From positions 186,001 through 250,000 of the forward strand of contig JAHBUL010000002.1 of NCBI GenBank assembly GCA_019638085.1: a stretch of 64,000 bases of DNA, in the 5' to 3' direction. Origin of the DNA: Flavobacteriales bacterium. GTDB taxonomy: Bacteria > Bacteroidota > Bacteroidia > Flavobacteriales_F > PHOS-HE28. The notes under the pieces are model-generated. The model ran no database searches and was not told where the DNA came from. It was given only the letters and a program-made list of their open reading frames with translations. Position 1 is the first letter of the stretch. Each line of letters starts with the position of its first letter. Both the position numbers and the translations under genes were made by a program. Below, piece after piece: positions 1-64,000 of this stretch.

Positions 1-314
1 CATGCGGTGGGATCCCTACGAAATATTCGACAAAATATGCAAACTATCCACATAGACTGACCAACTCGGGTTGAGGTTGCCCTGCCCTCCCACTTTTCAG
101 GATCGAACGATCGGGATGTGGATAACTGATCTCGTCCACCCTCATCCAACAGGGTAACTTCGGGGCCGCACATTCCATCGTAGTTGTCGGTTTTCAGTTG
201 TTGGTTGTCAGGCTTCCCTGGAAGAACTTCAGTGCCGCATTGCTCCATCGGAGCACATGTCCCTGACGACTGACGACCAGGAACTGCCAACTGGTACAGG
301 ATCCGAGACCTCAA
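1..314. other. Non-coding region upstream of dnaE
   Basis: No convincing coding region is visible. The first three bases read as an ATG on the minus strand, so a gene transcribed leftward out of the window could start there, but one codon is not evidence. The right part (about 181-292) is an imperfect inverted repeat described separately. The dnaE start follows at 315. Confidence 0.5.
181..292. repeat. Imperfect long inverted repeat before dnaE
   Basis: Two arms of about 30 bases, rich in GTTGTCAG / CTGACGAC words (near 181-211 and 262-292), are roughly 70% complementary. Between them lies a perfect small hairpin at 241-255, TGCTCC-ATC-GGAGCA. The whole could fold into a cruciform or a structured RNA leader. 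It resembles a degenerate REP-like or MITE-like intergenic element, but no second copy is seen in this window. Confidence 0.45.
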
Positions 315-3300
315 ATGCAATTCTCCCACCTTCACGTCCACACCCAATTCTCCCTTCTCGACGGCGCTAGCAACATCAGCGCACTCTATAAGAAAGCCGC
401 AGCCGACGGCCAACCTGCCGTTGCCATCACCGATCATGGCAACATGTTCGGTGCGTTCAAGTTCGTGGCCGAGGCCGGCAAGCACAAGAACCCCGATGGC
501 ACGCCAAAGGTGAAGCCCATCGTGGGTTGTGAGTTCTATCTCGTGGAGGACCGCCACAAGAAAGCCTTCACCCGAGAGGACAAGGATCAGCGCTACCACC
601 AACTGATGCTGGCCAAGAACGCCATCGGGTACAAGAACCTGAGCAAGCTCTGTTCCCTCGGGTACATCGAGGGCTACTACAGCAAATACCCCCGGATCGA
701 CAAGGAACTGGTGCTGCAATATCATGAAGGATTGATCGCCACCACCTGCTGCCTGGCGGCCAGTGTGCCCCGTACCATCCTGCGCAAGGGCGAGGCTGAA
801 GGCGAAAAGGAGTTCAAGTGGTGGCTCAATCTTTTCGGTGAGGACTACTACATCGAAATGCAACGCCATGGTATCGCCGATCAGGACAAGGTGAACGCGG
901 TGTTGCTGAAGTGGGCGGGGAAGTACAATGTGCCCATCATCGCCAGCAACGACAGCCATTATGTGGACCAGCAGGACGCCAACGCACACGACATTCTCCT
1001 CTGCTTGAACACCGGTGAAAAGCAGAGCACGCCCAAGGCCACCGATGCTGACGCGGAGAACGGCACCACCAAGGGCAAACGATTCGGCTTCTCCAACGAT
1101 GAGTTCTTCTTCAAGACGAAGAACGAAATGCTGGATCGCTTCAAGGACATCCCGCAAGCACTGGACAACACCAACCAGATCGTGGATAAGGTGGAGGTGC
1201 TGAAGCTGAAGAAGGACATCCTGCTGCCGAACTTCGAGATACCCGCTGAATTTGCCGATCAGGACGAATACCTGCGATCCCTTACGTACGACGGAGCGGT
1301 GCGCAGATACCTGGGGGATCACACAAGCGCAGGGAGCGAGCCCGGTCTGAAGGGCGGCATTGATTCACTGGATCCGAAGATCAAGGAGCGCTTGGATTTC
1401 GAGCTCTTCACCATCAAGACGATGGGCTTTGCCGGCTATTTCCTGATCACGCAGGACTTCATCAACCACGGTCGCGACATCGGCGTGGTGATCGGGCCCG
1501 GCCGGGGTAGCGCGGCGGGTAGCGCGGTGGCCTATTGCATCGGCATCACCAACATCGACCCCATCAAGTACGACCTGCTGTTCGAGCGATTCCTTAATCC
1601 GGACCGCAAGAGCATGCCTGATATCGACACGGACTTCGACGACGAGGGCCGCCAGCGCGTGATCGACTACGTGGTGGAGAAGTATGGGAAGAACCAGGTG
1701 GCCCAGATCATCACCTACGGCAGCATCGCGGCCAAGAGCAGTATCCGCGACGTGGCGCGGGTGCTGGACCTGCCCCTGAACGAAGCGGACCGACTGGCCA
1801 AGCTGGTGCCGGAGCGACCCGGTATCAATTTGGGCCGCCTGCTGCGGGCGCCGCTGGATGGTGCTGGCAGCTTGAAGGACAAGGAGGGCCTCAGCAGCGA
1901 TGAAATGGCCAACGTGCGGCAGTTGCGCCAAGTGCTGGAAAGCGGCGAAGCCACGGCCGACGTGCTGAACGAAGCGGAAAAACTGGAAGGTTCCGTACGC
2001 GGCACCGGCATCCATGCAGCGGGTATCATCATCGCCCCCAGCGACCTCACGGACATCATTCCCGTATGCACCAGCAAGGAATCCAACCTGCTCCTCACCC
2101 AGTATGATGGCCGCGTGATCGAGGATGCGGGTGTGATCAAGATGGACTTCCTTGGCCTGAAGACCTTGACCATCATCCGCGATGCCCTGCGCATGATCAA
2201 GGCCAACCACGGGATCGATATCGACCTGGACAACATCCCCTTGGATGATCCGAAGACCTTCAAACTCTACCAACGGGCCGAGACCAACGGCACATTCCAG
2301 TTCGAGAGTGTTGGCATGCAGAAGCATTTGCGTGAGCTGAAGCCTGACCAGTTCGCCGACTTGATCGCCATGAATGCCCTGTATCGACCAGGACCGATCG
2401 AGTATATCCCCAGCTTCATCAAGCGCAAGCATGGGCAGCAAGAGATCGTTTACGACCTGCCCGAGATGGAGGAGTTGCTCCAAGAGACGTACGGCATTAC
2501 CGTGTACCAGGAGCAGGTGATGTTGCTGAGCCAGCGTTTGGCCGGTTTTACCAAGGGTGATGCCGACGTGCTGCGGAAGGCCATGGGCAAGAAGGACCGC
2601 GCCACGCTGGATAAGATGAAGGGCAAGTTCCTGGAAGGCACCGCCGAAAGGGGCTTGGACACCAAGGTCTGCGCCAAGGTGTGGACCGACTGGGAGGCAT
2701 TCGCCCAATACGCTTTCAATAAATCCCACAGCACGTGCTATGCTTTTGTGGCTTACCAGACCGCATGGCTGAAGGCGAACTACCCGGCTGAGTTCATGGC
2801 CTCGGTGCTCACCCACTCACAAAGCAGCATCGAAAAGGTCACCTTTTTCATGGAGGAATGCCGCCGCATGGGTATTCCCGTGCTGGGACCCAATGTGAAC
2901 GAAAGTGGATACCAGTTCAGCGTGAATGAACAAGGCCAGATCCGCTTCGGACTGGGCGCAGTGAAGGGTGTGGGTGAAGGGGCGGTGGACGCGATCGTGA
3001 CCGAACGGCAGAGTGAGCGCGGTCCTTATGTGAGTGTGTACGATATGATCCGCCGCGTGAACCTGCGTAGCGCGAACCGTAAATCCCTGGAAAGCCTGGC
3101 CTATGCAGGTGCGTTCGATGACCTTGGCGGTATGCATCGTGCACATTTCTTCTTCAACTCAGGCGAAGGCAAACCCACCTTCATTGAAACCTTGGTTCGC
3201 TACGGCCAACAGCATCAGGACGGACAGGACAGCTCGCAGGTCAGCATGTTCGATATGGTGCACGACGAAGCAGCGGCGATCCCCGAACCTCCATTGCCGC

Positions 3301-3968
3301 CCGCCGAACCATGGAGCGCACTGGAGCAACTGCACCATGAGAAGGAGGTGATCGGCTTCTACCTCAGTGGACATCCGTTGGATGATCATCGGTTGGAGAT
3401 CAAACATTTATGCAATGCGCAATTATCGCAGTTGGCGGACCTGAAGACCGTGGTAGGTCGCGAATTGTGCATGGCAGGTATCGTGACCAAGGCCGAGCAC
3501 CGTATTGCCAAGAGTGGGAAGCCATTCGGTAGTTTTTCCATGGAGGACCATTACGGCAAGCAGGACTTCATGCTCTTCAGTGAGGATTACATGAAATTCA
3601 AGCTTTACCTCCAAGCTGGGACATTGTTGCTGCTGAAGGGCAGGGCGATGGAACGCACTTGGGGGCGCGATGAAGGGCAGCTCGAATTCAAGATCTCCAG
3701 CATCGATCTGCTGGCAGATGCCCGCGAGAAGTACATCAGCAAACTGATCGTACAAATGGACGCTGCACGTGTCAACGAGGCCATGAGCCGGGAATTAGCC
3801 GACATATTGGCTACCAGTAAAGGCCCTTGCAAAGTACTTGTCTCGCTCGTCGACAGTGAGGAGAACTTGGTGGTGGATGCCGCGAGCAAAGCCGGGAACG
3901 TGAGCATTACACAGGAGCTTACCGAGCAGTTGGACCGTTTGGGTGATATAAAATGGACACTTAGCTGA
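315..3968 (+). CDS. dnaE: DNA polymerase III subunit alpha
   Basis: This is the catalytic subunit of the replicative DNA polymerase, a C-family enzyme that extends primers at the fork in complex with the beta clamp and clamp loader. The 1217-residue protein opens with a PHP domain (FSHLHVHTQFS and ITDHGN within the first 55 residues). The palm carries GPGRGSAAGS and the catalytic acidic motif PDIDTDF near residues 435-441. An OB-fold nucleic-acid-binding region lies near the C terminus, around residues 1035-1150. The length fits DnaE1-type enzymes, which run to about 1150-1250 residues. There is an insertion of about 35 residues, rich in K, D and T, near residue 240. It stands alone, with a 134-base gap before trxA. 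Confidence 0.97.
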   Translation: MQFSHLHVHTQFSLLDGASNISALYKKAAADGQPAVAITDHGNMFGAFKFVAEAGKHKNPDGTPKVKPIVGCEFYLVEDRHKKAFTREDKDQRYHQLMLAKNAIGYKNLSKLCSLGYIEGYYSKYPRIDKELVLQYHEGLIATTCCLAASVPRTILRKGEAEGEKEFKWWLNLFGEDYYIEMQRHGIADQDKVNAVLLKWAGKYNVPIIASNDSHYVDQQDANAHDILLCLNTGEKQSTPKATDADAENGTTKGKRFGFSNDEFFFKTKNEMLDRFKDIPQALDNTNQIVDKVEVLKLKKDILLPNFEIPAEFADQDEYLRSLTYDGAVRRYLGDHTSAGSEPGLKGGIDSLDPKIKERLDFELFTIKTMGFAGYFLITQDFINHGRDIGVVIGPGRGSAAGSAVAYCIGITNIDPIKYDLLFERFLNPDRKSMPDIDTDFDDEGRQRVIDYVVEKYGKNQVAQIITYGSIAAKSSIRDVARVLDLPLNEADRLAKLVPERPGINLGRLLRAPLDGAGSLKDKEGLSSDEMANVRQLRQVLESGEATADVLNEAEKLEGSVRGTGIHAAGIIIAPSDLTDIIPVCTSKESNLLLTQYDGRVIEDAGVIKMDFLGLKTLTIIRDALRMIKANHGIDIDLDNIPLDDPKTFKLYQRAETNGTFQFESVGMQKHLRELKPDQFADLIAMNALYRPGPIEYIPSFIKRKHGQQEIVYDLPEMEELLQETYGITVYQEQVMLLSQRLAGFTKGDADVLRKAMGKKDRATLDKMKGKFLEGTAERGLDTKVCAKVWTDWEAFAQYAFNKSHSTCYAFVAYQTAWLKANYPAEFMASVLTHSQSSIEKVTFFMEECRRMGIPVLGPNVNESGYQFSVNEQGQIRFGLGAVKGVGEGAVDAIVTERQSERGPYVSVYDMIRRVNLRSANRKSLESLAYAGAFDDLGGMHRAHFFFNSGEGKPTFIETLVRYGQQHQDGQDSSQVSMFDMVHDEAAAIPEPPLPPAEPWSALEQLHHEKEVIGFYLSGHPLDDHRLEIKHLCNAQLSQLADLKTVVGRELCMAGIVTKAEHRIAKSGKPFGSFSMEDHYGKQDFMLFSEDYMKFKLYLQAGTLLLLKGRAMERTWGRDEGQLEFKISSIDLLADAREKYISKLIVQMDAARVNEAMSRELADILATSKGPCKVLVSLVDSEENLVVDAASKAGNVSITQELTEQLDRLGDIKWTLS

Positions 3969-4071
3969 CCAAGTGTCAGGTGAAATGGGTACGGCAGGAA
4001 GCTTGCTGAATGCGGAATACTTCGGACCTTAGCGGTCCAGAAAAATACGTGAACGAAAACCATCGATCAAC

Positions 4072-4087
4072 GGCGCTGATCAGCGCC
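4072..4087. promoter_or_regulatory. Perfect 16-bp palindrome ahead of trxA
   Basis: GGCGCTGATCAGCGCC is a perfect two-fold symmetric sequence ending 15 bases before the trxA start codon. It could be an operator for a dimeric regulator or a small hairpin in the leader. A shorter symmetric piece, GGACC-ttagc-GGTCC, lies about 45 bases upstream of it. No function is shown by the sequence alone. Confidence 0.35.
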
Positions 4088-4102
4088 ATAAACCTGTAGA
4101 AC

Positions 4103-4423
4103 ATGGCAATTGAACTGACCGACAGCAACTTTGAGGAACTCGCGCTGAAGAGCGATAAGCCGGTCTTGGTGGACTTTTGGGCGGAATGGTGCGGCCCCTG
4201 CCGCATGGTCGGTCCGGTAGTGGAGGAACTTGCCAAGGATTATGAAGGAAAGGCGGTGATAGGCAAAGTGAACGTGGACAACAATCCGCAGACCGCCATG
4301 AAGTACGGCATCCGCAGCATACCGACCATCCTGTTCCTGAAGAACGGCGAAGTGGTGGACCGCAGCGTAGGTGCAGTACCCAAGGCCACGTTGGCTGGTA
4401 AGCTCGATGGCCAGTTGGTCTGA
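4103..4423 (+). CDS. trxA: Thioredoxin
   Basis: This is a small cytoplasmic disulfide reductase that passes electrons from thioredoxin reductase to target proteins. The 106-residue product has the canonical active site WCGPC, with redox cysteines 30 and 33, preceded by the usual VDFWAE strand. The cis-proline region IRSIPT follows, and then the LFLKNGEVV strand. Length and motif order match classical thioredoxin over the whole protein. It is followed within 40 bases by a strong intrinsic terminator, so it is probably transcribed on its own or as the end of a dnaE transcript. Confidence 0.97.
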
Positions 4424-4457
4424 GTTGCGGCCATTAGCCACATTGAACTTCAGTATT

Positions 4458-4484
4458 AAGGCCCGGTGTTCCCGGGCCTTTTTC
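4458..4484 (+). terminator. Intrinsic terminator after trxA
   Basis: A perfect 9-bp GC-rich stem (AAGGCCCGG with CCGGGCCTT) closes a 5-base loop, TGTTC, and runs directly into a short T tract. It sits 34 bases after the trxA stop and 20 bases before the end of the convergent ABC transporter gene. It may therefore serve mainly trxA and partly both directions. Confidence 0.9.
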
Positions 4485-4503
4485 ATTTGGAACGGTGCGG
4501 ATC

Positions 4504-6252
4504 CTAGTCCGCGAACTGCAGCTCGTACAGCTTCCTGTAAGCACCGTTCTTCGCCAGTAATTGCTGATGCGATCCCTGCTCAATGATCCGTCCCTCGCCC
4601 ACCACCAGGATCCTGTCGGCTTTCTGGATGGTGCTGAGCCGGTGCGCTATAACTATGCTGGTGCGTCCCTCCGTGATCTTCTCCGTCGCTCGTTGGATCA
4701 ACTGCTCGCTCATGCTGTCCACGCTGCTGGTGGCCTCGTCCAGCACCAGCACCTTGGGTGCATTGACGTAGGCGCGGATGAACGCGAGCAGCTGCCGTTG
4801 ACCCACGCTTAGGATCGCGCCACGCTCCCGAACGCTCGTATCATAGCCTTCGGGCAATTGCATGATGAAGTCATGTGCGCCAACCGCTTTTGCCGCCGCC
4901 ATCACTTCCTCACGCGTAATACGCTCGTCGTTCAAGGTGATGTTGTTGTGTACCGTGTCGCTGAAGAGGAACACATCCTGCAGTACCACCGAGATGCTCT
5001 TGCGCAACTCATCCAAGCGATAGTCGCGGATGTCATTCCCGTCCACCAACACCTTGCCCTTTTGGTATTCATAAGCCCGGCTCAATACGTTCACGATACT
5101 GCTTTTGCCGCTGCCGGTGGCGCCCACCAAGGCGATCATCTCTCCGGCCTTGGCCGAGAAGCTGATGTCCTTCAGCACATATTCCTCATCCACATAGGCC
5201 AACCATAGGTTGCGGAACTCGATGTCGCCTTTCACATCCGCCGTGCTCATGGTGCCGCTCTCGTCCATACCGGCCTCCGTATCCAGTACGGCAAATACGC
5301 GCTCACTACCCACCATGCCCATCTGCAATACATTGAAGCGGTCGGCCAGTTGGCGGATCGGGCGGTAAAGCATGTTGATGAACTGGATGTAGGCGATCAG
5401 TTCACCGAAAGTGGCCACTCCCTTCAGCACATCGCCAACGCCCCACCAGATGAGGAACGCGAGCGATACTGCACTGAGCACCTCCACCACCGGAAAAAAC
5501 ACCGAGTAGGCGAACACCGAGCGGATGTGGGCTCCCCGGTGTTCCCGGTTGATCTGTTTGAACTTCTCGTACTCCTGCTTCTCCCGGCCGAAGAGCTGAA
5601 CGATGGCCATCCCTTGGATGTGTTCCTGCACGAAGGCATTCAGCTTCGAGACCTGGTTGCGCACTTGCTGGAAGCTCTTCTGGATCGCATTCTTGAAAAT
5701 GTTCGTGGCCCATAACAGCAGCGGGATCGGCACCATGCTCCATAGCGCGAGTTCCCAGTTATACACGAACATCACTACCACAACCACCGTGAGTTTCAGG
5801 ATGTCGCCCATGATCATCAACAGACCTTGGGAGAAGATCTGTTCGATGGTCTCTATATCGCTTACGACCCGGGTGACCAAGGTGCCGATCGGGGTCCGGT
5901 CGAAGTAGCGCATGCGGAAACCGGTGATCTTGGCGAAGAGTTGCTGGCGCAGGTCGAAGGTGACGGTCTGCCCCAACCAACTGGTCCAATAGGCCTGGAA
6001 GAACTGCACGCCGGCTTCCACGATCAGCAGGCCCACCACCACGGCCATGATCAGGTAGAGCCCCTGCAGATCACCCTTGGCAGCGTAGTCGTCGATCATT
6101 ACGGCCATCAGCACGGGGCGGATCACCGCTACCAGCGACAGGAAGATGGTGAGCGCGAACGTGATCCAGAAGAGCCTACGGTAGGGATGCACGAAACGCA
6201 TCACCCGCCGGAAAAGCCCCACATCGAACGCCGTGCCCTTCGTGCCGCTCAT
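4504..6252 (-). CDS. ABC exporter, fused permease and ATPase (MsbA/MdlB-like)
   Basis: This half-transporter should act as a dimer in the inner membrane and export a lipid, peptide or drug-like substrate powered by ATP. The 582-residue protein has an N-terminal type-1 exporter membrane domain with six helices (about residues 20-310). The nucleotide-binding domain contains Walker A GATGSGKSS, signature LSVGQ, Walker B VLVLDEATSSVD and the switch histidine in IVIAHRLST. LSVGQ instead of LSGGQ is a variant I know from Bacteroidota homologues. Its start overlaps the end of truA by 4 bases, so the two are translationally coupled. Substrate cannot be inferred. Confidence 0.9.
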   Translation of the reverse strand: MSGTKGTAFDVGLFRRVMRFVHPYRRLFWITFALTIFLSLVAVIRPVLMAVMIDDYAAKGDLQGLYLIMAVVVGLLIVEAGVQFFQAYWTSWLGQTVTFDLRQQLFAKITGFRMRYFDRTPIGTLVTRVVSDIETIEQIFSQGLLMIMGDILKLTVVVVVMFVYNWELALWSMVPIPLLLWATNIFKNAIQKSFQQVRNQVSKLNAFVQEHIQGMAIVQLFGREKQEYEKFKQINREHRGAHIRSVFAYSVFFPVVEVLSAVSLAFLIWWGVGDVLKGVATFGELIAYIQFINMLYRPIRQLADRFNVLQMGMVGSERVFAVLDTEAGMDESGTMSTADVKGDIEFRNLWLAYVDEEYVLKDISFSAKAGEMIALVGATGSGKSSIVNVLSRAYEYQKGKVLVDGNDIRDYRLDELRKSISVVLQDVFLFSDTVHNNITLNDERITREEVMAAAKAVGAHDFIMQLPEGYDTSVRERGAILSVGQRQLLAFIRAYVNAPKVLVLDEATSSVDSMSEQLIQRATEKITEGRTSIVIAHRLSTIQKADRILVVGEGRIIEQGSHQQLLAKNGAYRKLYELQFAD

Positions 6253-7010
6253 GCCTTTTCCTGCGGAATGAAGGGGTATTCAACACGCGACAGATAGAGC
6301 CCGCACGCCGGGGCGCTCTTGCCGGCCATGCCGCGATCATGGGAGGCGAGCACTTCGGCCATGTATTCCACCGGCCAATGGCCTTTGCCAATGCGGATGC
6401 AGGTACCCACGATCGCGCGCACCATGTTCCGCAAGTACCGGTTCGCGGTGATGGTGAAGCGATAGCCCACATCCGTGGCCACCCAATTGGCTTGCCGCAC
6501 ATCGCACATGGAAGTTCCATTGTCGCTGCCGGTGCGCTGGAAGCAGCTGAAATCCTGCGTGCCGATCATTACTTGACAAGCGGCGTCCATGGCAATCACA
6601 TCCAGCTCCACATGAAGCAGGTAGGACCTCTGGTGGAGGAACGGGTCCTTTTGTCGGTGGATCAGGTAGGTATACTCCCGTTCCCGCGCACTGAACCTTG
6701 CGTGTGCATCATCGGCGACCAATAGCATGCGTTTCGCAGCGATGCTCGGCGGCAACAGACCGTTGATGCTGTTGTAGAATCCTTCGGTGTTCTCGATCGG
6801 CTCAGGCGCATCGAAGTGGATGAAGTAGGAAGAAGCATGGACGCCAGTGTCCGTGCGGCCGCAGCCCAACGCCGTCACCTTCGGTCTTCGCAGCCGCATG
6901 CGCAGGGCCTGCTCCACCTCCTCCTGCACGGTGGACGTTCCCTCCAGCTGCCGCTGCCAGCCCCGGTACGGTGTGCCGTCGTAGGCGAGTTCCATAAAAT
7001 AGCGTGGCAT
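6249..7010 (-). CDS. truA: tRNA pseudouridine synthase A
   Basis: TruA isomerises uridine to pseudouridine at positions 38-40 in the anticodon arm of many tRNAs. The 253-residue product starts MPRYFMELAYDGTPYRGW, the family's N-terminal hallmark. The catalytic aspartate lies in GRTDTGVHA (Asp54), and RYLRNMVRAIVG, a conserved C-terminal RNA-binding segment, is present. Length is normal. It is the first gene of a two-gene minus-strand operon with the ABC exporter, which it overlaps by 4 bases. Confidence 0.96.
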   Translation of the reverse strand: MPRYFMELAYDGTPYRGWQRQLEGTSTVQEEVEQALRMRLRRPKVTALGCGRTDTGVHASSYFIHFDAPEPIENTEGFYNSINGLLPPSIAAKRMLLVADDAHARFSAREREYTYLIHRQKDPFLHQRSYLLHVELDVIAMDAACQVMIGTQDFSCFQRTGSDNGTSMCDVRQANWVATDVGYRFTITANRYLRNMVRAIVGTCIRIGKGHWPVEYMAEVLASHDRGMAGKSAPACGLYLSRVEYPFIPQEKA

Positions 7011-7083
7011 GCAGGTCGATCAGACAATTAGTGGATCAGAAAATCCGAATTCGGGATGCAAAAGTAGGTCGGTGCCTGCGTGT

Positions 7084-7091
7084 GATCTTTG
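7084..7091 (+). promoter_or_regulatory. Possible -7 element of the phosphoesterase gene
   Basis: GATCTTTG resembles the Bacteroidota -7 consensus TAnnTTTG, with one mismatch and a weak -33 region. It lies only 4 bases before the chosen start codon, so transcription from it would give a nearly leaderless message. The same octamer occurs 11 bases before the DUF5683 gene at 17398. Confidence 0.25.
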
Positions 7092-7095
7092 CGCG

Positions 7096-7629
7096 ATGAA
7101 ACGCATCGGTCTACTTTCCGACACCCATGGCTGGCTGGACCTACGGTTGCAAGAGCACTTCAAGGAGTGTGACGAGATCTGGCATGCGGGCGACATCGGC
7201 GGGAAAGCCGTAACGGACGAGCTGCAACGCTGGAAGCCACTGCGCGCGATCCATGGCAACATCGATGATGCGAAGACACGACTGGAATTCCCGGCTGATC
7301 AGCGATTCACCATCGAAGGCGTGCGCGTTTGGATGACCCATATCGGCGGCAGGCCACCGCGCTATGACCCGGCCGTACGGGATGAGCTGAAGCGCGATCC
7401 GCCTACCCTCTTTATCTGTGGGCACTCACACATCTGCATGGTGAAGTTCGACCCTGCATTGAATATGCTTTACATGAACCCAGGTGCCACTGGCAGGCAC
7501 GGCTGGCACAAGGTGCGTACGGCACTGCGCTTCACGATCGACGGGCCCAAGCTGAAGGACCTGGAGGTGATCGAACTGGGCGCTAGAGGAGCTGGAGAGA
7601 ATTTGGACGAGGAGGCGCAGAGGCGCTGA
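7096..7629 (+). CDS. Metallophosphoesterase, YfcE/MJ0936-like
   Basis: A calcineurin-like phosphodiesterase of 177 residues, probably cytoplasmic, using two metal ions to hydrolyse phosphodiesters; the substrate is unknown. Metal-binding motifs are seen in order: LSDTHGW (Asp9, His11), HAGDIG (Asp33), IHGNID (Asn55) and CGHSHI (His110, His112). The ATG at 7096 was chosen over an upstream in-frame ATG at 7009. The extra 29 residues are not conserved-looking and overlap the truA start, while the family begins directly at the strand leading to the first metal site. The gene is divergent from truA. Confidence 0.88.
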   Translation: MKRIGLLSDTHGWLDLRLQEHFKECDEIWHAGDIGGKAVTDELQRWKPLRAIHGNIDDAKTRLEFPADQRFTIEGVRVWMTHIGGRPPRYDPAVRDELKRDPPTLFICGHSHICMVKFDPALNMLYMNPGATGRHGWHKVRTALRFTIDGPKLKDLEVIELGARGAGENLDEEAQRR

Positions 7630-7760
7630 GAATGCAGGCTGGTACCATGTGCCGAGTAACCATAGAGTACGGAATTCTTGGCACCGCACACGGCATTGTA
7701 CTCGGTACCCAATACCGATCCAGACACCACGCATCTCCTCTGCGTCACCGTGCCGAAGGG

Positions 7761-8234
7761 CTACCTCAACCTATCCATCCCCTTCACCAAAGCCTCATCC
7801 TTCCGGATGCCGCGCTCGGCCAGCAAGGTGAATACCACCATCAGGAGCGGCAAAATGGCACCAAGTCCAAAGCTGTTCTCCACCACCCCTCCTTGTTCCA
7901 AATAGGCGCGGATCGAGTTGTCTGTGATGAACAGGAAGACAAGGATCGCCATCACCAAAAGATTCACCATGCGGGTGATGCGCAGCTGGCGCATGCGATT
8001 GTTGTACATGAAGATGATGCCCACCAGCAATGCGGAAAGCACACCGAGCAGAATGGCGAAAGGGACCTTTGCCGTGGCATCGGTGATCGGTGTACCTTCG
8101 GAGTTGAACAACCCTGTAGTTCGGAAGATGAAGGTCTGATCCCCCCGCATGAAAGTGTCTACCGGGAAAAGAAAGGTGAGTGCTCCGCAAATGGCGGCCA
8201 GTAGCAAGAAGAGGGATTGTTTTCGTTGAAGCAT
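7761..8234 (-). CDS. DUF4293 family integral membrane protein
   Basis: A 157-residue inner-membrane protein of unknown function. Four hydrophobic segments are visible (about residues 7-25, 58-76, 88-105 and 123-140), with a short extracytoplasmic stretch between the first two. The N terminus MLQRKQSLFLLLAA followed by an FPVDTF-type turn is characteristic of DUF4293, a family I know almost only from Bacteroidota and often beside rho. Here it is divergent from rho, with a 237-base gap that must hold both promoters. The conserved neighbourhood hints at a link to transcription or translation physiology, but nothing in the sequence defines a role. Confidence 0.85.
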   Translation of the reverse strand: MLQRKQSLFLLLAAICGALTFLFPVDTFMRGDQTFIFRTTGLFNSEGTPITDATAKVPFAILLGVLSALLVGIIFMYNNRMRQLRITRMVNLLVMAILVFLFITDNSIRAYLEQGGVVENSFGLGAILPLLMVVFTLLAERGIRKDEALVKGMDRLR

Positions 8235-8471
8235 GTGGCTTGGGGAAGGTGCGCGAAGATCGCCTCCTTGAACGGATGTGGGAAATCCAAAGCCTCAACC
8301 CCGGACAAAAAAAGTTGATGAAAGCCGGTTACTCCTTATTATTGCAACGTCATTCTTCGGCTGGCCCTCAGTTTTTTGTCAGCCCCTTCCCCATTACGAC
8401 ACCGAATTTTCTTCTTGAGCCTTGTGGCGCTACGCGGCTGAATACCGCATCCCACTCCGAATCCGTATAGC

Positions 8472-10532
8472 ATGTCCGAGAAAGCCGCACTTGAGGCCCT
8501 TAAGCTCCCCGAGCTTAAGGAGATCGCCAAGCATTTGAAACTGAAAAAATACGAGACCCTGAAAAAGCAGGATCTCATCGCCAAGATCTTGGATGCTGCA
8601 AAGGCACAAGAGGCCCCAAAGGCCGCTGATAACCGGGATACGGACGCCATTGCCGAACTCGCCGTGGAGGATGAAACTCCTGATCCAGAGCCGGACCCCG
8701 AGCCGGAAGATGACGATGACGACGACGATGATGACAATGGGGATGACGATGACGACGATGATGATGATGACGATGACGACAACGGAATTGACGACGATGG
8801 GGACGACGATGATGATGATGAGAACGGCGTGAGTAAACCCTCTCCAGAGCGCCTTTCCGGAAAGGGAATTGAGCCCACGGGTATGTCAGCCAAGGAAGCT
8901 CGTGCAACTTCACCGACACCGGAAAAGGATGCACAGGAACGGGTGCAACGTCACGACGAACGCCCCAACGATACGAATGACCGCTTCGACCCCCGCGACC
9001 GCCAACAACGGAGAGGACGTCGCCCTCGTGTGGAAGTCGATCGCCCCAAGGAAGATCAGTCAGACACGGGTTCGAGGGATGCGAGTGCCACAACTGCCCC
9101 TGCTGCTCCTGAGTTGGACCGTGCAAACGAAAAACGTGAGGACCATCGCCACCGGAAGGACAGTACCAAGGACCAGCAAGCTGGAAAAGGTGATGGCCAC
9201 GATCAACGTGACCGGCGCGACCAAGGCAAACCCCAAGGAAGGGATCAGCAACGGAACGAGCCGCGCGGGCAAAGTGACCAGCGTGGTGGCCAAGACTTAC
9301 GCGGCTCCGGTGATCAGCGTTCAGGCGACCATCGTTCCGGAGATCAACGGTCAACTGACCAAGGGCGTCGGGGCGATCAGCGCCAGCAGCAACAGCAGCA
9401 GCAGCAACCCGCTTCGTTCGATGCCTTCATCGAGACGGACGGTGTGCTGGAGATCATGCCCGAGGGCTATGGTTTTCTCCGCAGCAGCGACTACAACTAC
9501 CTGCCTTCGCCGGATGATGTATATGTGACACAGCAGCAGATCAAGCAAGCCGGCCTGAAGTTGGGTGATACCGTCCATGGCTATGTGCGCCCTCCTCGCG
9601 ATCAGGACAAGTACTTCCCCTTGGTGAAGGTGGAAAGCATCAACGGCCGCGATCCCGAATGGGCCCGCGATCGTGTGCCTTTCAAATTCCTGACGCCGCT
9701 GTTCCCGGACGAGAAGTTCGACCTTACGAGTAAGGAGAGCACGTTGAGTACACGCGTCCTGGATCTGTTCGCCCCCATCGGTAAAGGGCAGCGCGGTTTG
9801 ATCGTGGCACAGCCAAAGACGGGTAAGACCATTCTGCTGAAGGATGTGGCCAATGCCATTGCCGCAAACCATCCGGAAGTATACCTGATCGTATTGCTGA
9901 TCGACGAACGCCCCGAAGAGGTGACGGACATGCAACGGAGCGTGAATGGCGAAGTGATCGCCAGCACCTTCGATGAGCCTGCAACGCGACACGTGGCCGT
10001 GGCCACCATGGTGTTGGAGAAGGCCAAGTGCCTTACCGAATGCGGACACGATGTGGTGATCCTCTTGGATTCCATCACTCGCTTGGCCCGCGCCTATAAC
10101 ACCGTGCAGCCCGCCAGTGGTAAGATCCTCTCCGGTGGTGTGGACGCCAACGCCTTGCAAAAGCCGAAGCGCTTCTTTGGTGCTGCGCGCAAGATCGAGA
10201 ACGGAGGCTCGCTCACCATTCTCGCCACTGCGCTGACCGAAACGGGAAGCAAGATGGACGAGGTGATCTTTGAGGAGTTCAAGGGAACCGGTAACATGGA
10301 ACTACAGCTCGACCGGAAGATCAGCAACCGCCGCATTTTCCCCGCTATCGATATCCTCGCCAGTGGTACCCGTCGTGATGACCTGCTCCACCACAAGGAT
10401 GTACTGCAACGCACCTGGATCCTACGCAAGCACTTGGCGGATATGACGCCGGTGGAGGCGATGGAATTCGTGAAAGGCCGCATGGAAGGTACCAAGAGCA
10501 ACGAGGAGTTCCTTGTTTCCATGAACGGTTGA
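8472..10532 (+). CDS. rho: Transcription termination factor Rho with long disordered insert
   Basis: Rho is the hexameric RNA helicase that ends transcription at unstructured, untranslated RNA. The 686-residue protein has the N-terminal helical Rho_N domain (about 1-45), a cold-shock-type RNA-binding domain from about 316 ([14 protein letters not shown]), and the RecA-like ATPase with P-loop AQPKTGKT (about 446-453), LLIDERPEE and the Q-loop region [14 protein letters not shown]. Between Rho_N and the RNA-binding fold lie about 270 low-complexity residues: an aspartate run at about 80-116, then a charged R/D/Q/G-rich tract ending in eight glutamines. E. coli Rho, at 419 residues, lacks this. 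Bacteroidota Rho proteins commonly carry such inserts. The gene precedes DUF4199 by 13 bases. Confidence 0.97.
8709..8819 (+). repeat. Poly-aspartate coding microsatellite in rho
   Basis: Repeated GAC/GAT codons encode 37 residues that are nearly all aspartate, broken only by NG, NGI and G. Synonymous codons are mixed, so the DNA is not a pure trinucleotide run. This argues that selection holds the acidic protein tract rather than recent slippage. Confidence 0.85.
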
Positions 10533-10545
10533 TCACAAGGCGGCC

Positions 10546-11034
10546 ATGTCCGGGGTTAAGTCCACCCTTTTGTTGGTGCTTGTGGGCGTGGTCCTGCGCA
10601 TGGGACTTTTCTATGCCGGTGTGAACGTGCCGCCGATGAAATTCATTCCGGTACACCTCCTGCTCGTGGTACTGGCCACTTATTCCAGCGGGCATCTGTT
10701 GCTCAACCATGATCCTTCCCGTGGATTCGGGGAGTTGCTGCGGGCCGGCTTCCAGACCGTTCTCGCCTATGCTTTCCTGATGTCCGTGTTCATCTGGTTC
10801 TTTTACAAGGCCATTGATACCACGGCATTCAGTAACTATAACGTCGAGCTTGTGGAGGGGTTTGTAAAACAAGGTTTCCCGAGGGAAGAGGCGGTGGAGA
10901 AAGTGGGTGCCATGTACAATGCCGGCAGTTATGCGGCGATCACTTTCTTCGGCTTGTTCTTTCTGGGCAGCTTCAATGCGCTTGCCTTTGCTGCGCTGCA
11001 TCACAAGGTGCTGCGCAGGTTCAGGACGCAGTAG
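10546..11034 (+). CDS. DUF4199 family membrane protein
   Basis: A 162-residue inner-membrane protein of unknown function with four predicted helices (about residues 6-24, 34-52, 66-88 and 133-152). The region between helices three and four is amphipathic and charged (VELVEGFVKQGFPREEAVEKVG), a typical DUF4199 feature. It starts 13 bases after rho and should be cotranscribed with it. DUF4293, rho and DUF4199 together form a neighbourhood recurrent in Bacteroidota. I cannot assign a function. Confidence 0.8.
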   Translation: MSGVKSTLLLVLVGVVLRMGLFYAGVNVPPMKFIPVHLLLVVLATYSSGHLLLNHDPSRGFGELLRAGFQTVLAYAFLMSVFIWFFYKAIDTTAFSNYNVELVEGFVKQGFPREEAVEKVGAMYNAGSYAAITFFGLFFLGSFNALAFAALHHKVLRRFRTQ

Positions 11035-11142
11035 CCTGATGGGGCACTTTCCCGTGATCGAGATGTTGCGCTGTGGAGATCCACGTGAAGCGCTTGACCT
11101 CACGCCCTCGAAAGAGGTCTGAATGCACTGACCGCGGAGTCT

Positions 11143-12510
11143 TCAAGCGATGAACGCTTCGGCCAGCGCAGCCAGATCGAGCCCACCGAAATTGCCGCTG
11201 CTCATCATCAGCAGCACCCCTTCCTCTCCCATACCCTCTCGCACGGCACCCATCAATGCGATCGGCGTAGTAAGGACTTTCAGGTCATCCCGTTGAAAGG
11301 CGTTGCGGATACGCTCCGCAGGCACGGCTGGCAAACGCTTCAGCTGCACGGCATGCGGGTCATAGAACACCAAGGCATTGTCGGCACCGTCCAAGCATCC
11401 GGCGTACTGGTCGAGGAAATGCTCGCTGAGGCTGCTGAAGGTGTGCAGTTCCATGCACGCGGTGAGCTTGCGGCCCGGGAACTGCTCACGGACGGCATCC
11501 ACGGTGGCTTGCAGTTTACTGGGCGAGTGGGCAAAATCCTTGTACACCACCTTCCCATCGTGCTCCGCTAGTTTCTCCAAACGCTTGGCTGCCCCGGTGA
11601 AGCTGGTGATCGCCGCATGGAATTCGCGGTCGCCGATGCCGAGCTGGTGGCACACATGCCGCGCCCCCTCCATGTTCATCAGGTTGTGCTTGCCGAAGAC
11701 CTTCAGTTGCACTTCACCTTGTGGGGTCACCAACGATGTGATCCCATGGCGGATCACGTGTGCAGGCACGCCGTAGGGAACGTGGGCCACATCCTTTCTC
11801 CCCTTTCGTTCCTCTGCCAAGCGGACCACCTCCGGGTCCTCGGCGCAGTAGATCAACTTACCGCCCGGCTCGATCAGGTCAATGAAGGTGGCGAACTGCT
11901 CAACGTAACTCTCGAAGGTCTTGAAGACGTTGATATGATCCCATGCGATACCACTGATCAACGCGATATTCGGCTTATACAGGTGGAATTTAGGTACCGG
12001 CTCCAAGGTGGAAGCGAGGTACTCATCCCCCTCGATCACGGCCACGGAGCTCTTCGCCCCAAGCCGCACCATGCAATCGAAGCCCTCCAGCTGTGCTCCC
12101 ACGAGGTAATCAAAATCAGCACCACTTGCGCGCAGCACATGCACGATCATCGATGTGATGGTGGTCTTGCCGTGGCTGCCACCGATCACCACCCGGGTCT
12201 TGTTCCGCGTTTGCTCGAGGAAGTAGGCCGGGTAGCTGAACACCGGTATACCCAGCTCCTGCGCACGTAGCAGCTCGGGATTATCGGCCCGGGCGTGCAT
12301 ACCGAGGATCACCGCATCCAGCTTGGAGGTAATGTCCTCCGGGTGCCAACCCAACTGGTTCGGCAGCAGGCCAAGGTTCTCCAAGCGGCTGCGGCTGGGT
12401 TCGAAGATCTCATCGTCACTACCGCTTACCTCAAAACCCTGCTGGTTGAGAGCGATGGCGAGGTTGTGCATGGCGCTGCCGCCGATGGCGATGAAGTGGA
12501 CGCGTTTCAT
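11143..12510 (-). CDS. mpl: Mur ligase family protein (Mpl-like peptidoglycan ligase)
   Basis: A cytoplasmic ATP-dependent ligase of cell-wall metabolism, 455 residues. The N-terminal Rossmann domain begins HFIAIGGSAMHNLA and contains GSDDEIF, as in MurC and Mpl. The central domain has the Mur P-loop GGSHGKTT near residue 110, followed by VIEGDEYLAS and the FAHSPSKLQATVDAVREQF segment of the C-terminal domain. IAIGGSAMHNLA and GSHGKTT fit Mpl, which reattaches recycled tripeptide to UDP-MurNAc, slightly better than MurC, but the Bacteroidota version may differ in substrate. It stands alone, divergent from the channel gene across 336 bases. Confidence 0.8.
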   Translation of the reverse strand: MKRVHFIAIGGSAMHNLAIALNQQGFEVSGSDDEIFEPSRSRLENLGLLPNQLGWHPEDITSKLDAVILGMHARADNPELLRAQELGIPVFSYPAYFLEQTRNKTRVVIGGSHGKTTITSMIVHVLRASGADFDYLVGAQLEGFDCMVRLGAKSSVAVIEGDEYLASTLEPVPKFHLYKPNIALISGIAWDHINVFKTFESYVEQFATFIDLIEPGGKLIYCAEDPEVVRLAEERKGRKDVAHVPYGVPAHVIRHGITSLVTPQGEVQLKVFGKHNLMNMEGARHVCHQLGIGDREFHAAITSFTGAAKRLEKLAEHDGKVVYKDFAHSPSKLQATVDAVREQFPGRKLTACMELHTFSSLSEHFLDQYAGCLDGADNALVFYDPHAVQLKRLPAVPAERIRNAFQRDDLKVLTTPIALMGAVREGMGEEGVLLMMSSGNFGGLDLAALAEAFIA

Positions 12511-12846
12511 GGCGTAAAGGTGGAACAGCGCGTTGCACCTTTACGAAGGCACGAACGGAAGTGTCCACGATGCAGTGTCGAAATAGGCCCGGCCATGAAC
12601 TTCCCATTGGAAGATATGCATCTGCATGCGTTGAAAGGAGATCCTATTCACCGCATAATGTGCGGAGATTAGGCTCCCTGTTCTCCGCAAGGCTCAACCT
12701 TGTGCAGGAGCGAGAGCCAATCTTCCTGAAACGAGTTTTACCTCGCACATACCTTTACAGCCGGATCGTCCGGTCATCAGATCTGCGGCGGTCACCCGGT
12801 AAATGGCAGTGCATTCGTGGTCTCGCGGTTGTTCCTGTTACCAATA
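12511..12846. other. Intergenic region between the Mur ligase and channel genes
   Basis: This divergent gap of 336 bases must contain two promoters. A reading frame crosses part of it but shows no family signature. A small palindrome CCGCA-TAATG-TGCGG lies near 12650. The best promoter-like motif on the plus strand is TACCTTTA at 12750. I see no RNA gene. Confidence 0.4.
12750..12757 (+). promoter_or_regulatory. Possible -7 element for the channel gene
   Basis: TACCTTTA matches seven of eight positions of the Bacteroidota -7 element TAnnTTTG. It lies about 90 bases upstream of the start codon. No clear TTG is present at the expected -33 spacing, so this is only a candidate. Confidence 0.3.
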
Positions 12847-13923
12847 ATGGCCTCGATGACGTTGCGCTCCTTTCATCTTATTCTTCTTTCCCTTTGGCTT
12901 GCAGTTGGCGTCCATGCCGCAGTGGATACCACCGCACTGCGCGTTGGCATCGCAGGCACGGCTCCGTTCATCACTGCAGATACGAATGGCATATCCATGG
13001 ATATCTGGGACCGCATTGCACTCCAGTTGGATGCGCGCTACACTACGGAAGTCTTCACTTCCGTTTCCGATGCCTTGCAGGCGTTGGAGGCCGGGCATCT
13101 TGATGCTGTCGTCGGTCCAGTGAGCATTAGCTCCGACCGGGTGGCACGCATGGATATGACACAACCATATTTCCGGAGCAGCCTATCCATTCTTTCGCGC
13201 AGCGATTCATTGAGCGCATGGGAACGTATCGAGCCCTTTTTCAGCATCAGGCTCTTGTATGCCTTAGCGCTGTTCCTCTTCATCCTGGCCTTTGTGGGAA
13301 CGTTGCTTTGGCTTGCGGAAAGGAAGGCATCGCCGGAACAGTTCCCCAATGAACCTGCCCGGGGGATCGGGAACGGCATGTGGTGCGCCATTGTTACCAT
13401 GAGCACCACGGGATATGGTGACATTGCACCGGTAACCCTGGCCGGGCGCATCATTGCCGGAAGTTGGATGGTGATCTCCATCATCTTCGCCACATCGATG
13501 GTAGCCGGCATCGCCAGTACGCTCACGTTGACCGGCCTTGGGCATACGGTGATCGATACAGCGGATAAGTTTCCGGGTAAGCGGATAGCCGTGCTGGACG
13601 GATCACCAGCGGAGGACTTAGTTGAAGATCATGGAGGCACCGTGGTGGCGAAGGTCAATCTGGATTCATGCTATGCTGCGTTATTGGACAAGCGTGTGGA
13701 CGCGATCGTGTTCGATCGGCCGCAACTGCTTTACTTTTTCAACAAGAAGCAGGAAAAGGGCATGGCCGTTGCACCTGCGCAATACCAACCCCAGGGTTAT
13801 GGCTTTGCCTTCCGAATGGATTCGCCCTACATGCCCGAAGTGGATGTGGAGCTGCTGCGCATGAAAGAGGATGGTGATCTGGACAAGATCCTGAAGGATT
13901 GGCTGGGGGAGGATGCCAAGTAG
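12847..13923 (+). CDS. GluR0-like ligand-gated potassium channel
   Basis: The 358-residue product has the architecture of a prokaryotic ionotropic glutamate receptor. A signal peptide (1-24) is followed by the first lobe of a periplasmic amino-acid-binding-type domain (about 27-120, with ARMDMTQPYF). Then come TM1 (about 134-157), a re-entrant pore loop with the potassium selectivity filter TTGYGD (187-192), TM2 (about 202-225) and the second ligand-binding lobe (about 235-355). Splitting of the binding domain by a TM-pore-TM unit is diagnostic of this family. Ligand is unknown. Start ATG 12847 is preferred over an upstream GTG at 12817 because the signal peptide is better placed; ATG 12856 is also possible. 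It stands alone, upstream of an MBL hydrolase. Confidence 0.88.
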   Translation: MASMTLRSFHLILLSLWLAVGVHAAVDTTALRVGIAGTAPFITADTNGISMDIWDRIALQLDARYTTEVFTSVSDALQALEAGHLDAVVGPVSISSDRVARMDMTQPYFRSSLSILSRSDSLSAWERIEPFFSIRLLYALALFLFILAFVGTLLWLAERKASPEQFPNEPARGIGNGMWCAIVTMSTTGYGDIAPVTLAGRIIAGSWMVISIIFATSMVAGIASTLTLTGLGHTVIDTADKFPGKRIAVLDGSPAEDLVEDHGGTVVAKVNLDSCYAALLDKRVDAIVFDRPQLLYFFNKKQEKGMAVAPAQYQPQGYGFAFRMDSPYMPEVDVELLRMKEDGDLDKILKDWLGEDAK

Positions 13924-13980
13924 TGTGGTCCAAGCTTCTCCCTACTTCGAAGTTCCTCAGCTGGTCCCGACCTTCGCACC

Positions 13981-14844
13981 ATGAAACTCTATACGATCGA
14001 TACCGGTTTCTTCAAGTTGGATGGTGGTGCCATGTTCGGCGTGGTGCCGAAGGTGCTGTGGGACAAGGTGCATCCAGCCGATGAGAAAAATCTCTGTTCG
14101 TGGGCCATGCGTTGCTTGCTTGTGGAGACGGACGGTCACCTGATCTTGATCGACAATGGGATCGGGGACAAGCAGACTGAGAAGTTCTTCGGCCATTATT
14201 ACCTCCATGGCGATGCCACGCTTGTCGGCTCATTGAAAAAGCACGGATTCACCCCGGATGACATTACCGATGTTTTCCTTACCCATCTGCACTTCGATCA
14301 TTGCGGAGGAAGCATCAAGCGGGTGGGCGATAAACTGGTGCCCGCATTCAAGCACGCCACCTACTGGAGCAACAAGTACCACTGGAAATGGGCCACGGAG
14401 CCGAACTCGCGCGAGAAGGCCAGCTTCCTCAAGGAGAATATCCTGCCGATACAGGAGAGCGGCCAGCTGAAGTTCGTCGATGTGGAGCGCAAACAGGATA
14501 CCGATACGCCTTTCGTGAAAAGCCTATTCCCCGGCTTCGACGTTCTCATGGTGAACGGCCATACCGACGCGATGATGATCCCGCACATCGCCTACAAGGG
14601 CCACACCTTGATCTACATGGCCGACCTGATCCCCAGCGCGAACCACATCCCCATCCCGTGGGTGATCAGTTACGATACACGGCCATTACTCAGCATGCAA
14701 GAGAAAGCACCGGTACTGGATTCTGCGGCGGATAAGGGGTCCATACTCTACTTCGAGCATGATCCCGTAACGGAATGTGCATTGGTGGAGCACACCGAAA
14801 AAGGCGTGAGGCTGAAAGAGACCTTGCGGTTGGAGGAGATATAG
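13981..14844 (+). CDS. MBL-fold metallo-hydrolase
   Basis: A 287-residue metallo-beta-lactamase-fold hydrolase. The metal-binding signature THLHFDH is at residues 101-107 (His102, His104, Asp106, His107), with a later histidine in VNGHTDAMM (about residue 190) and another conserved acidic/histidine pair near YMADLIPSANHIP. There is no signal peptide, so it is probably cytoplasmic. The spacing and the FGVVPKVLW start resemble the lactonase/YtnP-like branch of the superfamily, but the substrate cannot be read from sequence. It follows the channel gene by 57 bases and converges on the Rieske gene with only 4 bases between stop codons. Confidence 0.82.
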   Translation: MKLYTIDTGFFKLDGGAMFGVVPKVLWDKVHPADEKNLCSWAMRCLLVETDGHLILIDNGIGDKQTEKFFGHYYLHGDATLVGSLKKHGFTPDDITDVFLTHLHFDHCGGSIKRVGDKLVPAFKHATYWSNKYHWKWATEPNSREKASFLKENILPIQESGQLKFVDVERKQDTDTPFVKSLFPGFDVLMVNGHTDAMMIPHIAYKGHTLIYMADLIPSANHIPIPWVISYDTRPLLSMQEKAPVLDSAADKGSILYFEHDPVTECALVEHTEKGVRLKETLRLEEI

Positions 14845-14848
14845 GCAT

Positions 14849-15211
14849 TCACCAAAGCTCCACCCCGAAGATCTTCACCGTGGTGTACGCGAAACCGATG
14901 TAAACCCCATCGGTGCGTTCTTCCACCGGGAATACTTCCGCACTATCCATTCCTCCACTTCTACTGCGACCGGTGGCCAGGTTGAAGCCCATTCGGTGCA
15001 TGGGGCATATGATGTCGCCTCCCTCGCACCAGCCTCCAACAAAGCTGCTTCCCTGATGCGGACAGCGGTCCAGCAGGGCGTGCAGCTTGCCAGCGTTGCG
15101 CACCAGGCAAATGGCCTTGTCCTTCACGCGCACACGCATCAGCTTGCCTTCCGGGAGACTCCCCGGATCACCTTCTTCCACGCGTTTCCAACGGATGCCC
15201 TCTACGATCAT
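14849..15211 (-). CDS. Rieske [2Fe-2S] ferredoxin-like protein
   Basis: A 120-residue soluble Rieske protein. The cluster ligands are visible as CPH (Cys50, His52) and CPMH (Cys69, His72), with the usual spacing and a GF after the second pair. The small size and lack of a transmembrane anchor point to a ferredoxin component of the NirD or dioxygenase-ferredoxin type rather than a bc1 subunit; no partner oxygenase or reductase is adjacent. Its ATG shares one base with the comEC stop (TGATG), so it is translationally coupled to comEC. Confidence 0.85.
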   Translation of the reverse strand: MIVEGIRWKRVEEGDPGSLPEGKLMRVRVKDKAICLVRNAGKLHALLDRCPHQGSSFVGGWCEGGDIICPMHRMGFNLATGRSRSGGMDSAEVFPVEERTDGVYIGFAYTTVKIFGVELW

Positions 15212-17265
15212 CAGGGACGAACATACGCCCCCGCCAGTCGCATATCGAACACGGCGGCGTCATTCTCCTTGGCCCAACGGCGCATCATGGCACGCGGTGT
15301 CCCCTCCATGTCAGCGCTCAGGATCCACTCCGATCCTCTTCCGGATGCACATGCTTTCGTATCCAGCCATCCTTGTCCGTACAAGACGATCGTGCTTGGG
15401 GTTGATGGCCATGGATGCCCTTTCGCGGTGCGGTCCACGGGTAGGAATGCATAGCTCTTCTTACCATGGACCACCCAATGCGGCAGGCTGTCCACATGTA
15501 CAACACGATAGGCTCCGACCGAGCGGGCATGGTCTTCCACGTTGCGCTCGATCCATTCGTTCCCGGTCGGGTTGAACGCATAGAGTGTACGCCCATGCAG
15601 GAATGCACCGGAGAATCCATCACGATCCGTGTACGCCGTAAAACTTTCCTGCGTGTTGCGTTGGCGGGCTGTCCAGCCCCAACCGAAGAGCAGTATGGCC
15701 ACGGTGGTCAAAGTTGCCAAGCGCGCCCATTTCCGGCCCTGCATCATCCACATGGCGAAGAAGGCCAATAACACATACAGGCCAACCATTCCCCAGAAAC
15801 CAATGCGCACTGCCGGATAGGCTCCGGGCAAGCCGGCGAAGAATGCCGAGAGGAACCCCAGCAAAAGCAGGAGCCACTTCATCAGAGCGGTGAAGATCGG
15901 CCCGAGCACCGGTATGGCATGGACCACGATCACCACGATGCCGCCGTATACGCCGAGACCAACGAGACCTACAATGGCCATGTTCGCCGGGAGGAACCAC
16001 ACCGGAAATGCTTGGAACACATACAAGCATAGCGGAATGGTAAAAGCCTGTGCCGCGAGGCTCACCACGATAAGGGACCAAAAGAAGCGGCCCACTGCAT
16101 GAGGTGGTGCCCACAGCAAATGGATCGGCCGGTAGAATACCGCGATGCCCAATACCGCAAGGAAGGATAGTTGGAAGCCCAGATGCATCAGCATGAGCGG
16201 GTCCCACAGCAAGAGCCCTATCGCTGCGAAGGCCAGGCTATTCAATGATTCCGTGCGCCCACGGCTCATCTCCGCCAAGGTGAAGAGTGAGAACATGATG
16301 GTGGCGCGGAGCACCGAAGGCGAGAACCCCGTGAGGCCCGCGTATGCCCATAGGGCGATCAATGCCATGATGCCACGAATAAGGCGGCTTCGCTTATCCT
16401 TACCGAGGAAGGACAATCCCCAGAGCACGGCAACATATATGATCCCTACGTGGGTGCCGCTCACGGCAAGTACATGTATGGTCCCGCTGCGCACGAATGC
16501 TTGGTTCTGATCGCGGGCCAATTCGTCCCGCATACCCAGAAGGATCGCCTTAGCCAGGGCGCGCTCACGATCCGGAAGCCCGGATTCCAGCAGCCAACCC
16601 GAGATGTGCTGCCGCGCTTGCTCGAATAAATTCTTGCTCTTGGAAGGTCCGCTCGTAAAATCCCAGCGATCCATCGGCGCGAAGCTTTCATGGTACACAC
16701 CTCTGCTCCCTGCCCATTGGCGCACATCAAAGCCGCCGGGGTTCGGCATTTTGTCAATGCGTGTGGCCTTGCTGGCCAGCACAATACGATCATGGATCTG
16801 CACGGCACGGCGCGTGCTGTCGTGCAGGATGGTCACCATCATGGCACCGCTCGCGGGCTGCAGCACACCGGCCACCACGGCCGCACGTACTTGTGTCCAC
16901 GCCCGCATCGTGCGGCCATTATCGGAGGCCACCTCCATTACTTGCACCTCCCATCCAGTAGCACTATCCACGAGTTGTTCCACATGGTCCGTGCGTGCCA
17001 GGTCACTGCGGATATTCTGCCACAGGTTCCCGAAGGAGAAAATGAGAATGAAGAGGGCAATACCAGGTATCCAGCGAAGCCCATATTCCTGCTTGCGGAG
17101 CGATAGGAACAAACAGAGTCCGAAACTGCTAAGCACCACCACCCAGCCAACAACCCATGGGATCATGAAGAAACGGCCTGCGACCAACCCGAGAATAAAG
17201 GGCACAGCGGCCCGCAGTAAAGGGGCGCGCACGAACGCGCTGGTGAGGTTTCCGCTACCGTGCAT
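15211..17265 (-). CDS. comEC: ComEC/Rec2-type DNA uptake channel protein
   Basis: A 684-residue polytopic inner-membrane protein, the putative channel carrying single-stranded DNA into the cytoplasm during natural transformation. Visible parts are an N-terminal helical region with a DUF4131-like periplasmic OB domain (about 30-190) and the Competence domain with ALAKAILLGMRDEL and HVLAVSGTHVGIIY (about 235-290), followed by some eight further membrane helices. The last 190 residues hold no HxHxDH motif, so the metallo-beta-lactamase domain found in many ComEC proteins is missing or degenerate. It is cotranscribed with the Rieske gene and divergent from the DUF5683 gene. Confidence 0.88.
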   Translation of the reverse strand: MHGSGNLTSAFVRAPLLRAAVPFILGLVAGRFFMIPWVVGWVVVLSSFGLCLFLSLRKQEYGLRWIPGIALFILIFSFGNLWQNIRSDLARTDHVEQLVDSATGWEVQVMEVASDNGRTMRAWTQVRAAVVAGVLQPASGAMMVTILHDSTRRAVQIHDRIVLASKATRIDKMPNPGGFDVRQWAGSRGVYHESFAPMDRWDFTSGPSKSKNLFEQARQHISGWLLESGLPDRERALAKAILLGMRDELARDQNQAFVRSGTIHVLAVSGTHVGIIYVAVLWGLSFLGKDKRSRLIRGIMALIALWAYAGLTGFSPSVLRATIMFSLFTLAEMSRGRTESLNSLAFAAIGLLLWDPLMLMHLGFQLSFLAVLGIAVFYRPIHLLWAPPHAVGRFFWSLIVVSLAAQAFTIPLCLYVFQAFPVWFLPANMAIVGLVGLGVYGGIVVIVVHAIPVLGPIFTALMKWLLLLLGFLSAFFAGLPGAYPAVRIGFWGMVGLYVLLAFFAMWMMQGRKWARLATLTTVAILLFGWGWTARQRNTQESFTAYTDRDGFSGAFLHGRTLYAFNPTGNEWIERNVEDHARSVGAYRVVHVDSLPHWVVHGKKSYAFLPVDRTAKGHPWPSTPSTIVLYGQGWLDTKACASGRGSEWILSADMEGTPRAMMRRWAKENDAAVFDMRLAGAYVRP

Positions 17266-17378
17266 AATAGCATCGAATGGCCCACCCGCGCCGGAAGCTG
17301 CCGGGTCCTACCCCTCCCACTCTCCGTGGACAAGATAGCCGAAGGCACGGAATGTGGACAGTGAACCACCAGAGGAAC

Positions 17379-17386
17379 GATCTTTG
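17379..17386 (+). promoter_or_regulatory. Possible -7 element for the DUF5683 gene
   Basis: GATCTTTG lies 11 bases before the start codon and matches TAnnTTTG except at the first base. The same octamer occurs before the phosphoesterase gene at 7096. Both positions would give very short leaders. Confidence 0.25.
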
Positions 17387-17397
17387 TCCCGGCCCCC

Positions 17398-17958
17398 ATG
17401 CAGCGCTTGATCACCCTTCTCAGCATCCTCCTCGGTCTCACCGCCGTTGGAAAGGCTCAGTCCGACACGGTGCTGGCCACTGATCCACCGGCCGACACCA
17501 CCGTGGTGCTGGATTGGAGGGCGCGCCATCAGCCCGCGCGAGCCACCATCTATTCGGCCATTTTGCCGGGTGCTGGTCAGGTGTACAATCGCAAATATTG
17601 GAAGGTGCCCATCGTGCTCGGAGGTCTGGGTGTTTCCTACTGGTTCATTCAGGACAACAACAAGGAATACCAGCGGTATAAGGCCGCTTATCTGGATGTA
17701 GTGAACGGCCGCACGGATGAGTTCAACGGTCAGTACAGCGGTGATCAATTGCGCAATGTGGCCGACACCTACCACCGTTGGCGCGATCTGAGCTATGTGG
17801 CCTTCGGGCTGGTTTACGCCCTCAACATCATCGATGCCTCCGTGGACGCCTACTTCGTGCGCTTCGACGTGAGCGATGACCTTTCACTTCGTGCGGGCCC
17901 ATCACTTGACATGGCCGCACAAGGCGCGTTGGGGTTCACCCTCTCCGTAAAGCTGTGA
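17398..17958 (+). CDS. DUF5683 domain protein, exported
   Basis: A 186-residue protein of unknown function with a signal peptide (1-20, ending GKAQ). The body contains the DUF5683 hallmark SAILPGAGQVYNRKYWKVP followed by a hydrophobic turn, then YQRYKAAYLD and a second hydrophobic stretch before VDAYFVRFDVS. The family is widespread in Bacteroidota and often found beside chromosome-partitioning or cell-wall genes. It probably sits in the envelope. The last residues (GALGFTLSVKL) look like an outer-membrane-type beta strand. It converges on the RimK gene with a gap of 28 bases. Confidence 0.78.
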   Translation: MQRLITLLSILLGLTAVGKAQSDTVLATDPPADTTVVLDWRARHQPARATIYSAILPGAGQVYNRKYWKVPIVLGGLGVSYWFIQDNNKEYQRYKAAYLDVVNGRTDEFNGQYSGDQLRNVADTYHRWRDLSYVAFGLVYALNIIDASVDAYFVRFDVSDDLSLRAGPSLDMAAQGALGFTLSVKL

Positions 17959-17986
17959 CGGCATCGCGGGGAAGCCACGGCTGGCC

Positions 17987-18868
17987 TCAGGACGCCTTCA
18001 GGCCCTTCTCCACGTACTGGATGATCGCGCCTGCAATGTCCTTCCCTGTCGCCTTTTCAATTCCTTCCAGACCGGGCGAGGCATTCACCTCAAGGACCAA
18101 TGGGCCACGGGCACTCTGGAGCATGTCCACCCCGGCCACGCGCAGGCCCAAGGCCCGTGTGGCGTGTATGGCGATCTCCTCTTCTTCTGGCGAAAGGTCG
18201 ATCAGCTCCGCTGCACCACCGCGGTGCAGGTTGCTTCGGAATTCACCTTCCTTCCCCTTGCGTCGCATGGCCCCTACAATGGCCCCGTCCACTACGAATG
18301 CGCGAATATCCTCGCCCTTGGCCTCTTGGATGAATTCCTGCACGATCACGCGGGCTTTCAGGCTGTTGAACGCTTCGATGACGGCCACGGCCGCCTTCCG
18401 CGATTCAGCAAGAACCACCCCAAGGCCTTGTGTCCCTTCCAAAAGCTTGATGATGCACGGCGCACCTCCCACACGTTCAACCGCCCCCGCTACATCCTTA
18501 CTATAGTTGGTAAAGACAGTCCGTGGCATATCCACACCGGCCTTGCTGAGGATCTGTAAGCTGCGGAGCTTGTCCCGGCTACGCACCAAGGATTGACTTT
18601 CCACCGTAGTGAACACCTTCATGGCCTCGAACTGCCGCACCACGGAAGCTCCGTAGAACGTAACACTGGCGCCGATACGGGGAATAATGGCATCCACATG
18701 CTGCAGGCGCTCACCACCGAACATCACGTGCGGATCCTTGCGAGCGATCACCAGATCGCATTTTACATGGTCCACCACACTGATATCGTGCCCCCGCTCA
18801 CGCCCGGCCTCCACGATACGGCGGGTGGAATACAGTTTACTGCTGCGGGAAAGGACCAGGATGTTCAT
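17987..18868 (-). CDS. rimK: RimK-like ATP-grasp ligase
   Basis: An ATP-grasp enzyme of 293 residues related to RimK, which adds glutamate residues to the C terminus of ribosomal protein S6 in E. coli. Evidence: an N-terminal RimK preATP-grasp region (MNILVLSRSSKLYSTRRIVEAG), the SLVRSRDKLRSLQIL helix, ATP-binding IIKLLEGTQGLGV, and the metal-binding C-terminal motif VLEVNASPGLEGIE. Length is close to E. coli RimK (300). Target specificity in this organism is not provable from sequence. The gene stands alone on the minus strand. Confidence 0.88.
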   Translation of the reverse strand: MNILVLSRSSKLYSTRRIVEAGRERGHDISVVDHVKCDLVIARKDPHVMFGGERLQHVDAIIPRIGASVTFYGASVVRQFEAMKVFTTVESQSLVRSRDKLRSLQILSKAGVDMPRTVFTNYSKDVAGAVERVGGAPCIIKLLEGTQGLGVVLAESRKAAVAVIEAFNSLKARVIVQEFIQEAKGEDIRAFVVDGAIVGAMRRKGKEGEFRSNLHRGGAAELIDLSPEEEEIAIHATRALGLRVAGVDMLQSARGPLVLEVNASPGLEGIEKATGKDIAGAIIQYVEKGLKAS

Positions 18869-18992
18869 GGGGAAGGATGGGCGGCAAAGCTAATCCGGGA
18901 CAACGCACAATACGGTTCTGATAACCTTTCCATCGATTTGTATCGATCTATCCAAGTCTCACCTATTTTCGTGCGGTCTTAATCCACCGCTC

Positions 18993-19802
18993 GTGGCACG
19001 CATCATTGAATCCAGTACTCCTTTAGGGGCACAATTGACCGAGGATCAGAAGCTGTTCTTCGCAGAAAACGGAATCATTCATTTTCCCGGTTTCATCTCG
19101 CGCGAGGCGGTAGCTGAGATCTGGAGCGCCATGGAAGTGGTGCAGAATAAATGGATCACCGAAGGACGGGAAAAGGTCAACGGCGTTCCGATCAAATACG
19201 GTAATGATGTGGACGGGAAGCGCATCGTTCAACGCTTCGCCTTTGCCAACCAACATAGCCCCGTACTCGCCGAGTTCCTGAAGGATCCACGCTTCGAGAC
19301 CCTGTTGGGATTTGTTGGTCCCAATGCCCGATTGGGTGTGAATGAAAAGGATGGTCTGGTGGTGAACCACTATGTGAACACCGATGCCAGCAAGTTCACC
19401 CAAATGGGCTGGCATACCGATAGCGTTCGCGACATTTTCCTCGGGAAGAAGATCCTTCCCATGCTGAACGTCGGGATCCATTTGGATGATCAAGATCCCC
19501 GCAATGGCGGTCTCAGGCTACTGGCGGGCACCCATAAACAAAGCCTGTGGAACATGTTGTTCCGGAAGAAGAATTTCCTGGACAACGAGCCGGATCCACG
19601 CGAGGTGGCCTTCAACATCAAGGCCGGTGACCTCACCGTGCATGATGGCCGGTGCTGGCACCGCGTGGAGCGCAGCGTACTTACAGGTGAAGCCAGCCGC
19701 CGCCGGGTGATGTACATCCCGATCATCGCCGGGAAATACACCCCGAAATCGGAGAAGAGCCCCACGCCTTTCTACCATCGCTTCCAGCACTTGGTGAAGT
19801 AG
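18993..19802 (+). CDS. Phytanoyl-CoA dioxygenase (PhyH) family protein
   Basis: A 269-residue Fe(II)/2-oxoglutarate-dependent oxygenase of the PhyH type. The facial triad is visible as WHTDS (His141, Asp143) and a distal histidine in GDLTVHDGRCWHRVERS (His217 or His223). The following SRRRVMYIPI can supply the oxoglutarate-binding arginine. The start is a GTG at 18993; no better ATG lies upstream. Substrate is unknown; relatives hydroxylate lipids or small metabolites. An SDR oxidoreductase follows 67 bases later on the same strand, so the two may act on the same compound, though that is only inference. Confidence 0.8.
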   Translation: MARIIESSTPLGAQLTEDQKLFFAENGIIHFPGFISREAVAEIWSAMEVVQNKWITEGREKVNGVPIKYGNDVDGKRIVQRFAFANQHSPVLAEFLKDPRFETLLGFVGPNARLGVNEKDGLVVNHYVNTDASKFTQMGWHTDSVRDIFLGKKILPMLNVGIHLDDQDPRNGGLRLLAGTHKQSLWNMLFRKKNFLDNEPDPREVAFNIKAGDLTVHDGRCWHRVERSVLTGEASRRRVMYIPIIAGKYTPKSEKSPTPFYHRFQHLVK

Positions 19803-19869
19803 GAGATCCCCTTCGGAAGGCACAGCCCGGAACATTCCGGTACCAGACCCATGGGCCACGGCCCAACCG

Positions 19870-20688
19870 ATGAAGAACGATCGTGGATACGCATTGATCA
19901 CCGGCGCTAGCCAAGGCTTGGGCGCGGCGCTCACCATGGAATTGGCCCGGAACGGATTCGGTGTGCTGCTGGTGGCACGCTCAGAGGAAGCCATGCGCCA
20001 AGTGGCCGCCGAAGCAGGTGCGCTGAACGGTGACCGCACGGGGATCCTGGTAGCTGACCTGTTCGCGCCGGGAGCCGTGGATCGCGTAGTGGCATGGGCA
20101 AATGCTTCGGGGAAGTCCATCACCTGCGTGGTGAACAATGCCGGGCAAGGGCTCTGGGGAATGTTCGATGAATTGCCCTTGGCCGATCAGCTGCGGATGA
20201 TGCACCTGAACATGACGGTGCCCGTGGAATTGACGCACCATCTCCTACCCCAGCTGAAACGCGCTCAGCGGTCCTATGTGCTGAACATCTCCAGCATGAC
20301 GGCCTATTCCGCCATGGCCACTTTCGCCGTGTACAGCGGTAGCAAGTCCTTCCTGTTGCGCTGGTCACGGTCCTTGCGTATCGAATTGCGCGGTGGTCCG
20401 GTATCGGTCACTGCGATCTGCCCCGGCAGCATCATCACAGGCTTCACCGAACGCGCCGGCATGATGGCAATGGATGATCTGGCAAGGAAATTCGGCACCG
20501 GTCCGGGACCTGTGGCCAAGACCGCAGTGAAGGCCATGTTGCGCGGGAAGGCCGAAGTGGTTCCTGGATTGCTCAATCGCATAACTGCCATGGTGCAGGG
20601 CTTGATGCCTGATGGCCTGAATGAGAGGGTCGCCAGCGGGATCTACCTCAAGCGCCTCCCACGGAAGGCAGAGGGACCCACTTCCTGA
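19870..20688 (+). CDS. Short-chain dehydrogenase/reductase
   Basis: A 272-residue NAD(P)-dependent SDR. The cofactor motif TGASQGLG is at residues 11-18, NNAGQG follows in the middle, and the catalytic set is the serine of ISSMTAYS plus Tyr155 and Lys159 in YSGSK. The tail after residue 230 resembles the DltE/YqjQ-like SDRs that act on long-chain or lipid substrates. It follows the PhyH gene. Its last 41 bases overlap the 3' end of the convergent PAP2-like gene, an arrangement that should make sense-antisense transcript overlap unavoidable. Confidence 0.87.
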   Translation: MKNDRGYALITGASQGLGAALTMELARNGFGVLLVARSEEAMRQVAAEAGALNGDRTGILVADLFAPGAVDRVVAWANASGKSITCVVNNAGQGLWGMFDELPLADQLRMMHLNMTVPVELTHHLLPQLKRAQRSYVLNISSMTAYSAMATFAVYSGSKSFLLRWSRSLRIELRGGPVSVTAICPGSIITGFTERAGMMAMDDLARKFGTGPGPVAKTAVKAMLRGKAEVVPGLLNRITAMVQGLMPDGLNERVASGIYLKRLPRKAEGPTS

Positions 20689-21313
20689 CCAGGATCCCTG
20701 CGCTCTTCCACGCGAGCCACGCTGCAGGTACCGCTACCAGCACGTCCACCGTCCAGTGTACATGCTGCACAAGCACCAAGGTGCCCACCATGGCCGCGCA
20801 GATCCATGCGAATAGGCGAATCGCGCCCTTCGGGGCCAAGAGCGCCATCAGGACCAATGTGGCCGTGTGGCCGGAAAAGAACAGGTCCTTCAGAAAGGGC
20901 GCATTCCCCGGATAGAAAGCCTGGGTCAATGGGTCGATCAAGGGTATGATGTCACTCGGCGGTTCCAGTGTGATGGTGGCCATGGCGACCATCCGCAGGA
21001 GCATCATCAGGATGTATGCACACAGGCCATGCAAGATCCGTAACGGTAACCTTGCGATCGTGACCAACACCACCAGCAGGCAGCCATAGAGCACGGTGAA
21101 CGTAGGTATGGATACTTGCCAAGGCCCCAGCGTGTTAAGGACCGGATCGTGCATCGAGGTCCCTGGCCTTCCCTCGATCCATTGGAAAAAATGAGGCAGT
21201 GAAAGAACAAGAACAAGGCCTGCTGCCAACGCTAGTATAAGTGCGCGAACGAATGCCGGTACGGCCAAGGCGTGGCGCCAGGTCCATGCAGTGTGAACGG
21301 GCTCAGTGCTCAT
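20648..21313 (-). CDS. PAP2-like / sphingomyelin synthase-type membrane phosphatase
   Basis: A 221-residue polytopic membrane protein with six predicted helices. Two motifs, FSGHTAT (about residue 147) and HVHWTVDV (about 191-198), correspond to the catalytic histidine and aspartate motifs of the PAP2_C (sphingomyelin synthase-like) group of lipid phosphatase/phosphotransferases. The substrate could be a phospholipid or a sphingolipid; Bacteroidota do make sphingolipids, but no other sphingolipid gene is recognised nearby. The gene is divergent from the GT22-like transferase and overlaps the SDR gene tail to tail by 41 bases. Confidence 0.75.
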   Translation of the reverse strand: MSTEPVHTAWTWRHALAVPAFVRALILALAAGLVLVLSLPHFFQWIEGRPGTSMHDPVLNTLGPWQVSIPTFTVLYGCLLVVLVTIARLPLRILHGLCAYILMMLLRMVAMATITLEPPSDIIPLIDPLTQAFYPGNAPFLKDLFFSGHTATLVLMALLAPKGAIRLFAWICAAMVGTLVLVQHVHWTVDVLVAVPAAWLAWKSAGILVRKWVPLPSVGGA

Positions 21314-21384
21314 CGCGGCCGAAAGTAGCGGTAGGCAGCCGAGGTGATCCTGCCGAGCATGCCTATTTTGTCGCCCGCAACGGC

Positions 21385-22938
21385 ATGTGGAACAAGGAAC
21401 TCTCAGCGAGCCTGAAACAGCGACCGCTCTTCTGGCTCACGCTCATCGCGTTGTTACCTCGTTTGGTGGCCGCCTTCTTCTCCGGCGGGTACTTCGCCCA
21501 CGACGACCACTTCCTGATGATCGAAGCGGCCCAAAGTTGGGTGGATGGCTTCGACTACAACAATTGGCTGCCGTGGAACCAAGGTGCTGATCCGAAGCCC
21601 ACCGGGCACATCATGCTGTACCCGGGCGTACACTACTTGTTGTTCAAATTGTGTGCGATGCTGGGCTTTAACGACCCGGCGGGGAAAATGCTTGTGGTGC
21701 GCCTGCTGCACGCGCTATGGAGCTTGATCGTGGTAAGGGTCGGCTACCGGATCGCCCTGCGGCTTTCCACTCCTGAAGTGGCTTGGCGTAGTGGACTCTT
21801 CCTGGCCTTGTTCTTCTTCATGCCCTTTCTCTCCGTGCGCAATCTGGTGGAGATGGTGAGCATTCCGCCCCTGATGCTGGCCTCCTGGTGGCTCATCCGG
21901 AGCGGTGCTGTTCCCACCCGCAAGGATGTACTTGTGGCCGGCATGTTCGTGGGATTGGCCATCGACCTGCGGTTCCAAACCGTCTTCTTCGGTTGTGGTG
22001 CGGGCCTCGCCTTGCTGCTGCACCGCAACGTGCGCGGTGCGTTGCTTTTCGGCTTGGGCATGCTGATCCCGGTGGTGTTGGTGCAGGCCGGTGTGGACTC
22101 GGTGATCTGGGGGCGCCCCTTCGCGGAAATGACCGAGTACGTAGCGTACAACCTCGAGCATTCCACCAGTTACTTCAATCAGCCTTGGTACAACTATCTC
22201 CTCGTGCTTGCAGGCGCGTTCATCCCTCCGTTCTCCCTGGCCATCCTCTTTGGCTTCTTCAAGCGACCCAAGCCTTTGCTGATCTGGTTGGCCGTTTTCA
22301 GCTTCCTCTTCCTCCACTCTGTTTTCCCCAACAAACAGGAGCGTTTCATATTCACCATCGTGCCTTTGGTGTTCGTTCTGGGTTATACCGCTTGGGAGTC
22401 CTTCCGGGAAGGCAGCGCGTGGTGGCAGCGGCATCGCTCCCTGTGGCGTGGGGTACTTGTCTGGACCTGGATCCTGAACATCCTCTTGCTCATCCCGCTC
22501 TCCTTCAGTTACAGCAAGCGGGAACGCGTGGAGGCCATGTTGATGCTGCGCGACACACCGGTGAAAGGGATCATTATCGAGGATACCGCCGAGCAGGACC
22601 CACCCATGCTCCCCCTGTACTACTTGGGCCAATGGGATATTGTACAGCAGTTCCTTACCGATCCCGATACGGACATCCGTGCGCTGGCAGAACAGGTTCC
22701 GATGGATCGAAGGCCCAACATCGTGCTCTTCATCGGTGATGAGGAACTCGATTCACGGGTTCAACGCGTGGAAGCCGCGCTTGGGCCGCTCTACTTGATC
22801 GGCCGCGCCGAACCTGGCCTGCTGGACCGCGTGGTGCGTTGGCTGAACCCCGTGAACAGGAATGTGGTCATCTCCATTTATTCCGTAGGAAAAATTGGTA
22901 AGGATGAAGAACGCGGAGGAGACCGCACCACCCGGTAA
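21385..22938 (+). CDS. GT22-like (Alg9/PIG-B-type) mannosyltransferase
   Basis: A 517-residue polytopic membrane glycosyltransferase. After the first helix comes the acidic loop FAHDDHFLMIEAA, where lipid-linked sugar transferases of the GT-C fold place a catalytic aspartate or glutamate. Later NKQERFIFTIVPLVFV matches the HKEERF-type motif of eukaryotic Alg9/PIG-B (GT22) mannosyltransferases. At least nine hydrophobic segments follow the start. The ATG at 21385 was chosen; an upstream in-frame ATG at 21241 would add 48 polar residues overlapping the divergent PAP2-like gene. The donor would be a polyprenyl-phosphate sugar. TerC follows 20 bases downstream. Confidence 0.75.
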   Translation: MWNKELSASLKQRPLFWLTLIALLPRLVAAFFSGGYFAHDDHFLMIEAAQSWVDGFDYNNWLPWNQGADPKPTGHIMLYPGVHYLLFKLCAMLGFNDPAGKMLVVRLLHALWSLIVVRVGYRIALRLSTPEVAWRSGLFLALFFFMPFLSVRNLVEMVSIPPLMLASWWLIRSGAVPTRKDVLVAGMFVGLAIDLRFQTVFFGCGAGLALLLHRNVRGALLFGLGMLIPVVLVQAGVDSVIWGRPFAEMTEYVAYNLEHSTSYFNQPWYNYLLVLAGAFIPPFSLAILFGFFKRPKPLLIWLAVFSFLFLHSVFPNKQERFIFTIVPLVFVLGYTAWESFREGSAWWQRHRSLWRGVLVWTWILNILLLIPLSFSYSKRERVEAMLMLRDTPVKGIIIEDTAEQDPPMLPLYYLGQWDIVQQFLTDPDTDIRALAEQVPMDRRPNIVLFIGDEELDSRVQRVEAALGPLYLIGRAEPGLLDRVVRWLNPVNRNVVISIYSVGKIGKDEERGGDRTTR

Positions 22939-22958
22939 ATTCGCCCCCCGTTCCACGC

Positions 22959-23708
22959 ATGGACTATCAAGCTTTCGATTTCTCCGTATTCCTTACCTCC
23001 CAAGGGTGGGTGCAGTTGTTTACGCTCACCTCGTTGGAGATCGTGCTGGGTATCGATAACATCGTGATGATCAGCATCCTCAGCGGAGAGCTCCCGAAGG
23101 AACGGCAGGCCCGCGCCCGACGGATGGGATTGGCCTTCGCACTGATCACCCGCATTATGTTGCTGTTCACCCTCAGCTTCATCATGCGCATGGTGGAACC
23201 CCTGTTCCATATTGGCTCACTGGCCGTAACAGGCAAGGATATCGTGCTGATCTCAGGCGGCCTGTTCCTGATCTGGAAAGCCTCCGTGGAGATCTGGCAC
23301 AAGGTGGACTTCATCAAGGAGAAGGATGCGCACACCCGGGTACCGACCTCAATGGGTATGGTGATCTTTCAGATCGTGATGTTGGATATCGTCTTTTCCT
23401 TGGACTCTGTGATCACCGCCGTGGGCATGAGCAATGAACTCCTGATCATGGTGCTCGCCGTGATCATCGCTGTGCTCTTCATGCTGGTGGGTGCAGAGTT
23501 GATCAGTGGCTTCGTGAACCGCCACGCCACCGTGAAGATCCTCGCGCTCGCGTTCCTGGTGATGGTGGGTGTGGTGCTCCTGCTCGACGGCTTCGGTGTG
23601 CATATCGACAAGAACTACATCTACGCGGCGATGGCGTTCTGTGTGTTGGTGGAGTTCCTGAACCTGCGCATGCGCAGGAATGCGAAGCGCTTGGGGCGTG
23701 AGGAATGA
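22959..23708 (+). CDS. TerC/Alx family membrane protein
   Basis: A 249-residue integral membrane protein of the TerC family, whose studied members export manganese or contribute to metallation of exoenzymes and tellurite resistance. The two inverted half-repeats are visible: SLEIVLGIDNIVMISIL near residue 27 and MLDIVFSLDSVITAVGMSN near 140, each with the acidic residue thought to line the metal path. Seven or so helices fit the family. It begins 20 bases after the GT22-like gene and may be cotranscribed with it. No tellurite gene cluster is present. Confidence 0.9.
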   Translation: MDYQAFDFSVFLTSQGWVQLFTLTSLEIVLGIDNIVMISILSGELPKERQARARRMGLAFALITRIMLLFTLSFIMRMVEPLFHIGSLAVTGKDIVLISGGLFLIWKASVEIWHKVDFIKEKDAHTRVPTSMGMVIFQIVMLDIVFSLDSVITAVGMSNELLIMVLAVIIAVLFMLVGAELISGFVNRHATVKILALAFLVMVGVVLLLDGFGVHIDKNYIYAAMAFCVLVEFLNLRMRRNAKRLGREE

Positions 23709-23731
23709 TCGCGTAGTTGAGCTGGCCCACA

Positions 23732-23766
23732 CCCGCGACCGTCCCTTCGGGAGGCAGGCACGCGGG
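23732..23766 (+). terminator. Weak hairpin after terC
   Basis: An outer stem CCCGCG/CGCGGG encloses an inner TCCC-TTC-GGGA stem. There is no T tract after it, so it may be only a Rho-limited hairpin or transcript end-protecting structure. It lies between terC and the convergent protease gene. Confidence 0.3.
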
Positions 23767-23798
23767 CGCTATCCGTACAAGGCATTTAGAGACTCGGA

Positions 23799-25877
23799 CT
23801 ACGGAAGATGGTCGATGCGGACATCGTTCGGTGCACCGCTCAGGTTCAGAAGGATCGCATCCCGGTCGTTGCCGGCCCCGGTATACTTCACCATGCCGTC
23901 CATATTCACATCCTCCGGGGTATAGCCGTTATACTGGGCTGTGGCCATCGAGCCGCCAATGCGTGTCAATATCGGGTCGCGGTCGTTGCTTTGGCCGGTG
24001 TACTTCACCACCCCGTTCATATTCACATCGCCTGACCAGAGACAGCGCACGCCATTGATGGAAGTGGTGGCATCCGTTCCTCCACGCACGCTCACCGAGG
24101 CGTTGGTGAGGTCGATCAGATCCGCTGTGGACGATAACGGAAGCGGGGATGCGGTCATGATGCCCAAATGGTTCCGGTGCCGTACAGCCAAATAATACTG
24201 ATCGGCAGATAGATTGAAGGTCACAGCGCTCGTTCCGTCCGCACCCACGATAGTGCCGTTCCTCCGGAGCAGTGCCGAACGGGTTGCCAGCACGGCAGCG
24301 GGATCGTTCTTATCCCGGAGTTCCACCACCACCCAATCCACCACTTCATTCGCCCCGCCAACATTCAGGACATCCTGGATGGTGGCCTCGCCACCGCCGC
24401 CTCCTACATGGACATATCCGAGGGCCGAATAAGGTTCCGTCAAGGGGACAAGGTCATTATTGTTCAAGGCAGCCGACATCATTCCTATTCCCGCCAGATA
24501 GGGACCTTCGAGCATGACCCTTAAGCGGGTGCGTACAGCTTCAGGAGAAAGGCCGTTGGGGTCATATCCGTCCAATACCATGGTGGTGTTGGACGGGTCC
24601 AACCAGTCCCGCATGCGGGTACCGGGTGTAGGGCCATCCCAGTTCGCGCTGAACTTGGCGGCCAACGTGGTCGACGTTGTTAGGGTCTCGCAGGTCTGTT
24701 CGCCCTCCACCATATGACCGACCACCCGCCTGTTCTGATCAAAGACCGGTGCCCCACTGGCTTCCGAGAGACCGCTATACCAGTAATTCTGCCAGCTCGG
24801 TGTATTTATGATCTCACTGGTCGTGGAGGTGGCCGGTGTGTTATAGAAGGCGATCTTCTTCACATCGGACATTGGATTGGAGATGCAGGCCCCGCTTTGC
24901 GGCGGTGTCCCGCTGCGGTCCCATCCGGCGTAATACACACCAAAGCTGGCGGGTGGTGGCTCGTTCAGCTCCATGATGTCGAAGTCTCCTTGATAGGTGC
25001 CTGATCTGTGCACCGCACCCACAAGCGTTTGCATGGTTTGCCCGGTGTCTCCAACACAGGTGGGACTCTGATAGTTGAAGTAGAAGATCCATTGGCTTTC
25101 GTTGGGCTGGTAGCAATGGTGCGCGATGAGCACATAAGGAGTACCATCCTCCGAGGTATTGTTCATGAGCGTGCCATTGCACGCGCCTCCGTCGGGCCGC
25201 ACGAACAAGATCACCGACCGCGTCTGGTCCTGCCAGTTCTCGGCGATCGGACAGACCACATTGGTGTGGCATGGAGAGCTTTGATACCCCGGATCGATGT
25301 CGCGCTGCCCTGCACTGCTGACCGGAGGGAAAATGCTTTGCCAAGCGTGTGTGATATGGCTTACATGCAACTGCGAAGGGCCCGCACCTGCCGGTTCCTG
25401 GAATTCGATGGTAACAGCATCCCCTGGGAGGAAGGCAGTTGCAAAAAGCCCGTCCGTTCGTGCATTTTGCATGGTGAAGGCTCCCAGGAACTTCGTCCGC
25501 GCCTCATCATACAGGAACATCCGCGTGCCCCATGCCGGCTGAAAGGCGCTGAACTGCACACTCATCATCACCGCTCCCGGACTGCGCAGTGTGAGCCGGC
25601 ATACGCGGCCACCATCGGCGAGATCGCTCCATTCGCCTTGCGTGATCAGGTCCACATCAAATACCCGCTGCTCCCCGAAACGGTAGCCTTGGGGTGCGCC
25701 GATCGTATCGGCAGCCGCCAATACTGCCTCCTTGTTCAAGGTATCCAAGCCGAAGCTGGGGATGCTCACGCGCTCATCCTCGGGCTGCCCCCAGCCAATT
25801 GGCGATCCCCCATGTGCAAGCTGGGCCTGTGTGCCAAGGGAATTGATCACGAACACGAGGGTGATGTATCTCAGCAT
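23799..25877 (-). CDS. Secreted Lys-C-like serine protease with KYTG repeats
   Basis: A 692-residue exported protease. A signal peptide (1-19) precedes an N-terminal beta domain. The trypsin-fold domain has VLIAHHC (catalytic His), FYFNYQSPTC as in Achromobacter Lys-C, DFDIMELN (Asp) and SEASGAPVFD (Ser); GAP replaces the usual GSP. A C-terminal section carries two related units, DVNMNGVVKYTGQSNDRDPIL and DVNMDGMVKYTGAGNDRDAIL in abbreviated form (DVN-DG-VKYTG-NDRD-IL), a dockerin-like or calcium-binding repeat I know from flavobacterial secreted proteins. No T9SS sorting domain is obvious at the very end. Start ATG 25877 was chosen over 25916 because it opens the signal peptide. Confidence 0.82.
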   Translation of the reverse strand: MLRYITLVFVINSLGTQAQLAHGGSPIGWGQPEDERVSIPSFGLDTLNKEAVLAAADTIGAPQGYRFGEQRVFDVDLITQGEWSDLADGGRVCRLTLRSPGAVMMSVQFSAFQPAWGTRMFLYDEARTKFLGAFTMQNARTDGLFATAFLPGDAVTIEFQEPAGAGPSQLHVSHITHAWQSIFPPVSSAGQRDIDPGYQSSPCHTNVVCPIAENWQDQTRSVILFVRPDGGACNGTLMNNTSEDGTPYVLIAHHCYQPNESQWIFYFNYQSPTCVGDTGQTMQTLVGAVHRSGTYQGDFDIMELNEPPPASFGVYYAGWDRSGTPPQSGACISNPMSDVKKIAFYNTPATSTTSEIINTPSWQNYWYSGLSEASGAPVFDQNRRVVGHMVEGEQTCETLTTSTTLAAKFSANWDGPTPGTRMRDWLDPSNTTMVLDGYDPNGLSPEAVRTRLRVMLEGPYLAGIGMMSAALNNNDLVPLTEPYSALGYVHVGGGGGEATIQDVLNVGGANEVVDWVVVELRDKNDPAAVLATRSALLRRNGTIVGADGTSAVTFNLSADQYYLAVRHRNHLGIMTASPLPLSSTADLIDLTNASVSVRGGTDATTSINGVRCLWSGDVNMNGVVKYTGQSNDRDPILTRIGGSMATAQYNGYTPEDVNMDGMVKYTGAGNDRDAILLNLSGAPNDVRIDHLP

Positions 25878-25919
25878 GTAAGTCGGTTGATCGGGAAACA
25901 ACGGTTCCCACCTCAAGGT

Positions 25920-28028
25920 TCACCGGGAGGTGATCACGAAGGTAGTCCTGCGGTTCTCCGCGCGGCCCTCCTCCGTGGTATTCGATGCGACCGGTTCCGT
26001 GGGACCGAAACCCTTGCTGCTTAGTCGGGAGACCGAGATGCCATGGCCGGTGAGGTATTCCACAACCGTCAGCGCCCTGTCGCGGCTCAGGACCATGTTG
26101 CTCTCCAGGTCACCCACATTATCCGTGTGGCCCTGCACCTCAATGCGCACTGACGGGTTCTCCTTGAGGAATTCGATCAGTTCATCCAGGATGTAGCGGC
26201 TGGCACCGGTGATCTCCGCACTGTTGGTTGCGTACTTAATGTCGTTCACACGGTAGCTCTTCCCCACCTCGATCTTCTCCAGCTTCATGTCCACATCCGC
26301 CACCCCGCCACGCACGGTATCCTCCAAGCTGAAGGAGCGGCTGTCGAACACATGGTCCGGCTTTTTCACGGTGACGATCACGTCCGAACCGGCCTTGAGC
26401 CGCACCACCGTGGCATACTTGCCATCACTGGGGTCCACCTTCAGCACTTCCGTCTTCCGTGTGTCCATGTAGGTGATCGATACCGTGGCATCGCTCACCG
26501 CCCTGCCGGCATCATCGGTCACATCGCCTTTTACGATCAGGATGTTCTGCGGGCGGGCCTCCGCCGGCAGGTCGAAGCCATAGATGTCCAAACCGCCTGC
26601 GCCCTTGAAACGGCTGCTGGCGAAATAGGCCGTGCGTCCGTCGGCGCTAACGATCAAGCCATGCTCATCCTGGGGGGTGTTGAAAGGATTGCCCAGGTTC
26701 TTCGGTGTGGACCAGGCCCCTTCGTCCTGCATGCGGCTGTAAAAGATGTCGTAGCCACCGATCCCGCGATGGCCGGCGCTTAGATCATCATTACCCCGTT
26801 CATCCCGGGGTGGTCTGGCGGCGAAATAGAGCGTGCGACTGTCACTGTGCATGAACGGTGATTTTTCATCACCCGCCGTATTGATCGGCGCAGGCAATGG
26901 CTCGGCTACACTCCACTCCCCTTTGTCGTTGCGGTGGCTGGTGTATATGTCCGTGCCTTGGCTTCCCCGCCGTATGGTGGCGAAGTAGAGGGTACGCCCA
27001 TCCGAACTGAGCGAGGGTTGACTTTCCCAACCATCATCGGTATTGATGTTCGGGCCCAGATTGACAAGTGGGCTCCACTCGAACACCTGATTGCCCGTAC
27101 CGAAGTCCATCTTGGTGGTGTAGTGCGTGCTGTAGATGTCGCAGTTCTTGTACTCCGAGGTCACCGGCTTGCACACGGTAACAAAGAGTTCCTTGTTGTT
27201 CAAGCTCACCGTTACGCCTCCGTAGCTATCCCCCATGTTGAAGGGCGGTGGAAGGGGTTTGCCCTTGTCGAACCCATCCCGCACGCTGGGTCTTCGCGCT
27301 TCCGTCAACTCCTCCACATCACGCGGGAAGCGGTCCCCCTTTGCTTGGTATTTGCTCAGGCGGGTGAAGAAGAGGATCTCATTGTCCGGGGAGAACATGG
27401 GCAAATACTCATCCGCCGGGGTGCTTACTCCTGCGAGTACTTGGGGTTCCAGCGGGCGCTGGTCCTTGTAAAAATCAGTGTAGAACGCAAGCTCCGGCAT
27501 GATCCGCTCCACCTCCGCCGTATGCTTGTCCACGTCCGCACCGATCTTGCTCGGGTCCGCTGTCGGGAAATCCAGGAACTTATGGAAGGCCGTGGATGCA
27601 TCAGCATAGCGCTCCTGGGCGTAATACATATTGCCCAGGTAGTAGTACAGCTCGCTGTGGTACTCCGGGCAGCGGTCCTTCAATTCCTCCAGGTAGTTGA
27701 TGGGTGTAGTAAAGCTGCCTGCACCGGAGCGGGCACGCAGATATGCGCTTTCACCGGTGCGGTACAGGCATTCCGCGCATTCGGGGTTCTCCTCCAGCAA
27801 GGTCTTCAACTTCTGGTGGCGCTCCGTGGGATTCTTCGTGCTCTGCGCTTCGTCCAACCGCTTGAGCAATTTCTTGTCCGTAGGCCGGCCACAGGGACCC
27901 GGGTCCTCCTGTGCCATCACGGTGCCAATGGCCAACACCAACACAGCCAAACCGGCCATACCTCGCCGCACCCGGCCGTGCCATGCTCTCCCTTCCCTCC
28001 TCGAGGGGCGAACGCTGCTCAACTCCAT
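25920..28028 (-). CDS. PorE-like OmpA-family protein (TPR, PD40, CRD, OmpA)
   Basis: A 702-residue envelope protein. After a signal peptide (hydrophobic core at about 24-40) come a TPR-like helical region (about 50-180), a PD40 beta-propeller (about 205-465, with repeated GxDIYxS and LYFAARP-type strands), a carboxypeptidase-regulatory-like beta domain (about 490-570) and a C-terminal OmpA peptidoglycan-binding domain (VQGHTDNVGD, LSRDRA, GFGPTEPV). This order matches PorE of the type IX secretion system, which links the machinery to peptidoglycan, though many paralogues share it. The start could also be ATG 27959, which trims 23 arginine-rich residues. The gene follows asmA by 4 bases in an operon. 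Confidence 0.82.
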   Translation of the reverse strand: MELSSVRPSRREGRAWHGRVRRGMAGLAVLVLAIGTVMAQEDPGPCGRPTDKKLLKRLDEAQSTKNPTERHQKLKTLLEENPECAECLYRTGESAYLRARSGAGSFTTPINYLEELKDRCPEYHSELYYYLGNMYYAQERYADASTAFHKFLDFPTADPSKIGADVDKHTAEVERIMPELAFYTDFYKDQRPLEPQVLAGVSTPADEYLPMFSPDNEILFFTRLSKYQAKGDRFPRDVEELTEARRPSVRDGFDKGKPLPPPFNMGDSYGGVTVSLNNKELFVTVCKPVTSEYKNCDIYSTHYTTKMDFGTGNQVFEWSPLVNLGPNINTDDGWESQPSLSSDGRTLYFATIRRGSQGTDIYTSHRNDKGEWSVAEPLPAPINTAGDEKSPFMHSDSRTLYFAARPPRDERGNDDLSAGHRGIGGYDIFYSRMQDEGAWSTPKNLGNPFNTPQDEHGLIVSADGRTAYFASSRFKGAGGLDIYGFDLPAEARPQNILIVKGDVTDDAGRAVSDATVSITYMDTRKTEVLKVDPSDGKYATVVRLKAGSDVIVTVKKPDHVFDSRSFSLEDTVRGGVADVDMKLEKIEVGKSYRVNDIKYATNSAEITGASRYILDELIEFLKENPSVRIEVQGHTDNVGDLESNMVLSRDRALTVVEYLTGHGISVSRLSSKGFGPTEPVASNTTEEGRAENRRTTFVITSR

Positions 28029-28032
28029 GGAT

Positions 28033-30873
28033 CTACTTCACCGTGGTATCCGTGCTTTCGGCTTTCTCGATCAACTGGTCACCTTGTTTCCTGGCGGCAT
28101 CCACGATCGCATCCGCGCGCTTGTCAGCTTCCGCGATGAATTTCCGCTCTTGGTCGTCCGCTGTCTTCTTCGCTTGGTCCGCCGCGATCTTCGCCCCGGC
28201 CTTGGCCAGCGGATTGCTCGTTTGTGCCACCATGTCGTCCGCTGCCTTATATGCTTGGGCCTTCGCATTTGCGGCTTCACTCCTGGCCTTGGCCTTGATG
28301 TCATCAGCCTGTTTCTGTGCCGACGCTACCAGCTTGTCAGCCTCCATACGCGCCCTCGCAATGGCGTCCTCCTTGGCCTTATCGATCTGAATGTTCAACT
28401 GCTCCTTTACTTCCTCTTTCACCGTTTCCTTCAGATCACCACCTGCGAATACCGGTTTGACGATCGGCTTATCCACCGTGCCGGTGATCTTGGCCGTAAG
28501 GTCCAGCTCGGCAGGCAGCTTGGAATCGGTCCCCAAGCTCTTGTTCAACTGGCCCATCAGCCCGCTCACCAGTTGCCCGGCCTCCACCCCGAACATGTCC
28601 GTGGGCACCTTGGCAGTCATGGTGTAATCAATGGCCTGATCCTCGAAGGCGGTAGTGCCGCTTACCGTGGCCTTCATGCGATCGATCTTCACATCGAAGG
28701 GCTTGGTGATCATCTTCCCGTCCTTGATCTCGTAGCTGAAGTCGAGGTCCTGGATGTCCACCGCCGCCAAACGAGGCATTTTCAACACGTTGCTGATCTC
28801 CACCAGCGGCTTGAAATCCTTGATCGCCACCTTCTTGGTCTTCAATACTCCGTTTCCTGCAAGGGTGCTCATGATCGGTGACATCTGTTGGTCCAGTTCA
28901 CCGCCCAGCTTCAGTGTGGTGGTCATGCGGCCCACGCAGTTCTTAGCGATCGGTGCCATGTTCTGGATCATTTCCATGTTGTCCACCAACTGCTTGATGT
29001 CGATCTCCTTCACGTCCAGGTCCATGTCGAACTTCGGATGGGCTTTGTCCTGTGTGTCGTAGGTCCCCTCCATGCCCACTCGGCCGTCGAACATGTTGAA
29101 GCCCATCCCACGCAACTCCACCCGTTCATTGCGCACACGCAAGGTGCCTATCGCATCGGTCAAGGTCATCTTGTCGTAGAGCACTTCCTTCACCGCTGCG
29201 GTCATAATGAAATCCATGCGCTTGGGCACCTCGATCAGGCTCATACTGGCGGTATCGGCCGGCGCGGCCTTTGCACTGGCGGTGGTTTCCGAAGGAGGTC
29301 CCATCAGTTCGTTCAGGTCGAAGTGGTTGCTTTTCAGATCAAAGGCGCCGGTGAGCGTGCTGTCCTTCAACCACCACTGCAGGTAGTTGTCCATGCGGCC
29401 GCTGGCCACGATGTCGCTCTTGCCGATGTTGCCATCGAAGCTGGACAGCGCGAGGAATCTCGGGTTGAAGTCGAAGACCAACGACCGGATCAGCACATCA
29501 TAGGGCAATGAATCACTCTTGTAATCCATGCCACTGAGGGCCAATTGGCCTTGGGCCTTGAACTTATCGTAGCGCCCGGCATCCACATCGCTCATGCGAC
29601 CGGCCATCTGCACATCGGCCACCACCTTGCCGCTCAGGTCGTCTCCCTTGGGCATCGGCACTACCTTTTTAATGCTGGCCAGGTCCAGATCGGCCTTCAA
29701 GGCCGCATCCACGTTCGGGTCGCTGATGGGCGTGGTCAGGTGCATCCGGGCTTCCACCGGATTGCCGGCCATGTTCATGGCGAAGCGCTTCAGGTCCACC
29801 ACCATGCCATCCATGTCCTTCCCTTGCGGACTTTGGATCTTGCAATCCACGTAGATGGCATCCACGCTGGCGGGCAGGTCGGGATATTTGAAGCGGCCAT
29901 TGTCCACGTTGATGTTCACCCCGAAGCCGGGCATGGTGGTCTCGTTGTAAGTACCCTTCACATAGCCGTCGAAGGTAGCCTTACCCGTCATGTCCACCCC
30001 TTTCATATCGCTGGCGAATTCAGCAGGGATCAGTGATAGCAGCGCACCGATGTCGTTCTTCTTCATGTTCCACTTCAGGTCCATGTCGATGTCGTCCGTG
30101 GGCATCGCGAGCCATCCATCCAAGCCGAGCTCCAGCTGGTTCACCTTGATGTCGTTTTCCTTGAAGGTGAATTTCATGTTCGGCATGTCCATGTCCAGGT
30201 CCGCCTGGATATCGGCCTTCACATTCTTCAGGTACTTCACCCCATCGTACACCACGTTCACTTTGTCGGCGGTGGTACGGGTGCTCAAGGTGAAGAGGTC
30301 CTGCGTGAAATCACCCGTGCCAGTGTGCTCAACATCCTCCAGGTCCATCAGCATGGGCAGACTTTCATCGTCGTAGATGATGCGTCCCTTGGAGATGCTG
30401 TACTTCTTCAGTGCCACGTTGAAGCGCGTGGTGGAGGTGTCGGTGGCCAGTTCCGCATCCATGCTGTCCGGGATGGCGATGTCCCAGTTGGCCTGTCCGT
30501 CCTTCAACACCTTCACATGGATAATGGGCTTCTCGAGCGCCACGTTGCGCACCTTGATCTGGTCGCTGAAGAGGCTCATGATACCCAAGGTGATATGCAC
30601 CTCGCCGATATCGGCCAAGCAGATCCCCTCGAAGGGCGCTTTGTTGCACACGCGTACGTTATCAACCGTTACGCTCGCATTGGGGAAGCTGCGGAAAAGG
30701 CTGATGCTCCAATCGCCCCATTCCACGGTGGCGTTCACGCTTTTGTTCACCTCGGTCTTCACCGCCGCCTCGATCTTGTCCTTATAAAGAATGGGGATGA
30801 GCACCGCCGCCACCAGCAGCAGTATGATGAGCGCTCCTACAGTGAGGAGTATGCGTTTGGTCCACTTGGCCAT
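28033..30873 (-). CDS. AsmA-like giant envelope protein
   Basis: A 946-residue protein with one N-terminal transmembrane anchor (about 7-30) and a long periplasmic part of AsmA type, beginning with the SISLFRSFPNASVTVDNVRV segment and ending with the AsmA-like C-terminal region around residues 500-800. AsmA-family proteins are thought to bridge the periplasm and move phospholipid to the outer membrane. Residues from about 830 to the end form a long alanine/lysine/glutamate-rich helical tail (KADDIKAKARSEAANAKAQ), an unusual addition that may be a coiled coil. The OmpA/PD40 gene follows 4 bases downstream and is probably cotranscribed. Confidence 0.85.
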   Translation of the reverse strand: MAKWTKRILLTVGALIILLLVAAVLIPILYKDKIEAAVKTEVNKSVNATVEWGDWSISLFRSFPNASVTVDNVRVCNKAPFEGICLADIGEVHITLGIMSLFSDQIKVRNVALEKPIIHVKVLKDGQANWDIAIPDSMDAELATDTSTTRFNVALKKYSISKGRIIYDDESLPMLMDLEDVEHTGTGDFTQDLFTLSTRTTADKVNVVYDGVKYLKNVKADIQADLDMDMPNMKFTFKENDIKVNQLELGLDGWLAMPTDDIDMDLKWNMKKNDIGALLSLIPAEFASDMKGVDMTGKATFDGYVKGTYNETTMPGFGVNINVDNGRFKYPDLPASVDAIYVDCKIQSPQGKDMDGMVVDLKRFAMNMAGNPVEARMHLTTPISDPNVDAALKADLDLASIKKVVPMPKGDDLSGKVVADVQMAGRMSDVDAGRYDKFKAQGQLALSGMDYKSDSLPYDVLIRSLVFDFNPRFLALSSFDGNIGKSDIVASGRMDNYLQWWLKDSTLTGAFDLKSNHFDLNELMGPPSETTASAKAAPADTASMSLIEVPKRMDFIMTAAVKEVLYDKMTLTDAIGTLRVRNERVELRGMGFNMFDGRVGMEGTYDTQDKAHPKFDMDLDVKEIDIKQLVDNMEMIQNMAPIAKNCVGRMTTTLKLGGELDQQMSPIMSTLAGNGVLKTKKVAIKDFKPLVEISNVLKMPRLAAVDIQDLDFSYEIKDGKMITKPFDVKIDRMKATVSGTTAFEDQAIDYTMTAKVPTDMFGVEAGQLVSGLMGQLNKSLGTDSKLPAELDLTAKITGTVDKPIVKPVFAGGDLKETVKEEVKEQLNIQIDKAKEDAIARARMEADKLVASAQKQADDIKAKARSEAANAKAQAYKAADDMVAQTSNPLAKAGAKIAADQAKKTADDQERKFIAEADKRADAIVDAARKQGDQLIEKAESTDTTVK

Positions 30874-30956
30874 GGGGTTTCTCTATTGGAATTGAATGAA
30901 GGTAAGCCTTGCCGGACATGCAAAGACCATGCACGATCGCGGTACGCTCACAAAGA

Positions 30957-32387
30957 TCATGCAGCCCCGAGCTTTTCCTTATCGGTGAAGAGTTTTTCAC
31001 CTTGGGTGTGGGCCACTACGGAGCAAACAGCCGCATCACCCGTAACGTTCACTACGGTCCGCATCATGTCCAACGGCCGGTCAATGGTGAAGACGATGGC
31101 CACCCAGGCGGGATCAAGCCCAAGTGAGGACAGGACCACCACCATCAGCATCATGCCGCCGCTGGGGATGGCGGCCGCACCGATGCTGGCCAGGGTGGCC
31201 GTGAGCACGATGGTGAGCTGTTGCCCCAAGGTGAGGTCCACCATGTGGAGTTGGGCCAGGAAGATCACTGCTACGGCCTGCATCAGGCTGGTGCCATCCA
31301 TGTTCACCGTGGCACCCACCGGTAGCACGAAACCCGCAGTGGCCTTGCTCACGCCGATGTTCTGCTCCACACAGCGGATGGTGGCCGGCAAGGTGGCCGC
31401 ACTGCTGCTGGTACTAAAAGCGAGCAATTGGGCCGGACTGATGGCCCGCAGGAAATCCCGGTACACGTTCCGCCGCATCAGCAGGCTCATCATCGTGGGA
31501 TAGATCACCAACACGATCAGGGCCAGCCCCAGCACGATCGTGATCGCATAGCCTACAAGGCCCTTGAACAGTTCACCCACTGCAGCGATATCATCCCCGG
31601 CCATGCGCGCCACCACACCGGTCATCAGCGCGAAAACGAACCAAGGGGCGGCCAGCATGATCACGTCCACCATTTTGATGAACACTTCGTTGCAGGCGTT
31701 CATAAAGGCGTTCAGTGGCCCGGCATGTACGGGTTTCACCAAGAGCAACATGATGCCGAAGAAGATGGCGAAGAAGATCACCTGCAACATCCGCATCTCG
31801 TTCAAGCTCTCGAAAATGTTGTCCGGCACCAGGTCCACCAGGAACTGGAGCGGGCCGGCCTCGCCGCGTTGCTTGGCGGTTTTCCCTGCGGCCTCGCTCC
31901 ATTCGTTGGGCTGGAGTGTGCCGCGCACGGCCGCGATGGAGTCCCGCAAGGCAGCATGCTCGGGCTGGCAGGCCAGGCACTTTCCGTCCAAGGGTGTCTG
32001 CACCTCCGCGGTCTCCTGCACCCACAGCTCGTAGTTGATCCGGTTGGCCGTGCGCTTCCCGTCGTCCCCCCATTCTCCCGGCTTCAAGGTGTTCACCAGC
32101 AACAGCCCCAAGGAAACGGCCATGATGGTGGTGAGCAGGTACAGGCCCAATGTGCGTGCACCGAGCGAGCCCAAGCGCCTTACCTCGCCCATACCGGCCA
32201 CCCCGCTGATGATGCTGAAGAGCACCAAAGGCACGGCCACCAATTTCAGCATCTTGATGAAGATCTTCCCGAAAGGGTCGATCCAGTCCAGATTGAACCG
32301 GCTCCAGCCCATGAAGCTGCTGAGCAGGGCCCATGCAACGCCAGCAGCCATACCAATGAGGATGCGGACGTGAAGAGGTAATTTCAT
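30957..32387 (-). CDS. Dicarboxylate/amino acid:cation symporter (DAACS family)
   Basis: A 476-residue secondary transporter of the glutamate/aspartate/dicarboxylate family (GltP, DctA). The serine-rich re-entrant loop STSSSAATLPAT and the substrate/sodium-binding NMDGTSLMQ are both present at the expected spacing. An insertion of about 80 residues after the third or fourth helix, containing CLACQPEH, makes it longer than E. coli GltP (437). The inserted loop should face the periplasm. It lies 83 bases upstream of the asmA-ompA pair's start but its own transcript probably ends at 30957. Substrate cannot be fixed. Confidence 0.88.
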   Translation of the reverse strand: MKLPLHVRILIGMAAGVAWALLSSFMGWSRFNLDWIDPFGKIFIKMLKLVAVPLVLFSIISGVAGMGEVRRLGSLGARTLGLYLLTTIMAVSLGLLLVNTLKPGEWGDDGKRTANRINYELWVQETAEVQTPLDGKCLACQPEHAALRDSIAAVRGTLQPNEWSEAAGKTAKQRGEAGPLQFLVDLVPDNIFESLNEMRMLQVIFFAIFFGIMLLLVKPVHAGPLNAFMNACNEVFIKMVDVIMLAAPWFVFALMTGVVARMAGDDIAAVGELFKGLVGYAITIVLGLALIVLVIYPTMMSLLMRRNVYRDFLRAISPAQLLAFSTSSSAATLPATIRCVEQNIGVSKATAGFVLPVGATVNMDGTSLMQAVAVIFLAQLHMVDLTLGQQLTIVLTATLASIGAAAIPSGGMMLMVVVLSSLGLDPAWVAIVFTIDRPLDMMRTVVNVTGDAAVCSVVAHTQGEKLFTDKEKLGAA

Positions 32388-32418
32388 GGACAGGGTGGAT
32401 GAACGGGCTATGGAAGGA

Positions 32419-35400
32419 TCACTGCTCAGTGTTCACCGACCAGATCTGCTCGCTGATGCTTTGCCCGTTCTTGAAATAGAAGGTGCCCCACTTGGCGATC
32501 ACCTTGCTGTATTCATCGGCCTTGTTGCCTTGTACCAACACCCGGCGGATGATCACCTTATTGCCTTCGGTATAGCTTTCCTCGGTGACCCCTTGCGGAT
32601 ACTGGGAGGCGAGTTCGTTCCGCGTATAGTCGCTGAAGGAACGCGGCTGGTTCGGCGCGATGTTGCCGATCCGCTGCTGTTCGTTGCCCTCCCGGTCCAA
32701 TGAGCTGGTACGCAATTGCTTCTCGCGGGCATCGCGCATCTGTTTCATGCGCTCCACCTCGTCCCGATGGCGATCGGCCAAGGTGTTCTGGCGCTCTTGC
32801 ATCGCATCCTGGCTTTGCTCTTGTTGCTCCACTTGTTCCCGCGCTGCTTCCGAGCGTTGCTTATTGGCCTGGGCATATCGGTCGATCCGGTCCTGCTGTG
32901 CCCGCTGTGCCGCATTGAAGTCCTGTGTGCGGCTGGCATGCTCCTCGTTCCGCTCGTTCTGTTGTTGCTGGATATCGGCCTGAATGTTCTGTTTGGCCGA
33001 ATACGCCTGTCCGCTTTCCTCCTCACCACGCTCTTTCAGCTCTCGTTCCCGTTGGGCCAAAGCCGCACGGAAAGCCTCGAGCTCCGCAGCATTCCGCTTG
33101 CGCATGGCCTCGCTGCCTTGATAGAGTTGCTCCGAGCTTTCCACGTATGCATTTTTCCGTTGGTCGTCCAGGTCATGTCGCGTTCCCGCTTGTTCGGCCC
33201 AGTATGATATGCTGTCCTGCATATTGGCCTTCATCCGTTTGATGCGGTCATACTTCTCCACCTCTTCTCGCTCCCGCGCCTCGCGCATGAATTCCTCCGC
33301 CTCCTGCTCCTTCCGGTTGTCCAGGTTACTGGCCTTGGCCACCGGCGGTGGAGGCTCAACAGTCTGCTGCTCGGCCAGTTCGCGCTCCTTGCGCAGCCGC
33401 TCCTCCTCTGCTGCCATGAGCTGATCGATCTGGTCGATCTTCACCTGTGGATAGGTCTCGTTCGGTTTCACATCAAGCGCTTGGATGTACAGTGCGCGTG
33501 CATCCGGATAGGCCTTCTCCCCCATGGCATTGTCCGCGTCCAGGATGATCCCTGCATAGCGGTCATCGATGGCCTGTTGGCCTTCCCGTTCCTGCCGGAC
33601 ACGTTCCAGCTCCGCCCTGAGCGAATCGGCTTCGGCCGCTTCCCTGCGGAGGCGCTCGGCCTCTGCCAAGCGTGCGGCTTCCGCAGCGGCCGCGGAATCC
33701 TGCTCGGCCTTCAACCGATCGGCGATGGCCTTGTCGATGGCCAACAACTGGTCCTTCGGGTATTGTTCGTCCTGCTTGATGGCGATCGCCTCGTTGTAGC
33801 TCTCCCGCGCCAGATCATAGGCGCTGTTCCGGAAAGCCGCATCCGCCTTAATGATGGCGTCATCGTAGCGCGCCTGCCGCTGCGCCTCCGATTCCGCCTT
33901 GCTGCGTCGTTCCGCCTCCAATCGGGCCCGCTCGGCCGCATCCTGTGCCGCTTGGATGCTGTCCGCTTCGGCTTTCAAACGCGCCTCTTCCGCCAATCGC
34001 GCACGTTCCTCGGCCTCCTTGGCGGCTTTAAGGCTGTCGGCCTCGGACCGTTCGGCCAACAGCCTCTGGATCTCCAGCAAGCGGTCGGTGGGGTGCTTTT
34101 CGCCCGGCTTCACCTCCAAGGCCGAGTTATAGCCCTGCGTCGCCGCATCATAGGCCTGGCCCTTGAAGTCCTTGTCGGCTTGGGCAACTAGCTCGTTGTA
34201 CTGCCGGTCCTTCTCCTGCTGCTCCCGCTCCAAGCGTTCCTTTTCCGCCTGCTCCTTGGCCTTGGCATCCAGCAGCTCATTGATCTCCGCGATCCGGTCC
34301 TTCGGATATTGCTCGTCCGCCTTCAGCTGCAAGGCATCCTTATAGTCGTTCAATGCTTCACTATTCTGCTTCTTGTTGAATTTCTTGTCGGCGCTCGCGA
34401 TCAGCGCGCTGTATTTCGCATCCAGCTCTTCCTTCTTCCGCTTCTCTTCCGCCAGCCGCGCCAGTTCGGCCAGCTTGGCATCGATCTCCACGATCCGTTC
34501 TTTCGGAAGGGCCTCATCGGGCTTCACGCCCAACGCCTGCTGATACTGGCCCTTGGCGTCGGCATACTGCTCCTTGCCGAAGAAGCCTTCCGCCTTTTCG
34601 ATGAAAGCGAGGTACTTGGCCTCCCGCTCCTTCGCCAGCTTTTCCTCCTCCGCCTTCTTGGCGAGGTCCGCCAAGGTCTTGGCGATGGCGGCCAGTTGGT
34701 CCGCAGGGTACTTTTCCTGCGCCTTGAAGCCCAGCGCCTCATTGTACTTGGCCTTGGCCGCATCGTAGTCCTTCGCTTGGAAGGCGGCATCGGCCGCGGC
34801 AATGGCCGCTTGGTAGTTGGCATCCAGCTCCCTGGCCTTCTTCTCCGCCTCCGCCTGTGCGGCCAGTTCCGCGATCTTCTTGTCAATGGCGGCCAATTGG
34901 TCCGTGGGGTATTTCTCCTTCGCCTTTATCTGCAAGGCCTCGTTGTATTTAGCGCGGGCCTCGTCGTAGTTGCCTGCGGTGAAGGCCATATCCGCCACCT
35001 TGATCGCTGATTGGTATGCAGCCTCCAGTTCGGCCGCTTGCTTGTCCGCTTCGGCCTTGGCTGCCAGTTCCACTATCTTCTTGTCTATGGCGGCCAACTG
35101 TCCCAATGGGTATTTCTCCTTGGCCTTGATCTCCAGCGCCGCATTGTATTGGGTGCGAGCATCCTCATACTTGGCGCTGTTGAAGGCGGCATCACCGGCC
35201 TTGATCGCGGCTTGGTACGAAGCTTCCAGTTCCGCGGCCTTCTTGTCCGCTTCGGCCTTCTTGGCCAGCTCCTCCAATTTCGCCGCGATGGCTGCGAGTT
35301 GCTGAGGGGGGTAGGTCTCCGCTGGTTTCAACTTTCCCGCTTCAGTGAATTTCGTCTTCGCCTCGTCGTAGTTCCCGCCCTTGAAGGCCGCATCGCCAGC

Positions 35401-36345
35401 AGCCACGGCAGCATTGTAGCTATCATTCAGCTCCTTCGCTTTTCTGTCCGCCTCCGCTTTTGCGGCCAGGTCGGCGATAAAGGCATCGCATTCCTTGATC
35501 TTCTGCTTCGGATAGGGCTCCTGGTCCTTTACCTGCGCGGCAGCTGCATACTTGGTCCTGGCATCCTCGTAACTTTTCTTACTGAAGAGAGCGTCCGCTT
35601 CCTTGATCAGATCGGTGTATTGCTTCTCCTGCTTGTCGGCGGCCTCCAACTCGTTCAACTTGATCCGGGCATCGCTCAGCTTCGCGGTGGCAATGGGGTC
35701 ACCTGCTTTCAGGCCAAGGGCATCCGTGAAACTCTGTACGGCCTTCTTGTAATCCTTCCCGGCCATGGCCGCCGTGCCTTGGACCATCAACTTATCGAAG
35801 GCGGCATCCGCACTGGCTTCCCGCTTCTTCTTGTCGTCGTATTCCTTCTGTAGTCGGTTGAGTTCCGCCCGCATCTGTTCAGTATACTCCAGGTCCCACG
35901 CCAACATGTTCGTCGCAGGGTCGTACTTCGATTTGCCAATGGGCTGCTGCAGGATCGAGTAGTCAATGCCCGCGATGTCCTGGAACAGGGTCATCTCCAC
36001 GTTCATCGCCAGGCCACCGATGCGGTCCTCCTCGGGAATGCCGCGGGTGTTGATGGTGACGTTCTTGCCTACCATGCCCGGCTTGTCGAAGAGCAGCTTG
36101 TACTCGTAGCCGTAGTCCAGGTTGAACTCGTACTTGCCGTTGGCGCTGGTGACCACCGAGGAGAGCTTGGCGCCGTCCTTGAACACTGTGACGGTAATGC
36201 CGTCGAGCTTCTTCGAGGTGTTGTAGTCCTTCACCGTGCCGTACACGTACACGTTGTCGATCTGTGCGCTGGCATACAGCCCGGAGCACAGGAGCAGCAA
36301 GACGAAAAGGATTCGCAGCGGACGAAGAATGGAGGTTACGGCCAT
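32419..36345 (-). CDS. Secreted 1308-residue protein with about eleven 67-residue TPR-like repeats
   Basis: I do not recognise this as a named gene. It has a signal peptide (1-27), a carboxypeptidase-regulatory-like beta domain (about 29-125), a repeat array (about 184-990), a glutamine/arginine/glutamate-rich coiled coil (about 1000-1225) and a compact C-terminal domain (SFSDYTRNELASQYP to the end). Repeat units begin with tyrosine, contain AF...YDEA...KY.EAL.IKA.EKYP and end with LAAIDKKIAELA; six successive units are exactly 67 residues. They look like TPR pairs joined by coiled-coil linkers. The reading frame is open far upstream, to 37461, but ATG 36345 opens the signal peptide and the upstream part lies antisense to the FAD oxidoreductase gene. 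Probably periplasmic or outer-membrane associated. Confidence 0.85.
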   Translation of the reverse strand: MAVTSILRPLRILFVLLLLCSGLYASAQIDNVYVYGTVKDYNTSKKLDGITVTVFKDGAKLSSVVTSANGKYEFNLDYGYEYKLLFDKPGMVGKNVTINTRGIPEEDRIGGLAMNVEMTLFQDIAGIDYSILQQPIGKSKYDPATNMLAWDLEYTEQMRAELNRLQKEYDDKKKREASADAAFDKLMVQGTAAMAGKDYKKAVQSFTDALGLKAGDPIATAKLSDARIKLNELEAADKQEKQYTDLIKEADALFSKKSYEDARTKYAAAAQVKDQEPYPKQKIKECDAFIADLAAKAEADRKAKELNDSYNAAVAAGDAAFKGGNYDEAKTKFTEAGKLKPAETYPPQQLAAIAAKLEELAKKAEADKKAAELEASYQAAIKAGDAAFNSAKYEDARTQYNAALEIKAKEKYPLGQLAAIDKKIVELAAKAEADKQAAELEAAYQSAIKVADMAFTAGNYDEARAKYNEALQIKAKEKYPTDQLAAIDKKIAELAAQAEAEKKARELDANYQAAIAAADAAFQAKDYDAAKAKYNEALGFKAQEKYPADQLAAIAKTLADLAKKAEEEKLAKEREAKYLAFIEKAEGFFGKEQYADAKGQYQQALGVKPDEALPKERIVEIDAKLAELARLAEEKRKKEELDAKYSALIASADKKFNKKQNSEALNDYKDALQLKADEQYPKDRIAEINELLDAKAKEQAEKERLEREQQEKDRQYNELVAQADKDFKGQAYDAATQGYNSALEVKPGEKHPTDRLLEIQRLLAERSEADSLKAAKEAEERARLAEEARLKAEADSIQAAQDAAERARLEAERRSKAESEAQRQARYDDAIIKADAAFRNSAYDLARESYNEAIAIKQDEQYPKDQLLAIDKAIADRLKAEQDSAAAAEAARLAEAERLRREAAEADSLRAELERVRQEREGQQAIDDRYAGIILDADNAMGEKAYPDARALYIQALDVKPNETYPQVKIDQIDQLMAAEEERLRKERELAEQQTVEPPPPVAKASNLDNRKEQEAEEFMREAREREEVEKYDRIKRMKANMQDSISYWAEQAGTRHDLDDQRKNAYVESSEQLYQGSEAMRKRNAAELEAFRAALAQRERELKERGEEESGQAYSAKQNIQADIQQQQNERNEEHASRTQDFNAAQRAQQDRIDRYAQANKQRSEAAREQVEQQEQSQDAMQERQNTLADRHRDEVERMKQMRDAREKQLRTSSLDREGNEQQRIGNIAPNQPRSFSDYTRNELASQYPQGVTEESYTEGNKVIIRRVLVQGNKADEYSKVIAKWGTFYFKNGQSISEQIWSVNTEQ
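33375..35796 (-). repeat. Tandem coding repeats, unit about 201 bp
   Basis: About eleven in-frame units encode the 67-residue repeats of the large secreted protein. Units two to seven are equal in length (201 bases) and most alike; units eight to eleven are more divergent and carry longer charged linkers. Similar short words such as the complement of GCGAGTATTC-like stretches recur, but drift between units shows the array is not newly amplified. Confidence 0.85.
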
Positions 36346-36435
36346 GCAGGGCTTACTATCTGGAGCTGTGCGGACGAAGCCGCAAAATACAACAACTTTG
36401 GCGCGTGGCCCAAAGTGGTGGACCGCACAAGGTGT

Positions 36436-37560
36436 ATGGAAAGCATTTGGGAGCAGACTTCTTTCGGGAGGAATTACGATCTGGCCGTGGTGGGCGCCGG
36501 TATCACCGGGCTGTTCACGGCCTTGCACTTGCGCCGGAAATACCCGGAGCGCAGTGTCCTGGTGCTGGAGCGTGGCCCCCACCCCTCCGGTGCCAGCGTG
36601 AAGAACGCGGGCTTTGCCTGCTTCGGCAGCCCCAGCGAACTGCTGCACGATATCGATACCGAGGGCGAGGCCGCTGCCTTGCACCGTGTGGAGGAACGCT
36701 GGCGCGGCCTCACCGAACTGCGCGAAACGCTGGGCGATGCGGCCATCGGCTTCGAGGCCGTGGGCGGATATGAGCTCTTCGCGAAGGATAGCCTGCTGTA
36801 CACCCGTGTGGCTAAGCGGTTCGATGCGCTCAATGCAGCGCTCCACGGCATCTTCAAGAAGAACGTATTCACTTGGACGGACCAACGGACCCCCGAACTG
36901 GGCCTCCACGCCGGACACCTCGCTTGGAACCCGCTGGAAGGTGCGGTGGACAGCGGCATGCTGATGCGTGCGCTGCTGGCCAAGGTGCAAGGTGAAGGTG
37001 CGGATGTGCGTTTCAATGCCCCCGTGGGATCGTGGGAGGACCATGGCACCGGAGTGGCGATCCAACTCGCTAGCGGCGCTACGGTGAAGGCCGCCCGCGC
37101 CGTGGTCGCTACCAACGGCTACACACGGGACCTGATCCCTGCGACCGATATCCTGCCGGGCCGCGGGCAGGTCGTCCTCACCTCGCCCATCCCCGGCCTG
37201 CAGCTGAAGGGTACCTTCCACAAGGATGAGGGCTTTTACTACTTCCGGCACTACCAAGGCCGAGTGCTGCTGGGCGGGGGCCGACACTTGGACAAGCCCG
37301 GCGAGACCACCACCGAGGAGGGCACCACACCGCAGATCCAGAACGTGCTGGAAGAACTGCTGCGCAACACCATCCTGCCCGGTCGGGAATTCAGTATTGA
37401 AAAGCGCTGGAGCGGCATCATGGGCTTTCGAAAACATGGCGGACCGCCTGTGGTGGAACACCTCACGCCCAACGTGGTCGTGGCGGCGGGGCTGGGCGGC
37501 ATCGGCGTGGCCATCGGGATAAGGGTGGCGCGGCAGGCAGCGGAGTTGGTGGGGAACTGA
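36436..37560 (+). CDS. FAD-dependent oxidoreductase (DAO family)
   Basis: A 374-residue flavoprotein of the glycine oxidase/D-amino-acid oxidase type. The dinucleotide-binding motif AVVGAGITGLFTA lies at about residues 13-25, followed by the glutamate of VLVLERG and the flavin-contacting SVKNAGFACFGS. A C-terminal GGIGVAIG closes the FAD site. Substrate unknown: the family oxidises amino acids, sarcosine or modified tRNA bases. Start ATG 36436 was chosen over a GTG at 36415. The gene is divergent from the large repeat protein across only 90 bases, so both promoters lie in that gap. Confidence 0.82.
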   Translation: MESIWEQTSFGRNYDLAVVGAGITGLFTALHLRRKYPERSVLVLERGPHPSGASVKNAGFACFGSPSELLHDIDTEGEAAALHRVEERWRGLTELRETLGDAAIGFEAVGGYELFAKDSLLYTRVAKRFDALNAALHGIFKKNVFTWTDQRTPELGLHAGHLAWNPLEGAVDSGMLMRALLAKVQGEGADVRFNAPVGSWEDHGTGVAIQLASGATVKAARAVVATNGYTRDLIPATDILPGRGQVVLTSPIPGLQLKGTFHKDEGFYYFRHYQGRVLLGGGRHLDKPGETTTEEGTTPQIQNVLEELLRNTILPGREFSIEKRWSGIMGFRKHGGPPVVEHLTPNVVVAAGLGGIGVAIGIRVARQAAELVGN

Positions 37561-37700
37561 GGAGGGCTGGGGGTCAGATGATCAGACGATCGGATGTTTC
37601 CAACTAAGCAATAGATGGAATTGCCTTAGTGGCGATGGATGGGTCGTAGATCATACGGGAAAAATGATGGGGTCTATATTCGCCATTCAACCTTATTCCC

Positions 37701-38222
37701 ATGCGCACGCTTATCACGGTGATGATCCTTTTCCCATTTACGGCATTTGCCCAGAGCGTGTACGTCCACTTCACCGACGGTAGCTCGAGCACCTTTCCGA
37801 TCGACGAGATCCGTAGTACCGATTTCAGCGGTAACATGATGCGCGTCTTTCTTTGGGATGGCACGGATCACGCTTGGGATATGGCGGAGATCAAGCGCTA
37901 TCCATTCAATGACCTCAGTACCGGCATCACGGCCGGGGCACCCTCAGCGATCGCCTTGCATGCTCTTTCCCCGAACCCTTCATCAGGTGAGGTCCGGATC
38001 GGTTTTGAATTGGAGACGGCCGGTGAGGTGTTGATCGAGATCTACGATGCACGTGGCAGCTTGGTCGCCACTGTGGACCGCCGCCACTTTCCGAGCGGGG
38101 AGCACACGGTCCTTTGGGATGGATCCGATGCGAACGGTAGCACGATCAGCAGCGGAACCTACATCTGCAGGATCGTCCATGGCGCGCACATCGCCTCCAC
38201 CCCATTGATCATCGAACACTGA
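37701..38222 (+). CDS. Small secreted protein with T9SS/FlgD-like C-terminal domain
   Basis: A 173-residue exported protein of unknown function. The signal peptide (1-17, ending AFAQ) is followed by a short beta-rich unit (about 18-68: VYVHFTDGSSSTFPIDEI, MRVFLWDG, AEIKRYPF). A C-terminal immunoglobulin-like sorting domain of type A follows (from about 95: SPNPSSGEVRIGFEL, VLIEIYDARGSLV, SGTYICRIVHG). The C-terminal domain should direct it through the type IX system to the cell surface. The next gene starts 9 bases later, so the two form an operon, and its N-terminal unit resembles that of the neighbour. Confidence 0.78.
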   Translation: MRTLITVMILFPFTAFAQSVYVHFTDGSSSTFPIDEIRSTDFSGNMMRVFLWDGTDHAWDMAEIKRYPFNDLSTGITAGAPSAIALHALSPNPSSGEVRIGFELETAGEVLIEIYDARGSLVATVDRRHFPSGEHTVLWDGSDANGSTISSGTYICRIVHGAHIASTPLIIEH

Positions 38223-38231
38223 GAACTGGAC

Positions 38232-39452
38232 ATGCATCGGATCACCACCCTGTTTCTTTTCGCCCTTTCCGTACAACTCGCTACGGCACAAGCCACGTTG
38301 AACCTCCACACTGCGGGCACGATCCAGCAATTCCCGCTGGCCATGGTCGATAGTGTGACGCACGACTTGAGTTCGCCGACCGCGCTGGTGTTGATCCATT
38401 TGAACGATGGAACGATCCATATCGAATCGGTGAGCGCGGTCGACAGCATCACCTACAGTCCGGGGGGTGCTGAAGGGACGCCCTGGATCGCCACCCGATC
38501 GGTATCGAACATCACCGGAACCACCGTGGTGAGTGGTGGCTTCATTCAGGCCGAAGGGGATTCCCCTGTTTCCGCAAGAGGGGTCTGCTGGGCGCTGACA
38601 CCCTTTCCCACCGTGGCGGATGATGTGTCCGTGGACGGCGTGGGCACGGGGCTCTTTGAGGGCGAACTTCCGGACTTGGTCCCCGGTGCTACCTACTTCG
38701 CCCGGGCCTATGCGACCAACGCAGAGGGTGTAGCGTATGGGAATCAGGTGTCCTTCACCACCGAAGTGGGGACAATTGCCTGTGGCGATACGCTTCTTGA
38801 TGTGCGGGATGGCAGCCAGTACCTTACCCTCCAGGTCGGAGGTCAATGCTGGATGAAGGAGAACCTGAAATACCTGCCGGCGGTGATGGGCCCGCTGGAT
38901 GGATCGGCCTCCTCCCCCCGCTACTATGTACACGGCTACAATGGCACGGAGGTGGACCTGGCGATGGACGAGGGCACATTCAACACGTACGGGGTGCTGT
39001 ACAACTGGCCGGCGGCAATGGCTGGCGCTGGCAGCAGCAGCCAAGTACCCAGCGGTGTGCAAGGTGTTTGCCCTGCCGGATGGCACTTGCCCAGCGACGA
39101 TGAATGGAAAGTGATGGAGATCGAGCTGGGCATGGATCCCGCCGAGGCCGATGACGCAGGCTACCGCGGCACCAATGAAGGCAGCAAATTCGCCGGCGAC
39201 TTTCCCCTCTGGACCAGTGGCGATCTTCGCGATGATCCGGAGTTCGGCGCCTCGGGCCTCGATGCCCGACCCGGAGGAACCAGGCTGGCCAACGGCACAT
39301 TCATCCAACTCGGCGGCGCCGGTCGCTGGTGGAGCACCAACGATGCGGGAAGCGATGTTCGTGTGCGCATTTTGAGCTACGTGAACACGTCCATGTACCG
39401 TATCCTGATCGCTAAAACGATCGGTGCTTCCGTACGCTGTGTACAGGATTGA
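38232..39452 (+). CDS. Secreted FISUMP-domain protein
   Basis: A 406-residue exported protein. The signal peptide (1-20) is followed by a beta-rich unit like that of the upstream gene (FPLAMVDSVTH, VLIHLNDGTIHIESVSAVDSITY), a fibronectin-III-like region (about 85-178, ending GNQVSFTTE) and a FISUMP domain (about 184-405; GGQCWMKENLKYLP, YGVLYNWPAAM, VCPAGWHLPSDDEW). FISUMP, the Fibrobacter succinogenes major paralogous domain, occurs in surface lipoproteins and secreted proteins of Bacteroidota and Fibrobacterota; its function is unknown. It is the second gene of a two-gene operon. Confidence 0.85.
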   Translation: MHRITTLFLFALSVQLATAQATLNLHTAGTIQQFPLAMVDSVTHDLSSPTALVLIHLNDGTIHIESVSAVDSITYSPGGAEGTPWIATRSVSNITGTTVVSGGFIQAEGDSPVSARGVCWALTPFPTVADDVSVDGVGTGLFEGELPDLVPGATYFARAYATNAEGVAYGNQVSFTTEVGTIACGDTLLDVRDGSQYLTLQVGGQCWMKENLKYLPAVMGPLDGSASSPRYYVHGYNGTEVDLAMDEGTFNTYGVLYNWPAAMAGAGSSSQVPSGVQGVCPAGWHLPSDDEWKVMEIELGMDPAEADDAGYRGTNEGSKFAGDFPLWTSGDLRDDPEFGASGLDARPGGTRLANGTFIQLGGAGRWWSTNDAGSDVRVRILSYVNTSMYRILIAKTIGASVRCVQD

Positions 39453-39530
39453 TCGCGATCAGTCCCTGCTGTGCCCGACCCCAAGATCGGTCGCACAGCT
39501 CCGGGATGAACGCGGTACATGCGGATCAAG

Positions 39531-39570
39531 ATGAACACGGTCCCTGAGGGCCTCGAAGGGCCGTGTTCAT
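39531..39570. repeat. 40-bp palindromic intergenic repeat, copy 1
   Basis: Perfect 10-base arms, ATGAACACGG and CCGTGTTCAT, close a centre that pairs further (TCCCT with AGGG). A near-identical 40-base copy lies at 41425-41464, differing at two central bases. It lies about 80 bases after the FISUMP gene and could end its transcript, but no T tract follows. Confidence 0.85.
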
Positions 39571-39599
39571 TCACTCGAAGGACCATCAGCATCCATTGA

Positions 39600-39659
39600 C
39601 GAAACTGGCCCTTCGAGGCCCTCAGGGACCAGCTTCGAGAACCACAGGGACCAGTTTCG
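39600..39659. repeat. Second palindrome holding an inverted copy of copy 1's centre
   Basis: Outer arms CGAAACTGG and CCAGTTTCG enclose 39607-39630, which is the exact reverse complement of 39539-39562 (24 bases). So the centre of the neighbouring palindrome is present twice in opposite orientation within 70 bases and can pair either locally or between the two elements. Confidence 0.8.
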
Positions 39660-39861
39660 AGTGCCTCGCAACCCGTGTCCTTAAACGCTCCCACAAGTAT
39701 CTGCCCGAACGGGTCAGCGATCATGCAGGGGCTGGAATATGTGTGGCAGCGCTGAACTTGTGTCGCACTGCACAAGGCTGTGGTCCGGGCAAATAATTCG
39801 AGCACAGCTCGCACCTTGCCCCGGCATGGCATTACATTTCGGTTGAACAAATCTTCCCTCC

Positions 39862-41388
39862 ATGAAAGCTCTTGTTCTCCTCCTTCTCCCCGGCGTGGTG
39901 GCCGCCCAAGTGCAAGTGCGTAGCTACTACGACACCTTCACCGCCGCAGGTCCGCTGCTGGATCATGTTTCGGCGCTGGCCAATGGCGATGTACTCTATT
40001 ACGACCAAGCTGCCGGTGGCCTTGCACGCATGGGGCCGAACGGGGCCGTAATGTGGTATGAGCGGATCAATATCGGCTCCTCACCGGGGGAGATCACCTC
40101 GGTGGCGGATGCCGCCTTCCAGAGCAACGGAAACATTGTGCTGGTCGTGCTGCACCGCGATGGAACGGGCCAGTACCACCCCGGCCTGGTGCGCCTCGAT
40201 GCCGATGGCGCATTGCTTTCCGCAGAGATCGCGCAGGATATGGACGTAGGGCTGGCGGACTGGTTGAAGGTGGCGGTGCTCGCCGGAACGGACGAGATCC
40301 GCATGACCATCCGCGGCACCGGAGATGGCGGCACGTTCCACGCCTTTGCCGCAGATGGCACGTGGCAATCCAGTCTTTCCTATACAGGCAATAGCGAAAT
40401 GCCCGTGAACTGGGTGCGCAACGGCGCGCAATTGGTGGGCGCGAATGTGGGCAAGCTCACCGTGTACTCCACCGATGGCGTGCCCAGTTGGTCCTTGGTG
40501 CCCGGTGCTACGATCATGGGAAGTGAGTCCTACCTGACCGTGATCGGAGATGTTACACCGATCCCCATAGGCTACGCCTTTTCCTTTTTGAGGGTGGGCG
40601 GTCCGGCGCTGATGGCCCCGGGGATCGGTCTGGTGAGCGCCAACGGTATTTTCCAAGGTGGCATCGTGTTCCTGGTGGATGAGCTCCAAGGTGTACCCAA
40701 TACCTTCACCTATCCGAGCATTACAAGTACCCTGGGTGGCCTGGCCATGGTGGCGAACAACGGCAGTTCCACGGCCCCCAAGGGCTACTTGTTCACCTGC
40801 AACAACGATCTGAGCAATACGCAGGTATTGAAGATCTCCATCGGCGATGAAGCTTTTCCGAGCGACATCACATCTACGGCGCTTTTCGGTTCCATGATGA
40901 TCGGAACGGTGCATGCCTCCGGCGCTGGCCAGCGGTTGGTGGCGCAGTCGGCGTTCGGGGCGGACATGAGTTCTTGTTTCCCTACGACACCGTATGCCGT
41001 ACTTCCTTTCCCCATGGGCACGCTGCCCTCCACGGCCTATAGCGGCACGCCCACCACCACCACATGGACCGCTGTGACACCAACCTTGCAAGCGGGCGTT
41101 TTCAGCAGCGACCACCTCTGCGGTCCCGATGCCGTGGCCGAGTACGGCAGTGATGCGAATTACGCGCTGTACCCCGTGCCGGCACAGGACGTGCTGCATC
41201 TCAAGTGGCCGATCGCGGAGCCGGTGAACGTGCGTGTGCTGGATGCACTCGGACGCGTGGTATTGTCTGCACGGACCTTGAATGCGGAAACGCAATTGGA
41301 CATCTCCACTTTGGCGCAAGGCAGCTATTTCCTGCATGTCACCGGCAGCCATGGGAAAGTTCGCGTGCTGCCTTTCATGGTGGAATGA
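39862..41388 (+). CDS. Secreted protein with T9SS type A sorting domain
   Basis: A 508-residue exported protein with a signal peptide (1-16, ending VVAAQ), a long beta-rich body that may be a propeller (repeats such as GDVLYYDQAAGGLARMGPNG and GNIVLVVLHRDGTGQY), and a C-terminal sorting domain from about residue 430 (YALYPVPAQDVLHLKW, VRVLDALGRVVL, LAQGSYFLHVTGSHGKVRVLPFMVE). The ending is typical of type IX cargo. No enzyme motif is seen; similar proteins are surface-exposed and often calcium- or sugar-binding, but I assign no function. Palindromic repeats flank the gene on both sides. Confidence 0.8.
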   Translation: MKALVLLLLPGVVAAQVQVRSYYDTFTAAGPLLDHVSALANGDVLYYDQAAGGLARMGPNGAVMWYERINIGSSPGEITSVADAAFQSNGNIVLVVLHRDGTGQYHPGLVRLDADGALLSAEIAQDMDVGLADWLKVAVLAGTDEIRMTIRGTGDGGTFHAFAADGTWQSSLSYTGNSEMPVNWVRNGAQLVGANVGKLTVYSTDGVPSWSLVPGATIMGSESYLTVIGDVTPIPIGYAFSFLRVGGPALMAPGIGLVSANGIFQGGIVFLVDELQGVPNTFTYPSITSTLGGLAMVANNGSSTAPKGYLFTCNNDLSNTQVLKISIGDEAFPSDITSTALFGSMMIGTVHASGAGQRLVAQSAFGADMSSCFPTTPYAVLPFPMGTLPSTAYSGTPTTTTWTAVTPTLQAGVFSSDHLCGPDAVAEYGSDANYALYPVPAQDVLHLKWPIAEPVNVRVLDALGRVVLSARTLNAETQLDISTLAQGSYFLHVTGSHGKVRVLPFMVE

Positions 41389-41683
41389 TCGCGTACCGGT
41401 TGAACACGGACCCTGAGGAACTCGATGAACACGGTCCCTGAGGGCTTTGAAGGGCCGTGTTCATGCATACAACAGGTCTAAGGGTCGTGTTCACTACCAA
41501 TAGAATAACCGTGGTCACGAGTACGAACGAGGCGGGCCAGAGGCCCTAGGATCCTTCTCACTCCGCAAAAAGCCGAGCGAGAGCTCAGGGGTGTTTGGGG
41601 TTATCAACCTCAAATAGGCTTGAAACCGCACAAGGGGTTGGAGGCTCGGTGCGAGCCGGGCCGGAGTTCAGGCGCTCAAGCGA
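41389..41683. other. Intergenic region with nested palindromes
   Basis: No gene is visible. It holds the nested repeat at 41401-41493, a hairpin TTGGGGTT-ATC-AACCTCAA at 41595-41613 and a hairpin GGCTCG-GTG-CGAGCC at 41643-41657, the last close to the end of the convergent mazG gene. Some of these may end transcripts. Confidence 0.45.
41401..41493. repeat. Nested palindromic repeat, copy 2
   Basis: An inner 40-base palindrome at 41425-41464 is nearly identical to 39531-39570. It is enclosed by a second inverted pair: TGAACACGGACCCT at 41401-41414 and AGGGTCGTGTTCA at 41481-41493. All four arms are variants of the same TGAACACG word, so the element looks built by duplication of one arm around itself. 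Confidence 0.8.
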
Positions 41684-42469
41684 TCACCGGCTCTTCGCCC
41701 GCTCCCAATAAGCATCCATTTCCGCCAGGCTCATCTCGCCCAGCTTCTTGCCGTCCTTGCGGCTCTCGTTCTCCAGGAACTGGAACCGTTGGATGAACTT
41801 GCGGTTGGTGCGCTCCAGCGCCTCGTCCGGGTCGATCTTCAGGAAGCGGGCGTAGTTCACGATGCTGAAGAGCAGGTCTCCCAGTTCGTCGGCCTGCTTG
41901 GGACTGTCGGCCTCCACCTCCTCCTTCAGCTCGGCGAGCTCCTCGTTCACCTTCTCCCACACTTGGTCGCGGTGCTCCCAATCGAAACCGACGCCGCGGG
42001 CCTTGTCCTGAATGCGGATGGCCTTCACCATGCTGGGCAGCCCGCGCGGCACGCCTTCGAGGACGCTCCTCTCCCCTTTCGCCGAGCCATCCTTCGCCTT
42101 CTCCTTCAGCTTGATCTGCTCCCAGTTGGCCTTGACTTCCTCTTCGTTCTGCACCTTCACATCGCCGTAGATGTGCGGATGCCGGCGGATCAGTTTATCG
42201 CAGATGCCGTTGAGCACATCGGTGATGGTGAAGGCACCCTGCTCCTCGCCGATCTTGGCATAGAACACATTGTGCAGCATCAGGTCGCCCAGCTCGTTGC
42301 GCACTTCCGCCAGGTCGTTGTTCAAGATGGCATCGCCGAGCTCGTAGGTCTCCTCAATGGTGAGCGGCCGCAAGGTTTCCATGGTCTGTTTCCTGTCCCA
42401 CGGGCACTTGGCACGTAGGTCATCCATGATGTCGAGCAGGCGTTTAAAGGCTTCGAGACGGGGATCCAT
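41684..42469 (-). CDS. mazG: Nucleoside triphosphate pyrophosphohydrolase MazG
   Basis: MazG hydrolyses nucleoside triphosphates to monophosphates and pyrophosphate, cleaning the nucleotide pool and modulating stringent-response alarmones. The 261-residue product starts with the family signature CPWDRKQTMETLRP near residue 25. The metal-binding glutamates follow in EETYELGDAI and ELGDLMLHNVFYAK. The second MazG domain is in the C-terminal half (ELAELKEEVE, DELGDLLFSIVNYAR). Length matches E. coli MazG (263). ATG 42469 was chosen over an upstream ATG at 42571, whose 34 extra residues are not family-like. Confidence 0.93.
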   Translation of the reverse strand: MDPRLEAFKRLLDIMDDLRAKCPWDRKQTMETLRPLTIEETYELGDAILNNDLAEVRNELGDLMLHNVFYAKIGEEQGAFTITDVLNGICDKLIRRHPHIYGDVKVQNEEEVKANWEQIKLKEKAKDGSAKGERSVLEGVPRGLPSMVKAIRIQDKARGVGFDWEHRDQVWEKVNEELAELKEEVEADSPKQADELGDLLFSIVNYARFLKIDPDEALERTNRKFIQRFQFLENESRKDGKKLGEMSLAEMDAYWERAKSR

Positions 42470-42794
42470 GGTGCAAGTGTAGTGACGCGAGGTTGATGGT
42501 TTGGCCGCGGAGGCGCAGACCGTGCTCCGCCGAAGCGGGTACACCAGGCGAGGGCGCGGAGTATGCATCAAGTGCTGCCGGGGAATGACGAGCGGTCCGG
42601 CGTTGTGCGTTTTACATTCTACATTTTACATTCCTCGCTATCGTTCCACTGATCTATCACTTTTCAGCTTTCCTGTTTCAGGTTTCGGGTTTTTCAACCG
42701 TTGAAACGAACGCACAAAGGACTGCGCATAACTGTGAATGCTCGAGTCTGTTCAGCTCCTGCCTGTCCGATACTTTCACCCGCCACATTCCTGC
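42470..42794. other. Divergent intergenic region between mazG and the sugar porter
   Basis: No gene is supported. A short tandem run of ACATT words (TTTACATTC-type, 42611-42633) and a T-rich stretch (42655-42700) are present. Both promoters must lie here, but I cannot place them. An in-frame ATG at 42738 upstream of the porter is rejected as its start. Confidence 0.4.
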
Positions 42795-44048
42795 ATGACC
42801 CAACGCACGCACACCACCTCCGCCGTTGTCATCATCGGTGCCTTGTTCTTCCTCTTCGGCTTCGTCACCTGGATCAACGGTCCGCTGATCAGCTACCTGA
42901 AGATCGTGTGCGAGCTGAAGGACGGCGCGGAGCCGTTCTATGTGACGTTCGCGTTCTATATCGCGTACTTCTTTACGGCGTTGCCCATGGCGTGGGTGCT
43001 GGGGAAGACCGGCATGAAGCGCGGCATGATGTACGGCCTGTTCACCATGGCGGTGGGTGCGCTGCTCTTCATCCCTGCAGCCCAAGGGCGATCCTATGGC
43101 CTCTTCCTCGCCGGGCTCTTCATCATCGGTACCGGCCTTTCGCTGTTGCAAACGGCCAGCAATCCTTACATCACGGTGGTTGGCCCCATCGAAAGCGCCG
43201 CGGCCCGCATCAGCGTGATGGGCATCTGCAACAAGATGGCCGGTGTGCTGGCCCCGTTCGTCCTGGGGTTCCTGCTCCTCGCGGATGCGGACACGCTGCA
43301 AGCCGACATCAACGCACTGGAGGGTCCGCTGCTGGCGGCACGGCTGGATGAGCTGGCCCAGCGCGTGATCGTCCCCTACGGCGTTATGGCTGCCTTCCTC
43401 GTGGCCCTGGGTCTGATGATCAACTTCTCCCCGTTGCCGGAGCTGGACCCCGAGGTGGATGCACCCGGCGTGCCCACCGATGGCCGCAGCATCTTCTCCT
43501 TCCCCAACCTGATGCTGGGCGTGCTCGCGCTCTTCCTTTACGTTGGCGTGGAAGTGATGGCCGGGGACACGATCGGCATCTACGGCCAGTCGCTCGGGCT
43601 GCCGCTGAGCGTGGCCAAGCACTTCACCAGCTACACGCTGATCGGCATGGTGGTGGGCTATGTGATCGGCATCATCGCGATCCCGCGCTTCATCTCGCAG
43701 TCCAAGGCCCTGGCGGCATCGGCGGTGCTGGGCGTGGTGCTCACCATCGCCGCCACCTTGCTACCGGCCCATGCCTCCATCCTCTGCATCGCCCTGCTGG
43801 GCCTGGCGAATGCGTTGGTATGGCCCGCCATCTGGCCATTGGCGATCTCCGGCCTCGGTCGCCACACCAAGACCGGCAGTGCCCTGTTGGTGATGGCCAT
43901 CGCAGGCGGTGCCATCCTCCCGCTGATCTACGGCAAACTCGCGGAGGAACCCGGCATCGGCCACCAGCACGCATACTGGATGATGGTGCCTTGCTACCTC
44001 TACATCCTTTGGTATGGTGTGGCGGGGCACAAGAAGAAGGCTTGGTGA
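42795..44048 (+). CDS. FucP-like sugar:proton symporter (MFS)
   Basis: A 417-residue major facilitator of the fucose/glucose/galactose permease group, with twelve predicted helices. The early GFVTWINGPLISYLK is the FucP-type helix-1 signature, and KTGMKRGMMYGL the loop after helix 2; LQTASNPYITVVGP in helix 4-5 is also typical. The length agrees with FucP (438). The substrate is probably a hexose or deoxyhexose; it cannot be narrowed. Start ATG 42795 gives the normal short cytoplasmic N terminus. The two-component genes converge on it from downstream. Confidence 0.87.
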   Translation: MTQRTHTTSAVVIIGALFFLFGFVTWINGPLISYLKIVCELKDGAEPFYVTFAFYIAYFFTALPMAWVLGKTGMKRGMMYGLFTMAVGALLFIPAAQGRSYGLFLAGLFIIGTGLSLLQTASNPYITVVGPIESAAARISVMGICNKMAGVLAPFVLGFLLLADADTLQADINALEGPLLAARLDELAQRVIVPYGVMAAFLVALGLMINFSPLPELDPEVDAPGVPTDGRSIFSFPNLMLGVLALFLYVGVEVMAGDTIGIYGQSLGLPLSVAKHFTSYTLIGMVVGYVIGIIAIPRFISQSKALAASAVLGVVLTIAATLLPAHASILCIALLGLANALVWPAIWPLAISGLGRHTKTGSALLVMAIAGGAILPLIYGKLAEEPGIGHQHAYWMMVPCYLYILWYGVAGHKKKAW

Positions 44049-44142
44049 GGTGTGAGGATATCCCTACGGAGGCACATGGCAGAAACCGAGCGCCAGAGCT
44101 TGATCCGGCAAGACGACAGAACTTGCTATCTCCCGATCCTTT

Positions 44143-44775
44143 TCACGCCAACCCCTTCCGGATCGCCAGCGCCACGGCCTCGTTCACGCTGTGGACATGC
44201 AACTTTTTGTACACGTTGCTCACATGCCGGTTCACAGTACCGTAGGAGATATCCAAGGTGTCGGCGATCCGTTTATAGGTATGTCCCTTCACCAAAAGGC
44301 CCAAGATGGCTTGCTCCCGGACGCTCAGTTTGAAGTCGTCCTGCTCGGGCGCTTGGCTTCCCTCCATCATGCGCAGCACACGGCGCGCTACGCTGGGCGA
44401 CATGGGGGCGCCGCCTTCCATCACGTCCTGGATCCCTTGGATCAGCCGGTCCGGATCGGTCTGCTTGAGGAAGTAGCCATCGGCACCCGCTTGTATGGCC
44501 TGGAAGATCCGGTCATCGTCCTCGATCACGGTGAGCATGATGATCCGGATCTTGGGGAAGCTGGATCGTAGCAGGGCCGTTGCCTGGATGCCGTCCACCC
44601 CGGGCATGTCGATATCCATGAGGATCACATCCGGCTTGGAAAATTCCACATCCGCGATGGCCCTGTTCGCGGATGAGAACGTGCCTACGATGGCTATCCC
44701 GGGCACTGCGGCCAGCACGACCCGCAAGGCATCGCGTTGTTCGCGTTTATCATCGAAGATCGCCAGGTTGATCAT
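44143..44775 (-). CDS. Response regulator, NarL/LuxR type
   Basis: A 210-residue DNA-binding response regulator. The receiver domain (1-120) has the acidic pair DD near residues 8-9, the phosphoacceptor Asp54 in VILMDIDMPG, and the conserved lysine in FLKQTDPD. A LuxR-type helix-turn-helix (about 148-207; LSVREQAILGLLVKGHTYKRIAD, split by YGTVNRHVSNVYKKL) follows. It starts 66 bases after the histidine kinase gene on the same strand and is almost certainly its partner. The target genes cannot be seen; the neighbouring FucP-like porter and the GEVED protein are candidates by position only. Confidence 0.93.
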   Translation of the reverse strand: MINLAIFDDKREQRDALRVVLAAVPGIAIVGTFSSANRAIADVEFSKPDVILMDIDMPGVDGIQATALLRSSFPKIRIIMLTVIEDDDRIFQAIQAGADGYFLKQTDPDRLIQGIQDVMEGGAPMSPSVARRVLRMMEGSQAPEQDDFKLSVREQAILGLLVKGHTYKRIADTLDISYGTVNRHVSNVYKKLHVHSVNEAVALAIRKGLA

Positions 44776-44841
44776 TCTTCAGCTCGAGGGGTAGCAGCAA
44801 ACCTCGTTATTCACTCCCTCTTCAGCAATGGCTACATCCAC

Positions 44842-47800
44842 TCATTTACCTCCCCTGGCGGAATGTAGGCGCACTTGCGTGCCGCCTTCCGGCCGCCCCC
44901 CCACCTCCAGCGTCCCTCCTATCTCCATCGCCCTTCGGCTCATGTTGCCAAGCCCGTTCCCGCCCAGGGTATCCTTGTCCACCTCGCTCAGCGAGATCCC
45001 GGTACCGTTGTCGAGCACGAGGAGTTCCAAGGCCCCTGCCACTTGGCGGAAATGGACGATGATCTTACTGCAGCCGCTGTGTTTCACGGCGTTGCTCACC
45101 GCTTCCTTGAAGACCAGATAGAGGTTCTTGCGCTGTTCCATACCCAGCTTGCGGGAGAGCAGATCCTCGCCCAAGTGGAACTCCAGATCAATACCGGCAG
45201 TGTCGCAGAGCGGCTGCGCGTAGGTCCGCATGCGGTGGAATAGGTTCTCCATCGCATCGTTATCGCTGTTCACGCTCCAGACGATGTCATTCATGCTCTC
45301 CATGGCGCTGGTGCTGTTGTCCTTGATCCGCTTCAGCATTCCCATGGCTTCCTTGGAGATCCCTGAGGTCTGTTTCCCCACGGCCGAACTGAAGAGCACG
45401 ATGCTGCTGAGCGTGCTACCCACCTCATCATGCAGGTCCGATGCGATGTGGTCACGCATCCGGATCACCTGCATCAACTGGCGCTCCTTGTAGCGGACCA
45501 CAAGGAATGTGATCGCGATGCCCAGCAGGATAAGGCCGAGGATGAACCACCACCGCAGATGGAACGGCGGGACCATGATGATCGGGATGGTGAGCATGGC
45601 CTCGGTCCACCGGCCTTCCGCATCCATCGCTTTGATCCGCAGGCGGTGGTCGCCATAGGGCAAGGTATTTATGCGCAGGCGGGATTCCTGCTGCAGGTTC
45701 CACGCTTCATCGATCCCTTCGATGCGCCAAGCATATTGGATCAGGGAAGGGTCCTCGTACGAAAGCAGCACCATGTCCACCGTGAAGAAACGATCGCTCG
45801 GGTACATGGTGATGGCTTCGCCGCGCAGTACCTGTGCGCTCAGGTCCTCCTGCCCTTGATCCTGCGCAAGCTGTTTATGAACTCCCTCTATCACCAAGGG
45901 TGCCATGGGCTTATCGGTGGGGTTTCGCAGATCCGCAGGATGGAAGGCAACGATGCCGTTGAGCCCGCCGAGATAGAAACGCCCGTCCAATCCTTGGGCA
46001 TAAGCGAGCCTATTGAACTCATTCGAGGGAAGCCCGTCGTTGGTGGTGAAGGTCTTGGCGGTACCGCTTTCGGGATCATAGCGCACCAGGCCATTGTCGC
46101 TGGGAAGCCAGAGGGCGCCCTCCTCATCGGGAAGTACGGCATGTATGCTGGTGGCGGGAATGCCTTCACGGCTGCCGAGCTTGCGCACCTCGCCCGTGCT
46201 GCGGTCCCAACGGAGCAGGCCGTCCGCATAGGTGGCCAGCCAGAAGATGCCCTCCTGGTCCACATAGCAGTTGCGGATGTCATCGGTGGGCAGGTAGTGG
46301 GCGGTATCGTTCACCTCCAAGGCCCCGGACCACCAGCGCTCCTGCATGCGACCTTGCTCGTTCAAGCGGAACAGCCCCGCGTTGGTACAGGCCAGCAGCT
46401 GCTCGTTCCGGTGGTACATCAGGTGCCACACCCATGCCTGGTCCAGCAGCGGGTGGCCGCTAAGGCACACCACCGAAGTATCCTCTTGGGCACTCGCTAT
46501 GCGCAGCCCTTTTGAAGTACCGATCAAGAAGCCGCCGTTCTTGAGTTCCAGCCCGCTCCAGGGCGGATAGATCCCTGACGGGCCACTTATGGTGCGATCC
46601 ACCTTGCCGCTTGCGTCCTCGTGCAGTACGGCTTCCCCTGCAACGCGCCACAAGCCGCCCTTGCCGTCGCTGTTCATCATTCGCCGTAGGGCATACCCAC
46701 GGTCACTACTTATAACGGCACCGGTGGCCGCATCCAGTACCCAATAACCTTGCACCTCAGTGTTCACGTGCAAGCGTCCGCCGTTCACAACCATGCCGCG
46801 TATCCGGTAGCCGGGCTGTGCGCCACCGGCCGTATCCCGCAGCATGTGCTGGAAATGGCTGGGCCGTAAATTGATCTTGAACAGACCGAACTCGCTGCCC
46901 AACCAGAGATTGCCGGTGCGGTCGCGCATGGCGGTCTCTATGAAGAAGGATGCCTCGGGATATTTCGCGGTAAGGTCGTAGAGCAGCGGCGCGGTGTAGG
47001 GGTCATCGCCGGCATTCATCCTCCGCAGCGTGGTGTTCACCAGCCAGACGTCTTCGCGCAGGGGCATGATGAAGGTGGCATCTGCTGAAAGGCCTACATG
47101 CACCAACTGCTTGTTCCTGCTATGGAAGGGGTCTGCTTCGGTAGGTGCCCAGGCCATTCCTTCCGGGGTCCTGAAGTAGAAGCCGGGGTCTTGTACAGGG
47201 CGCCAGCCGAAAAGGTCCTGGAGCTGCTTGTTCACGCCAATGGAGCCTTTGCCATGGAAGGTTTGCGTAGGCCCGGCCTCATCGTTCTGCGGAAGGGGAA
47301 TGCGCAGCAGGTCCACATCGGTCCAGATCACTCCCGAAGTGTTGCAGGTACACCAAGCGCTTTGGTCATTTGTCAGGATCACCACCGTCAATTCGTGGGC
47401 ACAGTCCACTTGTGTAATGCCGAAGGTTTTGCTTATGCCTTGAAAGCGGAACAAAAGCCCTTCCCCGGTGAATACGATATCACCCTCCTGGGTTGCGGCG
47501 ATGCTGGTGAACGGACCTACCGCTGCTTCAGGCAAGCGTTCGGCAAAATGCTCCTGAATGGACTCCACACGGCCGGTATGGGATTCCAGAATGTCCAGTT
47601 TCCCGTTCTTGTACAGCACCCAGAGCATGCCGTCGTTGTCGTATTCCAGATCGGCGACCTCGTTGCCAGCGAGACCGTTCGCCATGGTAAGGACCCGAAA
47701 GCGGTAGCCATCGAACTGGGCCAGGCCGCGTGGTGTGCCCAGCCAGAGGAAGCCACGATCGTCCTGAACGATGGAGGTGACCGTGCGGTGCGGAAGGCCG

Positions 47801-47931
47801 GCCTCCACCCCGTAGTGCTGGGCAGTGAACAGGAGCTGCTCGTCCCGCTCCACAGCAGATCCGCCAACGCCTTGGGCCGATAAAGGCCCAAGCCAAGGGA
47901 ACAGGAATGCGAGAAGCACCAAGGAGCGCAT
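44842..47931 (-). CDS. Sensor histidine kinase with beta-propeller sensor
   Basis: A 1029-residue membrane kinase. Signal peptide (1-19), two seven-bladed-type propellers built of Reg_prop repeats (for example SIVQDDRGFLWLGTPRGLAQFD near residue 50, and LPDEEGALWLPSDNGLVRYDP), a Y_Y_Y domain (about 690-770, YAWRIEGIDEAWN), one transmembrane helix (about 783-805), HisKA_3 (HDEVGSTLSSIV, His near 832) and a GHKL ATPase (DNGTGISL, GNGLGNMSRRAMEIGG). This is the sensor layout of hybrid two-component systems, but without a fused receiver or AraC domain; the separate LuxR regulator follows. ATG 47931 opens the signal peptide; an in-frame ATG at 48144 is rejected. Ligand, perhaps a glycan, is unknown. 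Confidence 0.9.
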   Translation of the reverse strand: MRSLVLLAFLFPWLGPLSAQGVGGSAVERDEQLLFTAQHYGVEAGLPHRTVTSIVQDDRGFLWLGTPRGLAQFDGYRFRVLTMANGLAGNEVADLEYDNDGMLWVLYKNGKLDILESHTGRVESIQEHFAERLPEAAVGPFTSIAATQEGDIVFTGEGLLFRFQGISKTFGITQVDCAHELTVVILTNDQSAWCTCNTSGVIWTDVDLLRIPLPQNDEAGPTQTFHGKGSIGVNKQLQDLFGWRPVQDPGFYFRTPEGMAWAPTEADPFHSRNKQLVHVGLSADATFIMPLREDVWLVNTTLRRMNAGDDPYTAPLLYDLTAKYPEASFFIETAMRDRTGNLWLGSEFGLFKINLRPSHFQHMLRDTAGGAQPGYRIRGMVVNGGRLHVNTEVQGYWVLDAATGAVISSDRGYALRRMMNSDGKGGLWRVAGEAVLHEDASGKVDRTISGPSGIYPPWSGLELKNGGFLIGTSKGLRIASAQEDTSVVCLSGHPLLDQAWVWHLMYHRNEQLLACTNAGLFRLNEQGRMQERWWSGALEVNDTAHYLPTDDIRNCYVDQEGIFWLATYADGLLRWDRSTGEVRKLGSREGIPATSIHAVLPDEEGALWLPSDNGLVRYDPESGTAKTFTTNDGLPSNEFNRLAYAQGLDGRFYLGGLNGIVAFHPADLRNPTDKPMAPLVIEGVHKQLAQDQGQEDLSAQVLRGEAITMYPSDRFFTVDMVLLSYEDPSLIQYAWRIEGIDEAWNLQQESRLRINTLPYGDHRLRIKAMDAEGRWTEAMLTIPIIMVPPFHLRWWFILGLILLGIAITFLVVRYKERQLMQVIRMRDHIASDLHDEVGSTLSSIVLFSSAVGKQTSGISKEAMGMLKRIKDNSTSAMESMNDIVWSVNSDNDAMENLFHRMRTYAQPLCDTAGIDLEFHLGEDLLSRKLGMEQRKNLYLVFKEAVSNAVKHSGCSKIIVHFRQVAGALELLVLDNGTGISLSEVDKDTLGGNGLGNMSRRAMEIGGTLEVGGRPEGGTQVRLHSARGGK

Positions 47932-48201
47932 CCTACAATGATACCTACGATCTTCCATGGCCGCATCGCTGCATGGCCTTTCGCTAAGGCTGATGTTGTT
48001 CCCCGTTCCTGGGCTTGGATCTCGTGCCCGATCCATGGAACGAAGTTCCTTGAGAACAGGCTGAAGGCCTCTTCGTGCAGGAGCGTCGCCCTTCGCAAGG
48101 CCTTGCCAGTAGCGGATTGAGTGAATGTAGGTATTGGCGCTCATGGCTTGTACCGCTTCCTTCGCTTCAGAGGAAGACGATCAACCAAAAAACCAGTAGC
48201 C

Positions 48202-51069
48202 ATGAGAACTCGAATAGTACCCATTGCCGGAATAACCTTGCTCCTGGCCACGGCGCAGGTCTGTTCCGCACAAGTGTGGCAGAATGGAGTCGGGAATCCG
48301 ACCAGTGTAGGGGATATCACCATATCCCAGTTCGGCCTGAACGCAATGCATGCAGGTGGGTGTGCTCCCAGCGCGACCAACCGGAGCTTCCAATTCAGCG
48401 ATGCTACGGAGGACTTCACCGGGACCTAAGGTGACACCTCCACCTTCTTCTCTCTGCCTGCAAATGCGCAAGCCTCGGAGACCTTTGATCTCTTGTTCTA
48501 TATCCATGTGCCTCCGGCATTCCCCGGGAAGACGACCGAAGAAATAGCGGCGGACCTGAACATCAGATTGGGATCCGAGGCCGCTGACGGGAGCGGTGAG
48601 TTCCAATGGGATAGTGAAGCTGGATGGGGCAGTCCTTTCGTGCAGCCGGTGGGAATGATCCGGGTGAATGTGATGTTCAATTACGAACCCAAAAGCGCCT
48701 ATTCGTCGAATGGAGTGCGTCAGTTCGCCCTCCGAATGGATCTTTCGCGAGAGGAAGGGGTCGTTCGCGATATGGACATACGGTTCCGTGCGGTAATGGT
48801 GGGTGCGTCCTACACCGATGTACTCGGTTATTACACTGCACCGCAGCTGCCCTTGTTCATCCTGCGTGATCCACCGGGTGACAAGAGCTACAGCAAGATG
48901 AGCACGGGTAGCACCACTTGTTTCGGACAGTCCCAGTCCGTGTCCACATCAGAGAGTGCGAGCACTTGGTTCAAGGCGAAGATCGGGGTCTCCGGTTCCT
49001 TGGGTCTGGGTGTGACCACCGACTACGAGATCTTTGCGGAGTTGGGTGTGAGTCTTGAAGCCAGCCAATCCGAGACCAGCGACTTCAAGTACCAGACCTG
49101 CATCTCTGCCACGGATGAATTCACCACCTCCAGCAGTGGCGCTCCGGATGACCTGTTCATCGGTAGTGCGGTACACTATGCTTACGGAATGCTCACGGAA
49201 GTGGAGCGACCCAGTTGCGGATCCACCACACGGAAAGCCTACTTCGCGTCCACGCCGGTCGGGGTTGAATCCGGCTACCACTACACGGAAAGCCACATCC
49301 TTGGCGAAGTGATCCCCGGGCTGGAGCAGTTGATGGCCGATGCTCCCGTGGGCTCGCCAGCCTACAGGACCGCGATGAACCAACGTGATGTGTGGGTGCA
49401 GACCTTGGCCATGAACAACAACATCAAGGCCACCGCACCAGCCGCAAACCCACCCCAGCGCTCCTTCAACGGTGGTGGAGCAGGCTTCAACCATTCCTTG
49501 GTCACCACCACCTCCATGACGAACGCGATCGATTATACGGTCTCCTTGGATGCAGGGCTCTCCGCTGAATTCGGCGTGGATGTCGGCGGTTCGGGGGTTT
49601 CCGGAGGCGGCGAGCTGAGGATGCGGAGCGAATATGGGAACGGTGTGGACGAGTCGAACGAGAGTACGAACACCATGTCCTATCATCTGGAGGATGATGA
49701 TCAAGGGGCCGATGCGTTCACTGTGAACATCCGGGAGGATCGTGTCTTCGGGACTTATGTCTTCCAATTGGACAGCGCCCTCTCGAAGACCAGTTGCCCC
49801 TATGAAGGCGGCTACCAACTGGACCAGCCCAGCCTTTCGGTGGGTGCTGCGGGCAGCACATCCATGATCTTGAACGAGGTACCCCTTGGCGGAGGTGGAG
49901 GTCCGGGCGTGGCGAACTTTCCGCTCATCCTCTGCAACAACAGCAACGTCAGCCGCACCTATTTCCTGAAGTTCGATGCTGTTACCAACGGAGGAAATGC
50001 CTCGCTTACAGCGCTTGGTAACACCATCAATTCCAATGACAATGGCATTGAGATAACCCTGAGTGCCGGTCAGTGCCTCAATACCATCCTCACGCTCACT
50101 CCGCCAAATGCCGGCGTGGTGGACTTCCCCAACATCAACCTCTACCTCTATTCGCTCTGTGATCCGGACATTCGCTCCTACATCGCCATCTCGGCGTTCT
50201 TCGGTCCGGGGAATTTTGGCGACTACTGCGCCCCGGTGAGCGCCAACGGAACATCGGACGGCGATTTTGTGGACGGTGTGCAGATCGGCGCCATCAACAA
50301 TACGGGTACGGGTAGCGCAGGTGGCCCTACCTACACCAACTACAGCGGCGAGTTCTCCACACCGCTATCGCGCAATGCGCAGAGCATGATCACCATCACC
50401 TCCGGCGAGTACCATACCGATTGGTACGCGGCTTGGATCGACTACAACAAGAACGGCGAATTCGAGGAGGATGAAATGCTGGGATCCTTCCAGAGCTCTG
50501 ATCCCTACCAAGCACACAATATTGATTTCACCGTACCGGCCACAGCACAGTTGGGCTCTACCATCCTTCGGGTTCGTGGTGTTTATCTTTTGGGCAGTGA
50601 ACCACAGCCCATCGACGTGTGCTTCAACTACAGCTATGGCGAGACGGAGGACTACGCGGTGGTGATCAATGGCAACATACCCCAGGATTGCGTAGGTGCT
50701 GACAACGGTCCTGCCCTGCCCGGTACACCCTGCGATGATGGCAATAGCTCCACAGCAGACGACATGTATGATGCGAACTGTCTGTGCGTCGGTCAGCTCA
50801 CTACAGCCGTGGCCGATGGTGCTGGTACCCCGATGCGGTTCACCGTACAACCGAACCCTTCCACGGGCATGTTCCAGTTGAACAATCCGAGGCAAGTACT
50901 CGCCCGTATGGAAGTACGCGATGCATTGGGCCGTCTGGTGGTCGCTGAAACAACGGTCACCTCCCGGAAAGCGACCTTCGACCTGTCCACCGTCCCAACG
51001 GGGCTATATCACCTGCTGGTGGAGTCAGAAGGCCGTCGCGATGTGATCAAGATCTCGGTGCAGCGCTGA
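48202..51069 (+). pseudogene. GEVED-domain T9SS secreted protein interrupted by an in-frame TAA
   Basis: A frame of 956 codons with one internal stop, TAA at 48427-48429. Signal peptide (1-23, ending VCSAQ) and about 50 residues precede the stop; after it the same frame continues without a break, GDTSTFFSLPANAQ, to the true end. The body is a secreted beta-rich protein with a GEVED domain (about residues 690-820, ending SYGETEDYAVVI) and a type IX sorting domain at the C terminus (PNPSTGMFQL, VRDALGRLVVA, GLYHLLVESEGRRDVIKISVQR). Downstream translation could restart at a TTG at 48493 but would lack the signal peptide. A sequencing error, a nonsense mutation or readthrough are all possible. 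Intact, it would be a surface protein of unknown function. Confidence 0.8.
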
Positions 51070-51400
51070 ATTGTTCCGTAGGACCTTGCGCTCCAGGGTG
51101 GGTCTTCGCTGGAAGGCCCACCCTGTTCCGTTCGGAACTGTTCGCATGAGTAGGTTACAGGGACCATGGAGCCGCTGTCATTTTGAGCGCTGGTGGAGAC
51201 ATTCAGACCGAGCGTGAATGATCATGTACATACCGCAGTGTTGCCGTGTCCCGCATCCCACATTCCGGCTGCGCTCGATGTGATGCACAACAGCATGCGC
51301 TCAACTGGACAACCCGGAATTCACTCGCAGCGCTTCAACCAAACCAACAACGGTCATTCGCGGGCTGCCTTCCGATGTGCATCTTTGGCCACCACGCGCC
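51070..51400. other. Intergenic region before the P-type ATPase gene
   Basis: 331 bases without a supported gene. The first part contains a strong hairpin at 51094-51125 and a small one (GTTCC-GTTC-GGAAC, 51125-51138). The remaining 260 bases show no feature I can name. Confidence 0.45.
51094..51125 (+). terminator. Strong hairpin after the GEVED gene
   Basis: A 14-bp stem (CAGGGTGGGTCTTC with GAAGGCCCACCCTG, one G:U pair) closes the tetraloop GCTG, starting 25 bases after the stop codon. Only two T bases follow it, so it is a likely transcript end but not a textbook intrinsic terminator. Confidence 0.6.
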
Positions 51401-53929
51401 ATGCAGGGAAACCCATTCGACGTAGACGGCCTCACCGATGAGCAGGTGAAGGCCGCGCGTGCGCAACATGGCCGCAACGTGCTGGAGGAGGATGACAAAG
51501 GCTTCTTCTGGCCCGCCTTGAAGGATGCACTTACCGAGCCGATGGTGCTGCTGTTGCTCGCCGCCAGCTTGATCTACTTCCTGCTCCAGCAGTGGAACGA
51601 GGGCTTCTTCATGGTGGGCGCCATCCTGCTGCTGACGGCCCTTTCGCTCTACCAGGACTCCCGGAGCCGGACGGCCTTGGGCACCCTGAAGGCGCTGAGC
51701 ATGCCCAAGGCGACGGTGGTGCGCAACGGGCAGGTGGAGAAGATCCCCGTGGAGGACGTGGTGGTGGGCGACCATGCCGTAGCCGAGGAAGGCAGCCTGC
51801 TTGCGGCCGACGGCATCATTGTGCAGAGCAACGACTTCAGCGTGAACGAATCCATCCTCACCGGCGAGGCCTTCGCGGTGGCGCGAAACGCGGAAGATCC
51901 GGAGAGCGCACGGGTGAGCAAGGGCACGCAGGTGGTCTCGGGGCTGGCGCTGTACCGCGTGGAAGCCGTCGGCATGGCCAGCCGCTTGGGACGGATCAGC
52001 GGTTCACTGGCCTCCATTGAGCCGCCCCCTACTCCACTGCAGCAACAGATCGGGCGCTTTGTGCGCAACATGGCCATTGTGGGCGTGGTCTTCTTCGCAT
52101 TGGTGTGGGCGGTGGATTTCTTCCGCACCGGCTCCTTGTCCGGCAGCCTGCTCTCGGGCCTCACCTTGGCGATGTCCATCCTTCCGGAAGAGATCCCCGT
52201 GGCCTTCACCACCTTCCTCGCCTTGGGTGCGTGGCGCTTGGCACGGCAGGGCGTTATCGCGAAAAGGGCCACCACCGTGGAGACCTTGGGCGCAGCCACC
52301 GTGATCTGCACGGACAAGACCGGCACCATCACTGAGAACCGCATGACCTTGGCGGAACTGCATGTGAAGGCCAGCGATATCGTGGAGCAGGCCGATGCGG
52401 AGCATTTATCAGCGGAGGCCAAGGCCTTGGTGGAAATGGCGATGTGGGCCAGCGAGCCGGTACCCTTCGATCCGATGGAGAAAGGACTCCACGAGGCCTA
52501 CGCCCGCAACACGGCGCACGATGAACGGCCCGAGCGGCACATGGCACATGAATACCCGATCAGCGGGAAGCCGCCGATGATGACGCACGTCTTCGCCAAT
52601 GCGGCCGGGCATCGCATCATTGCCTGCAAGGGCGCGCCTGAGCGGATCCTCCGGCAAGCGGTGCTCACCCCCGAGGAGAAGGAAGCGGCCATGGCACAGG
52701 TGGAGGCCTTCGCCCGCAAGGGCATGCGCGTGCTCGGCGTGGGCCATGTGAAGGACCCACCGGAGACCTACCCGGAAAGTCAGGAGGAATACAAGATCGA
52801 ATACCTCGGACTGGTCGCCTTCGAGGATCCCCCCAAGCACAACATCCGCGAGGTGCTGGCCACTTTGGAGGAAGCGGGCATCCAGGTGAAGATCATCACC
52901 GGCGACAATGCCGTCACCACGGCGGCCATTGCCCGGCAAGTGGGCTTCCACGGCGACCGGAGCACCTTGGATGGCGAGGAACTGCTGCGCTTGGAGGAGC
53001 CTGCCTTCAGCGAGGCGGTGCGCCGCACGGACATCTTCACCCGCATGTTCCCCGAGGCGAAAATGCGCATCATCAACGCCCTGAAGGCGGATGGCCACGT
53101 GGTGGCGATGACCGGCGACGGCGTGAACGACGCACCCGCGCTGAAGGCCGCGCATATCGGCGTGGCCATGGGCAAGCGCGGCAGCGAACTGGCCAAGGAG
53201 GCCGCCTCCCTGGTGCTCACCGACGACGACCTGGCCGGCATGGTACACGGGGTGGCCATGGGACGCAGGATCTACGACAACCTGAAGAAGGCGGTGCAGT
53301 ACATCATCGCCATCCACATCCCGATCATCCTCACGGTAGCGCTCCCGCTGTTCCTGGGCTGGAAGTTCCCCAACATCTTCACGCCGATGCACGTGATCTT
53401 CCTGGAACTGATCATGGGCCCTACGTGCAGCATTGCCTATGAAAGCGAACCGCTGGAACCGGGCGGCATGCAGCGCCCGCCACGTCCGTTGGACAAGACC
53501 TTCCTCTCCTGGGGGGAGATCCAGATCAGCCTCTGGCAGGGGCTGGTGATCACCATCGGCACCTTGGCCAGCTACCAGATCGGCGTTCAACAAGGCTTCC
53601 ATGAAGAGCTGGTCCGCAGCTTGGTCTTCAGCACCTTGATCATGGCCAACATCGGCCTCACCTTCGTTGACCGCTCCTTCACGCGCTCCTTCATCGAGGC
53701 AGCCCGGAACAAGAATGTGGTGCTCCGCATCGTGGTGCTGGCCACACTGTTGGCCCTTGGTATCACCCTCTACGTTCCGCCAGTGGCCCGCCTGTTCGAT
53801 CTGGCACCGCTCACCGTGGGGCAGCTGGCCCTTACCGCTGCGATCGGCTTTGCCTCGGTGGCGTGGTTTGAAGTGTACAAATGGGCGAAGCGGAGGCCTC
53901 GTGCAGGGGTGTTTGCGGCCACGGAATAG
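51401..53929 (+). CDS. P-type cation-translocating ATPase (P2-like)
   Basis: An 842-residue ion pump with ten predicted helices. The actuator motif LTGEAF is near residue 155 (TGE present). The phosphorylation site CTDKTGT carries the catalytic Asp305, and the hinge motif is TGDGVNDAPAL. Helix 4 has PEEIP, the position of PEGLP in SERCA calcium pumps, and helix 6 reads LELIMGPTCSIAYESEP. The ion is probably Ca2+ or another divalent cation, but the altered residues around PEEIP leave this open. ATG 51401 is chosen over the GTG at 51377. The TonB-dependent receptor starts 81 bases downstream. Confidence 0.9.
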   Translation: MQGNPFDVDGLTDEQVKAARAQHGRNVLEEDDKGFFWPALKDALTEPMVLLLLAASLIYFLLQQWNEGFFMVGAILLLTALSLYQDSRSRTALGTLKALSMPKATVVRNGQVEKIPVEDVVVGDHAVAEEGSLLAADGIIVQSNDFSVNESILTGEAFAVARNAEDPESARVSKGTQVVSGLALYRVEAVGMASRLGRISGSLASIEPPPTPLQQQIGRFVRNMAIVGVVFFALVWAVDFFRTGSLSGSLLSGLTLAMSILPEEIPVAFTTFLALGAWRLARQGVIAKRATTVETLGAATVICTDKTGTITENRMTLAELHVKASDIVEQADAEHLSAEAKALVEMAMWASEPVPFDPMEKGLHEAYARNTAHDERPERHMAHEYPISGKPPMMTHVFANAAGHRIIACKGAPERILRQAVLTPEEKEAAMAQVEAFARKGMRVLGVGHVKDPPETYPESQEEYKIEYLGLVAFEDPPKHNIREVLATLEEAGIQVKIITGDNAVTTAAIARQVGFHGDRSTLDGEELLRLEEPAFSEAVRRTDIFTRMFPEAKMRIINALKADGHVVAMTGDGVNDAPALKAAHIGVAMGKRGSELAKEAASLVLTDDDLAGMVHGVAMGRRIYDNLKKAVQYIIAIHIPIILTVALPLFLGWKFPNIFTPMHVIFLELIMGPTCSIAYESEPLEPGGMQRPPRPLDKTFLSWGEIQISLWQGLVITIGTLASYQIGVQQGFHEELVRSLVFSTLIMANIGLTFVDRSFTRSFIEAARNKNVVLRIVVLATLLALGITLYVPPVARLFDLAPLTVGQLALTAAIGFASVAWFEVYKWAKRRPRAGVFAATE

Positions 53930-54010
53930 GCGTTCGGCACTAAAAACTGGACTTCCCCGTTACTTTGGCCGTCCCCTTAAAGAAGCACCCGGCCCCTCCG
54001 TGATCCCTGC

Positions 54011-56521
54011 ATGAGGCGTTCCCTCCTCTTCCTTCTGCTCCTGCTCCCGTTCTTGCTCGCGGCCCAAACGGCCACGGTGTCCGGCACGGTGCGCGACGAT
54101 GAGAACCGCCCCCTGCCGGATGCCAGCATCGCGGTGGTGGGGCACGCCACCACAAGTTCCAATGCCACTGGCGGCTATTCGATCACGGTACCCGCTGAGC
54201 AGGAGATCGTGCTGCGTTTTGTCTATCCCGGCGCGGATGCCGTGGAACGCACCTTGGAACTGAAGGCCGGGGAAAAGCGGTCGCTGGACGTGATGATCCG
54301 GTCCACCACCATCGGCCCCGTCACCGTCACGGACGATCGGCTGCGCGATGCGGGCCTGGACAAGCTGAATGCCCGAACCTCACACTTCCAGCCGTCGCTG
54401 GGCGATGTGAACAGTTTGCTGCAAGGCAGCTTGGGCGTGATGACGCGCAACGAGCTGAGCAGTGGCTACAACGTGCGCGGCGGCAACTTCGATGAGAACC
54501 TGGTGTACGTGAACGGCATCGAGGTGTACCGGCCGTTCCTGGTGCGGAGCGGCCAGCAGGAAGGCCTCAGCTTCCCCAACCCGGATATGATCGAGCGGAT
54601 CCACTTCAGCTCCGGTGGCTGGGAGCCGCGCTACGGCGACAAGCTCAGCAGTGTGCTGGACATCACGTACAAACGCCCCCGGGAATTCGATGCCATCGCC
54701 AGCGCCAGCCTGATGGGCGGTTCCGTTACCGTGGGCAGCGCCATGGCCCACCAGCGGCTTCGCCAGATCACCGGTTTCCGCTACCGTACGCTCAGCACCA
54801 TCCTCAAAGGCCTCGATACACAGGGCGAATACGTCCCCACCTACACCGATCTGCAGAGCTATTGGACCTACGACCTTACCGACAAGGTGGAGCTGGGCTT
54901 CCTCGGCCTGTACTCACGCAATCGCTATGATGTGATCCCACAGGACCGCGAGACCGAGTTGGGCAACTTCAACCAGGCGCTGCGCTACACCGTTTACTTT
55001 GAGGGGCAGGAACGCACCGCATACGAGACCTTTTCGGGTGCGCTTAGCCTCACCGCCCGCCCCTCCCGCCGCACCGTGCTTAAATTCACCGGTAGCGCTT
55101 TCAATACCTATGAGACGGAGCGGATGGACATCCTCGGCGAATATCGCTTGGGCGAGCTGGACCGCAACTTGGCCAGTGAACAGTTCGGTGAGGTGGTGCG
55201 CGACCTCGGGATCGGTGCCTACCTGGAACATGCCCGGAACAGCTTGGAGGCCACCGTGCTGAGCGCTACGCATACCGGATCCTTCTACCATCGCCCCGGA
55301 AGCAACCTGCAGTGGGGTCTTGAAGTGCGCAGCGAACGGATCAACGATCGCCTGAGCGAATGGTACATGCTGGACAGCGCGGGCTACAGCATCCCTCAAA
55401 GCAGCGGGGATGTGCTGGAGCTGAACACGAGTGTGAAGTCACGGATCGATCTGGAAAGTGTGCGCACCTCTGCCTACGTGCAGAACGCTTGGGAATGGAA
55501 GACCGGCCACAACCGCTCATGGGCCTTGGTGGCGGGCGTGCGTGGGCAGAACTGGAGTTACAACGGTGAGACAGTGATCAGCCCGCGGGTGCGCTTGGCG
55601 TACCACCCCGGCTGGCGCAAGGTGGTGGCACCCGGCGATACCGTGCCACGCGACTACAGCTTCTGGGTAGCCACCGGGGTGTACTTCCAGCCGCCATTCT
55701 ACCGGGAACTGCGCGATTTCAACGGTGTGCTGAACCCGAATGTGATGGCCCAGAAGAGCATCCACTTCATCCTGGGCATGGACCGCCAGTTCAAGATCTG
55801 GGACCGCCCCTTCAAGTTCACCACCGAGGCCTACTACAAGGCGTTGAGCAGACTCAATCCTTACGAACTGGACAACGTCCGGATCCGCTACTACGCGGAG
55901 AACAATGCGAAGGGCTTTGCCACAGGCATCGACATGAAGCTCAACGGCGAGTTCATCCAGGGCGTGGAATCATGGGCCTCGCTGTCCGTGATGAAGACCA
56001 TGGAGGACCTCGAAGGCGACTATTACTACCACACCTACAATGCAGCCGGTGAGCGCACCGATGCGATCGACACCCGGGATCGCACACCCGTTGACAGCGT
56101 ACGCGTGGAAGCGGGCTACATCCCCCGCCCCACCGACCAACGCGTGAGCTTCGCCCTCTTCTTCCAGGATGAAATGCCCCGCTGGCCCACCTTCAAGGTC
56201 CACATGAACCTCGTCTTCGGCACGAGCCTTCCGTACGGCCCACCCAACCAGCAGCGCTACGCGGACACGCTGCGCACCAGCCTCTACCGCCGGGTGGATA
56301 TCGGCTTCAGCAAGCAGTTGCTCGGCGCACCCGGACAGGAAAAGACCGGCGCGCTCCGCCATGTGAAGGACCTGTGGATCTCCTTGGAGGTCTTCAACCT
56401 GATCAACCTGAACAACACGGTGGACTACACGTGGGTACAGGATGTGCAGGGCCGCTACTACGGGATCCCCGAATTCCTGACGCCGAGACGGATCAATTTG
56501 AAGGTGATCGCGCGGTTCTAG
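54011..56521 (+). CDS. TonB-dependent outer membrane receptor
   Basis: An 836-residue outer-membrane beta-barrel transporter. Signal peptide (1-17, ending LLAAQ), a carboxypeptidase-regulatory-like domain (about 19-100, VSGTVRDDENRPLPDASIAV), a plug domain (about 115-220; SGYNVRGGNFDENLVYVNGIEVYRP, split in reading) and the barrel, which ends in the aromatic RRINLKVIARF expected for outer-membrane insertion. It lacks a SusD partner gene, so it is not a classical SusC. The ligand is unknown. It lies downstream of the P-type ATPase by 81 bases, which invites but does not prove a joint role in metal handling. Confidence 0.9.
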   Translation: MRRSLLFLLLLLPFLLAAQTATVSGTVRDDENRPLPDASIAVVGHATTSSNATGGYSITVPAEQEIVLRFVYPGADAVERTLELKAGEKRSLDVMIRSTTIGPVTVTDDRLRDAGLDKLNARTSHFQPSLGDVNSLLQGSLGVMTRNELSSGYNVRGGNFDENLVYVNGIEVYRPFLVRSGQQEGLSFPNPDMIERIHFSSGGWEPRYGDKLSSVLDITYKRPREFDAIASASLMGGSVTVGSAMAHQRLRQITGFRYRTLSTILKGLDTQGEYVPTYTDLQSYWTYDLTDKVELGFLGLYSRNRYDVIPQDRETELGNFNQALRYTVYFEGQERTAYETFSGALSLTARPSRRTVLKFTGSAFNTYETERMDILGEYRLGELDRNLASEQFGEVVRDLGIGAYLEHARNSLEATVLSATHTGSFYHRPGSNLQWGLEVRSERINDRLSEWYMLDSAGYSIPQSSGDVLELNTSVKSRIDLESVRTSAYVQNAWEWKTGHNRSWALVAGVRGQNWSYNGETVISPRVRLAYHPGWRKVVAPGDTVPRDYSFWVATGVYFQPPFYRELRDFNGVLNPNVMAQKSIHFILGMDRQFKIWDRPFKFTTEAYYKALSRLNPYELDNVRIRYYAENNAKGFATGIDMKLNGEFIQGVESWASLSVMKTMEDLEGDYYYHTYNAAGERTDAIDTRDRTPVDSVRVEAGYIPRPTDQRVSFALFFQDEMPRWPTFKVHMNLVFGTSLPYGPPNQQRYADTLRTSLYRRVDIGFSKQLLGAPGQEKTGALRHVKDLWISLEVFNLINLNNTVDYTWVQDVQGRYYGIPEFLTPRRINLKVIARF

Positions 56522-56526
56522 AATTA

Positions 56527-56556
56527 CATCAAGGTCTCACGTAGTGGACCTTGATG
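56527..56556 (+). terminator. Hairpin directly after the TonB-dependent receptor gene
   Basis: CATCAAGGTC pairs perfectly with GACCTTGATG, and the loop itself forms CAC-GTA-GTG, giving a 13-bp stem with one bulged T. It starts 5 bases after the stop codon. No T tract follows, so it may terminate with Rho or shield the message end. Confidence 0.6.
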
Positions 56557-56579
56557 CCGCGTGAGGATGTGGTGCTTGT

Positions 56580-56614
56580 CCTCAGGGTCCGCCGTACGGC
56601 GGAGACCGCTGAGG
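56580..56614 (+). terminator. Second strong hairpin between the receptor and lipoprotein genes
   Basis: The perfect palindrome CCGCCGTACGGCGG (56589-56602) is extended by GGT/ACC and CCTCAG/CTGAGG, making a stem of about 15 bp. Together with the hairpin at 56527 it places two tandem structures in a 152-base gap. Confidence 0.55.
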
Positions 56615-56673
56615 GAGCAAAGAACCCTCCACCGGACTAGCGTCCACAGCGAGAATTGCCCTAAATTGGCCGC

Positions 56674-57063
56674 ATGAACCGCTACCTCTTCCCGCTGGTT
56701 TGTTGCCTATTGATAGCGACAGGATGCTCCACCCACAAGTTCGTGGCGAGCAAATATCCCAACGGTAAGCCCGAGGTGGTACTGTACCTGAAAGGTGAAG
56801 GCGAGGAAGCGGTAAAGGTGATGGAGAAGGTATACTACCCCAACGGTAAGCTCGATTACGTGGGCCGCTTTGAGAACGGGATGGAGCAGGGCGAGTGGAA
56901 CTACTATTACGAGGACGGCACCCGCAAGTACACCGAGAACTGGGACAAAGGTCTGGAGCAAGGCGTGCAGATCGAGTACGCTCCTGACGGCCAGATCTAC
57001 CTGGAGAAGTACTACGAGAAGGGCCAGTTGGTCCGTACGGTGGACAAGTCAAAACGCCCGTGA
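56674..57063 (+). CDS. YwqK-like MORN-repeat lipoprotein
   Basis: A 129-residue lipoprotein. The signal peptide ends in the lipobox LIATGC with the acylated Cys18. The rest is three or four MORN-like/YwqK-type beta repeats (YPNGKPEVVLYLKG, YYPNGKLDYVGRFENGMEQGEW, YYEDGTRKYTENWDKGLEQG, YAPDGQIYLEKYYEKG). In Bacteroidota such small lipoproteins are often found as surface or periplasmic antitoxin-like or adaptor proteins; no toxin gene is adjacent. The repeat pattern suggests interaction with protein or membrane surfaces. It converges on the rocD gene with a gap of 61 bases. Confidence 0.75.
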   Translation: MNRYLFPLVCCLLIATGCSTHKFVASKYPNGKPEVVLYLKGEGEEAVKVMEKVYYPNGKLDYVGRFENGMEQGEWNYYYEDGTRKYTENWDKGLEQGVQIEYAPDGQIYLEKYYEKGQLVRTVDKSKRP

Positions 57064-57124
57064 GCGTACATCCAACACGGTTTCAGCTTCCAACTTTTCT
57101 GTTTGAGCTTTCACTTTTTGGGCG

Positions 57125-58375
57125 TCAAGCTTGTGCAAACGCCTTCACGCTCTTGTGAATGATCGCGCAGCAGGCGTCGAGTTCCTCGCGGCGGATAGTG
57201 AGCGGCGGCGCGAAGCGGATGATGTCGCCATGTGTGGGCTTGGCCAGTAGGCCGTTCTCCGCCAGTAGTAGGCATAGTTCCCAAGCCGTGCGGCCGTCCT
57301 TGCGCGGCTCGATCACTACGGCATTCAGCAGACCCTTGCCACGCACGAGCTTCACGAAGTCGAATTCCTCCACCAATTCCTGCATGGAATTGCGGAAAAC
57401 CTCTCCGAGCTGCTCGGAGTTTTCGGCGAGCTTCTCGTCCTTCACCACCTGTAAGGCCGCGACGGCCACTTTGCTGGAAAGCGGATTGCCTCCAAAGGTG
57501 CTACCATGCTCACCCGGCTTGATGCAGAGCATGATCTCGTCATCGGCAAGTACAGCGCTTACCGGGAGCACGCCTCCGCTGAGGGCCTTGCCCAAGATCA
57601 GCACATCGGGGCGCACGCCTTCGTGATCGCACGCCAGGAGCTTGCCCGTGCGAGCGATGCCGGTCTGCACTTCGTCGGCCATGAAGAGCACGTTGCGCGC
57701 CTTGCACGCTTCATAGGCTTCCTTCAGATAACCATGATGCGGGACCATCACACCGGCTTCGCCTTGGATCGGCTCCACCATGAAAGCAGCCACATGGGGA
57801 TGCTCCAGCGCCCGCTGCAGCGCCGGAATGTTGTCGTACGGGATCACATCGATGCCCGGTGTGTACGGCCCGAAGTTCTTACTGCTGTCCGGATCGGTGC
57901 TGGCGCTGACGATGGTGATGGTGCGACCGTGGAAATTGCCTGCACACACGATGATGCGGGCCTGATCGCGGGGGATGCCCTTCTTTTCGTAGCCCCATTT
58001 GCGGGCGAGCTTGAGGGCGGTCTCAACGGCCTCGGCGCCGGTGTTCATCGGCAGTACTTTGTCGTAACCGAAGTAGCCGGTGATGTATTCCTCGAATTCG
58101 CCGAGCACATCGTTGAAGAAGGCTCGGCTGGTAAGGGTGAGCTTCTTCGCTTGGTTCGTGAGCGCCTCGATGATGTGCGGATGGCAGTGACCTTGGTTCA
58201 CGGCGCTGTACGCACTGAGAAAATCGTAATAACGCTTGCCTTCCACATCCCAGAGAAAAATGCCTTCTCCCCGTTCCAACACCACTGGCAGCGGATGATA
58301 ATTGTGCGCGCCGAAGCGGTCTTCAAGGCGGATGGCACGTTGGCTGCGGGTCTCGTTGTGCTGGGTAGTGGGCAT
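57125..58375 (-). CDS. rocD: Ornithine aminotransferase
   Basis: A 416-residue PLP-dependent class III aminotransferase, most likely ornithine--oxo-acid transaminase, converting ornithine and 2-oxoglutarate to glutamate semialdehyde and glutamate. Early [25 protein letters not shown], the [17 protein letters not shown] helix and the PLP lysine in [16 protein letters not shown] are all present in order. Length is normal for RocD (about 400). ATG 58375 is preferred to an ATG at 58450. A TACCTTTG element lies 27 bases upstream. It is downstream of the GH3 gene across 176 bases. Confidence 0.9.
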
Positions 58376-58402
58376 GGTATGGCTGGCTTTATGAATGCGT
58401 GA

Positions 58403-58410
58403 CAAAGGTA
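58403..58410 (-). promoter_or_regulatory. Likely -7 element of rocD
   Basis: Read on the minus strand this is TACCTTTG, an exact match to the Bacteroidota -7 consensus TAnnTTTG, placed 27 bases before the start codon. The expected TTG about 19 bases further upstream is not seen, so the -33 element is weak or absent. Confidence 0.45.
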
Positions 58411-58551
58411 TGGAATGGCGAGGGGGGCTGCGCACGCAGGTAGGGGACACGCGTAGGGTCCGCTAGGTTTCGGAAATATCAGCCTGGCGTGATCTTGCGT
58501 GGACCCGGTTGGCGTGACCCTGTGTAGAAAGGGCGGATCCGACTACTTGGT

Positions 58552-61548
58552 TCAATTGCGTAATTCCAGTGGAACAGCGAGCGCAACCGGGGCCGTGGCC
58601 GCCCGCTCCACCACGCTTTGGATCTTCGTGCGGATGTCCATCCGCGAGAGCTTCTTGTTGTCGGCATCGGGATAGACACGGTTACTGAGGAAGACATAGA
58701 TGGTCCCATTGGCCGGGTCGGTCCATACCATGGTGCCTGTGAAGCCGGTGTGGCCGTAACTGGATGAACTCGCTTCATCGCAACTGGGGCCGGGTGTTCC
58801 CGGAGTTTGGGGACGGTCCCAGCCCAGTCCCCGGCGATTCTCTTTCCTTGTATCGCCGGTGCAGAAGCGGCATGCGGTGAATTTGGAAATGGTCGCCTCT
58901 TTCAGGTAGCGCTTGCCGCCGTAGGTGCCGCCGTTCAATAGCATCTGCATGATGATGGCCAGGTCGTTGGCGTTGGAGAAAAGCCCGGCATGGCCGGCCA
59001 CGCCACCCATCATGGCGGCACCGGGGTCGTGTACATCGCCACGCACCAGTTCCTTCCGGAAGAGCGTATCATTCTCCGTAGGCATGATGCGACCAATGGG
59101 AAAGCGATCCAACGGGTTGAAGCCCATGGTGGCCAGACCCAACGGCGCGTAATAGTTGTTCTTCAGGAAAGTGTCGAACGGCATGCCGGATACGCGCTCC
59201 ACTACCTGCAGCAGCAGGTACATGCCCATGTCGCTGTACACGTATTTGCCCCGCTCCGTGGTCGGTGTTTCCAAGACCCAGCGCACCAGCGAATCGCGGT
59301 AGCTCCGGTTGATATACATCCCGTCGGCCACGCGCATGTCGTGCTCATCATCAGCGATCGTGGCCACCAGCCCCGCCTTCCATTTCCTTTTGTCCATCAG
59401 CCGCAGGTAGAACGGTGAATACGGTCGCAGGCCCGCTTGGTGGGCGAGGATCTCGCTCAGCTTCAGCGAGGCATGGTAAGGGTATTTGGCCACCAGCTCC
59501 GGCAGGTAATCGCCGAGGGTCCTTTCCACATCCACCTTTCCTTCATCCACCAGCTTCATCAGTGCCAGCGTGGTGCCGGCCACCTTGCTGATGCTGGCGA
59601 GATCATAGATATCGTCGGTGTTCACCGGGCGATCCGCTGTGTAGGTGGGCGAGCCATAGGCCTTGTCCCAGATCACCATGCCGTTGCGGGCCACCAGCAC
59701 TTGGCAACCCGGATAGGCCTCAGCGGCCAACCCTTCACGCACGATCGAATCGATCCGCAACAGGTCGCGTGTGTTCATGCTTTCCTCTTCCGGCAAGCCG
59801 TAGCGCAACCTGCCATTCGCTTCCGTCCGCACGCCTTGGCCGGAGCGGAAGAACGAGGAGGCCGTTACGGGCAAGGTCCCCGATGCAGGCAGCGCACCGA
59901 AGATCATCTGTGCGGCAAGGTCCTGTGTGTCCTCGTTCTCCTCATAGGCCACCACCACGGAATTCCAACGCTGTGCGCCGTATGCCGTACCCAAGCGATA
60001 CGGATTTGCGAAGAGCACGAAGGCCATCCGTTGTTGGTCGTTCAAGCGGCGCAGGAAATCCAGCGTGAGCTGTGGCACGCCGAACTCCTTGTTCACGCGG
60101 ACGGTGGTGTTGTGTACCGAAGCGATCACCAGGTCGAATTGCTTCACGCTGTCCAGCATGGCCTTGGATTGTGCCGCATTGAGGATCTTGTCGCAGCGCA
60201 GCTCCGTGATGTTCGCGTAACGGCCCAGTGCCTGCTGGAAAGGGTTGTGCAGACTGTCGCCGATCACCAACGAGGCGATGCGCAAGGTGTCCACGGCCTG
60301 GATCGGCAGGGTGCCATCGTTGAGGGCCAAGGTGAGCGAGCGTGCATACAATTCACGCCGTAGTGCCAGGGCATTGTTGGTATTCAGATCTTCATACAGA
60401 TGCGCGCGTTCGATCGGTTCCAAGTGGTCCAGACCGGCCCACTCTTTGGCACGTAGCACCTTCAGGCATTTGGCCGCGATCAGTTCGGGCGAAACCTCAC
60501 CGCTGTCCACCGCTTCGCGGATGCGTTGGATGGCCTTCACGGGATCTTGCGGAAAGAGAAGTACATCATTCCCGGCCAGCAGCGCGCGCAACTCGATCTC
60601 GCCGGGCTTGGCCGCGTTAGCGATGCCCTTCATGTTCAGCGCATCGGTGAATACGAGTCCCTGGAAGCCCATCTTCTCCTGGAGCAGATCGGTGACGATC
60701 GGCTTGCTCATGGTGCTGGGCAGGCCGGGCGTGCTGTCCAGCGCGGGCACTTCCAAGTGGGCCACCATCATGGCCCCCACCCCGGCATCGATCAGGCGTT
60801 GGAAGGGGGCCAGTTCCACGGTATCGAGCCGGGCGGCGGAAGCACTCACCACGGGCAACGTCTTGTGGCTGTCCTTATCGGTATCGCCGTGGCCGGGAAA
60901 GTGCTTGGCCGTTGCCATCACCCCTCCTTCCTGCAGGCCTTTCATGTAGGCGATGCCTTTGCGCGCCACCAACGCCGGGTCCTCCCCGAAGCTGCGGTAG
61001 TTGATCACCGGATTGACGGGATTGATGTTCACATCCACATCCGGGCTGAAGCTCACGTGCACGCCGATGCGCTTCATCTGGCGGGCGATCTCCAGCCCCA
61101 TCCGCTCGATCGCGGCATCATCGTCCACGGCCCCCAACGTCATCTGGTGCGGGAACTTGATGGTGCTGTCCAAACGCATCGATAGGCCCCACTCCAGGTC
61201 CATGCCGATGAGCAGTGGCGTGCGCGCGGCGGCCTGGAAGCGGTTGGTAAGATCGGTCTGCCGTACGGGCCCACCTTGGAAGAAGATGAGGCCGCCGATG
61301 TTGTACTTGCGCACCAGCTGCTCGATCTCCGCCGCGTGCTTTTCACCCTTGTTGCTGTAGGCGGCCACCATCATCAGCTGCGCAATGCGCTGATCGATGT
61401 CAAGGGTGGCAAGCACGGAATCCGCCCACGGGCTGGGGCCTTCCAGGAAAGCAGGCACTTTCCGAACGGGGTTGGACAGGGGTGGTCCACCGCCGAGCGA
61501 GAGCAGGCCCAGCAGGATGGTGATGGAGAAAAGGGTCGTACGCTTCAT
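58552..61548 (-). CDS. GH3 beta-N-acetylhexosaminidase-like / serine hydrolase fusion
   Basis: A 998-residue exported two-domain enzyme. Signal peptide (1-18). The N-terminal glycoside hydrolase family 3 domain (about 45-390) has the NagZ-type motif KHFPGHGDTDKDSHKTLP near residues 213-230, whose Asp-His pair is catalytic in beta-N-acetylglucosaminidases. A GH3 C-terminal-like region follows. The C-terminal beta-lactamase-fold domain (about 600-980) has SISK (SxxK, near 650) and HTGFTGT; the middle motif reads YSD where YxN is usual. Bacteroidota commonly fuse these two, presumably for peptidoglycan recycling or remodelling in the periplasm. Not coupled to a neighbour. Confidence 0.88.
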   Translation of the reverse strand: MKRTTLFSITILLGLLSLGGGPPLSNPVRKVPAFLEGPSPWADSVLATLDIDQRIAQLMMVAAYSNKGEKHAAEIEQLVRKYNIGGLIFFQGGPVRQTDLTNRFQAAARTPLLIGMDLEWGLSMRLDSTIKFPHQMTLGAVDDDAAIERMGLEIARQMKRIGVHVSFSPDVDVNINPVNPVINYRSFGEDPALVARKGIAYMKGLQEGGVMATAKHFPGHGDTDKDSHKTLPVVSASAARLDTVELAPFQRLIDAGVGAMMVAHLEVPALDSTPGLPSTMSKPIVTDLLQEKMGFQGLVFTDALNMKGIANAAKPGEIELRALLAGNDVLLFPQDPVKAIQRIREAVDSGEVSPELIAAKCLKVLRAKEWAGLDHLEPIERAHLYEDLNTNNALALRRELYARSLTLALNDGTLPIQAVDTLRIASLVIGDSLHNPFQQALGRYANITELRCDKILNAAQSKAMLDSVKQFDLVIASVHNTTVRVNKEFGVPQLTLDFLRRLNDQQRMAFVLFANPYRLGTAYGAQRWNSVVVAYEENEDTQDLAAQMIFGALPASGTLPVTASSFFRSGQGVRTEANGRLRYGLPEEESMNTRDLLRIDSIVREGLAAEAYPGCQVLVARNGMVIWDKAYGSPTYTADRPVNTDDIYDLASISKVAGTTLALMKLVDEGKVDVERTLGDYLPELVAKYPYHASLKLSEILAHQAGLRPYSPFYLRLMDKRKWKAGLVATIADDEHDMRVADGMYINRSYRDSLVRWVLETPTTERGKYVYSDMGMYLLLQVVERVSGMPFDTFLKNNYYAPLGLATMGFNPLDRFPIGRIMPTENDTLFRKELVRGDVHDPGAAMMGGVAGHAGLFSNANDLAIIMQMLLNGGTYGGKRYLKEATISKFTACRFCTGDTRKENRRGLGWDRPQTPGTPGPSCDEASSSSYGHTGFTGTMVWTDPANGTIYVFLSNRVYPDADNKKLSRMDIRTKIQSVVERAATAPVALAVPLELRN

Positions 61549-61700
61549 GAATAGCCGTCAAAACTACCGGCACGTTGGGCGCACTTGGGCCAACATGCAT
61601 GCCACTTCTCAACAGAACGGCGGGTATAGCTCGGATGTTGGATGGGGAACGGGATCTGCATGAACAGGTACTTTCGCAAACCTTCCAACGTTCACTGCCC

Positions 61701-62546
61701 GTGATACGCTCCCTTCTCTTTCTTGTTCTCCTTGCTCCGGCATTGCTCTTCGGTCAAGGCAGCGCGGGTATCAGCTATGCCAGCCTATCCGGCCACCTGG
61801 AAGCGATCGGCACCGGCAGTGATGCCAAGCGCGACAGTGCCAGCGCCCTGCTGAAGCATGAGCTGGGCTTGATCCTGGATTCCGACAGCGCCTTCACCGC
61901 CAGTTTCGCCGATGTGCCGATCAGCCGCGTGGACGCCCCCGATGGCGACTTCCGCCTGTTCACGTGGAACGTACGGCATAGCAACGGCTACTTCCTTTAC
62001 GAAGGCTTTCTGCTGGTGAAGAAGGGTAGCAAGCACGTGCTTTACGAACTGCGGGACATGACGGACCACATCGCCAAACCTGCCACAGCGCAGCTCAGTC
62101 CGGAGAATTGGTACGGTGCGGTGTATTACGAAGTGATCCCGGTGAAGCGCGGCAGCAGGACCTATTACACATTGCTGGGCTGGAAGGGCTACAACACGGT
62201 GGAGACCCGCAAAGTGATCGATGTGCTCAGCATCAGCGGCTCTGCGCCGAAGTTCGGCGCTCCCTTGTTCCTTGCGGATAGGCATCGGAACCAACGGGAG
62301 GTCTTCGGCTTTACCGCCCAAGGCAGCATGCAACTGAAGTGGATGCCGGAGCGCAAGGCGATCATCGTGGATCACCTTTCACCAACCCGGCCCGAGTTCG
62401 CTGGTCAGCCCGCTTTCATGGCGCCGGACTTCTCCTTCGACAGCTACACGTGGGACAAGGACCACTGGCGCTTGGACCGCGACATCGACCTGCGCGAAAC
62501 CGGCAAGAGCAAGCCGTACAAGGCGCCGCCGAAGGAATCGCGGTAG
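61701..62546 (+). CDS. Secreted protein of unknown function
   Basis: I do not recognise the family. The 281-residue product opens with a signal peptide (VIRSLLFLVLLAPALLFGQ, GTG start at 61701). The frame is open upstream to an ATG at 61575, but that would put 42 polar residues before the signal. The body is a compact mixed fold with RLFTWNVRHSNGYFLYEGFL, ENWYGAVYYEVIPVK, YYTLLGWKGYN and KFGAPLF, and basic residues at the C terminus. Similar short exported proteins are common in Bacteroidota and are usually annotated as hypothetical. It is divergent from the GH3 fusion gene, with 152 bases between the two chosen starts. Confidence 0.7.
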   Translation: MIRSLLFLVLLAPALLFGQGSAGISYASLSGHLEAIGTGSDAKRDSASALLKHELGLILDSDSAFTASFADVPISRVDAPDGDFRLFTWNVRHSNGYFLYEGFLLVKKGSKHVLYELRDMTDHIAKPATAQLSPENWYGAVYYEVIPVKRGSRTYYTLLGWKGYNTVETRKVIDVLSISGSAPKFGAPLFLADRHRNQREVFGFTAQGSMQLKWMPERKAIIVDHLSPTRPEFAGQPAFMAPDFSFDSYTWDKDHWRLDRDIDLRETGKSKPYKAPPKESR

Positions 62547-62556
62547 CACCCATCCC

Positions 62557-62670
62557 GCGCTCGCTTGTCCGCAAGTCGGCGCTCGCTTGTAGCGAGTGCC
62601 AACCCCCCTTGTCGGCGCTCGCGTGTCGCGAGTGCCCGTCCCCATTCGGCGCTCGCTTGTAACGCTTGCC
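62557..62670. repeat. Four degenerate copies of a palindromic unit
   Basis: Units start at 62557, 62579, 62615 and 62649. Each begins GCGCTCGC and, in the two central copies, closes as a hairpin with GCGAGTGCC. Spacing is 22, 36 and 34 bases. The first copy has CCGCAAGT and the last AACGCTTGCC in place of the closing arm, so the array has decayed at its edges. Confidence 0.8.
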
Positions 62671-62791
62671 AAGGCCACATCGCATCAGGGCTATCGGGTC
62701 ATATTCGCCCGTTTGGCGCGGGATACAAGGTCACGTGGGCCTCATTCGGCAGCGCTTGAACGCCCTGCGGGCGAGCGCCCCTTGATCTTTT

Positions 62792-62918
62792 GGTCCGATA
62801 GATATCGGACCACGGATGGACACGGCCCGATACGTATCGGGTCCACACGGACCTTGCTTCGCCGCAGCGGCTACGCGAAGGCGCGTAAATACCGCCCTCA
62901 TCCGTGTCTATCCGTGGT
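62792..62918. repeat. Nested inverted repeats
   Basis: The arms ACCACGGATGGACACGG (62809-62825) and CCGTGTCTATCCGTGGT (62902-62918) are complementary with one mismatch in 17. At the left arm lie two perfect palindromes: a 20-base one at 62792-62811, with arms of 9, and CCCGATACGTATCGGG at 62826-62841. Between the arms is GCTTCGCCGCAGCGGC...GCGAAGGC, a further stem. The set could form a large branched structure. Confidence 0.8.
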
Positions 62919-63027
62919 TCCCTCTTTGGACCGACCGCACCGCCCTTCGACAAGCTCAGGGCAGGTTAGGCGTGGCTCGAAGACCCGATAGCCCTGCACA
63001 TCGCATGACCCGAAAAATTCCACGCTA

Positions 63028-63035
63028 TACCTTTA
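63028..63035 (+). promoter_or_regulatory. Possible -7 element for the metalloprotease gene
   Basis: TACCTTTA matches TAnnTTTG in seven of eight positions and lies 48 bases before the start codon. A convincing -33 element is not visible. Confidence 0.3.
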
Positions 63036-63082
63036 ATCCTTCTTAGGTCTCGACCCGCCCGTTCCCATCCCTCCGAGCGAAC

Positions 63083-64000
63083 ATGAATTCCACTTCTTCC
63101 AGAAGGCTCTATTACTTGTCCCTGTTCGCCGGAACGCTCTTCACCACCGGCCTTTTTGGCCAACAGATCGCTTCCACTGAGCGGCATGGCACCAGTGAAC
63201 TTCCCGATTGGATCACCTTCCACGAGGGGATGACCAACACCGCATTGGTGCCCGTTCTGGAAAGTGAACTCGGATGGCCCACGGGCTACAACCTCATACC
63301 AACCGGCCGACCGATCGAAGAGCGATCAGGCTGGACCCACCAGCGCTATCAGCAGCTTTATCAGGGCGTGCCGGTCTTCGGGGCCACAGTAATGGTGCAC
63401 GAAAAGGATGGCGCCATCGGATCATTGAATGGTGAGCTATCGATCGCTGGAACGAAATCCGCTCCCACTCCGACACTTTCCCCCGAAGCCGCGCTGGAAG
63501 CCGCCATGCGCCACGTGGGTGCACGCAGCTACATGTGGGATTCACCGGAGATGGAGGCCTTCATCAAGAAGGAACAGCACGATCCGCAAGCCACCTTCCG
63601 CCCTACCCCGGAACTGATCTACTACCCGCTCGCCTTTCCCCGGCTGGATGGAGAATTACGCTTGGCATACAAGCTGGACATCTATGCCCAGGAGCCGCGC
63701 TCCCGCCAGTATGTGCTGGTGGATGCGCAGCGAGGCGAGATCCTGAATTCCATCCCGCGGATGCATTCCATCAACGAGCCGGGTACGGCGGAGACTGCAT
63801 ACAGCGGGAACCGGCCCATCATGACCTTCCGCCCTTCCACGGATGATGCCTTCCAACTGAAGGACCTTTCGCGCGGCGGCGGTATCCTCACTTACGATTG
63901 TGCGAACACCTCCAACTACGCTGCGGCGCAGATCCCCACCAACACCACCAACAACTGGGATCTTGGCAGCTTGAGCGCAAACTCCATCCTGGATGCCCAT
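63083..64000 (+). CDS. Thermolysin-family (M4) metalloprotease, 5' part only
   Basis: An open frame of 306 codons from ATG 63083 runs off the window without a stop. It encodes a signal peptide (about 1-27, ending GLFGQ), then a propeptide with FTP-like (RYQQLYQGVPVFGATVMVH, about 87-106) and PepSY-like (about 130-225) segments as in thermolysin precursors. The last residues, NWDLGSLSANSILDAH, fit the start of the M4 catalytic domain, where DAHYYAG is expected next. The zinc-binding HEXXH lies beyond the edge. In Bacteroidota such enzymes are usually secreted, often with a T9SS C-terminal domain, which cannot be checked here. Confidence 0.85.
   Translation, partial: MNSTSSRRLYYLSLFAGTLFTTGLFGQQIASTERHGTSELPDWITFHEGMTNTALVPVLESELGWPTGYNLIPTGRPIEERSGWTHQRYQQLYQGVPVFGATVMVHEKDGAIGSLNGELSIAGTKSAPTPTLSPEAALEAAMRHVGARSYMWDSPEMEAFIKKEQHDPQATFRPTPELIYYPLAFPRLDGELRLAYKLDIYAQEPRSRQYVLVDAQRGEILNSIPRMHSINEPGTAETAYSGNRPIMTFRPSTDDAFQLKDLSRGGGILTYDCANTSNYAAAQIPTNTTNNWDLGSLSANSILDAH

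Follow-up and report, generated by a model that had tools for sequence, protein, structure and literature searches.

The open reading frame at 12847–13923 of the window (the whole stretch of Flavobacteriales DNA analysed here, 64,000 nucleotides) encodes, by sequence and predicted structure, a GluR0-type ("Group 1") prokaryotic glutamate-receptor potassium channel. The frame lies on the forward strand, opens with an ATG at 12847, ends with a stop codon at 13923 and specifies 358 residues; a GTG 30 bases upstream of the ATG is an alternative start that would add ten more. The whole of the evidence is best explained by a subunit of a tetrameric, inner-membrane, amino-acid-gated K+ channel of the GluR0 type, a reading that we hold to be highly probable. 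The features of the gene and of its two neighbours are as follows.

11143–12510, reverse strand: divergent neighbour, Mur-ligase family, MurC/Mpl-like (below both curated cut-offs)
12847–13923, forward strand: GluR0-type potassium channel gene, 358 aa (sequence, Pfam, AlphaFold2 model, structure match)
12847–12918, forward strand: probable signal peptide, residues 1–24 (VHA/AV cleavage read by eye)
12922–13206, forward strand: S1 lobe of the ligand-binding domain, residues 26–120 (Pfam, alignment, AlphaFold2 model, structure match)
13138–13140, forward strand: R98, equivalent of the alpha-carboxylate Arg, GluA2 R485 (alignment; role of the S1 Arg as described in PMC2950845)
13246–13320, forward strand: first membrane helix M1, residues 134–158 (Pfam, AlphaFold2 model)
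13354–13404, forward strand: pore helix, residues 170–186 (AlphaFold2 model)
13405–13422, forward strand: selectivity filter TTGYGD, residues 187–192 (sequence, alignment, AlphaFold2 model)
13438–13536, forward strand: second membrane helix M2, residues 198–230 (Pfam, AlphaFold2 model)
13567–13911, forward strand: S2 lobe of the ligand-binding domain, residues 241–355 (Pfam, alignment, AlphaFold2 model, structure match)
13606–13608, forward strand: P254, equivalent of GluA2 T655, a side-chain specificity position (alignment)
13714–13716, forward strand: D290, equivalent of the alpha-amino Asp/Glu, GluA2 705 (alignment; role of the S2 Asp as described in PMC2950845)
13981–14844, forward strand: metallo-beta-lactamase-fold hydrolase, 57 bp downstream on the same strand, best NCBIfam match YtnP lactonase (below cut-off)

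Three Pfam families match the protein above their cut-offs: SBP_bac_3, spread over residues 31–355 (E 7e-18), and, both falling inside that stretch, Ion_trans_2 at residues 145–226 (E 3e-11) and Lig_chan at residues 143–235 (E 2e-10). The binding domain is thus split into two segments, S1 and S2. An AlphaFold2 model of a single chain, built from an alignment of 32 rows (A1) that holds 31 relatives out of 41 extracted proteins, has a mean pLDDT of 89.7 and agrees with this arrangement: helices at 134–158 and 198–230, which the Ion_trans_2 match overlaps, stand on either side of a helix at 170–186, TTGYGD follows the latter directly and forms the pore loop, and everything outside M1, pore and M2 folds into a two-lobed binding core. 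The putative signal-peptide region is modelled as a helix (residues 7–21, pLDDT 60–74). The initial annotation had described a 358-residue protein whose binding domain is interrupted by two membrane segments and a pore bearing TTGYGD; the Pfam domains and the model bear this out, including the position of the motif in the pore loop.

Structural comparison places the protein next to the GluR0 family, as had been proposed. The first match by VIA-align is the GluR0 core with L-glutamate (1ii5; Z 28.3, rmsd 2.2, 218 of 221 aligned), and the second, the NpGluR0 core (2pyy; Z 27.4, rmsd 2.5, 215 aligned), is within 1 of it and hence tied. The 50 Foldseek matches listed are all AMPA-receptor chains, and the matches to chains comprising ligand-binding and transmembrane domains span 366–378 columns. 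A phmmer search against solved structures returned Synechocystis GluR0 at the top (E 1.6e-21), then GlnPQ, NpGluR0 and plant GLR3.4, the last aligned through S1, pore and S2 (E 7e-20). Identity to 11 aligned members of its own subclade ranges from 45 to 74%; together with a dN/dS of about 0.13 against the nearest relative (below), this conservation rules out a chance open reading frame.

The filter carries a K+ selectivity signature in variant form. The motif had initially been called canonical, but the canonical signature of K+ channels is TXXTVGYG (PMC6385376), so that TTGYGD is a T-for-V variant rather than an exact match. Among the 41 extracted proteins 13 have TTGYGD and 27 have TVGYGD; a K+ channel signature is therefore present in 40 of 41 aligned rows. 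The 13 TTGYGD proteins form one clade (98/99), every member of which carries the variant, and the filter letter switches once on the tree. Several branches of this tree are long and GluR0 is placed in it by its binding core alone; a second tree built without the long rows gave weak support inside the TTGYGD clade. Thr at this place is natural in other K+ channels too: 29 comparison loci from the phylum Bacteroidota, eight of which had no match to the pattern used, gave 21 readable filters, and four of these, all from one family (f14), have T at the V position. A Thr/Val substitution is also mentioned for two-pore channels (PMC6163359). Selectivity or inactivation could differ as a result of the substitution.

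Some relatives are altered in the pore region. One protein (L047, 1447–2463, from G324) has IGSSDGYP in place of the filter and so has lost the K+ signature. Two distant relatives have stop codons at or next to the equivalent of the pore-helix Trp, W179 (TAG in L007 of G017, TGA in L040 of G426); these are either pseudogenes or assembly errors.

SBP_bac_3 is the strongest Pfam match and the best NCBIfam match is GlnH (below cut-off), as would be expected of a solute-binding protein of an ABC importer that happens to bear a membrane anchor. We regard this as scarcely credible. Family 3 binding proteins of such importers are soluble or lipid-anchored and are encoded beside permease and ATPase genes; here a pore loop is inserted into the binding domain in the model, the K+ signature holds across nearly all the aligned rows, homology (Pfam, alignment) extends over the pore, and the adjoining genes encode a Mur ligase and a hydrolase, neither an amino-acid permease nor an ATPase. 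No other protein of the genome matches SBP_bac_3 above cut-off, one further match lying below it, so the channel is no spare receptor for a transporter of this family. A lack of transporter genes nearby had been noted before: this is accurate for the adjacent genes, but the window does hold a Pfam ABC transporter at 4504–6252 and a GltP-like dicarboxylate/glutamate symporter (below cut-off) at 30957–32387.

The GluR0-type channel gene stands alone in its gap, in agreement with its earlier description as free-standing. The Mur-ligase gene was found, at the threshold used, in 37 of the 43 genus genomes examined, and in 29 of these 37 it shares a contig with the hydrolase gene and is transcribed away from it. 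The gap between the two is 76–443 bp in 24 of the 29 genomes and larger in five: 716 bp in G019, 1470 bp in the window, 1664 bp in G031, 1960 bp in G012 and 2179 bp in G010. A search detected no channel in G019, G031, G012 or G010, and other open reading frames occupy the three larger of their gaps. The gap thus differs in size and content, and the channel is a lone gene in a variable space between two divergent genes. Because Mur ligase and hydrolase lie adjacent and divergent without a channel in most relatives, a peptidoglycan-peptide ligand, considered on account of the Mur-ligase neighbour, was rejected. The hydrolase follows the channel on the same strand at about 57–130 bp in five of the seven carriers of the genus (G000, G024, G017, G018 and G030), the two genes being on different contigs in G032 and G020. 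It was nonetheless rejected as a conserved partner: a metallo-beta-lactamase-fold gene is present in 40 of the 43 genus genomes examined, so adjacency reflects position, not partnership.

The loci read in Flavobacterium, Chitinophagaceae and G348 have no such gene in common. Among what adjoins the channel there are a Kv-type channel, CrcB/DUF190 and an MscS-type channel, a different kind at each locus, which we take as anecdote; in two relatives the distance from the GluR0-type gene to the other ion channel is about 1 kb or less (L014, 6262–6999, Kv-type, in Flavobacterium antarcticum; L019, 2670–3437, MscS-type, in G348). Elsewhere in the window, 8472–10532 encodes a Rho factor with a long low-complexity insertion, Asp-rich and Gln/Arg/Gly-rich, between the N-terminal domain and the core.

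The channel had been thought uncommon in Bacteroidota. Relatives are in fact found in 31 of 395 genomes of the phylum (at E up to 1e-20) and in seven of 45 genomes of the window's genus (its own genome counted in both), being absent from the other 38; the order-level search covered the same 45 genomes. A scan of named genomes gave eight loci, spread over MAGs of Flavobacteriales and Chitinophagaceae and three Flavobacterium strains; three of the eight loci belong to genus genomes already counted. The 41 proteins extracted from these searches, with starts set by rule and some of them short, leave out a second copy in G348 and a match in G162 that had no locus.

Against the nearest relative (G024) dN is 0.19 and dS, near saturation, is 1.49, giving a dN/dS of about 0.13; against G020 the ratio is 0.34. 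These values indicate purifying selection. GC3 is 0.65 both in the channel gene and in the Rho gene and is higher in the two neighbours (0.76 and 0.74), and thus gives no clear compositional sign of recent import. On the tree the Flavobacterium rows fall among those of the genus; transfer between the two is not claimed, since a tree with the genus as one clade passes the AU test (p 0.13).

Bacterial members of the family described by Ger et al. conserve totally an Arg in S1, for the alpha-carboxylate, and an Asp in S2, for the alpha-amino group (PMC2950845). The alignment identifies these residues, which hold the backbone of an amino acid, as R98 and D290: R98 is kept in 40 of 41 rows (12 of 13 in the TTGYGD subclade) and D290 in 39 of 41 (13 of 13). 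From the sequence we conclude that the ligand should be an alpha-amino acid. Which one is a matter for the side-chain positions. Alignment to GluR0 and NpGluR0 gives G252, P254 and Y318 at what we take, by motif matching, to be positions 653, 655 and 732 of GluA2. Specificity has been assigned to positions 653, 655, 704, 708 and 732 in this numbering; in animal receptors Thr at 655 goes with glutamate, and a hydrophobic residue or Pro with glycine or D-serine, with exceptions in ctenophores (PMC12226733).

The signals are mixed: two of the three residues, G252 and Y318, are of the glutamate type and P254 is not. The equivalent of 655 is Thr in both solved bacterial GluR0 cores; Pro stands there in nine of the 13 subclade members versus none of the 28 other rows, and Ser or Thr in one of 13 versus 20 of 28. 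GluR0-type glutamate binders have a hydroxyl and a backbone NH available at this place; P254 lacks both. The initial annotation had left the ligand unassigned, and this caution was well placed: with Thr replaced by Pro, glutamate is not assured. Because the Thr that contacts the side chain is replaced, the ligand is probably held otherwise than glutamate is in GluR0. Even so, there is an appreciable, if smaller than even, chance that the channel is specific for glutamate like that of Synechocystis: its closest solved structure is GluR0 bound to L-glutamate, residues 653 and 732 are of the glutamate type, and the FDRP motif is shared with GluR0, the Arg after its Asp being present in 13 of 13 subclade members. 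Against this stand the Thr of GluR0 and NpGluR0 and the listing of Pro with glycine and D-serine specificity in animals. We propose, tentatively, that the TTGYGD proteins make up a separate kind of GluR0 channel, centred on Bacteroidota, whose gating ligand is not glutamate but another amino acid (glycine, alanine or serine, for example); as this genome holds no other family-3 binding domain over cut-off, the sensing function of that family would survive here only as an ion channel. In one relative (G030; L008, 1486–2565) the frame is intact but the ligand Arg is lost (R98H) and S253 is replaced by Ala (S253A); its product may be ligand-blind or may take another ligand.

For the amino-acid-gated channel a mechanism may be sketched. 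Once the signal peptide is removed, S1 and S2 would form a periplasmic clamshell that binds an amino acid, R98 holding the alpha-carboxylate and D290 the alpha-amino group; closure, by a pull on the short linkers that lead to M1 and M2, would open the pore, whose loop would enter from the cytoplasmic side, and passive K+ flow could then adjust membrane potential, turgor or cell volume. To the domain order, homology, fold, pore-loop position, conserved ligand residues and purifying selection found for the channel itself, analogy with GluR0 would add the tetramer, inverted orientation, gating, K+ selectivity and physiological role. In Synechocystis GluR0 resides in the plasma membrane with its lobes reported outside, an orientation derived from PhoA fusions of which some were not significant; it allows K+-uptake-deficient E. 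coli to grow, for which the binding domains are needed, and under KCl it influences both cell volume and growth (PMC13099474). Glutamate release, tension or cell–cell signalling are suggested there as triggers, none proven.

These observations also bear on a GluR0-shaped channel that is constitutive or opened by tension, whose binding domain would serve for assembly and whose pore would be a passive path for K+ leak or uptake. The genome has a Kup transporter and one further Ion_trans_2 channel, and matches to TrkH and KdpA were not found in it, so that the channel could act as a passive route for K+, though most members of the genus live without the gene. Tension is among the triggers proposed for GluR0, the passages on E. 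coli growth mention no added ligand (PMC13099474), and the relative in G030 has lost R98 with its frame intact. The near-invariance of R98 and D290 in the subclade goes beyond what assembly alone demands, and we think a constitutive or tension-opened channel improbable. Whatever benefit the ligand-gated channel brings appears dispensable, given the absence of the gene from most of the genus and the decay seen in relatives, with TAG at the pore-helix Trp in G017 and both R98H and S253A in G030.

Similar genes occur on phage-like contigs. An IMG/VR scan with the alignment gave 26 loci, and the four that matched across binding core and pore, and were read, are full-length GluR0-type channels (L121, 2950–3960, 264 kb; L122, 3001–3981, 40 kb; L123, 2929–3939, 75 kb; L124, 2875–3888, 363 kb). 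L123 and L124 have the TTGYGD filter and a common order: channel, a Ser-rich protein of 539/559 aa (phrog_6856), a protein of 221/222 aa (DUF2491 by Pfam in L123) and one of 251 aa, for which, in L123, neither a Pfam match in the piece scanned nor a PHROG match was obtained. Genes for HNH endonuclease, QueE, QueD, dCTP deaminase and RIIA in the flanks of L123/L147 and for a DNA methyltransferase in that of L124 point to phages. No phage record matched the L124 or the L121 channel protein over 80% of its length. The four may represent a ligand-gated K+ channel that phages carry and that is linked to envelope stress; no description of phage GluR0-type channels was found in the literature searched. 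The window channel itself had no match among 50,697 phage records. Twenty plasmid records matched (Agrobacterium, Rhizobium, Salmonella and others), with proteins of similar length mostly annotated as transporter substrate-binding proteins; none of the three read (L083, L084, L085) has a K+ filter, though the domain is split.

Among known systems, GluR0 (Slr1257) of Synechocystis PCC 6803, whose pore and topology we take from PMC13099474, shares the S1–M1–P–M2–S2 order, the K+-type filter, the S1 Arg, the S2 Asp and FDRP, and differs in that identity over the binding core is 28% and in the TTGYGD and Pro of the present channel. NpGluR0 of Nostoc punctiforme, compared over its core only, is alike in fold and unlike in its Thr at 655. 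The Group 1 prokaryotic receptors of Ger et al. (2010) have S1 and S2 flanking two transmembrane helices and a pore loop, with a K+ signature (PMC2950845); the channel has these defining features as published. Plant and animal receptors (GLR3.4, GluN1, AMPA receptors) match in sequence across S1, pore and S2, whereas the channel lacks their N-terminal domain and M4 and has a K+ filter. Terms beginning Bacteroid-, Flavobact-, Cytophag- or Chlorob- are absent from the main text of Ger et al. (PMC2950845), and we found no description of the TTGYGD subclade in the open-licence literature searched for prokaryotic or Bacteroidota members and for TTGYGD.

The channel gene is a genuine yet ordinary member of a known family, which it extends, except that P254 gives a sharp prediction about the ligand. 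Glutamate-receptor channels of prokaryotes are relevant to how the ionotropic receptors of animals and plants arose, and the first direct physiological evidence on them was, by its authors' account, that from Synechocystis in 2026 (PMC13099474). Orthologues in named Flavobacterium strains would make ligand choice and role open to study outside the cyanobacteria.
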